From: an uncultured Oscillospiraceae bacterium
GTDB taxonomy: Bacteria > Bacillota > Clostridia > Oscillospirales > Oscillospiraceae
Direction: 5' to 3'
DNA length: 32,801 nt
Assembly (NCBI GenBank): GCA_947623875.1
Contig: CANQII010000008.1
Location: 1 to 32,801, forward strand
Positions 1-32,801 of the stretch are shown here, piece after piece. A program made the translations under genes and the position numbers. The notes beneath the pieces were generated by a model. The model had not been told where the DNA came from and did not search any database. It was given only the letters and a program-made list of their open reading frames with translations. Position 1 is the first letter of the stretch, and each line of letters opens with the position of its first letter.

Positions 1-389
1 ACATCGGCAACATCCACAAGTACGCCCGCAAGGAAGACATTCCAGACCGCACTCTCTTTGTGATCACCACCGATGGCATGGAGAACGCCAGCCACCGCTA
101 CGACTACAAGAAGGTGAAGGAGATGATCGAGCGCCAGAAGGAGAAATACGGCTGGGAGTTCCTCTTCCTGGGCGCCAACATCGATGCCGCGAAAGAGGCT
201 GCCCGCATCGGCATCAACGCAGACCGGGCCGTGACCTATCTCAACGATGAAGTAGGCACCTCCCTGAACTACAACGTGATCAGCGCCGCCGTCTCCCACG
301 TCCGCTCCTGCGCCGCACCCATGGCCGCAGACTGGAAGGCGGAGATTGAGGAGGACGTGAAGCGTCGCAGCCAAAAGAAGAGCAAGTAA
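1..389 (+). CDS. von Willebrand factor A domain protein (C-terminal part)
   Basis: The reading frame is open from base 3 (reading I-G-N-I-H-K-Y) and ends at TAA 387-389, so the true start lies before the window and about 128 residues are visible. The visible part contains a vWA-like strand and metal-site segment (LFVITTDGMENAS), a helix and a second strand (WEFLFLGANIDAAKEA), as in the last third of a Rossmann-type vWA fold. It ends in a basic tail (RRSQKKSK). No membrane segment is visible here. Such proteins usually mediate metal-dependent protein contacts; the partner cannot be told from this fragment. A GTG at 60 is an internal codon, not a start. Confidence 0.8.
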   Translation, partial: IGNIHKYARKEDIPDRTLFVITTDGMENASHRYDYKKVKEMIERQKEKYGWEFLFLGANIDAAKEAARIGINADRAVTYLNDEVGTSLNYNVISAAVSHVRSCAAPMAADWKAEIEEDVKRRSQKKSK

Positions 390-428
390 TCCCGCCGGAC
401 CGGTACCCAAAAGCAGAGCATCCCCACA

Positions 429-486
429 CCGCCCTTTGCGAGCTTGGCACATTTTGAGCTCGCAAAGGGCGGCATTTTGCGCTTTT
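429..486 (+). terminator. Intrinsic terminator after the vWA gene
   Basis: A perfect 16-bp stem (429-444 with 457-472) encloses a 12-base loop and is followed by T-rich sequence (CATTTTGCGCTTTTT). It lies 40 bases after the vWA stop. Confidence 0.85.
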
Positions 487-603
487 TACAGGGTTTCCCA
501 GAACAAAAACGCTGGAAAGTGGGAAGAATGAAAAAATACTTTAGTGTGCTGGTGTGGATTTCGCCAAAATAGGATTGGCTGCAGATAAAACTTTCGGCGA
601 CTC

Positions 604-632
604 TTGCAAAATCCGCCGGAAGGCTGTATGAT
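604..632 (+). promoter_or_regulatory. Promoter of the phosphatase/nucleotidase gene
   Basis: TTGCAA (604-609), a 17-base spacer and TATGAT (627-632) match a sigma-A promoter. A short hairpin GCAAGG/CCTTGC (641-656) lies in the leader, and the ribosome site AAGGAAGG (670-677) precedes the ATG at 685. Confidence 0.65.
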
Positions 633-684
633 GTGAAGTGGCAAGGGCCACCTTGCCGCTATTTTAACGAAGGAAGGCAGAACT

Positions 685-3600
685 ATGACGAAATTCAGAA
701 AGACCGTAGCAATTCTGCTGGCGTTGGTTTTGGTGCTGTGCACCGGTCTCCCCGCTATGGCGGCGGAGTCCACTGACGCTGCCACCAACACCACAGCGGA
801 CAGCGCAACCACTACCGAGGTTGCAGCTGTCGAGGGCAAGCTTGTCGAAGCGAATAAGTACGGCAACCTGGTCCTGGACATTGACCCGCAAACGATCCTG
901 GACGCCGGATATGAATACGGCGACATCGTAAGCCTGGAGATCAACGGCACCGCCTATGAGATGCCGATGGGCACCAGCTACAGTGATGTAGACGTTGGTT
1001 CCATGGTTCTCTGTGTTGTTCCAGATTCGAAGGATGATGAGGGCAACGATGTGCCTGGCTCTGTTGTCGCCGCCATCAACAAGGGCGACATGGCCTCTAC
1101 CCTTGAGATTGCCGTTAAGGTAGTCGCTGAGGACAAGTCCGTCTCCTGGACCAATAAGGACGGTACTGCGTTTGATCCCAGCACTGTTACAGTGAAGATC
1201 AGTATGGCGGAAAAGGGAGGCTATGCTGCCGAGTACCTGATTCACCAGCTGACCCGCACTAACGTCCGGGACGACTATGCCTCCGATGAGATCTTTGCCA
1301 ACTTCCGTGCGATCCCCAGCGTCCCCGCTGCATACCGCACCAGCAGCCCCGTGAACAACGAACTGGGCCGCGCCGCCTATGCCGATGACCTCATCGAGGC
1401 TGCCGGTGTAAAGGCTGTTCTGAACCTGGCAGATAACGATGAGATGATTAAAGGCTATATCGCTGCCGAAGGTTTTGATTCCCCCTATTACAAGTCCCTC
1501 TTCGAGGCTGGCAAGGTAAAGGCCCTGAATCTGGGCATTGATGAAACTGCTGACGACTACAAGGCTGGCCTGGCAGAAGGTTTCCGCTTCCTGGCTGCCA
1601 ACGAGGGTCCCTATGCCATCCACTGCACCGAGGGCAAGGACCGCGCCGGTTTTGTCTCCGCTCTGCTGGAGTGCCTGATGGGTGCCACCTATCAGAAGGT
1701 AGTTGCAGACTACATGGTGTCCTATGAGAACTACTTCCATGTGGATCCCGAGAAGGACAGCGAGAAGTACAATGCCATCGCTGAGAGCAACATCGTAAAG
1801 ACCCTTGAGACCCTCGCCGGTGAGGATGCCGCCAAGGCTGACCTGGCTGCTGCTGCTGAGACCTATCTGAAGGACATCGGCCTCACCGCAGACGAGATCA
1901 CCGCTCTGAAGACCAACCTGGCTGTGGAAGCTCCCGCCCCTGCTGAGAGCACCGAGCCCGCAGAGAGCACTGCTCCCACTGAGAGCGCTGAGCCCGCTGA
2001 GAGCACCGCTCCTGCTGAGAGTGAAGCCCCCGCTGAGAGCACCGCTCCTGAGGCCTCCGGCAATGTGGTCATCCTGCACTCCAACGACGTCCACGGCGCG
2101 ATTGAAGGCTATGCCACCATGGCCGCTCTGAAGGCGTACTATGAGGCCAAGGGCGATGCCGTCCTCGTGGTAGATGCCGGCGACTATATCCAGGGCACCA
2201 CCTATGTCAGTGAGTCCCAGGGCGCCACTGCCATCGAGCTCATGAACCTGGCCGGCTATGACTTCGCCGCTCTGGGCAACCACGAGTTCGACTATGGCTT
2301 CGAGAACCTGAAGACCATCATGGAGAAGGCCGACTTCCAGGTCCTCTCCGCAAACACCCTCTATGACGGCGCTGCCGCTTTCGGCACCCACGCTGTGGTA
2401 GAGAAGAACGGCGTAAAGATCGGTATCTTCGGCATGGAGACCCCCGAGACCGCCACCAAGGCCCACCCCGCCAAGATCAAGGGCGTGACCTTCTCCTCCA
2501 GCGTTGAGATGTATGCCTGCGCTCAGGCAGAAGTTGCCGCTCTGGAAGCTGAGGGCTGCGACTACATCATCTGCATCGGCCACCTGGGCGTGGATGATGA
2601 GACCGCTACCACCGCCAACCGCTCCATCGACCTGCTGGGCAGCGTCACCGGCATCGATGTGTTCATCGATGGCCACTCCCACAGCACCATCGAGGACATC
2701 GAGGGCAAGATCGGCACCGATACCAACAAGGTGGGCGACACCTATGTGACCTCCACCGGCACCGGATTTAATAACTACGGCGTTGTAACCATCGCCAAGG
2801 ACGGCACCATCACCACCGAGCTGATCTCCAAAGAGGATGCAGCAAAACTCGTAACGCCCGATGAGACCGTGAAGGCCCGCGCTGACGCCATCATGGCAGA
2901 GATCGAGGCCAAGTACGGCGCCACCTTCGCCAAGACCGAAGTTCTGCTGAATGGCGAGCGGGAGCCTGGCAACCGCACCGAAGAGACCAACCTGGGCGAC
3001 CTTATCACCGATGCCATCCTGTGGTCTGCTACCAAGGACGGCGGACTTGAGGTGGACGCAGACCATGTTGTGGCCATCACCAACGGCGGCGGCATCCGTG
3101 CCACCATCGAGGCCGGCGACATCAGCCGCAACGATGTGCACACCGTGCTGCCCTTCGGCAACACCGTGGCCATCGTGTACGTGAAGGGCTCCACCCTTCT
3201 GGAAGTCCTTGAGGCCTCCACTTCCAGCGCACCTGAGGCTCTTGGCGGCTTCCCGCAGGTTGCCGGCATCAACTTCACCGTTGACACCTCTATCCCGTAC
3301 GATCAGGGCGAGCTCTATCCGGGTTCCACCTACTATGCTCCTGCCAGCATCAAGCGTGTCACCATCCAGAGCATTAACGGCCAGCCGTTTGATCCGGATG
3401 CCACCTATGCAGTGGTTACCAACGACTTCTGCGCTGCCGGCGGCGACACCTATTATGCCTTCTCCGTTGCCACTGTGATGGACACTGGCACCGCAATGGA
3501 TGTGGCCCTCATGGACTACATCGAAGAGGAGCTGGACGGCGTTGTCACCGCAGCGGACTACGGTGAGCCCAGAGGCAGCATCACTGTGAGCGCAGCTGCC

Positions 3601-3759
3601 GCCACTGAGCCCGAGCCGGAGACCACTCCCGCTCCCGAGCCGCAGGTTCCTGACGACAACGTCCCGCCCACCGGCGATGTGTCCATGGTCATCTGGTTCG
3701 CTCTGGCCGCCCTGTCCGGCACCGGCCTTGTGGCCACCAAGAAGCGCAAGGAAGACTGA
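685..3759 (+). CDS. Cell-wall-anchored tyrosine phosphatase-like / 5'-nucleotidase fusion
   Basis: 1024 residues. A signal peptide (about 1-26, ending AMAAES) is followed by a segment (about 50-165) that resembles the C-terminal barrel of SAM hydroxide adenosyltransferases (YGNLVLDID at the start). A Y_phosphatase3-type domain (about 170-405) has the loop HCTEGKDRAG with nucleophile Cys314 and Arg320. A Ser/Pro/Glu-rich linker of ESTAP-type repeats (about 413-457) leads to a UshA-like metallophosphatase: NDVHG (Asp468, His470), DAGD (Asp500), GNHE (His533), GHSH (His664, His666) and the nucleotide-binding part NGGGIR (800-805). The end has VPPTGD (993-998), a hydrophobic segment and KKRKED, a variant sortase signal. 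Expected role: surface release of phosphate and nucleosides from nucleotides, perhaps with a second phosphoester substrate. Its own promoter and terminator make it a single-gene unit. The domain calls for nucleotidase and phosphatase are firm; the N-terminal barrel is tentative. Confidence 0.9.
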   Translation: MTKFRKTVAILLALVLVLCTGLPAMAAESTDAATNTTADSATTTEVAAVEGKLVEANKYGNLVLDIDPQTILDAGYEYGDIVSLEINGTAYEMPMGTSYSDVDVGSMVLCVVPDSKDDEGNDVPGSVVAAINKGDMASTLEIAVKVVAEDKSVSWTNKDGTAFDPSTVTVKISMAEKGGYAAEYLIHQLTRTNVRDDYASDEIFANFRAIPSVPAAYRTSSPVNNELGRAAYADDLIEAAGVKAVLNLADNDEMIKGYIAAEGFDSPYYKSLFEAGKVKALNLGIDETADDYKAGLAEGFRFLAANEGPYAIHCTEGKDRAGFVSALLECLMGATYQKVVADYMVSYENYFHVDPEKDSEKYNAIAESNIVKTLETLAGEDAAKADLAAAAETYLKDIGLTADEITALKTNLAVEAPAPAESTEPAESTAPTESAEPAESTAPAESEAPAESTAPEASGNVVILHSNDVHGAIEGYATMAALKAYYEAKGDAVLVVDAGDYIQGTTYVSESQGATAIELMNLAGYDFAALGNHEFDYGFENLKTIMEKADFQVLSANTLYDGAAAFGTHAVVEKNGVKIGIFGMETPETATKAHPAKIKGVTFSSSVEMYACAQAEVAALEAEGCDYIICIGHLGVDDETATTANRSIDLLGSVTGIDVFIDGHSHSTIEDIEGKIGTDTNKVGDTYVTSTGTGFNNYGVVTIAKDGTITTELISKEDAAKLVTPDETVKARADAIMAEIEAKYGATFAKTEVLLNGEREPGNRTEETNLGDLITDAILWSATKDGGLEVDADHVVAITNGGGIRATIEAGDISRNDVHTVLPFGNTVAIVYVKGSTLLEVLEASTSSAPEALGGFPQVAGINFTVDTSIPYDQGELYPGSTYYAPASIKRVTIQSINGQPFDPDATYAVVTNDFCAAGGDTYYAFSVATVMDTGTAMDVALMDYIEEELDGVVTAADYGEPRGSITVSAAAATEPEPETTPAPEPQVPDDNVPPTGDVSMVIWFALAALSGTGLVATKKRKED

Positions 3760-3799
3760 TTCCAGTTTGGAATTGAGTCTGAATTGAATCGCCACTGAC

Positions 3800-3850
3800 A
3801 AGCGGCGGTGTACCACCCGGATCCCGGGCGGCACACCGCCGCTTCTTTGC
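3800..3850 (+). terminator. Terminator hairpin after the nucleotidase gene
   Basis: A 12-bp stem (3800-3811 with 3833-3844) carries a nested CCCGG/CCGGG hairpin in its loop and is followed by CTTTGC. The T-run is weak, but the hairpin sits 41 bases after the stop and between convergent genes. Confidence 0.6.
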
Positions 3851-3928
3851 GAATATGGGGTGTTCACAGGCGCTGTATGCGCCTGTGGGCGGGAGTGTCT
3901 GGAGAGATACGGTCTGCCAGATGAGTCC

Positions 3929-5152
3929 TCAGCGGGCTCTCCGGAACCAGTAGAACACGCCGACGGCGATGGTTTCCACGATGAAAGCGCCGTAGCAGAC
4001 GTACTCCAGCCTGGAGACGCGATCAAAGGACTTCTCACATTCGGTGCCTGTCAGGACGGTGATGGGCAGCAGGGTATCGTTATTCCCGTAGGAGATCCGA
4101 TTGATATCGTAGTTGCGCTTGTGATAGGAGCAGAGAACCTTGCCGGCGCACTCCAGGGTGACGATGTCGTCATCCCGCTCCGGCTCATCGGGGTCTGGGA
4201 AGTATGGGTGGCCTGCGACATCAATGGGCTGCTCCATGAACGCCACAAAGCTGTCGTAGTCCGTGAAGATCTGCGCCTCTGCGAAGAGGAAGGGATCGCT
4301 GACTAAGATCCCCAGCCCCACGCCGGTGAGCACCCACAGGATGGCCAGAACGATGGCGCAGCGGGAGAGCAGCTTCCGATTGCGGGTGAAGCGGGCAGAG
4401 ACCTCCTCGGTGCTGGCGAGATAGCCCTTGCGGACCAGCATCGGGACTACCGCCAGACCCCGTACGAGGGCGTAGAGTACCAACACAGCGCAGACCCCGA
4501 GAGCACCAAAGAACAGGAGAGAGGAGGTGCTGAGCCCCCAATCGTCTGCCAACAGCATGGGAGCGATGAAGCCCAGCAGCGCGGCGGTGCACCCGAAGCT
4601 CAGAGAGGCCAGGCGGAACACCTTCTCCCGGTATGCGGCGCACTCCTCTGGGGTGAGCAGATCCTCATCCAAATCCGCTACGGCCCGGGTGATGGCGATT
4701 GCCTGACAGATCACGCCGGCGGCCAGAAAGACGATGCCCAGGAGAAAACCCGGTGTGCTCCGATAGAACACCTGGTTGCAGATCAGCGCCACTACAAGGC
4801 CCAGGACTGCAATGCCCATGGCGATATAGGTGAAGGTGCTGTACCGGGTGAGGGCGGTTTTGATGAGACGCTGGCGCTCTTTGATGGCCTTGGGAGAGGG
4901 CTTCTCCTCGGTGGGTTCCGCCTGTGCCTGCTGGACAGGGGAATTCCGGCGGCCCCGGAGGAGCTCATCACAGGTGACGCCGAAGATCTCTGCCAGCACC
5001 GGGATCACGGAGAGGTCCGGTGCGCCGTCATCCCGCTCCCAGCGGGAGACGGTCTTGTCTGATACGTGGAGCCGGTCTGCCAGGTCCTTCTGGGTCATGC
5101 CAGAGGCCTTGCGGAGGGCGGCGATGAACGAGCCTAAAGAATTATGTTCCAT
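3929..5152 (-). CDS. XRE-family regulator with six-helix membrane domain
   Basis: 407 residues. Residues 1-68 form a classic Cro/C1 helix-turn-helix (LRKASGMTQKDLADRLHVSD, then TVSRWERDDGAPDLSVIPVL). After a short linker come about six hydrophobic segments (near 100-125, 130-150, 180-200, 210-235, 260-285 and 385-402), so the DNA-binding head is tethered to the membrane. A hydrophilic loop of about 90 residues lies between the last two segments and could be a sensing part. The ATG is set by AAAAGGAGG (complement of 5161-5169), 8 bases upstream. This architecture is common in clostridia, usually without a known ligand. The gene stands alone and converges on the nucleotidase gene. Confidence 0.88.
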   Translation of the reverse strand: MEHNSLGSFIAALRKASGMTQKDLADRLHVSDKTVSRWERDDGAPDLSVIPVLAEIFGVTCDELLRGRRNSPVQQAQAEPTEEKPSPKAIKERQRLIKTALTRYSTFTYIAMGIAVLGLVVALICNQVFYRSTPGFLLGIVFLAAGVICQAIAITRAVADLDEDLLTPEECAAYREKVFRLASLSFGCTAALLGFIAPMLLADDWGLSTSSLLFFGALGVCAVLVLYALVRGLAVVPMLVRKGYLASTEEVSARFTRNRKLLSRCAIVLAILWVLTGVGLGILVSDPFLFAEAQIFTDYDSFVAFMEQPIDVAGHPYFPDPDEPERDDDIVTLECAGKVLCSYHKRNYDINRISYGNNDTLLPITVLTGTECEKSFDRVSRLEYVCYGAFIVETIAVGVFYWFRRAR

Positions 5153-5235
5153 AAAGGAGACCTCCTTTTGTCTGGATCTGGCTGTATTCTACCGTTCCGA
5201 GAGGGAGAATACCACCCTGGAGATGGGGAATGGAC

Positions 5236-5250
5236 TCTCGAAATGCGAGA
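5236..5250. promoter_or_regulatory. Inverted repeat, possible XRE operator
   Basis: TCTCG-AAATG-CGAGA (5236-5250) lies about 85 bases upstream of the XRE start, where autoregulation by an XRE dimer would be expected. Position and symmetry are the only evidence. Confidence 0.25.
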
Positions 5251-5411
5251 ATTTGCTGCTTGAGCAGAAAATAGAACAAGAAAAGTGCGGATTGGAACAA
5301 TAGCGGGAAAGCATGGGGGCAGTGCCTTTTTCCAACGAACGGCAGCTTCCCGCAGGTGGCCATAGAGTTTGTCTGTGAGGGGTGAGACGACACGCACAGA
5401 AGAAGTCAAGG

Positions 5412-5440
5412 TTGCGGATGCAGCAGATTTGTAGTATAAC
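5412..5440 (+). promoter_or_regulatory. Promoter of the tRNA-like RNA
   Basis: TTGCGG (5412-5417), exactly 17 bases, then TATAAC (5435-5440). The first base of the tRNA-like acceptor stem (G5447) falls 7 bases after the -10 box, where transcription would start. Confidence 0.6.
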
Positions 5441-5446
5441 AGAGCA

Positions 5447-5513
5447 GACAGGTAGTAGTTCACAGGAGAACGCCCGCTTGGGAAATCACGGTTCGACTCC
5501 GGGCACCTGTCCA
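5447..5513 (+). ncRNA. tRNA-Gly-like RNA lacking its anticodon (tRNA remnant or derived sRNA)
   Basis: The 67 bases keep most tRNA hallmarks. GACAGGT (5447-5453) pairs with ACCTGTC (5505-5511); a D-arm has GTTC (5458-5461) against GAAC (5468-5471) with an ACAGGA loop; a T-arm has GGTTCGACTCC (5490-5500); and CCA is at 5511-5513. The D-arm matches tRNA-Gly. Between the 5' anticodon strand CCCGC (5473-5477) and the later GGG, about 7 bases are missing; restoring CCCAAGC after CTT would recreate a CCC anticodon loop, a GCGGG strand and a normal 74-base length. As it stands there is no anticodon stem-loop, so it cannot decode. Instead GCCCG (5472-5476) can pair with CGGGC (5500-5504). It may be a dead tRNA gene or an expressed tRNA-derived RNA; intact promoter and terminator leave the second open. 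Confidence 0.55.
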
Positions 5514-5545
5514 GCCGCAGGAGGAAATGCCTCTTGCGGCTTTTT
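5513..5545 (+). terminator. Terminator of the tRNA-like RNA
   Basis: AGCCGCAGGAGG (5513-5524) pairs with CCTCTTGCGGCT (5530-5541) with one G-T wobble and a 5-base loop, followed by TTTTT. The stem begins at the last base of the CCA, as is usual for a single-tRNA unit. Confidence 0.8.
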
Positions 5546-5747
5546 GAGCCTTTCTGATACTATGCTCTCTTGTATGGTGAAGACTGGCTGGCCTACGTCC
5601 AGCCGGGAGGATCAGGCGGGAGTGTACAACAGACTGCTGGAGTTTGCAAGTACTATTCGATGTAAGACTTCTTTCCACGGGCGACAGCGTTCCCAGAAGT
5701 AAAGTTTTACATTCTCTGTTTTATCGGGAAAATTTCGGCGAGGGTCT

Positions 5748-5775
5748 TGCATCATTGGCGATCTTGTGCTAATAT
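5748..5775 (+). promoter_or_regulatory. Promoter of the Rpn-family gene
   Basis: TTGCAT (5748-5753), 16 bases, TAATAT (5770-5775). The ribosome site AAGGAGGAGG (5800-5809) follows before the ATG at 5819. Confidence 0.5.
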
Positions 5776-5818
5776 ACAGGTGGACGAAGGTTCTTCGACA
5801 AGGAGGAGGTCACTTATC

Positions 5819-6787
5819 ATGACTGAAAAAACTGACCTAGCAAAGACCATCCTGGCAGCAGGCGATGAACCCAATCTCGACAAGCAGTCAGTCAATATCC
5901 TGAAGCACAAGTGTATTTTGGCAAACATCATTCGCGAAGTGATTCCTGAATTTAAAGGCATGTCTGTCAGTGAAGTTGAGACACACATCGGTAGAGTTGA
6001 GGCGTTGAGTCATCCGCTTGATGACAATTATGCCGAATCGAGCGTCAACGATATTGTTGAAATGAAGAACACCGTGTCAAAATCCATAAATGACGGAGAC
6101 ATCTATTACGATGTATATTTCGATGCTTTTGTGGACAAAGAAAGCGAGCGGATCAAACTGATCGTTAACATGGAGATTCAGAATGACTTTTACCCAGGAT
6201 ACCCAATTGCTCGTCGGGCAGGCTATTACTCAGCGCGTGCTATTACCGATCAACGAGGAACAGTCTTCAAAGACCAAGAGTATGACAAGATCAGGAAAGT
6301 ATATTCGATCTGGATCTGCCCCAAGCCTTCAAAGGAGACCGCAGGAGAAGTACGCGAGATTGGTCTCCAGGAAAAGCCGAACGAAAAGCTGACCCCTCTT
6401 CCGCCTGAGACATATCAAATTATGTCAATTTTCATCGTGTATTGCTGTGATCCGTCTGTTGGATGTGAAAACACCTTAGCCGATTTTTGCAGCACACTGT
6501 TTTCCGCAGGCCTTTCGGCTGACGAGCGCAATGCAAAGTTGGCCGAAAAGTATCATATCCCAGATGAAATTCGCAAGGAGGTTATCAAGATGGGAGTTAT
6601 CGGCGAAGCCTATCTGCAAACCGGTATTGAGCAGGGCATTGAGATGGGGGAGGAGCGTGCGAGCAACCGCCTTCTCTTTGAAACACTGAAGGCAGGTGTC
6701 AGTATCTCCAAGGTAGCTCAGATTTACAATACAACCGAAGCGGAGGTCCTGGACTTTTGCCGTAAAAACAACCTTTCCCCGGCTTAA
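5819..6787 (+). CDS. Rpn family recombination-promoting nuclease / putative transposase
   Basis: 322 residues from ATG 5819, chosen because AAGGAGGAGG lies 9 bases upstream; an earlier in-frame start lacks a ribosome site. The core matches the PD-(D/E)XK fold of the Rpn/YhgA group: Asp in YFDAFVD (about residue 102) and the pair LIVNMEIQND (about 115-124), followed by YPGYPIARRAGYYSARAI, which is typical of the family. The C-terminus (about 270-322) has the usual GIEQGIEMGEERA coiled helix and a small HTH-like tail (VSISKVAQIYNTTEAEVLDF). Family members are DNA endonucleases linked to recombination and often spread by transfer. Codon use is visibly less GC-rich than in neighbouring genes, and the gene sits next to a tRNA-like locus, which suggests acquisition. 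Confidence 0.85.
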   Translation: MTEKTDLAKTILAAGDEPNLDKQSVNILKHKCILANIIREVIPEFKGMSVSEVETHIGRVEALSHPLDDNYAESSVNDIVEMKNTVSKSINDGDIYYDVYFDAFVDKESERIKLIVNMEIQNDFYPGYPIARRAGYYSARAITDQRGTVFKDQEYDKIRKVYSIWICPKPSKETAGEVREIGLQEKPNEKLTPLPPETYQIMSIFIVYCCDPSVGCENTLADFCSTLFSAGLSADERNAKLAEKYHIPDEIRKEVIKMGVIGEAYLQTGIEQGIEMGEERASNRLLFETLKAGVSISKVAQIYNTTEAEVLDFCRKNNLSPA

Positions 6788-6811
6788 GGAATTCATAGCA
6801 GGTCAAACTAT

Positions 6812-6846
6812 GGGCGTGCCATCACGGTACGCCCTCTCTTTTTGCT
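6812..6846 (+). terminator. Terminator after the Rpn-family gene
   Basis: GGGCGTGCC (6812-6820) pairs with GGTACGCCC (6826-6834) over 9 bp around a 5-base loop, followed by TCTCTTTTTGC. Confidence 0.8.
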
Positions 6847-7437
6847 TACTGTCCTCCACACAAAGACGCTCCCCAGTAAATCCCCGAGAGAATCACTATG
6901 AACTTCAAAAATGTCCGAGTTATAAGGATAGCTCTTTCTCGGTCAACGATCTCCTACCATCCCCCGCATCAGAGTATGCCTGCTTGTCGGAAGAGATGAT
7001 GGAAGATCAGGGAATTCTTAGGCAAACGGCTGGCATACTCAATCTCTAGTGCATTGGTATCGAGTCGCAGTTACGTTTGGTAACGGCAAAGGAAACGCCT
7101 CCAACATCGCATGAGAGAGCAGGTGGGGAGAACTTCTTGCAAAAGATGATTCTTGCCGGAAAAGTTGCTCTTCCCCAAAATTGTACAATGAAGAGGACGC
7201 GTTTGGACCGGTGTGCCCGGGAAAATCGTGCAAAATGCCGGTAGACAGATGGGAGATGACCTGGTACAATCCGGGGCCGCTGGGAGAGACCAGCCAATGC
7301 AAACTTTCGAAAGCCCCCGATGGCAGCACAGTGCAAGGTATCGGACCCTGGCTTTCCTCACAGTCCCCCTGGAAACAGGCGCCCTTGCTCCATACAGGCT
7401 GCGGCCTGTGCCCGGGACGGACAGGGAGAACTACTAC
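6847..7437. other. Non-coding stretch upstream of the alpha-amylase
   Basis: About 590 bases with no convincing gene: the open frames here lack ribosome sites and read as low-quality protein. Items seen are a 10-base palindrome ATTGTACAAT (7180-7189), a small hairpin GTTAC/GTAAC (about 7071-7085) and an extended -10 promoter candidate TGGTACAAT (7262-7270) about 170 bases before the amylase start. Confidence 0.4.
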
Positions 7438-8943
7438 ATGAAACAGAGAACCATCCTTCAGGACTTCGAGTGGTACCTGCCGGAGGACGGCCAGTTCTGG
7501 AATCAGACTGCAGCGGAGGCACAGCGCCTTGCCGATCTGGGCTTCACAGACATCTGGCTGCCGCCGGCGTACAAGGGACAGGCCGGCATCCACGATGTGG
7601 GCTACGGCGTCTACGACCAGTACGACCTGGGGGAGTTTGATCAAAAGGGCAGTGTGCCCACAAAATACGGGACCAAGGACCAGTACCTGGCGGCAATTCG
7701 GGCCTTCCAGTCTGCCGGTCTCCATGTGCTGGCGGACATCGTGCTGAACCACCGGATGGGGGCGGATGCCACGGAGACCGTGGAGGCGGTGCGCTCAGAC
7801 AGCCAGGACCGCACCCAATCCCTGGAGGAGACCAGCATCCAGGCCTGGACCCGCTTTACCTTCCCCGGCCGTAAGGGGAAGTATTCCGATTTCCAGTGGA
7901 ACTGGACCCATTTCAGCGGGGTGGACTGGGATGAGGCCCAGGACCGCAGTGCCGTGTTCCGCTTTGCCGATAAGAACTGGGCCCGGAAGGTGGACAAGGA
8001 GAACGGCAATTTCGACTACCTCATGGGAGCCAACCTGGATATGTCCAGCCCGGAGGTGATCCGGGAGTTGGACCGGTGGGGCCGCTGGTATCTGGACTTC
8101 ACCGGGGTGGACGGCTTCCGGCTGGATGCGGTGAAGCACATCAGCTTCTCCTTTTTCACCCACTGGCTCACGAAGCTCCGGCAGGACACCGGACGGGAGC
8201 TGCCTGCGGTGGGAGAGTACTGGAACCCGGACGTGAACACCCTCTGCAGCTTTCTGGACCGCTCTGGGCAGGTGATGTCCCTCTTCGACGTGCCCCTGCA
8301 CATGCACCTCTTTCAGGCCAGTGAGGCGGGCCGCAGCTACGACCTCCGCACCCTTCTCCAGGACACCCTGGTTGCCCATCGCCCGGACTGCGCGGTAACC
8401 TTCGTGGACAACCATGACACCCAGCCGGGACAGGCTCTCCAGTCCTGGGTGCAGGGCTGGTTCAAGCCGCTGGCCTATGCCCTGATCCTCCTCCGGGAGG
8501 CGGGCACTCCCTGCGTCTTCTATGGGGACCTGTATGGCATTCCCCACGATAACATCCCGCCGGTACCGGGTCTGAAGGCCATGCTCCACGCCCGGCAGCG
8601 GTACGCCTGGGGTCGGGAGACCTCGTACATAGAGCGACCAGATATGATAGGCTGGACCAGAGCCGGTATCCCGGAGATCTCCGGCTCCGGCATGGCAGTT
8701 GTCCTCTCCAACGGGGAGAGCGGCGCTCTTCTCATGTGCCTCGGCACAGACCACGCCGGAGAGCGCTTCCGGGACTGCACCGGAAACTGCCCGGGATGGC
8801 TGGTGCTGGATGAAACCGGCTCGGCAGAGTTCCCGGTGAACGGCGGCAAAGTGAGTGTCTGGGTGCCGGAGGACCCGGTAACCCCAATAGAGCCGGCAGC
8901 AGCTACTGGAATGCCCCTTGACGCCGCCTCGAAAAGCCGGTAG
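7438..8943 (+). CDS. Cytoplasmic alpha-amylase, GH13 subfamily 5-like
   Basis: 501 residues with no signal peptide. The start MKQRTILQDFEWYLP is the usual start of Bacillus-type liquefying amylases; AGGGAGAA lies just upstream, and the longer open frame to 7213 reads as non-protein. The four GH13 regions are present: DIVLNHRMGAD (I), GFRLDAVKH with nucleophile Asp230 (II), VGEYW with acid Glu260 (III) and FVDNHDTQ with Asp327 (IV). HDVGYGVYDQYDLGEFDQKG near residue 55 is a signature of subfamily 5. The C-terminal beta domain is present. It hydrolyses alpha-1,4 links of starch or glycogen inside the cell. It is followed at 44 bases by the DUF362 gene, probably in the same transcript. Confidence 0.93.
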   Translation: MKQRTILQDFEWYLPEDGQFWNQTAAEAQRLADLGFTDIWLPPAYKGQAGIHDVGYGVYDQYDLGEFDQKGSVPTKYGTKDQYLAAIRAFQSAGLHVLADIVLNHRMGADATETVEAVRSDSQDRTQSLEETSIQAWTRFTFPGRKGKYSDFQWNWTHFSGVDWDEAQDRSAVFRFADKNWARKVDKENGNFDYLMGANLDMSSPEVIRELDRWGRWYLDFTGVDGFRLDAVKHISFSFFTHWLTKLRQDTGRELPAVGEYWNPDVNTLCSFLDRSGQVMSLFDVPLHMHLFQASEAGRSYDLRTLLQDTLVAHRPDCAVTFVDNHDTQPGQALQSWVQGWFKPLAYALILLREAGTPCVFYGDLYGIPHDNIPPVPGLKAMLHARQRYAWGRETSYIERPDMIGWTRAGIPEISGSGMAVVLSNGESGALLMCLGTDHAGERFRDCTGNCPGWLVLDETGSAEFPVNGGKVSVWVPEDPVTPIEPAAATGMPLDAASKSR

Positions 8944-8986
8944 AATAGAGCATCATAGCCGATACAGCAGAACAGGAGAATGCTCC

Positions 8987-9769
8987 GTGCCATCCAAAGT
9001 GTATTTTACCCGAGACATCTCATCGGAGGGGCTCATCCGCCTCTATGACAAACTGCAGGTTAAGCTCCCGGGCAAGACCGGCGTGAAGATCCACTCCGGG
9101 GAGACCGGCAACCAGAACTTTCTGCGCCCGGACCTGCTGGGCCCGCTGATCCGCCACGCAGGCTGCGCCATCGTGGAGTGCAACACCGCCTATGCAGGCA
9201 CCCGGGACACCACCAAGGCTCACTGGAAGACCATGGAGGCCCACGGCTGGACCGCCTGCGCCCCGGTGGACATCCTGGACGAGGAGGGGGACATCGCCCT
9301 TCCTGTGCGGGGCGGCAAGCACCTGCAGGAGAACTTTGTGGGCAGCCACATCACCCACTACGACAGCCTTTTCATCCTCTCCCACTTCAAGGGCCACCCC
9401 ATGGGCGGCTTCGGCGGGGCGCTGAAGAACATGTCCATCGGCCTGGCCTCCTCCCGGGGCAAGCACCACATCCATGTGAGCGGCACCGATGTGCAGGGCT
9501 TCAACGCCCTCATGACCGCCGATCATGACAGCTTTCTGGAGTCCATGGCGGACGCAGACCGGGCTATCATGGACTATTTCCCGGGAAAACTGGCATTCCT
9601 CAACGTGATGGCCAACCTCTCTGTCGACTGCGACTGCTGCGCCGTGGCAGAGGATCCCGCCATGGCGGACATCGGCGCCCTGGCATCCCTGGACCCGCTG
9701 GCCCTGGACCAGGCCTGCGTGGACCTGGTGTACAACGCCGAGGACCCGGGCAAGGCGGCTCTCATCTAG
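8987..9769 (+). CDS. DUF362-family protein, cut short by an in-frame TAG
   Basis: 260 residues from GTG 8987, chosen because AGGAGA lies 8 bases upstream and the protein begins VPSKVYFTRD as in the family. Conserved parts include GETGNQNFLRPD, ECNTAYAG, HFKGHPMGGFGGALKNMSIG and CDCCAVAEDPAMADIG (near 213-228). The last contains clustered Cys residues that could bind metal. The frame stops at TAG 9767-9769 after KAALI but remains open and family-like for 30 more codons (RIESRHG...LGLGSRTYELVSID). Family members usually continue with a Glu or similar residue here, so one substitution such as GAG to TAG would explain the break. The function of DUF362 proteins is not established; some have ferredoxin domains, but this one does not. 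It is probably co-transcribed with the amylase. Confidence 0.8.
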   Translation: MPSKVYFTRDISSEGLIRLYDKLQVKLPGKTGVKIHSGETGNQNFLRPDLLGPLIRHAGCAIVECNTAYAGTRDTTKAHWKTMEAHGWTACAPVDILDEEGDIALPVRGGKHLQENFVGSHITHYDSLFILSHFKGHPMGGFGGALKNMSIGLASSRGKHHIHVSGTDVQGFNALMTADHDSFLESMADADRAIMDYFPGKLAFLNVMANLSVDCDCCAVAEDPAMADIGALASLDPLALDQACVDLVYNAEDPGKAALI

Positions 9770-9862
9770 CGGATTGAGTCCCGCCACGGTACCATCATCC
9801 TGGATGCGGCGGAGGCGCTGGGCCTCGGCAGCCGCACCTATGAGCTGGTCTCCATAGACTGA
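9767..9862 (+). pseudogene. C-terminal tail of the DUF362 gene beyond the in-frame TAG
   Basis: The same reading frame runs from the TAG at 9767 to TGA 9860-9862, with no insertion or deletion. The 30 codons in between encode a plausible native C-terminus. TAG also ends other genes in this window (alpha-amylase, secreted GH43), so general reassignment of TAG is unlikely; a nonsense mutation or a sequencing error is the simplest reading. Confidence 0.6.
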
Positions 9863-9886
9863 GCCAGCAGACAACGGCACACAGCA

Positions 9887-9932
9887 AAGAGCGGTTCTTC
9901 CGGACAGCCGGGGGAACCGCTCTTGTGGTTTT
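9887..9932 (+). terminator. Terminator between convergent DUF362 and DUF4261-like genes
   Basis: A 17-bp stem with two G-T wobbles (9887-9903 with 9908-9924) and a 4-base loop ACAG is followed by GTGGTTTT. Confidence 0.75.
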
Positions 9933-10813
9933 CAGGGCTGCTCTGCCAGCGGCGGCTGCTGCCGGGGTGCGGCATACTGTCCTGGGGCGATGTCCAGCAC
10001 CGTGCGGCTGGGTTGGATGATGGCCATCTCCCGCCGGCAGGTCCACTCCACAGCCTCAGAGAGCTGCCCATTTTCCATGCCGTCCACCGTATCCCCGTCC
10101 TGGAAGTCGTCCCCGTACTGGAGGAGAGAGGCGGCCATGGTGTATGCGTGGGCGGCCACCCAGCCGGGGTGCATGGATCTGTAGTGATACTGGAGGTCCG
10201 GAAGGCTGAGAACTTGAAGACCAAGAGTGTCTGTGAGCACGGAGTTCCCGTCCGGCATCTGGAACATCCGCACATTCATGCCGAAGTGGAGAAACCGCTG
10301 GATCCCGGTGAAGGGAGCGTTGCGGATCTGCTCCGGGTGAAAGAGCTTGCCGGAGGAGGGGAAGTACACCGCCTCGCAGGAGGGGAAGAGCTCCAGCAGC
10401 GCCATGAGCCAGTCCATATCCAGCTCTGCCCGCTCCACCGCCGGGAGACCGCCGGCCAGGGCGTCTCCTGCGATCACCTGCCAGCGGCAATTCTGGAGAA
10501 GGGCATCCCGGTCCGGGCAGTCCCACATGTTGGCCCGGACAAAGGCGTCCAGCTTCTCCCCCTGGAAGGGCATGCAAGGGGAGAGGGAGAGCACCACCGA
10601 GGAGAAGTTGTCCTGGAAGCGGGCCACATGCTCCCTTGCCAGGAAGGACTGGGCGTTCTCATCCTGGCTGGCCGCCTCTACCTTCCCAATGTGCTTTTCC
10701 AGGACGGAGAGTGCCTGCTTCTGGTCCGGTTGGGGGATTTTGTTCTGGAAGAGCAGTTGGATGGGGAAGGGACCGCCTGGGCGGAGGGATTTCTCTTGTG
10801 CTGGACGGGGCAT
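9932..10813 (-). CDS. DUF4261-like hypothetical protein
   Basis: 293 residues from ATG 10813 (MPRPAQEKSL), chosen because AAAGGAGC lies 7 bases upstream; a longer frame to 10885 lacks a ribosome site. No signal peptide or membrane segment. The pattern GIQRFLHFGMNVRMF, then VLTDTLGLQVLSLPDLQYHY (about 190-228), resembles DUF4261 proteins, which have a conserved TxGL-x-LPDLQ segment. The N-terminal half (FQDNFSSVVLSLSPCMPFQG) also fits that family's beta start. The role of DUF4261 is unknown. The gene has its own strand between two other units, so context says little. Confidence 0.6.
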   Translation of the reverse strand: MPRPAQEKSLRPGGPFPIQLLFQNKIPQPDQKQALSVLEKHIGKVEAASQDENAQSFLAREHVARFQDNFSSVVLSLSPCMPFQGEKLDAFVRANMWDCPDRDALLQNCRWQVIAGDALAGGLPAVERAELDMDWLMALLELFPSCEAVYFPSSGKLFHPEQIRNAPFTGIQRFLHFGMNVRMFQMPDGNSVLTDTLGLQVLSLPDLQYHYRSMHPGWVAAHAYTMAASLLQYGDDFQDGDTVDGMENGQLSEAVEWTCRREMAIIQPSRTVLDIAPGQYAAPRQQPPLAEQP

Positions 10814-10883
10814 GGACAGGGCTCCTTTCGGGAACTTGTTTTGGCATATGGTACCACAGAAGGACTGCTGATGCAAGAGAGGC

Positions 10884-10916
10884 AAAAAGCCTCCCCCGCC
10901 GGGCGGCGGGGGAGGC
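10884..10916 (-). terminator. Terminator of the oxoacid oxidoreductase operon
   Basis: A perfect 12-bp GC-rich stem (10889-10900 with 10905-10916) and a 4-base loop are followed on the minus strand by TTTTT (10888-10884). It lies 18 bases after the beta-subunit stop. Confidence 0.9.
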
Positions 10917-10933
10917 AGAATAGGAGAGAAAAC

Positions 10934-11869
10934 TCAGTTGGAAGCGCAGCGCTCCTGGAGCTGCTCCCACTTCTCGTCCACGTACTTCTGGGCGGACTCG
11001 ATGGTCCACTCGTTGCCGGGCTTGAAGCAGTGTTTGAACCGGCCCTGGAGCTTCAAAAACTCCTCTACCGGCAGCTTCTTCTTGGGCACGTAGTTCAGGA
11101 TCCATCTGCCCTCCACCACCTCATAGAGGGGCCAGACGCAGGTCTCTACGGCCATCTTGCAGATCTGAGGCAGCAGGTCTGCGGGATACTGCCAGCCTCT
11201 GGGGCAGGGTGCCATCACGTTCACGAAGGCGGGACCTGGGGTGTAGATGGCCCGGTGGGCCTTCTCGTGCAGGTCCTTGAAGTTGCCGAGGAAGGTGGTC
11301 TGGGCCACGTAGGGGATGTGATGGGCTGCCAGGATGGCGGTGAGATCCTTCTTTTCCTGCTTCTTGCCGGTGGACACGGTGCCCACGGGGGTGGTGGTGG
11401 CATTGGCAAACCGAGGCGTGGAGGAGGAGCGCTGGATGCCGGTGTTCATGTACGCCTCGTTGTCGTAGCAGAAGTACACCATGTCGTGGCCCCGCTCCAT
11501 GGCGCCGGACAGGGATTGGAAGCCGATGTCGTAGGTGCCGCCGTCGCCGCCGATGCAGATGAACTTGTAGTTCTCGTCCAGTTTGCCCTTGCGGCGCAGT
11601 ACATTGTATGCCGCCTCAACGCCGCCGCAGACTGCGGGGGCGTTCTCAAAGGCAGCGTGGATGTAGGAATCCTCCCAGGAAGTGCAGGGATAGGTGAAGG
11701 AGGAGACCTCCAGACAGCCGGTGGCGTTGCACACCACGGCTTTGTCTCCCTCGTCCAGGGCCCGCATGATGGCCCGGCAGGCGATGCCGGCGCCGCAGCC
11801 GGCACAGAGCCGCTGTCCCGGGGCAAACCGCTCCGGCTTGGACAGTTCTACCTTGTGATTATAGGCCAT
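10934..11869 (-). CDS. porB: 2-oxoacid:ferredoxin oxidoreductase, beta subunit
   Basis: 311 residues from ATG 11869, with GGAGG upstream inside the alpha gene; the two genes overlap by 11 bases. It binds thiamine diphosphate through GDGGTYDIG and, about 25 residues on, NEAYMNTGIQ. The Cys residues for one 4Fe-4S cluster are visible in LCAGCGAGI, CNATGCLEV and the later MAPCPRGW. Together with alpha, gamma and delta it oxidises a 2-oxoacid with CoA to acyl-CoA, CO2 and reduced ferredoxin, or runs in reverse. PorB and VorB are close relatives; the sequence alone does not settle pyruvate versus branched-chain oxoacids. Confidence 0.9.
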   Translation of the reverse strand: MAYNHKVELSKPERFAPGQRLCAGCGAGIACRAIMRALDEGDKAVVCNATGCLEVSSFTYPCTSWEDSYIHAAFENAPAVCGGVEAAYNVLRRKGKLDENYKFICIGGDGGTYDIGFQSLSGAMERGHDMVYFCYDNEAYMNTGIQRSSSTPRFANATTTPVGTVSTGKKQEKKDLTAILAAHHIPYVAQTTFLGNFKDLHEKAHRAIYTPGPAFVNVMAPCPRGWQYPADLLPQICKMAVETCVWPLYEVVEGRWILNYVPKKKLPVEEFLKLQGRFKHCFKPGNEWTIESAQKYVDEKWEQLQERCASN

Positions 11870-13070
11870 TGCCCAGGACCTCCTCTTTGGCGCTGCGCTG
11901 GCCCATGTGGATGTACCGGGGGCCAACTTCGCCGGTCTCAACGATTTTCAGCAGATAGCGGTATACCCGCTCCACGTCCTGCACCGCGCAGTCCCGGCCG
12001 GCCAGGCCGTACACCACATCGATCATCTTGGGGGGATTGGGCAGATCATAGCAAGCGGAGCGCACCTCGGCAAAGAGGGGGCCGCCGGCTGCGGAATAGC
12101 CTTCGCTCTTGTCCATCACGGCCACGGCCTTCACATGGGACAGGGCGGCGGCGATCTCCTCGAAGGGGAAGGGGCGGAACACACGGATCTTTACGAGACC
12201 CGCCTTGATTCCCTGGCTGCGGAGGTCTTCGATGCAGGCCTTGGCGGTGCCGGCGGTGGAGCCGATGAGCACCAGAGCCACCTCGGCGTCCTCCATGCGG
12301 TATTCCTCGAAGAAGCCGTACTTCCGGCCGAAGGTCTTCTCAAAGTCCGCCGCCACGTCCAGAATGGCCCGCTTGGCGTTCTTCATGGCCTCTGCCTGCT
12401 GCACCTTGTGCTCCATGCAGTAGGGGGAGTTGTCGTAAGGACCCACGGCGAGAGGATGATCCCGGCCCATGAGGGCGTGCTCGGGATGATACTCCCCTAC
12501 GAAGGCCTTTACCGCCGCATCCTCTTCCAGCAGAATGTTCTCCACGGCGTGGGAGGTGATGAAGCCGTCCTGGCACACCATGATGGGCAGGCGGACATCC
12601 GGAGTCTCGGAGATGCGCATGGCCTGGAGGTAGTTGTCGTAGGCCTCCTGGTTGTTCTCGGCGTAGATCTGGATCCAGCCGGAGTCCCGGGCGCCCATGG
12701 AGTCCGAGTGGTCGTTGTTGATGTTGATAGGGCCGGTGAGGGTGCGGTTCACGCAGGCCAGGGTGATGGGCAGCCGGCTGGAGGCGGCCACATACAGGAC
12801 CTCGTACATGAAGGCGAGACCGGCGGAAGACGTGGCGGTTACGGCCCGGCAGCCGGCAGCGGAGGCGCCGATACAGGTGGACATGGAGGAGTGCTCAGAC
12901 TCCACCGTGACGTACTCGGTGTCCACCTGGCCGTTGGCCACATACTGGGCGAAGTACTGGGGGATCTCCGTGGAGGGTGTGATGGGGAAGGCTGCAAAGA
13001 CGTCCGGGTTGATCTGGCGCATGGCGTAGGCCACTGCCTCGTTGCCGGACAGGCGCTCGCGGATGCTCAT
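11859..13070 (-). CDS. porA: 2-oxoacid:ferredoxin oxidoreductase, alpha subunit
   Basis: 403 residues from ATG 13070, which overlaps the delta stop as ATGA. The N-terminal pyrimidine-type domain has NEAVAYAMRQINPDVFAAFP, ITPSTEIPQYFAQ, the ESEHSSMS segment and TATSSAGLAFMYEVLY, all conserved in PorA/VorA. It continues with the NRTLTGPININNDHSDSMG loop and QDGFITSH, and ends with the transketolase C-terminal type domain (VALVLIGSTAGTAKACI, LVKIRVFRPFPFEEIAAAL). It forms the active site with the beta subunit. Length is typical for the four-subunit enzyme rather than for the fused single-chain pyruvate synthase. Confidence 0.9.
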   Translation of the reverse strand: MSIRERLSGNEAVAYAMRQINPDVFAAFPITPSTEIPQYFAQYVANGQVDTEYVTVESEHSSMSTCIGASAAGCRAVTATSSAGLAFMYEVLYVAASSRLPITLACVNRTLTGPININNDHSDSMGARDSGWIQIYAENNQEAYDNYLQAMRISETPDVRLPIMVCQDGFITSHAVENILLEEDAAVKAFVGEYHPEHALMGRDHPLAVGPYDNSPYCMEHKVQQAEAMKNAKRAILDVAADFEKTFGRKYGFFEEYRMEDAEVALVLIGSTAGTAKACIEDLRSQGIKAGLVKIRVFRPFPFEEIAAALSHVKAVAVMDKSEGYSAAGGPLFAEVRSACYDLPNPPKMIDVVYGLAGRDCAVQDVERVYRYLLKIVETGEVGPRYIHMGQRSAKEEVLGNGL

Positions 13071-13378
13071 TGGTGCACCTCCTGTTCCATGCGGATGGCC
13101 TTGAAGGGACATACCTTGGCGCAGATGCCGCAGCCCTTGCAGTGGTCCAGGTCAAAGTCCAGGCGCTTGCCATCCTTCACGGGGATGGAGGAGTCCGGGC
13201 AGAAGGGGGCGCACAACAGGCACTGGCGGCAGAGGGCGGAGTTCCAGGCGGGACGGTTTACCCGCCACTGACCGGTGAGGGTGAGCTTGGAGGTGCCGCC
13301 CTCGTAGATCTCTCCGCCGGGAGTGAGACCCTGCCAGGGGGTCTTCTCATTGATGTCTTTTGCTTGGATGTAGCTCAT
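13067..13378 (-). CDS. porD: 2-oxoacid:ferredoxin oxidoreductase, delta subunit (2x 4Fe-4S ferredoxin)
   Basis: 103 residues from ATG 13378, overlapping the gamma stop as ATGA. Two ferredoxin motifs are complete: CRQCLLCAPFCP and CKGCGICAKVCP, each supplying ligands for a 4Fe-4S cluster. The start MSYIQAKDINEKTPWQGLT is typical of PorD. It carries electrons from the catalytic alpha-beta pair to external ferredoxin. Confidence 0.9.
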   Translation of the reverse strand: MSYIQAKDINEKTPWQGLTPGGEIYEGGTSKLTLTGQWRVNRPAWNSALCRQCLLCAPFCPDSSIPVKDGKRLDFDLDHCKGCGICAKVCPFKAIRMEQEVHQ

Positions 13379-13956
13379 TCTGCTTGTACCTCCTGCATGG
13401 AACGGATCAGGCACTTCATGTTGCCCTCGATGACCTGGGGCTTGGTGGCGAACTTGTGGTGGAAGGAGGCCTCCATGTCGTGGATGAAGCGGTCCGGGTC
13501 CAGAATGCCGCTCACCTTTACGATGGCAGCCAGCATGGGGGTGTTGGGGAAGTAGCCGCCCAGCAGCTCCTCGCTGATGCGGCGGGCGTCGATGGTCCAC
13601 ACCCGGCCGGGATAGCCCCGCAGGAAGGAGCGCATCTCATAGGGAGGCCGGCTGGTGTTGATGACGATGCCGCCCTCCGGATTCAGCCCGGCGGTGACGT
13701 CCACGGAGGACAGCAGAGACTCGTCCACCACTACCACATAGTCCGGCTGATAGATGAAGGAGTGGATGGAACAGGGCACATCGCTGATGCGGTTATAAGC
13801 GGTGATGGGGGCGCCCATCCGTTCCGGTCCGTACTCCGGGAAGCCCTGGACATACTTGTCCGAGGCGAAGGCCGCGTCCGCCAGCAGCAGGCAGGCAGTC
13901 TTAGTGCCCTGTCCGCCCCGGCCGTGCCAGCGAATCTCGGTCATGGTTTTTTCCAT
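13375..13956 (-). CDS. porG: 2-oxoacid:ferredoxin oxidoreductase, gamma subunit
   Basis: 193 residues from ATG 13956, first gene of the operon, behind GAGAGGA and the T-box leader. TEIRWHGRGGQGTKTACLLL, then GFPEYGPERMGAPITAYNRI, are the conserved CoA-binding and glycine-rich segments of the POR gamma family. The end includes GGYFPNTPMLAAIVKV. An alternative in-frame ATG at 13944 is possible but further from the ribosome site. The gamma-delta-alpha-beta order with ATGA overlaps shows translational coupling of all four subunits. Confidence 0.88.
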   Translation of the reverse strand: MEKTMTEIRWHGRGGQGTKTACLLLADAAFASDKYVQGFPEYGPERMGAPITAYNRISDVPCSIHSFIYQPDYVVVVDESLLSSVDVTAGLNPEGGIVINTSRPPYEMRSFLRGYPGRVWTIDARRISEELLGGYFPNTPMLAAIVKVSGILDPDRFIHDMEASFHHKFATKPQVIEGNMKCLIRSMQEVQAE

Positions 13957-13974
13957 ATTACTCAGTCCTCTCCG

Positions 13975-14012
13975 AAAAGAAAAAGCGTCCGCCCCTGGTC
14001 AGGGACGGACGC
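13975..14012 (-). terminator. T-box regulatory terminator
   Basis: A 12-bp stem with one mismatch (14012-14001 with 13996-13985) is followed on the minus strand by TTTTTCTTTT. It competes with the antiterminator formed by the T-box sequence just upstream. Confidence 0.85.
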
Positions 14013-14241
14013 CAGAATAGACAGCCGTTATACCACCCAAAACCTGCGTACCAACATACGCACTCCCGGTAACGGGGGAAGCCGTCAGCGTCTACTCCGC
14101 CTCATTGCGCGTTTTGGGCTGAAACTCCGGAGTGATCTTCAGGCAGGTCTCTGGATACCGGCTTTCCACCAGCTGCCGGCTCTCTGAATCCTTGACGGGC
14201 CCTACTGTCTCCATCACTGTTTTTACAGGGGTCTGAACTTG
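13975..14241 (-). promoter_or_regulatory. T-box riboswitch leader, specifier probably ATC (Ile)
   Basis: Reading the minus strand: the specifier-loop 5' strand has GGAG (14212-14209) and AGTA (14206-14203); the apical part of stem I (14191-14153) has the AGAGAGCCGG and GGTGGAAAGCCGG type motifs; the 3' strand has GAAG, then ATC (14136-14134), one A, then CTCC (14132-14129), which pairs with GGAG. The T-box sequence GGGTGGTATAACGG is at 14038-14025 and a terminator follows. Uncharged tRNA should bind the specifier and, with its CCA end, the T-box bulge, and so favour antitermination. The purine-then-CTCC rule gives ATC (Ile). Reading the triplet straight after GAA gives GAT (Asp); I consider this less likely. 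Confidence 0.85.
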
Positions 14242-14247
14242 GGCGGT

Positions 14248-14276
14248 AGTATATAAAATGAGGCGGAGAAAGTCAA
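14248..14276 (-). promoter_or_regulatory. Promoter of the T-box-controlled operon
   Basis: TTGACT (14276-14271), 17 bases, TATACT (14253-14248). Transcription would start near 14241, giving a leader of about 285 bases, as usual for a T-box. Confidence 0.85.
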
Positions 14277-14338
14277 CAGCCACATTTCACAAATTGCGGT
14301 CGATTTTACCGGAAGTGTTTCGGAGGGACGCACATCTG

Positions 14339-15241
14339 TCAGGGGGTGCCGGACACAATCCAGGGCGCAGGCTCGGTGTCGAAGGTGTTTTTGCCCGGAT
14401 TCAGCTTGCTGACGCTGATCTGGATCACCTCCGTCTCCCGGAAGCCGTACTTCTCCAGAAGCTCCGGCAGGGAGGCGGCGCAGCGGAAGTCCAGGGTGTA
14501 GATCACGATCTCCATCTGGGGGTTCAGCTTGCGGAGGCACTCGATCTCCTGCTCCATGCTGGCGGAGGCCACGAGGAAGGTGAGGGAGGGGATCGGCAGG
14601 TTCTTCAGGTTCTCCTCCGAGACCTTGTCGATGACGGTGATGTTGTTGAGGCCGAACTTCTCCGCGTTCTCCTCTACGGTGCGCCGGTCCTCCTGGCTGT
14701 ACTCCACCGCGATGACAGTCCCCTCCGGGGCCACCATGGCGGACTCCACGGCGATGCTGGCGCCGCTGACGATGCAGACGGTGTCCTGGGCTCCCAGGTG
14801 CATCTTGTTGAGAATCACGGCCCGGATCTCGCTGCCCACATAGCGGACGGTGCCCCGGATGAAGTCCGAGTTGCGCATGCCGATCTTATAGGTGGAGCGG
14901 GCATTGGGGTTCAGGATCAGCATGGCGGCGCTGGCGTTGATGCCCCGGTTGATCATGTTCCGCACCGGCGTGTGGAGGATGGGTCCCGTGGGATCGGAGC
15001 CCTCGTTGTACCAGACCTCGCAGTCTCCCAGGCCCGCATTCCACATGCGGTAGAAGATGTCCGGGTGGCCGGCCTCGGTGAAGACCAGCACCGCATGGTG
15101 GGACTCCACCATGGGGATCAGGTTCTTGTTCTTGCGGGTGATGTCCAGCAGGCGGACCCGCTCCAGGTCGATGTGCATGTTGTCTGCATAGTACTGCAGC
15201 CATGCCAGGATGTGACTGTTGTTAAAGATATGATTTTCCAT
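14339..15241 (-). CDS. Orphan CbiE/CbiT-like (precorrin methylase-like) protein
   Basis: 300 residues, third gene after the flavoprotein and hydrolase genes (12-base gap). The C-terminal part (about 120-300) follows the plan of precorrin-6B/CbiT methyltransferases: EIRAVILNKM, a Rossmann start, GTVIAVEYSQEDRRTVEENA and KFGLNNITVIDKVSEENL. The SAM motif I, normally DxGxGxG, is here CIVSGASIAVES, so cofactor binding may be weakened or lost. The N-terminal part (ESHHAVLVFTEAGHPDIFYR) faintly resembles the CbiE tetrapyrrole methylase fold, as in CobL. No other cobalamin gene is in the window. The family call is moderate and activity on precorrin is not supported by context. Confidence 0.6.
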   Translation of the reverse strand: MENHIFNNSHILAWLQYYADNMHIDLERVRLLDITRKNKNLIPMVESHHAVLVFTEAGHPDIFYRMWNAGLGDCEVWYNEGSDPTGPILHTPVRNMINRGINASAAMLILNPNARSTYKIGMRNSDFIRGTVRYVGSEIRAVILNKMHLGAQDTVCIVSGASIAVESAMVAPEGTVIAVEYSQEDRRTVEENAEKFGLNNITVIDKVSEENLKNLPIPSLTFLVASASMEQEIECLRKLNPQMEIVIYTLDFRCAASLPELLEKYGFRETEVIQISVSKLNPGKNTFDTEPAPWIVSGTP

Positions 15242-15253
15242 GTATCTCTCCCC

Positions 15254-15796
15254 TTATGCCTCGTTTTCGATGCAAATCTGGCACATTTTCATGGCGGCCA
15301 GGGCGTTTTTGTGGCTCTCCGGCGTGACGCCGGCGCAGCAGGCTGCGTCTACGGTGATGGGGACCTCCGGCAGGGCGGCCTTCAGCAGCATGGCGTTGGA
15401 GATGACGCAGATGTCGGTGCAGAGGCCGATGAGGGTGATCTCCTGGATGGGGTCCTTCTCATTCTGCTCTCTGAGATACCCCATCAATTCCACCGAGCCG
15501 AAGGCGGGCTTGCGGAAGAGGTTGCCCTGCCAGTCCTCCCGGCGGTCCAAAGCATCAAAGACGGCGTCATTCATCTCCCAGCCCGGGGTGCCATCGATGC
15601 AGTGGGGCACCGGCAGGTTATGGCCCTCCTGGGTGCTGGCGTATTCCGCCGTGTGGGTGTCCATGGTGGCACAGATGAGCCCATCAAAGGTGCGGATCTT
15701 CTCCACCACAGCGGGGACGATGGCCTGGGCCTCCTGGGTGCCCAGAGCGCCGTCCACAAAGTCCTTCTGCATGTCTACTACCACCAGTACGCGCAT
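15254..15796 (-). CDS. Nicotinamidase / isochorismatase-family cysteine hydrolase
   Basis: 180 residues, start MRVLVVVDMQKDF. The catalytic triad of the family is visible: Asp8 (VDMQKDF), Lys96 (FRKPAFGS) and Cys126 (LIGLCTDICV). TMDTH and HCIDGTPGWE match nicotinamidases, where the first Asp and His bind the metal and the second segment shapes the pocket. Nicotinamidase turns nicotinamide into nicotinate for NAD salvage. The length (180) is short but within the family. It lies between the flavoprotein and CbiT-like genes. Related amidases act on other small amides, so the substrate is probable rather than certain. Confidence 0.82.
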   Translation of the reverse strand: MRVLVVVDMQKDFVDGALGTQEAQAIVPAVVEKIRTFDGLICATMDTHTAEYASTQEGHNLPVPHCIDGTPGWEMNDAVFDALDRREDWQGNLFRKPAFGSVELMGYLREQNEKDPIQEITLIGLCTDICVISNAMLLKAALPEVPITVDAACCAGVTPESHKNALAAMKMCQICIENEA

Positions 15797-15814
15797 GGTG
15801 TAGACCTCCTTCCC

Positions 15815-16432
15815 TCAGTGAATGAAGTGGGTGGAGATAGGCGGCTCTTTCTCCGGCAGGCCGTATGCCTCTTTGCCCAGGGCGATGCTCTTCATCAGGA
15901 AGACCATGTTCCGGGCCAGGGTGCGCATGGTCTGCAGACCCTCGCCGTCCTTCTCTGCCTCTCCCGGCAGTCTCCCGTGGACGCTGTTCCAGTACTGGCT
16001 GGAGGCCACCGGCATGCCGGAGATGGTGAAGTACTTGTTCAGCTCGTCAAAGGTGGCAGAGCAGCCGCCTCTTCGGGCCACCGCCACGCTGGCGCCCACC
16101 TTCATGCGGGTGTCGAAGTGCTTGGCGTAGAAGAGCCGGTCCAGGAAGGAGATCAAGGTGCCGTTGGCGGAGGCGTAGTACACCGGGCTTCCCACCACGA
16201 TGCCGTCTGCCGCCTCGAACTTGGGCAGGACCTCGTTCACCAGGTCGTTCACTGCGCAGGCGCCGTTGGTGTGGCAGTACCCGCAGGCCACGCAGCCCCG
16301 GATGTTCTGATTGCCCACCTGGATGATCTCATAGTCCACGTCGTTGGAGGCGAAGATGCGCCCCATCTCCTCCAGGGCGATGGCGGTGTTCCCATGGGGA
16401 TGGGGACTGCCGTTGAACAGCAATACTTTCAT
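15815..16432 (-). CDS. Iron-sulfur flavoprotein / NAD(P)H-dependent FMN reductase family
   Basis: 205 residues, first gene of the operon, with AAGGAGGG 10 bases before ATG 16432. The flavodoxin-like start (MKVLLFNGSPHPHGNTAIAL) binds the FMN phosphate. Cys47, Cys50, Cys53 and Cys59 (GCVACGYCHTNGAC) fit the CX2CX2CX5C cluster motif of iron-sulfur flavoproteins of anaerobes. GIVVGSPVYYASANG (about 76-91) is the second flavin loop. The expected role is electron transfer between ferredoxin or NAD(P)H and small acceptors such as oxygen species or quinones. The acceptor is unknown. Confidence 0.85.
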   Translation of the reverse strand: MKVLLFNGSPHPHGNTAIALEEMGRIFASNDVDYEIIQVGNQNIRGCVACGYCHTNGACAVNDLVNEVLPKFEAADGIVVGSPVYYASANGTLISFLDRLFYAKHFDTRMKVGASVAVARRGGCSATFDELNKYFTISGMPVASSQYWNSVHGRLPGEAEKDGEGLQTMRTLARNMVFLMKSIALGKEAYGLPEKEPPISTHFIH

Positions 16433-16470
16433 AGGGATGGTACCCTCCTTGGTTGTATGAACTGCACTTC

Positions 16471-16499
16471 AGTATACTACAGCGCTCCCGCATCTGCAA
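16471..16499 (-). promoter_or_regulatory. Promoter of the flavoprotein-hydrolase-CbiT-like operon
   Basis: TTGCAG (16499-16494), 17 bases, TATACT (16476-16471) on the minus strand; transcription would begin about 30 bases before the start codon at 16432. Confidence 0.75.
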
Positions 16500-16538
16500 T
16501 CGCTTTTTCCCGGCGGGAGGAAGTTTTTGGCCGAGACG

Positions 16539-17312
16539 CTATGGCTGCGGCTGCTCCGGATACAGGTACAGGGTTCCGGCGGGGAAGTCCAGCAGCGTCT
16601 TCTGGGCGGAGAGCAGCGGGTACCCGATGATGCCGTCTGCGGTTGTCTTGATGCGGATTTGGGAGACATCGGAGAAGAGGGCTGGCACGTTCTCATAGGT
16701 TTTCCCGCCGATGGAAAAGGAGATGTTGTAGAGCCCCGGCGGTTCCGGCAGAGGCTCTACTGGGATTGTTCCCTCCAGTTCCGCCGCCAGAAGGGCGACA
16801 TTGGCGCCGGAGTCCAGCACAAGGGGATGCTCCGTTCCCTGGAGGGAGACCTGCACCGTGGCCAGGTGTCCCATCTCCAGAGGCACGGCGATTGCGTCTG
16901 CCGGGATCTCCTCCGTGTCCAGGGTGATCACCGAGGTCTCGTAGTCCATGAGAATGCGGTGCCGGCAGAGGATGTCGAAGCCGAGAGAGCCCAGAAGCTT
17001 GCCCTCCGGCATCACTTCAGCCAGGCCCTGCTCCACGTAGGCAAAGTCCATCCGGAACACGGTGGGATGGTCAAAGACGGCGTCTCCGATCTGAATGCGG
17101 TCTACTGCGGCCTCCTCCACCGTTGTGGCCTGGAGGGAGCCGTCAAAGCGGGCGGCTTCATGGGATGTGCCGGTGAGATCCGGGAAGTGCTTCTGATGCA
17201 AGGCGGTGCCCATGGCGCCGGTGTCGAAGACCAGCCAGCCGGTCTCACTGCCAACCGTTGCCTGGACCAGAGGGATGCCGCTGGCGTTTACAAAGGGAAT
17301 CTGAATTGCCAC
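16539..17312 (-). CDS. Two-lobed aspartyl protease-like protein
   Basis: 257 residues with no signal peptide. There are two catalytic-type motifs: FDTGAMGT (Asp30) and LDSGANVALL (Asp167). The hydrophobic-Gly segments that close each lobe are also present, LLGSLGFDIL (about 106-115) and GIIGYPLL (about 229-236), so the chain appears to contain two retropepsin-like lobes in tandem. Each lobe would give one aspartate, so one chain could form a complete active site as in pepsin-type enzymes, whereas most bacterial relatives have one lobe and dimerise. It lies 16 bases after the cysteine-cluster gene and is probably co-transcribed. Proteolytic activity is inference from the motifs. Confidence 0.75.
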   Translation of the reverse strand: MAIQIPFVNASGIPLVQATVGSETGWLVFDTGAMGTALHQKHFPDLTGTSHEAARFDGSLQATTVEEAAVDRIQIGDAVFDHPTVFRMDFAYVEQGLAEVMPEGKLLGSLGFDILCRHRILMDYETSVITLDTEEIPADAIAVPLEMGHLATVQVSLQGTEHPLVLDSGANVALLAAELEGTIPVEPLPEPPGLYNISFSIGGKTYENVPALFSDVSQIRIKTTADGIIGYPLLSAQKTLLDFPAGTLYLYPEQPQP

Positions 17313-17328
17313 AGGTGTGCTCCCCTCT

Positions 17329-17871
17329 CTACCGGCGGCGCCGATGGTGCCGCCTCTGATTCTGGCGGTGCCGCTCGTACCCGCGGAAGTTGTAGATGGT
17401 CATGAGGTGATTCAGAATCTCATACACCACCGGGCAGTAGAAGGCTGCGTCCAGCATGCCGTACAGGCTGAAAAGCCGCTCTGGTCGGTCTGTGTAGGGA
17501 TAGCCCTTGCACTCCTCTGGACGGCAGTCTCCCAGAATGCACTGGTTGTCCTTGTCCAGAAACTTGCAGGGCAAGGTGTTCTTATACCCCATGTCTGTCT
17601 CCAGAAGGTACTGGTCTGTCAGCTCCTCCGGGGGGATGTGCAGGTGCTCTGCGGCGTCGTGGACATCCCCAACACTGAAAGTGGTGGTGATTTTGGTACA
17701 GCAGTTGCGGCACTTGGAGCAGTCCATCTCGGCGAAGAACTTCTCATGGAGCCGCTTGCACTGGGCATCAAACTCATCGGGGTCTGCGTGGGCCTTCAGG
17801 AAGATGCGGAAGCGGCCGAATTCCTCCTCCCGCTGGCTGGCGGCCTCATAGACCTGATCTGGTTGGAGCAT
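17329..17871 (-). CDS. YkgJ-family cysteine cluster protein
   Basis: 180 residues. CSKCRNCCTK (about 51-60), then CKFLDKDNQCILGDCRPEEC and KGYPY (about 102-125), are the conserved cysteine pattern of the YkgJ/zinc- or iron-chelating family, thought to bind an iron-sulfur cluster or metal. The C-terminus is very basic (RHRQNQRRHHRRRR), which could bind nucleic acid or be a codon-repeat extension. The start ATG 17871 is preceded by AAAAGGAGAAG. First gene of a two-gene unit with the aspartyl protease-like gene. The molecular role of the family is not known. Confidence 0.8.
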   Translation of the reverse strand: MLQPDQVYEAASQREEEFGRFRIFLKAHADPDEFDAQCKRLHEKFFAEMDCSKCRNCCTKITTTFSVGDVHDAAEHLHIPPEELTDQYLLETDMGYKNTLPCKFLDKDNQCILGDCRPEECKGYPYTDRPERLFSLYGMLDAAFYCPVVYEILNHLMTIYNFRGYERHRQNQRRHHRRRR

Positions 17872-17995
17872 TGTTATCTTCTCCTTTTTGTCTTGTGTTT
17901 ATTGGTCTCTTCTGGCTGCATGAAGGATACTGCCTCCTTCTGGAAAAGCGTTGTTTTCCCGTTGGAACAGTTGTTTGTGCTTGATTCACGGTGCA

Positions 17996-18024
17996 ATTAT
18001 AGCCGAAAATGCTCTATCTGGCAA
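17996..18024 (-). promoter_or_regulatory. Promoter of the cysteine-cluster / protease operon
   Basis: TTGCCA (18024-18019), 17 bases, TATAAT (18001-17996) on the minus strand. The leader to ATG 17871 is about 120 bases. Confidence 0.75.
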
Positions 18025-18118
18025 GGAAAATCGCATTTGTCCGGGAATTTCTTTCTCTGACTTTTTAAACTGTGCTGTGCAAGTTTTCCCTTTTTGTGGC
18101 CAAAAACATTGCGAATGC

Positions 18119-18147
18119 TTGCAGAATGACCGAATTTGTGTTAAGAT
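18119..18147 (+). promoter_or_regulatory. Promoter of the second GH13 gene
   Basis: TTGCAG (18119-18124), 17 bases, TAAGAT (18142-18147). The two divergent promoters of this 380-base intergenic stretch lie about 95 bases apart. Confidence 0.65.
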
Positions 18148-18192
18148 AGGCCCTGCGTTTCGGAAAAAGGGAGAATCCCCTCCGGCGCGCAT

Positions 18193-18216
18193 CCGCCGGT
18201 GACGCAGCACCGGCGG
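18193..18216 (+). promoter_or_regulatory. Leader hairpin upstream of the second GH13 gene
   Basis: CCGCCGGTG (18193-18201) pairs perfectly with CACCGGCGG (18208-18216) around ACGCAG. It lies in the 5' leader, ending 19 bases before the ribosome site AAAGGAG (18236-18242), and has no T-run, so it is more likely a stability or translation element than a terminator. Confidence 0.4.
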
Positions 18217-18251
18217 CACGCAAAACTCGCAAGACAAAGGAGTGTCCCTCT

Positions 18252-19562
18252 ATGTGGGCTGAACGCAGCACATTCTATCAAATCTACCCACTGGGGTTCT
18301 GCGGAGCCCCGCCCTACAACGACAATCCCGCCCCTGTAAACCGCATCGGCAAGGTGGCGGACTGGGCCGGACACATCGCCAAACTGGCGAACGCACTCTA
18401 TCTGGGGCCTGTCTGGGACAGCGACTGCCACGGGTATGACACCCGGGACTACCGCCGGCTGGACCCCCGCCTGGGCACCAACGAGGACTTTGCCGCTGTG
18501 TGCCGCACCCTTCACGACAACGGCATCAAAGTGGTGCTGGACGGCGTATTCAACCATGTGGGCCGGGGCTTCTGGGCCTTCCGGGACGTCCAGCAACGGC
18601 GCTGGGACTCCCCCTACAAGGACTGGTTCCACATCTCCTTCGACGGCAATTCCAACTACAACGATGGCTTCTGGTATGAGGGCTGGGAGGGCCACTATGA
18701 GCTGGTGAAGCTGAATCTCCGCAACCCCGCCGTGGTGGACTACATCCTGGACTGCATCCGCTTCTGGGTGGAGCAGTTTGACATCGACGGCCTCCGGCTG
18801 GACGTGGCGTACTGCCTGGAGCCGGAGTTCCTCCGGAGACTCCGGGACTTCGCCAACGGGGTGAAGCCGGAGTTCTTCCTGGTGGGGGAGACCCTCCACG
18901 GGGACTACAACCGCTGGGTGCAGAACGACATGCTCCACAGCTGCACCAACTATGAGTGCTACAAGGGCCTCTGGTCCAGCCTCAACGACAACAACCTGTT
19001 CGAACTGGTACACAGCCTGAAGCGGCAGTTCGGCAGCGAGCCCTGGTGCCTCTACCGGGGCAAGCACCTGATGTGCTTTGCAGACAACCACGATGTCACC
19101 CGGGCGGCCTCGATCCTCCGCAACCCCGCCCATCTGCCACTGCTGTACGGCCTGCTCTACGGCATGCCCGGCATCCCCTGCCTCTACTACGGCAGCGAGT
19201 GGGGGACCCAGGCAGACAAACACCAGGGAGACGCCGCTCTCCGCCCCTCTTTTGACGCCCCTCAGTGGAACGGCCTCACAGATCAGATCGCCGCCATGGC
19301 GAAAGCCCACCGGGAGAGCGATGCCCTCTGCTACGGGGACTTCAAAGACCTGGTGCTCACCAACCGGCAGACCATCTTCCAGCGGCGGACAGACAGCCAG
19401 CGGGTGCTGGTGGCGGTGAACGCAGACGACAAGCCCTATGTGGCCCACTTCGATGCCGGCTGCGGCAGGGCAGTGGACCTTCTCACCGGCGCCATGCACG
19501 ACTTCGGCGGCGGCAGCGAGCTGCCCCCGTACAGCGTGGCATACTGGCTCTGCGAGCGCTAA
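18252..19562 (+). CDS. Cytoplasmic GH13 alpha-glucan hydrolase (maltodextrin/cyclodextrinase type)
   Basis: 436 residues, no signal peptide, ATG set by AAAGGAG (18236-18242). The start STFYQIYPLGFCGAP is typical of small GH13 enzymes. Region I is DGVFNHVGR, region II GLRLDVAYC (nucleophile Asp184), region III LVGETLHGD (acid Glu213) and region IV FADNHDVTR (Asp281). It lacks the N-terminal domain of neopullulanases and has a short C-terminal beta domain. The likely role is hydrolysis of maltodextrins or branched oligomers in the cytoplasm; exact specificity cannot be read. It has its own promoter and is divergent from the cysteine-cluster operon. Confidence 0.88.
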   Translation: MWAERSTFYQIYPLGFCGAPPYNDNPAPVNRIGKVADWAGHIAKLANALYLGPVWDSDCHGYDTRDYRRLDPRLGTNEDFAAVCRTLHDNGIKVVLDGVFNHVGRGFWAFRDVQQRRWDSPYKDWFHISFDGNSNYNDGFWYEGWEGHYELVKLNLRNPAVVDYILDCIRFWVEQFDIDGLRLDVAYCLEPEFLRRLRDFANGVKPEFFLVGETLHGDYNRWVQNDMLHSCTNYECYKGLWSSLNDNNLFELVHSLKRQFGSEPWCLYRGKHLMCFADNHDVTRAASILRNPAHLPLLYGLLYGMPGIPCLYYGSEWGTQADKHQGDAALRPSFDAPQWNGLTDQIAAMAKAHRESDALCYGDFKDLVLTNRQTIFQRRTDSQRVLVAVNADDKPYVAHFDAGCGRAVDLLTGAMHDFGGGSELPPYSVAYWLCER

Positions 19563-19576
19563 GCGCCTTTCTAGCT

Positions 19577-19593
19577 GTTTACAGAGCGTAAAC
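19577..19593. repeat. Inverted repeat GTTTAC-N5-GTAAAC
   Basis: Perfect 6-base arms separated by AGAGC, 15 bases after the GH13 stop. It has the form of a protein-binding site and belongs to the series of such motifs that follows. Confidence 0.5.
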
Positions 19594-19606
19594 GGCAGCA
19601 CTTGCG

Positions 19607-19636
19607 CCGCCCTACCTTATATATAAGGTAGGGCGG
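19607..19636. repeat. Perfect 30-base palindrome with TATATATA centre
   Basis: Bases 19607-19621 are the exact reverse complement of 19622-19636. The arms are GC-rich outside (CCGCCC) and AT-rich at the centre. There is no T-run, so it is a poor terminator. Its core returns twice downstream. Confidence 0.8.
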
Positions 19637-19824
19637 ATGGTGTAAAACCCTGGCACGGCCCCTGGCGGTTTACCAACGGCGCCGGATAACAGCAGGAGAT
19701 TTGGCGCGACCAGACCGACTGCGCCGTAACGCTCTATGACAAGCTTTTGATACAAAGGCGTATTGAGGGCATCTGGTTCGGAAGACGAAGGCAAGTAAGG
19801 CGGAAATGGTCTACCCGCGGAATG

Positions 19825-19872
19825 CTACCTTATATATAAGGAGGAATCCGGCGCACTACCTTATATAGAAGG
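19825..19872. repeat. Two further copies of the CTACCTTATATATAAGG element
   Basis: The 17-base core at 19612-19628 is repeated identically at 19825-19841 and with one change at 19856-19872; the last two start 31 bases apart. Confidence 0.75.
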
Positions 19873-20124
19873 GTGTAAATCCGCAGAGGCGGTGTAAAGC
19901 CGAGCCATGTCTCACGGTTTACAGACGCTGTCCGCCAGCAGGCCTGTTTACACAGCCTTTTGGGGTCCGGAAGCGCCTACTCTTTACATTGCGCGGTGTC
20001 CCGGCTCCGCCGGAGCTGCGCTTCTCCGCAGTCCGCATGTTGTATCCTGCGGTCCGTTCACCTTACGGCTGCGGAAGAGACGCTGGTGGGTGTCTCTCAC
20101 TGGCGCACAAGACCAAATGAATCA

Positions 20125-20173
20125 GAACGCCCTCGGGATGAGGTTCTACGCATCCCGAGGGCGTTCTTTTTTT
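20125..20173 (+). terminator. Very strong intrinsic terminator
   Basis: A perfect 16-bp stem (20125-20140 with 20151-20166), a 10-base loop and seven Ts (20167-20173). The nearest upstream gene on this strand ends 560 bases earlier, so it may end an unannotated RNA. Confidence 0.88.
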
Positions 20174-20340
20174 CGGGCCTGTGGCTGCGCCTTTCCCTGC
20201 AGCGCGGAGAGTTGTGCTATGAGAGGGCAGGGGAGGGGAGAGAGCAAGACGGAGGGCCGGGATTCGGCTATGGTCTATGCAGCGCATTGAGGGATTTCCC
20301 ACTGAGATGTCGGGAAGACGGCACAAAGACAGCAGATCGG

Positions 20341-20364
20341 GGCAGATCCTATCTGCCGCCTTTT
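20341..20364 (+). terminator. Weak terminator-like hairpin
   Basis: GGCAGAT (20341-20347) pairs with ATCTGCC (20351-20357) and is followed by GCCTTTT. Confidence 0.35.
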
Positions 20365-20371
20365 CCGTGTC

Positions 20372-20387
20372 CATACCCTGGGGTATG
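20372..20387. repeat. Palindrome CATACCC-TG-GGGTATG
   Basis: Perfect 7-base arms with a 2-base centre, just after the hairpin at 20341. The form suits a dimeric regulator; no promoter is evident beside it. Confidence 0.4.
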
Positions 20388-20463
20388 ATGGCTTGTTCCA
20401 CCCTGGGAAGATCTCATCCACTGTGCGGCGCTCTTTCGGGCTTGGGACGTCTGTTGCCCGGCA

Positions 20464-20497
20464 AACGGCTCAAAACCGGCATGGAACGGCTCAAAAC
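20464..20497. repeat. 13-base direct repeat spaced by two helical turns
   Basis: AACGGCTCAAAAC occurs at 20464-20476 and 20485-20497, a 21-base step. Ten bases of the first copy (CTCAAAACCG) recur inverted at 20833-20842. Confidence 0.5.
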
Positions 20498-21148
20498 GGA
20501 CAGACTTGGACCATGGGGAAATAAATGTCCATCCTGCGGCATGACCTGTCTTTCCAGGAGATCCGGCGGGACAGATCACAAAAACCGGAGAAAGAGGCAG
20601 AAAATGGCTGGGCGAGGATGTCAAAAGAAGAGCAAAAACCGGCGGAAAGTGCGATTTCAAGAAGGACAAATATTGATAATTTCTGAAATTCAATGGTTGA
20701 AATCGGACGATATGCGCTGAAATGTGAACCGTGAAACGATATTTGACAAAATGCACAAAGCCGATCCGGGCATTGCGGGCCAGAGACCAGAGAATACTGC
20801 CCCGGGAAAAGGCGGTACAGGGTGGGGAAAAGCGGTTTTGAGACCTCAATGGGGAGAAAAGCGCAAAAGCACACAGTTTCAAATAGTTCGTAAAAACGCA
20901 GAATTGATGTGAAAACGCGCACTAAAACCGCAGAAAAGTATGTGCTGCTGCTGGAAATTGAAAATTGGACACCAATCTTTATTCCATCATTGTTGGAAAT
21001 TCTTACGGGCTGAAATGGCACCAGGTACAGCCTGCGCTTCCAAGAAAGTTGGAAATGTTGAAATGTGAAAAAATGTCCTTTCGGACAACAGATGTCCATT
21101 ATTAATCATCAAATTGCTTTCAAATTGACCATGGGATTTGTAGAATAC

Positions 21149-21186
21149 GCTCAAAGCATGCTGGAAAAGACCTACCATCTTTGAGC
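21149..21186. repeat. Long-looped inverted repeat before araA
   Basis: GCTCAAAG (21149-21156) is the exact complement of CTTTGAGC (21179-21186), with further partial pairing inside. No T-run follows. Confidence 0.4.
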
Positions 21187-21230
21187 CAGTTCTTTGAAAT
21201 GCAAAAGATGGAGAAATAAAGCCATAGTAC

Positions 21231-21250
21231 ATCTACTAAATTCTGTAGAT
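21231..21250. promoter_or_regulatory. Inverted repeat upstream of araA, possible operator
   Basis: ATCTAC (21231-21236) and GTAGAT (21245-21250) flank TAAATTCT, with looser symmetry outward (GTAC on the left, GTGC on the right). It lies about 85 bases before the araA start, where an arabinose repressor could bind. It does not clearly match the Bacillus AraR site. Confidence 0.4.
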
Positions 21251-21334
21251 TGTGCAATTTTTAACGATCTATCCTGCGGCTTACCTGCGTGCCTCGCATG
21301 CAGCAGCGCAATCATTGCAAGGAGTACGATACAT

Positions 21335-22804
21335 ATGGGAAAACATGAATTCTGGTTTGTCGTAGGCTCTCAATTCCTCTATGGCCCTGAAGTCCTGGAG
21401 ACCGTAGAGGCCCGGGCAAAGGAGATGGCAGAGAAGCTCAGCGCTGTGCTGCCCCATCCCCTGGTGTTCAAGACCATCGGCGTCACCTGCCAGGGCATCG
21501 AGGACGTCATCCGCGAGGCCAACTACAGCAATGACTGCGCCGGCATCGTGACCTGGTGCCACACCTTCTCCCCCAGCAAGATGTGGATCAACGGCCTGAC
21601 CAAGCTCCAGAAGCCCTGGTGCCACCTGGCCACTCAGTACAACCGGGAGATCCCCAACGAGGAGATCGACATGGACTTCATGAACCTGAACCAGGCCGCC
21701 CACGGTGACCGGGAGCACGGCTTCATCGGTGCCCGTCTCCGCATGCCGAGAAAGGTCATTGCCGGGTACTGGGAGGACGCCAAGGTCCAGAAGCGCCTGG
21801 CAGACTGGATGAAGGCCGCCGTTGGCGTAGACGTGTCCCGCCACATGAAGGTCATGCGGTTCGGAGACAACATGCGGGAAGTAGCCGTCACCGAGGGCGA
21901 CAAGGTGGAAGTTCAGGCCAAGCTCGGCTGGCAGGTGAACACCTGGGCCGTGGGCGATCTGGTGAAAGAGATGAACGCTGTCACCGAGGCCGAGGTAGAT
22001 GAGCTCATGGCCGTCTATGAGGCCAACTACGACATCGCCACGGACAACATCGCCGCCATCCGCTATCAGGCACGGGAAGAGATCGCCATGAAGAAGATGA
22101 TGGACGCCGAGGGCTGCAAGGCCTTCTCCAACACCTTCCAGGATCTCTACGGCATGGAGCAGCTGCCCGGCCTGGCCTCCCAGCACCTGATGGCCCAGGG
22201 CTACGGCTACGGCGGCGAGGGCGACTGGAAGGTCTCCGCCATGACTGCCATTCTGAAGGCCATGGGCGAGAACGGCAACGGCGCCTCCGCCTTCATGGAA
22301 GACTACACCTATCACCTGGTGGAAGGCCAGGAGTACTCCCTAGGCGCCCACATGCTGGAGGTCTGCCCCTCTGTGGCAGCCGGCAAGCCCCGGATCGAGA
22401 CCCACCACCTGGGCATCGGCATGAACGAGAAGGATCCCGCGAGACTGGTGTTCGAGGGCAAAGAGGGCGACGCCATTGTGGCCTCTCTCATCGATGTGGG
22501 CGGGCGGCTCCGTCTCATCGTCCAGGACATCCACTGCGTCAAGCCCATCATGCCTATGCCCAACCTGCCGGTGGCCCGGGTCATGTGGCAGGCCATGCCG
22601 GACCTCACCACCGGCGTGGAGTGCTGGATCACCGCCGGCGGCGCCCACCACACCGTGCTGAGCTACGACGTCACCGCCGAGATGATGAAGGACTGGGCCC
22701 GGATGATGGACATCGAGTTTGTCCACATCACCAAGGATTCCACCCCGGACGCCCTGGAGAAGGAGCTCTTCCTCAACGATCTGGCTTGGAACCTGAAGCG
22801 CTAA
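21335..22804 (+). CDS. araA: L-arabinose isomerase
   Basis: 489 residues, close to the usual 475-500. ATG 21335 is preceded by AAGGAG (21319-21324). The family start (HEFWFVVGSQFLYGPEVLE) and VTWCHTFSPSKMWI, QYNREIP and GEGDWKVSAMTAILKAM are all present. The metal ligands expected for AraA can be placed: Glu in FMEDYTYHL, the EVCPSVAAGKPRIETHHLGI segment with a His, and a late His in GGAHHTVLSYD. It converts L-arabinose to L-ribulose in the cytoplasm, first step of the arabinose pathway. It heads a run with two secreted GH43 genes (93-base gap). The long non-coding stretch before it is unusual. Confidence 0.96.
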   Translation: MGKHEFWFVVGSQFLYGPEVLETVEARAKEMAEKLSAVLPHPLVFKTIGVTCQGIEDVIREANYSNDCAGIVTWCHTFSPSKMWINGLTKLQKPWCHLATQYNREIPNEEIDMDFMNLNQAAHGDREHGFIGARLRMPRKVIAGYWEDAKVQKRLADWMKAAVGVDVSRHMKVMRFGDNMREVAVTEGDKVEVQAKLGWQVNTWAVGDLVKEMNAVTEAEVDELMAVYEANYDIATDNIAAIRYQAREEIAMKKMMDAEGCKAFSNTFQDLYGMEQLPGLASQHLMAQGYGYGGEGDWKVSAMTAILKAMGENGNGASAFMEDYTYHLVEGQEYSLGAHMLEVCPSVAAGKPRIETHHLGIGMNEKDPARLVFEGKEGDAIVASLIDVGGRLRLIVQDIHCVKPIMPMPNLPVARVMWQAMPDLTTGVECWITAGGAHHTVLSYDVTAEMMKDWARMMDIEFVHITKDSTPDALEKELFLNDLAWNLKR

Positions 22805-22897
22805 TTCTCATCTGAGAACAGAAATACAACGCAGCCCCTAGAGACAGAGAGTTTGGGATCACAACCGACAGACAGTTCGATAGGAGGAGCAAACAGA

Positions 22898-24523
22898 ATG
22901 AGAAAATGGATCGCCCTTGTCCTTGCATTGACCCTTTTATTCTCCCTGGCGGCCTGCGGCGGCGACTCGGGAAGTAATGCAACCCAGCCCCCAGCCGACA
23001 GCGAGAACGTCACCCCAACGGAAGCCCCTGAGCAATCCGAGCCGCCGGCCCCGGAGGAGACACCGGCACCCATCCCGGTGGAGCTGGAGATCAGCGCCGA
23101 GGCCAACCCCCTGGTGGGTTTTGACGGCGACGGCAACCTGACCTACGGCGGCGACCCCGCTGCCCTGGTGGTGGACGACACTCTGTACCTGTATGTGGGC
23201 CATGACGTGGCCACCAACGAGGCATACAACATTCCGGAGTACCTCTGCTACTCCACCAAAGACCTGCAGAACTGGACCTATGAGGGCGTGGCCCTCAGCA
23301 TGGCAGACGTGTCCTGGGGCACCAAGGACGCCGCCTGGGCTTCCCAGTGCGCCCGCCACTACAGCGAGGCGGAGGGCAAGGACATGTACTACCTGTACAC
23401 CTGCTCCTGGGACACCACAGACTCCGGCAAACAGTCCATCGGCGTGGCGGTGTCCGACAGCCCCACCGGCCCCTTCGTAGACATCGGCGTCCCCATTGTG
23501 AAGGGCTCCTTCACCACCGATGAGACCTCCGGCTGGAACGACATCGACCCCACTGTCTGGATCGAGACCGATGAGAACGGGGAAGAGCACCGCTACCTCT
23601 GCTGGGGCAACGGCAAGGTCTATATCTGCGAGCTGAACGAGGACATGATCTCCGTCAAGGACTATGACGGCGATGGCCAGATCCTCTTCGGTACCGATAT
23701 CCGCAGCAAGCACACCCCGGACGGCTACACCGAGGCCCCCTGGCTGTACCGCCAGAAGGACGAAGACGGCAACTACTACGGCAATTACTACCTCTTCTAT
23801 GCCCACGGCTGGCGGGAGGATATGGCCTACGCCATCCTGGACGGCGATGACCTGATGAATGATGATTTCTTCTATGAGGAGACCATCATGGAGCACTCTG
23901 CCACCTCCAACACCAACCACATGGCGGTGGTGGACTTCCTGGGCAAGACCTGGTTCATCTACCACAACGGCTCTCTACCCCACGGCAGCGGCTTCCGGCG
24001 GGTGGCCTGCATCGAGGAGCTCAAGTTCGATGAGGACGGCTATGTGCAGCACATGGAGGAGACCGCATCCGGCCCCTTCGGTACAGCCTCCACCATCACC
24101 GCCCTGAACGGGGAAGTGCTCCAGCACGCACCCTTCAAGAACTCCGGCGCCGATGACGACTACCCCTACAAGGACATCGCCCTGGGCACCTTCGATGACG
24201 CCGCAGACCTGGATGGGCAGTGGGTGATCCTGGCCGGCAAGGCCAGCCCCAATGACCCCTACACTGTGTCCATCGTCTCTCAGAATAAAGCCGGCCTCTA
24301 CATCTCTGCAAACGAGGCAGGCGTGTATCTGAGCCAGGACTGGGATGGCTATCAGAGCAATTCCATGACCTTCAAGACCGTAAGCGGTCTCGCCGGGGAA
24401 GGGGTCTCCTTCGAGTGCGTGACCATGCCGGGACAGTATCTGACCCTCTCCGGCGGCAAGTTGTCTGTCTCTGATGGGACAGACGCCCAGGCGGCCAGCT
24501 TTGTGGTTGCCCCGGTGCAGTAG
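22898..24523 (+). CDS. Secreted GH43 lipoprotein with CBM42-like arabinose-binding domain
   Basis: 541 residues from ATG 22898 with AGGAGGAG 8 bases upstream. A lipoprotein signal peptide ends in the lipobox LAAC (Cys about residue 21), followed by a Pro/Glu-rich spacer to about 65. The GH43 five-blade propeller has catalytic Asp86 (GGDPAALVVD), Asp217 (WNDIDPTVW) and Glu279 (YTEAPWL). Residues about 440-541 resemble AbfB/CBM42, which binds arabinofuranose side chains (KAGLYISANEAGVYLSQDWD, MPGQYLTL, AASFVVAP). The likely activity is alpha-L-arabinofuranosidase or a related debranching enzyme at the cell surface. The gene belongs with araA and the next GH43 gene. Exact linkage specificity cannot be read. 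Confidence 0.9.
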   Translation: MRKWIALVLALTLLFSLAACGGDSGSNATQPPADSENVTPTEAPEQSEPPAPEETPAPIPVELEISAEANPLVGFDGDGNLTYGGDPAALVVDDTLYLYVGHDVATNEAYNIPEYLCYSTKDLQNWTYEGVALSMADVSWGTKDAAWASQCARHYSEAEGKDMYYLYTCSWDTTDSGKQSIGVAVSDSPTGPFVDIGVPIVKGSFTTDETSGWNDIDPTVWIETDENGEEHRYLCWGNGKVYICELNEDMISVKDYDGDGQILFGTDIRSKHTPDGYTEAPWLYRQKDEDGNYYGNYYLFYAHGWREDMAYAILDGDDLMNDDFFYEETIMEHSATSNTNHMAVVDFLGKTWFIYHNGSLPHGSGFRRVACIEELKFDEDGYVQHMEETASGPFGTASTITALNGEVLQHAPFKNSGADDDYPYKDIALGTFDDAADLDGQWVILAGKASPNDPYTVSIVSQNKAGLYISANEAGVYLSQDWDGYQSNSMTFKTVSGLAGEGVSFECVTMPGQYLTLSGGKLSVSDGTDAQAASFVVAPVQ

Positions 24524-24595
24524 CGCCTTTCATTCTGCAACAGAGCGGAATTGTGAGAGAATACACAAAATCTTCCATTGGAAAGGAGCTCAGGT

Positions 24596-26224
24596 ATGAA
24601 AAGAAGAGTCTTATCTCTGGTGCTGACCCTCGCCATGCTGCTGGTGCTCCTGGCAGGCTGCGGCGGAGGCGGAGAATCCACCCCCACCGATGCCCCAACC
24701 CAGGACCCCGCCACCCAAGCGCCGGCGACTGAGGCACCGGAGGCCACAGATCCCCCTGCTGATGACGGCCGGGACTACGACTTCAACGCGGACATCAGCG
24801 CGTATCCCACAGCGAACATCTCTTCCCAGGGTGTGGGCGTACACGACCCCTCCATCCTGCGGGTGGGCGACACCTACTACATCTACGGCTCTCACATGGC
24901 CTCTGCCAAGAGCACAGACCTGTTCCACTGGGAGCGGATGTCCGATGGATACAGCGCCGGCAACCCGATTTTCGGTGCCATCTACGACAAGTATGACGAG
25001 GCCTTCGCCTATACCGGCACCACAGAGAGCATCATCCCCACCACCGGCAGCGATGCTGTGTGGGCTCCGGATGTGAAGTACAACGAGACGTTGGGCAAGT
25101 ACGTGATGTACTACTGCACCTCCTCCACCTTCAACGCATCCAACCTCTGCTACGCCTTCTCCGACACCCCGGACGGCAACTTCGAGTGGCAGGGCGCTTT
25201 GATCTACTCCGGTTTTGATGCGGACACCATCCAGTACACCAATGTGCTGGATTATGTGGACGAGGAGACCGCGCTGTCCCGCTATGTGAAGGGCAAGAGC
25301 GGCTACAAGTTTGAGGAGTGGCCCAACGCCATTGACCCCACCTGGTTCACCGATGCAGACGGGAAAGACTGGCTGGTGTACGGCTCCTGGTCCGGCGGCA
25401 TCTTCCTGCTGGAGATCGACCCGACTACGGGCCTTGTGATCCACCCCGAGGACGACCCGGAGAACGATGTAGATGCCTACTTCGGCAAGAAGCTTGTGGG
25501 CGGCGGCCATGAGTCCATGGAGGCCCCCTACATCCTCTACGACGCTGAGAGCCAGTATTACTACCTCTACGTCTCGTACGGCAGCCTGAACCGGGAGGGC
25601 GGCTATCAGATCCGCGTCTTCCGCAGCGAGAATCCGGACGGCCCGTATGTGGACATGAACGGGATGAATCTGGGCGCCAACCTGGACAACTCCCAGTATG
25701 GCCTGAAGCTCTCCGGCAACTACATGCTGCCCAGTCTGAAGGTGGGTTACATGGCCACCGGCCACAACTCCGCCTTCATCGACAACGACGGCAAGCGCTA
25801 CATCGTCTATCACACTCGGTTTGACGCCGGCAATGAGACCCACTCCCCCAGGGTGCACCAGTATCTGCTGAATGAGGACGGCTGGCCCTGCATGCTGCCC
25901 TATCAGACCCAGGGCGAGACGGTGGGTACTTACACCGAGGAAGATGTGATCGGACGCTGGTTCTACGTGAATCAGGGGACCTACATCAGCGCCACCATCG
26001 CCCAGCCCATCGTGATGTATCTGAACGATGATCACACGGTGAAGGTGATCGACGAGGACGGCACCTGGTCCATGGATCCCGACACCCACTTTATCACCAT
26101 CACCCTCTCCAACAAGGAGTACAAGGGCGTCCTCTGTGCCATGAAGGATGAGGCCGGCACCGACTGCATGACCTTCTCCGTGGTGGGGCAGAACGCCAGC
26201 CTCTGGGGAGTGAAGTACGAATGA
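24596..26224 (+). CDS. Secreted GH43 lipoprotein, endo-arabinanase type
   Basis: 542 residues from ATG 24596 with AAAGGAG upstream. A signal peptide with lipobox LAGC (Cys about 22) and a Thr/Pro/Ala spacer precede the GH43 propeller: Asp84 (VHDPSIL), Asp247 (NAIDPTW) and Glu309 (SMEAPYI). HSPRVHQYLLNEDGWPCMLP and the following beta domain (VIGRWFYVNQG...) match the C-terminal domain of arabinan endo-1,5-alpha-L-arabinosidases. It would cut the arabinan backbone outside the cell into oligomers for the importer. Its stop overlaps the start of the small membrane gene by ATGA. Confidence 0.9.
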   Translation: MKRRVLSLVLTLAMLLVLLAGCGGGGESTPTDAPTQDPATQAPATEAPEATDPPADDGRDYDFNADISAYPTANISSQGVGVHDPSILRVGDTYYIYGSHMASAKSTDLFHWERMSDGYSAGNPIFGAIYDKYDEAFAYTGTTESIIPTTGSDAVWAPDVKYNETLGKYVMYYCTSSTFNASNLCYAFSDTPDGNFEWQGALIYSGFDADTIQYTNVLDYVDEETALSRYVKGKSGYKFEEWPNAIDPTWFTDADGKDWLVYGSWSGGIFLLEIDPTTGLVIHPEDDPENDVDAYFGKKLVGGGHESMEAPYILYDAESQYYYLYVSYGSLNREGGYQIRVFRSENPDGPYVDMNGMNLGANLDNSQYGLKLSGNYMLPSLKVGYMATGHNSAFIDNDGKRYIVYHTRFDAGNETHSPRVHQYLLNEDGWPCMLPYQTQGETVGTYTEEDVIGRWFYVNQGTYISATIAQPIVMYLNDDHTVKVIDEDGTWSMDPDTHFITITLSNKEYKGVLCAMKDEAGTDCMTFSVVGQNASLWGVKYE

Positions 26225-26613
26225 ATCCGGAGGAATTGAGTCCGGAGATGCGCAAGCTGCTGTTCGGGGTAGACGTGGTAGACGATGAACCCACTGCAGT
26301 AGAGCCCATCACCAAGAAGCGGCGGAGGAAGCTCCACGAGATGCCGGGCTTCCGGAGACGCCACAACTCCTACTACGCCGGCATGTCCAAGAAGCAGATC
26401 GCCGTAGACACCGCCAAGACCACTGCCCAGTGGGTGGGCGGCACGGTATTCTTCTTCTTCTACTGGCTGGCCATGCTGCTGATCTTCTCCTTGCTGCTCC
26501 TCAGCTACTGGCATGTGAAGATCCTCACCCTCATCATCGCGTCCGCCGTACTGGCAGTGATCAGCTCCCTGATCTACGGCTACGTGCTGGTCCACCGAAA
26601 GTTCTACTACTGA
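26221..26613 (+). CDS. Small two-helix membrane protein, unknown function
   Basis: 130 residues. Its ATG overlaps the TGA of the GH43 gene (ATGA), so it is translated with it. A hydrophilic, basic N-terminal half (KKRRRKLHEMPGFRRRHNSY) is followed by two hydrophobic helices (about 68-95 and 98-122) and the end VLVHRKFYY. I do not recognise a family. Coupling to a secreted lipoprotein enzyme suggests a membrane or export role, but this is inference. Confidence 0.65.
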   Translation: MNPEELSPEMRKLLFGVDVVDDEPTAVEPITKKRRRKLHEMPGFRRRHNSYYAGMSKKQIAVDTAKTTAQWVGGTVFFFFYWLAMLLIFSLLLLSYWHVKILTLIIASAVLAVISSLIYGYVLVHRKFYY

Positions 26614-26660
26614 GCAAAAAAAGACAAACCGCCGTCTCGGATGAGACGTGCGGCTTGTCT
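26614..26660 (-). terminator. Terminator of the intracellular GH43 gene
   Basis: An interrupted stem (26622-26640 with 26645-26660: AGACAA/TTGTCT, CCGC/GCGG, GTCTC/GAGAC) is followed on the minus strand by TTTTTTT (26621-26615). It may also halt the plus-strand genes that converge here. Confidence 0.8.
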
Positions 26661-26689
26661 CGTAAGGATTCGAAAGGGGAGGGCAGGCG

Positions 26690-28009
26690 TCACTTCGTTA
26701 TCAGCTTTCCCCACACCGCCTGGTCCCTCTGGTCCAGGCCGGTGAGGCAGAGGCAGCTGCCTCCGTTCTCCAGGTCCGGCGCCGTATGTACCACGCAGCG
26801 CTGGAAGAGGGGATCGGTGGCGGAGAGGTGACAAACCTCAGATCGCTTCTGACTCCCATCCAGGTAATCGAAGTGGATGAGCTCCCACTCCCCGGTCTTC
26901 GGCTGCTGGGGCGTCAGGTCCTGACCACCGAAGGGCTCCGGGGAGAGCACCGGCCAGCCGTCCACGAAGTACATAGGGCGCACTGTCATGTAGAACCGGC
27001 GGAAGGACAGTCTACCGTCCCGCTCCCGTTTGCGGTTCACCTTGGACCCGTCCCGCATGTGGTGGACGAAGAACCAGGCGTTCCGCTGGGGGTCTAAGAA
27101 GGGGACTCCGTGACCCGGACCCCGGATGCCGCCCCAGCTCCAGCCCGCATCCGTATTGCCTACGGCAGGGGACTTGGCCCGGAACTGATAGCTTCCGGCC
27201 AGCTTCTCGCCTAACGTCTCTCCCCGGAGGTCCCGGCCGTGCCGGTCCAGATAGGGTCCGGCAGGGGAGGTGCTCCGGCCCACCCGGATGTCGTAGGTGT
27301 CCCCCAGCCAACCATAGGACTGGAACAGGTAAAAGTAGCCTGTCTCCGGGACAAAGGTTGCGGCGGGGCCCTCCGGTCCATCGATGAGGACGGGATCGGA
27401 CTTGTGGGAGATGCAGGTGCCCAGATCTTTGGGTTTCCCGTTAAGGGGCAGGCCAGTGGCAGGGTCCAGCTCCTTCAAAAAGATCCCGCCGAAGAAAGAG
27501 CCGTACACCAGATACACCCGATTTCCGTCCCGAAGGATGTGGGGATCGATGGCATTGGGGTAGGTGTCATCCGTACCCCAGGTGTCTGCCACAACCCCAC
27601 GGTTTTCAAATGGTCCCTGGGGCTGGGAGGCCACCGCCAGCCAGATCCGGGACTCGGAGCTTCCAAAAGCCCGAGTGGCGGCGTAGTACATGTGGTACTC
27701 GCCATTGGCGTACTCCACAAAGGGAGCCCAGAAACTTCTGGTCTTCTGAAACATGGGGCCGTTGTCCTGGCCCTGGAGCACCGCTTCCTGGGAGAGGGCC
27801 GTGCCGTGATACTGCCAGGTGACGAGATCGTCTGAGGACCGCACCGGGATGCCGATGACGTCCTGGACACCCAGAATTGGCCCGTAGGCATCGGTGCAGT
27901 ACGACCAGTACTTCCGGGATACCGGATCCCACATCATCCCGGGATCATGGGCTCCCGCCACCGGATTGCGGTGGATGTCATACTCATTGAGAAGCAGAGG
28001 AACTTGCAT
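26690..28009 (-). CDS. Intracellular GH43 arabinan/arabino-oligosaccharide hydrolase
   Basis: 439 residues from ATG 28009, chosen because GAAGGAAA lies just upstream and MQVPLLLNEYDIHRNPV is a normal start; there is no signal peptide, unlike the two neighbours. The GH43 residues are Asp22 (AGAHDPGMM), Asp155 (NAIDPHIL) and Glu213 (GPEGPAATF). PHIL, LVYGSFFGGIF and GPGHGVPFLDPQRNAWFFVH fit the endo-arabinanase branch. It would break down imported arabino-oligomers in the cytoplasm. It is transcribed against the other genes, from its own promoter. Confidence 0.88.
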   Translation of the reverse strand: MQVPLLLNEYDIHRNPVAGAHDPGMMWDPVSRKYWSYCTDAYGPILGVQDVIGIPVRSSDDLVTWQYHGTALSQEAVLQGQDNGPMFQKTRSFWAPFVEYANGEYHMYYAATRAFGSSESRIWLAVASQPQGPFENRGVVADTWGTDDTYPNAIDPHILRDGNRVYLVYGSFFGGIFLKELDPATGLPLNGKPKDLGTCISHKSDPVLIDGPEGPAATFVPETGYFYLFQSYGWLGDTYDIRVGRSTSPAGPYLDRHGRDLRGETLGEKLAGSYQFRAKSPAVGNTDAGWSWGGIRGPGHGVPFLDPQRNAWFFVHHMRDGSKVNRKRERDGRLSFRRFYMTVRPMYFVDGWPVLSPEPFGGQDLTPQQPKTGEWELIHFDYLDGSQKRSEVCHLSATDPLFQRCVVHTAPDLENGGSCLCLTGLDQRDQAVWGKLITK

Positions 28010-28071
28010 TGAAATTTCCTTCTTTCGAGGATCCGCCTTGTGTTGAGACGGCGAATTGGTTCGGGGCATGA

Positions 28072-28100
28072 AGATAACACGGCCCCGGGGAAATTGTCAA
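28072..28100 (-). promoter_or_regulatory. Promoter of the intracellular GH43 gene
   Basis: Consensus TTGACA (28100-28095), 17 bases containing the palindrome CCCCGGGG, and TTATCT (28077-28072) on the minus strand. Confidence 0.8.
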
Positions 28101-28328
28101 GCACCACTTTAGTCACATTTGTTGTTCAAAACTTTGGTACGGCGGCAGCCGCGTTCTATGACAGCAAGCAGAAAACCCTTTGTATGTTGATCAGAATCTG
28201 AACCGAGACCCCCGGTTTTGAAGCCGGCGAAGGCCCCCGTCCAGCGATGACCTCCAGCGGGAGGTAACTTTGAAACATCTGGGAGGAGTTAACATGAAAG
28301 CTGGCCCATAGAGATGCTAATGAAGTTC

Positions 28329-28342
28329 GTGTGTGAACACAC
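28329..28342. promoter_or_regulatory. Short inverted repeat GTGTGT-GA-ACACAC
   Basis: Perfect 6-base arms in the 530-base divergent region between the intracellular GH43 and importer genes, about 200 bases before the binding-protein start. Operator use is a guess. Confidence 0.3.
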
Positions 28343-28429
28343 AGTTCCTTCTTTTCCCAGCGGACCGCAGTTCGCTTGAGAAAGGCAAGGCGCTGCAGCA
28401 AGATCCCTGATCTTTACCAGTCCACGATG

Positions 28430-28484
28430 GAAAGGGAAGATCCCTTTCTACCATGGCGTTCTGCCATGATGTGCGATTCGCACA
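28430..28484. promoter_or_regulatory. Three adjacent hairpins/palindromes before the binding-protein gene
   Basis: GAAAGGGA/TCCCTTTC (28430-28448), CATGGC/GCCATG (28452-28468) and TGTGCGA-T-TCGCACA (28470-28484) follow each other closely. The last has the symmetric shape of a LacI-type operator. The ribosome site comes about 48 bases later. I see no clear -35/-10 pair for this gene. Confidence 0.45.
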
Positions 28485-28543
28485 GATATATTTTACGCGC
28501 CGGAGACGGATATCGCCCCCGGACGTGCACTAAGGAGGACAAC

Positions 28544-31525
28544 ATGAGGGACAGGAAAGTATTCAAAAAACTCGGAAGCGGCCTTTCCCTAGCGCTGGCG
28601 GTCGTCCTGATCATCGCGCTGTTTCCGAGGATACCTGCATCAGCGGATGCCGGCGCCTCTTCCGGAGGCGGTGGATCCGCGACCTATGATGCACAGTACG
28701 TCAGCGAGAGAATTTCCAATAACTACACCAAAGTAAGCGCAGGCTACACGTCCTCCCCTTACTCCGGTGCAGACGTGGTGATTTCCGCCGCTGACGCAGC
28801 TACGGGTGAGACGGATGCAAAAACAACGTCTGACACCCGTGATTACGCCGGCGCTAGCCAGGTTCTGGATGTGACCGCAGGCAACGTCGTGGAGCTGACT
28901 GTCGATGTACCCCAGAAGGCACAGTATGCCATCGCATTCGACTATCTCTCCTACGACAACTCCATTCTCCCCATTGAATTCTCAATGGAAGTGGATGGCG
29001 CGTACCCCTACTACGAGGCCCGCAATGTGAAGCTGCAGTCTAGCTGGCTTCCCAAGGCAGAAAAATCCTACGACCGCTACGGCGATGAGGTTGTGACCGT
29101 GCCCGATAAGGCCATCCAGTGGGAGCATGCCTCCTTCAAGGACAGCTCATACCGGCGCACCGCAGCCCTTCTCGTGGAACTGGACGCAGGCGAGCACACC
29201 TTCCGCTTCAAGGTGAAGAGCGGCAACTTCCTGATGGGCAGCATGAGTCTCACCGCCCCGGAGCAGATTCCGGAGTACAGCCAGTCTCAGGCCACTTCCG
29301 GCGGCAACATTATCACCCTTGAGGCTGAGAACTACACCTACACCAATGACTCCTCCATCCACCCCAAGTCGGATGTGGCCAGCGGCGTAGAGCCCAACTC
29401 CGTAAAGGACTCCGTTTTGAACACCATCGATGCCGACTCCTTCGAGGAAGCTGGCAAGACCGTGACCTACGAGTTTGATGTGCCCCAGGAAGGCGACTAC
29501 TACATCGCCATGAACTACAAGCAGTCCGGCAAGAACGACTTCCCGGTGTTCATGGACATCCGTGTGGACGGGAAGATCCCCAACACCGCTTTTGAATCCT
29601 ACTCTGTGGCCTACAACACAAAGTATCAGATCAAGAGCCTGACGGACAAGGACGGCAACAAGCTCACCGTTCACCTGACAGCAGGGAAGCACACCCTCTC
29701 CTACCAGATCACCCTGACCCCCATCTGCTACGTGCTGGAGGCTCTGGAGGAGATCATGGCAGGGGTCAATGACCTGGCCCTGGAGATCACCAAGGTTGCC
29801 GGTACCAACTCCGATAAGTACCGCGACCTGAAGCTCTCCCGCTACATCCCCGGTCTTGAGGATACCCTGAACGGCTATGCACAGCAGCTGGAAGACCTGG
29901 AGGCCAGCGCAGTGCCGCTCACCGATGGCAAGAAGTCCGTGGCCGTCATGGCCTCCATGCTGATCGCTGCCGAGCAGCTTCGCTCCCTGGCAGACAGCCC
30001 GGATGAGATCCCGTACCGTATCGGCGAGCTGGCCTCCAGCACCAACTCCGTCAACCAGTATCTGGCCAACACCATCGACTCCCTCTTGGAGAACGCCACG
30101 GCCATTGACCGGATCTGGCTGTATGAAGAGGGCGCCACGCTGCCCAAGCTCCCCGGCTTCTTCCAGTCCATGGGTATGAGTATTCAGCGCTTCATCGCCT
30201 CCTTCACCGATCAGTCCTACTCTGCATCCAACATCGATAAGAGCCACCTGCAGATTTGGGTCAACCGCTCCAGTCAGTACGTCCAGCTGATGCAGAAGAT
30301 GATCGATGAGACCTTCACCCCGAGAACCGGCATTCAGGTGGATATCTCCATCATGCCGGACCAGTATAAGCTGGTTCTGGCCAACTCCTCCGGCACTGCC
30401 CCTGACGTGGCCACCGGCATCAACTACACCATTCCCTACGAGCTGGCCGTCCGCGGCGCTCTGGTGGATATGGCCCAGTTCCCGGACTTCCAGCAGACCG
30501 CAGCGCCCTATGAGCCCGGCTTCTTCCTCACCGGCACCATCGGCAACTCCGTGTACTCCATGCCTGAGACCATGAACTTCTGGGTGCTTGTCTACCGCAC
30601 CGACGTTCTGGAGAAGCTGGGTCTGGAAGTGCCCAACACCATGGATGATGTCATTGACATGCTGCCTGAGCTGCAGATGCGTGGTTTGAACTTCTACTAT
30701 CCCACCGCCGGCATGGCTGCTATGCGGAACTTCCACGGCACCACACCGCTGCTCTTCCAGCACGGCGGCTCCCTCTACTCCGGGGTAGCCCAGGACGGCA
30801 CCACCTTCGGCAGCGAGGCCTCTGTTGAGGGCTTCACCACCCTGACAGACCTCTTCACCGTCTATGACATGCCCGTGGATATCAGCAACTTCTATCAGCA
30901 TTTCCGCAACGGCGACATCCCCATCGGCATCTGTGACTATGGTACCTATAACCTGATCTCCAATGCAGCCCCCGAACTGGCCGGTTCCTGGAACATCGCC
31001 ATCGTCCCCGGCACCGAGCAGGCAGACGGCTCCATCGACCGCAGCACCTGCGGATGCGCCGAGTCCACCGTTATCTTCAAGAGTGACTCTACTCGCGAAG
31101 CCCAGGCATGGGAGTTCGTGAAGTGGTGGTCCTCCGCTGAGATCCAGGCCCAATTCGGCCAGACCATGCAGATCACCTACGGCGATGAGTACCTCTGGAC
31201 CACAGCCAACACCGAGGCCTTTGCCCAGCTGCCTCTGGACAGCGACCACAAGGAAGTCATCCTGCAGTTCATGAAGAACGTGGTTGACGTGGCCCGTGTC
31301 CCCGGCACCTACATGCTGGAGCGTGAGATGTCCAACGCCTTCAACTCCATCGTGGTAGACGGCGATAACGCCCAGTCCCGGATCGACAGCGCCGTTAAGG
31401 TCATCGACCGTGAGATGAAGAGAAAACTTGAGGAATTTGGATATACCGACAGCGATGGAAACACCATTACCCCCTATGTGATTCCCAACATCGAAAGCAT
31501 GTCCAAGATCTTAGGCAGAAATTGA
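28544..31525 (+). CDS. Large sugar ABC transporter substrate-binding protein with N-terminal binding-like domains
   Basis: 993 residues from ATG 28544, chosen because AAGGAGG is at 28532-28538 and a signal peptide follows (cleavage near ASA-DA, residue 34); an open frame upstream to 28376 has no ribosome site. Two beta-rich domains, about 47-245 and 256-395 (the second starting ITLEAENYTY), resemble CBM6/CBM35-like modules. A helical part, about 400-560, leads to a family 1 solute-binding domain, about 569-993 (YKLVLANSSGTAPDVATGIN, FWVLVYRTDVLEKLG, AWEFVKWWSSAEIQAQFG). Normal sugar-binding proteins have about 400-450 residues. No lipobox is visible, so the mode of anchoring is unclear. The two permeases follow at once, so it delivers the sugar, probably arabino-oligomers given the context. 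Confidence 0.88.
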   Translation: MRDRKVFKKLGSGLSLALAVVLIIALFPRIPASADAGASSGGGGSATYDAQYVSERISNNYTKVSAGYTSSPYSGADVVISAADAATGETDAKTTSDTRDYAGASQVLDVTAGNVVELTVDVPQKAQYAIAFDYLSYDNSILPIEFSMEVDGAYPYYEARNVKLQSSWLPKAEKSYDRYGDEVVTVPDKAIQWEHASFKDSSYRRTAALLVELDAGEHTFRFKVKSGNFLMGSMSLTAPEQIPEYSQSQATSGGNIITLEAENYTYTNDSSIHPKSDVASGVEPNSVKDSVLNTIDADSFEEAGKTVTYEFDVPQEGDYYIAMNYKQSGKNDFPVFMDIRVDGKIPNTAFESYSVAYNTKYQIKSLTDKDGNKLTVHLTAGKHTLSYQITLTPICYVLEALEEIMAGVNDLALEITKVAGTNSDKYRDLKLSRYIPGLEDTLNGYAQQLEDLEASAVPLTDGKKSVAVMASMLIAAEQLRSLADSPDEIPYRIGELASSTNSVNQYLANTIDSLLENATAIDRIWLYEEGATLPKLPGFFQSMGMSIQRFIASFTDQSYSASNIDKSHLQIWVNRSSQYVQLMQKMIDETFTPRTGIQVDISIMPDQYKLVLANSSGTAPDVATGINYTIPYELAVRGALVDMAQFPDFQQTAAPYEPGFFLTGTIGNSVYSMPETMNFWVLVYRTDVLEKLGLEVPNTMDDVIDMLPELQMRGLNFYYPTAGMAAMRNFHGTTPLLFQHGGSLYSGVAQDGTTFGSEASVEGFTTLTDLFTVYDMPVDISNFYQHFRNGDIPIGICDYGTYNLISNAAPELAGSWNIAIVPGTEQADGSIDRSTCGCAESTVIFKSDSTREAQAWEFVKWWSSAEIQAQFGQTMQITYGDEYLWTTANTEAFAQLPLDSDHKEVILQFMKNVVDVARVPGTYMLEREMSNAFNSIVVDGDNAQSRIDSAVKVIDREMKRKLEEFGYTDSDGNTITPYVIPNIESMSKILGRN

Positions 31526-31539
31526 GGAGGTGATCATCT

Positions 31540-32652
31540 GTGAGCAAAGAAGCAACTAAGACCGCCAAACCAAAGGAGAACAAGCCTGCGGAGGCTGCCA
31601 AGGTGACAACGGAGGCCAAGACTGAGACCGCAACCGCCGTTGTGGAGCGCGAGATCCCGTACAAGCAGCCGCCCACACCAGCTCCCGCACCCGTCAAGAA
31701 GAAAAAGAAGAACAAGATCTCCCGCCGTGAGAACAACTGGCACGGCTGGCTCTTCATCGGGCCCTATGCCCTGATCTTCTCCATCTTCATCCTGATCCCC
31801 GTTATCCTCGCGGTGATCCTGTCCTTCACAAACTTCAACGCCATTCAGTTCCCGAAATTCGTCGGCTTCCTGAACTACATCACCATCCTGACCAACGATG
31901 AAGTGTTCATGAAGTACGTACTGCCCAACACGGTGGTCTACGCTGTGGTGGTCGGTATCGGCGGATACGTCCTCTCGTTCGTGCTGGCATGGGCCCTCTG
32001 TAACCTGACCAAGCCCGTGCGTACTGTGTGCGCCCTGATCCTCTACTCCCCGAGTATGACCACCGGCGTCGCCATGACAGTTCTTTGGAAGGTCATCTTC
32101 TCCGGTGACCAGGCTGGTCTTTTGAACAGCTGGTTGATGGAGTTAGGCGTCATCACGGAGCCGATCATCTGGCTCACCGATGCCCGATATCTGCTCCCCA
32201 TCGTCATCGTGATCGGACTTTGGTCTTCCATGGGTATCGGCTTCCTCTCCATGATCGCCGGTATCTTGAACAACGATGAGTCCCTTTACGAGGCCGCTGC
32301 CATCGACGGCGTGTCCAACCGGTTCCAGGAGATGTTCTACATCACCATCCCCCAGATGAAACCGCAGATGCTCTTCGCCGCCGTCATGGCCATCGTAAAC
32401 GCATTCCAGAATGGTATGGTCACCTCCATGCTGGTGGGCAACCCGTCCCCGGGCTACGCCTCTCAGTTGATGGTGAACCACATCGAGGACTACGGCTTCC
32501 TGCGCTATGAGATGGGCTATGCAGCCGCCGTCTCCGTGGTGCTGCTGCTGATCGTCCAGCTCTTCAGCAAGGCCTGCAACGCTCTGCTGACCGAGAAAGA
32601 CCCGTACGGAAAGAAAGGAGGAGACGAGGATGAACAAGGGGAAGAAAATTAA
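31540..32652 (+). CDS. Sugar ABC transporter permease, MalF/AraP type
   Basis: 370 residues from GTG 31540 with GAGGAGGTGATC just upstream. About 70 Lys/Ala/Glu/Pro-rich residues (ending in [11 protein letters not shown]) come before the first helix, longer than in most permeases of this type. Six membrane helices follow (from [20 protein letters not shown] to [14 protein letters not shown]). The EAA loop that docks the ATPase is present ([20 protein letters not shown]). It pairs with the next permease, whose start it overlaps by 23 bases. The ATPase subunit is not in the window; clostridial sugar importers often share one (MsmK/MsmX type) encoded elsewhere. Confidence 0.92.
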
Positions 32653-32801
32653 CCCCAAAAGCTTTGAGATCGGACAGCTCAAGATTCTGCTGATCATCTT
32701 GCCGCTGGTCATTTTCATGGGGATGCCAATCATCTTCATCATCAACCATGCGTTCAAGCCCATGGAGGAGTTGTTTGCATTCCCGCCCACCTTCTTCGTG
32801 A
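32630..32801 (+). CDS. Sugar ABC transporter permease, MalG/AraQ type (5' part)
   Basis: The first 57 residues are visible before the window ends. ATG 32630 is preceded by AAAGGAGGAG (32614-32623). A first membrane helix ([20 protein letters not shown]) is followed by [18 protein letters not shown], the typical segment after helix 1 in MalG-type permeases. It overlaps the preceding permease gene, so the two are translated together. Confidence 0.85.

Follow-up and report, generated by a model that had tools for sequence, protein, structure and literature searches.

T-box leaders are already well described (PMC3766115, PMC2494555), as is the formation of isoleucine from 2-methylbutyrate (PMC2812497, PMC10658910). 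Reductive carboxylation of 2-methylbutyrate is given as the probable route to isoleucine in a rumen methanogen, in a paper that also points to Robinson and Allison 1969 on rumen anaerobes (PMC2812497); that anaerobic bacteria can make isoleucine in this way has been known for decades. A study of a methanogenic digester counts 2-methylbutyrate among the fatty acids that fermentation yields as by-products (PMC7382037). The reaction that we propose here is the same as in the rumen anaerobes and methanogens, although the relevant passages of that literature name no genes in Clostridia. The locus described below differs from the usual T-box targets in that the leader stands before an oxidoreductase operon and not before a synthetase, a classic biosynthesis gene or a transporter. 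No paper in the literature searched connects an isoleucine T-box with a four-subunit oxidoreductase, although the T-box surveys of Vitreschak 2008 and Gutierrez-Preciado 2009 may list such a case; the words ‘ferredoxin’, ‘oxidoreductase’ and ‘pyruvate’ have no occurrences in the main text of Wels et al. 2008.

The window, the whole stretch of 32,801 nucleotides that was analysed, is contig C8 of a 3.53 Mb genome (G000) that is 74.9% complete and consists of 392 contigs. To judge from its sequence it almost certainly carries a transcriptional T-box of the isoleucine type, with specifier AUC, directly upstream of a porGDAB-type operon (Table 1).

Table 1. Features of the T-box-porGDAB locus, in window coordinates
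Feature	Position	Strand	Basis or remark
CbiT-like protein of unknown role	14339..15241	-	recurs at por loci
Sigma-70-like promoter, TTGACT-17-TATACT	14248..14276	-	10/12 positions; 1 found against 0.1 (sd 0.4) in shuffles
T-box leader (Stem I, Stem II, IIA/B, Stem III, antiterminator)	13998..14226	-	RF00230; own model R1, 199 bits at 14002-14227
Specifier triplet AUC (Ile), in GAA-G-AUC-A	14134..14136	-	covariance alignment and sequence
UGGU of T-box core	14032..14035	-	could pair with ACCA of the tRNA 3′ end
Antiterminator, GGG...CGG with CCGUCCC	14002..14038	-	covariance alignment; mutually exclusive with terminator
Intrinsic terminator, 13 pairs, loop of 4, U-rich tail	13975..14013 (hairpin 14013-13984)	-	-25.6 kcal/mol, z -6.4
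porG-type gamma subunit, 193 aa	13375..13956	-	TIGR02175, 199 bits (cut-off 81); PF01558
porD-type delta subunit, 4Fe-4S ferredoxin	13067..13378	-	TIGR02179, 92 bits (cut-off 60); start set at the ATG overlapping the porG stop
porA-type alpha subunit, 403 aa	11859..13070	-	PF01855, PF17147; PorA_Arch, 469 bits (cut-off 550 missed)
porB-type beta subunit, 311 aa	10934..11869	-	PF02775; PorB, 349 bits (cut-off 405 missed)

Anatomy and structure of the leader

A targeted Rfam scan matched the leader to the full length of the T-box model RF00230 (model positions 1-219) with 84.0 bits and an E-value of 7.6e-19, which falls below the curated gathering score of 93, and a scan of the whole window at gathering thresholds accordingly returned no match. 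The sub-threshold score means little, because 8 of the 12 T-boxes in the same genome (the window leader included) likewise score less than 93 bits, among them the leaders of tyrS, trpB and an Asp/Asn-tRNA ligase. That the missed threshold signifies no T-box at all is ruled out by the targeted scan together with 43 other loci. In common with ileS T-box leaders, which belong to the transcription-attenuation class of RF00230, the leader has the full model match, the AUC triplet, the T-box core and an antiterminator opposed to a terminator.

The antiterminator pairs of the RF00230 model occupy the 5′ arm of the terminator. Across 29 sequences the two helices of the antiterminator are 95% and 91% paired, and two short helices show poor conservation, at 32% and 12% of cells. 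The Rfam structure covaries in these 29 relatives, with 23 two-sided pair changes, a value reached by 0 of 500 shuffles (16.1, sd 1.9), and with a covariation score of 0.238 compared with 0.044-0.109 for slid versions of the same structure; further pair types show no excess in the 29 leaders (51 against 50.0 in shuffles). The last U of UGGU is kept in 40 of the 44 listed por leaders under a strict pattern, which leaves the other four unmatched. We presume that tRNA-Ile carries A73, giving it an ACCA end opposite UGGU in the window leader.

Folded alone, the whole leader has a stability z of -1.45, not clearly beyond shuffles, and neither Stem I (z +0.60) nor the antiterminator (z +0.47) shows excess stability, so that the terminator alone stands out. 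Unaided, RNAalifold misses the antiterminator and pairs the specifier region with the T-box core, mostly through unvarying pairs. What supports the structure assigned to the leader is the Rfam model, together with the covariation of its pairs.

Specifier conservation and T-box wiring in relatives

A single scan of GTDB genomes supplied relatives of the alpha subunit, the best 80 of 557 confirmed being used, and genomes of the same genus were added. The upstream region was unreadable at four of the best 80 loci (L074, L076, L110 and L136), and the leader lies before porG in 40 of the 76 readable named relatives. Leader and enzyme occur together in four genomes of the window's genus, namely its own, G012, G004 and G030; in G016 the homologue sits at a contig end. 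All 44 listed por leaders (40 among the best 80 of 557 and the four from the genus) have AUC as specifier, with a varying base before it (A in 17, U in 15, G in 9 and C in 3), and the arrangement of isoleucine T-box and porGDAB recurs across several families of Bacillota. Our leader model, R1, was built from 29 of these leaders, which match it by construction; the matches of the other 15 do not arise in this way.

The other 36 of the 76 readable relatives among the best 80 of 557 have no full T-box, and 20 of them are Lachnospiraceae. Counted here is L132, with a leader remnant of 61 bits: a natural decayed leader before por (L132:3058-3188) from which most of Stem I and the specifier have gone and whose core reads GGCGG, the terminator and the gene being kept. 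The possibility that T-box presence marks one clade was rejected, as a quick tree needs 10 changes, at least 5 of them forced by starred branches, or 8 changes when unread rows and outgroups are left out.

Read in the same way elsewhere, the specifier fitted the downstream gene in all 34 T-boxes that could be checked (19/19 of a set of 21 and 15/15 of a set of 19). The first set comprises valS (GUG and GUC), leuA (CUG and CUC), glyS (GGC), ilvB (GUC), tyrS (UAC), trpB (UGG), an Asp/Asn-tRNA ligase (AAC), thrS (ACC), cysE-cysS (UGC), metS (AUG) and six ileS leaders (AUC); in both sets the genes were named by eye from translated N-termini, for tyrS and some pheS from the second ORF. Among 13 additional T-boxes none of the well-read ones conflicts with its gene; no gene was read for L180, and poor local alignment underlies the triplets of L173, L174, L177 and L181. 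The last of these (L181:1526-1760; G060:C5, Agathobaculum desmolans) was read as AUC before a gene that by eye is a brnQ-type branched-chain amino acid transporter. A pattern search for tRNA-Ile(GAU) found it in 0 of 6 genomes, the pattern probably being too strict, and a tRNA scan of 11 loci gave no tRNA-Ile. The original prediction had placed a complete leader, with promoter, stem I motifs, T-box sequence and terminator, directly upstream of porGDAB-type genes and had given it a probable isoleucine specifier. The leader is confirmed by the full-length RF00230 match, the promoter and the terminator, and the specifier by the position of AUC in the specifier loop, its constancy among the listed leaders and the agreement of the read-out controls.

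Searching with R1 we found 10 T-boxes in G012, 9 in G030 and 10 in G004, lists that may be incomplete because the model finds 9 of the 12 Rfam T-boxes of G000. Within these lists AUC occurs only before ileS and por. GUC precedes ilvBNC in G012 and G030 (the GUC leader of G004 lies at a contig end, its gene unread), CUG precedes leuA, and GUG or GUC precedes valS; no T-box was found at ilvA in G000 or G012. This division between isoleucine and valine wiring belongs to the genus of the window and does not hold everywhere, because G074 has an isoleucine T-box also before an ilvE-ilvB operon and G072 possibly has one before ilvD.

Leaders of the por type were then sought in 291 genomes of the class (E <= 1e-38, with stricter filters), which yielded 27 matches. 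Besides the window's own por leader, 22 of the 26 matches precede ileS and none por; the por leader is thus uncommon in the class and looks related to ileS leaders. Within the genus of the window the ileS leaders score 77-90 bits with our leader model, compared with 194-201 bits for the por leaders. Two high-scoring leaders containing GAAUAUCCC (L208 and L223) precede genes that by eye are methyltransferase-like and transporter-binding-protein-like.

Proposed mechanism and substrate

Since the switch names the amino acid, the pathway of the enzyme is indicated without prior biochemistry, and the por enzyme is likely to serve isoleucine formation. We infer the response to tRNA, the direction of the reaction and the substrate from a leader whose anatomy, specifier, conservation and wiring are read directly. 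Under isoleucine shortage, uncharged tRNA-Ile(GAU) would pair with AUC in Stem I and, through its ACCA end, with UGGU, stabilising the antiterminator so that the terminator hairpin would not form and porGDAB would be expressed. PorGDAB would run in the reductive direction, joining an acyl-CoA and CO2 with reduced ferredoxin to give a 2-oxo acid of the isoleucine pathway, the most likely reaction being 2-methylbutyryl-CoA to 3-methyl-2-oxopentanoate, which a transaminase would convert to isoleucine. Such a route would act as a salvage beside the ordinary ilv route. We consider it probable that the explanation holds as a whole, with an isoleucine T-box switching on a PorGDAB that carboxylates, most likely, 2-methylbutyryl-CoA for isoleucine salvage; taken separately, the identification of 2-methylbutyryl-CoA as the substrate is somewhat favoured.

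In G207, another genome of the window's class, an isoleucine T-box (141 bits, AUC) precedes genes for a cupin/HTH protein and for an AMP-forming acyl-CoA ligase (L230:12968-15314, minus strand; G207:C40). The closest solved relative of this ligase is 3etc with 638 bits, the next scoring 339, and its nearest NCBIfam model is that of the acyl-CoA synthetase MbcS with 394 bits, short of the cut-off of 850. The 3ETC enzyme, MacsMa of Methanosarcina acetivorans, is described as preferring 2-methylbutyrate (PMC10455477). MacsMa and MbcS are the closest relatives of a ligase from another genome than that of the window, and by homology this ligase would perform the activation required by the 2-methylbutyrate route, placed under the same type of switch. 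L049 (G047:C29) also has, beside an oxidoreductase gamma-like gene, homologues of both G207 proteins, the cupin/HTH protein and the ligase, at 40-42%.

A source of 2-oxobutyrate is present in all 11 T-box-por genomes tested (IlvA in eight, CimA in three). Of the 44 listed T-box-por genomes 38 have ilvC, the other six being MAGs or genomes whose completeness is unknown, and so do 23 of the 25 por genomes without a T-box that were tested. A role for the enzyme in filling a missing ilv pathway was rejected on these ilvC counts. With other sources of isoleucine precursors present, por would be a second route and no pathway gap demands the enzyme. Among the recurrent gene clusters at the best 80 of 557 loci, neither an acyl-CoA ligase nor an ilv gene recurs beside por.

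Of the alternatives, the one that survives best is a 2-oxobutyrate synthase, in which propionyl-CoA would be carboxylated to 2-oxobutyrate and passed through IlvB, IlvC and IlvD to isoleucine, the T-box controlling an entry that replaces ilvA. The retention of ilvC in most of the listed genomes fits this reading, and isoleucine control of the committed step would make sense where a shared ilvBNC is under valine. It is nevertheless unlikely, as IlvA or CimA already supplies every tested genome and, of the four class leaders that precede neither por nor ileS, one stands before the ligase nearest to a 2-methylbutyrate enzyme; another of the four, before a methyltransferase-like gene, is uninformative between 2-oxobutyrate and 2-methylbutyrate.

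A switch of this kind could help to put right the ‘pyruvate’ annotations of many genomes from gut and rumen, and it predicts cross-feeding in which protein fermenters release 2-methylbutyrate to T-box-por bacteria. Several record titles of T-box-por hosts, among the matches listed, cite rabbit, rumen or other gut sources. The findings suggest that the por enzyme serves some anaerobic bacteria, many of them inhabitants of animal guts, for building isoleucine, with a scavenged branched fatty acid as the probable starting material.

The oxidoreductase and neighbouring genes

All four subunits are present with their TPP, domain II and 4Fe-4S domains, and profile matches for gamma, delta, alpha and beta establish the predicted four-subunit 2-oxoacid:ferredoxin oxidoreductase. 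The enzyme has the same subunit make-up as the solved PorGDAB 9bt4 (alpha E 8e-86, beta E 2e-79) and differs from it in lying below the curated alpha and beta cut-offs, in having INxDHSD in place of IWNDHQD, and in its isoleucine T-box. A close gamma subunit (70-98%) was found in 4 of 36 other genomes of the same genus, the rest giving weak matches, many of them through the one-chain pyruvate:ferredoxin oxidoreductase (PFOR), or none.

Could it be an ordinary pyruvate synthase or oxidase, placed under an isoleucine T-box since pyruvate feeds the branched-chain amino acids? Its top profile scores are to pyruvate models, its nearest solved structure, 9bt4, is a four-subunit pyruvate enzyme, and an arginine is kept that aligns with the one we take to bind substrate in the one-chain pyruvate enzyme. 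Against this, both alpha (469 bits against 550) and beta (349 against 405) miss the equivalog cut-offs for pyruvate:ferredoxin oxidoreductase. A one-chain PFOR is present as well in 9 of the 11 T-box-por genomes, the Syntrophomonas genomes G071 and G072 being without it; it lies in pieces on separate contigs in G004 and G030, and in G000 the match spans 2-816 of 1167. In the nine window-genus genomes tested CimA, with which pyruvate would become a direct precursor of isoleucine, scored below its cut-off.

The active-site region also sets the family apart. After the conserved arginine, 79 of the 82 alpha ORFs listed carry the motif PININxD(H/Y)SD and two carry PINIHNDHSD, the remaining one being a paralogue in L113 with DHQD. 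The solved pyruvate enzymes have IWNDHQD (9bt4), IFGDHQD (1b0p and 7plm) or IFGDHAD (6cin), and the oxalate enzyme has FGEEHTD. The alpha motif is thus unlike the four solved pyruvate sequences and may help to set specificity. That the T-box marks an isoleucine-specific subfamily by this motif was rejected; since INxD(H/Y)SD is common to members with and without a T-box, it is not a marker of an isoleucine-specific form. In an 88-row tree made by a quick method, a long starred branch splits 85 family members from 9bt4, 5c4i and the L113 paralogue. The comparators were one solved four-subunit pyruvate enzyme (9bt4) and the oxalate enzyme, both far from the family, and with such long outgroup branches the tree says that the family is distinct and not which substrate it uses. 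Taken with the missed cut-offs and the separate PFOR, these differences make the pyruvate reading quite improbable.

A catabolic role, in which the enzyme would oxidise branched-chain 2-oxo acids to acyl-CoA with the T-box acting indirectly, is very improbable: enzymes of this superfamily carry out such oxidations in amino acid fermenters, and T-box-free members do occur in Dethiosulfatibacter aminovorans and Fusibacter, but the leader is conserved in 44 listed loci and a T-box switches on when charged tRNA-Ile is scarce, the wrong moment for burning an isoleucine precursor.

The proposed isoleucine salvage calls for a substrate of the kind used by 2-oxoisovalerate (VOR, branched-chain) oxidoreductases, yet the 2-ketoisovalerate models NF006232 (alpha, 327 bits) and NF008818 (beta, 286 bits) score below their cut-offs and below the pyruvate models. 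The original prediction was that the enzyme may serve branched-chain oxoacid synthesis (isoleucine) and not, or not only, pyruvate oxidation, which would change its annotation to 2-oxoisovalerate/3-methyl-2-oxovalerate oxidoreductase. Its isoleucine role stands as the best reading, given the isoleucine wiring, the separate PFOR, the missed cut-offs and the motif, with a substrate that we can name as likely only; the name 2-oxoisovalerate oxidoreductase finds no support, as the valine triplets read occur at ilvBNC and valS and not at por, and the 2-ketoisovalerate models rank below the pyruvate ones.

The CbiT-like protein encoded 5′ of the leader is found in 48 of 84 listed por loci, in 45 of the 48 beside por on the same strand, both with and without a T-box. 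It is about 300 amino acids long, has no Pfam match over cut-off, and is CbiT-like in its C-terminal half, with a glycine-rich loop two residues shorter than that of 3e05. In Lachnospiraceae and Syntrophomonadaceae its gene is mostly found 3′ of porB; Oscillospiraceae and their kin mostly have it 5′ of the leader. We put forward tentatively a tRNA-Ile-controlled salvage of environmental 2-methylbutyrate that would combine a MacsMa/MbcS-type ligase, a dedicated 3-methyl-2-oxopentanoate synthase (porGDAB) and the CbiT-like protein as a fifth component.

Downstream of porB a DUF4261 protein (9932-10885, minus strand) was absent from the searched stretches of G004, G030 and G016 and present in G012 at 81%. 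Elsewhere in the window, positions 21194-28069 hold arabinose genes, which encode L-arabinose isomerase and a pair of GH43 proteins; genes for an ABC permease and its sugar-binding protein lie further on. An ORF of 1024 amino acids at 685-3756 on the plus strand combines a tyrosine-phosphatase-like domain with a metallophosphatase/5′-nucleotidase.
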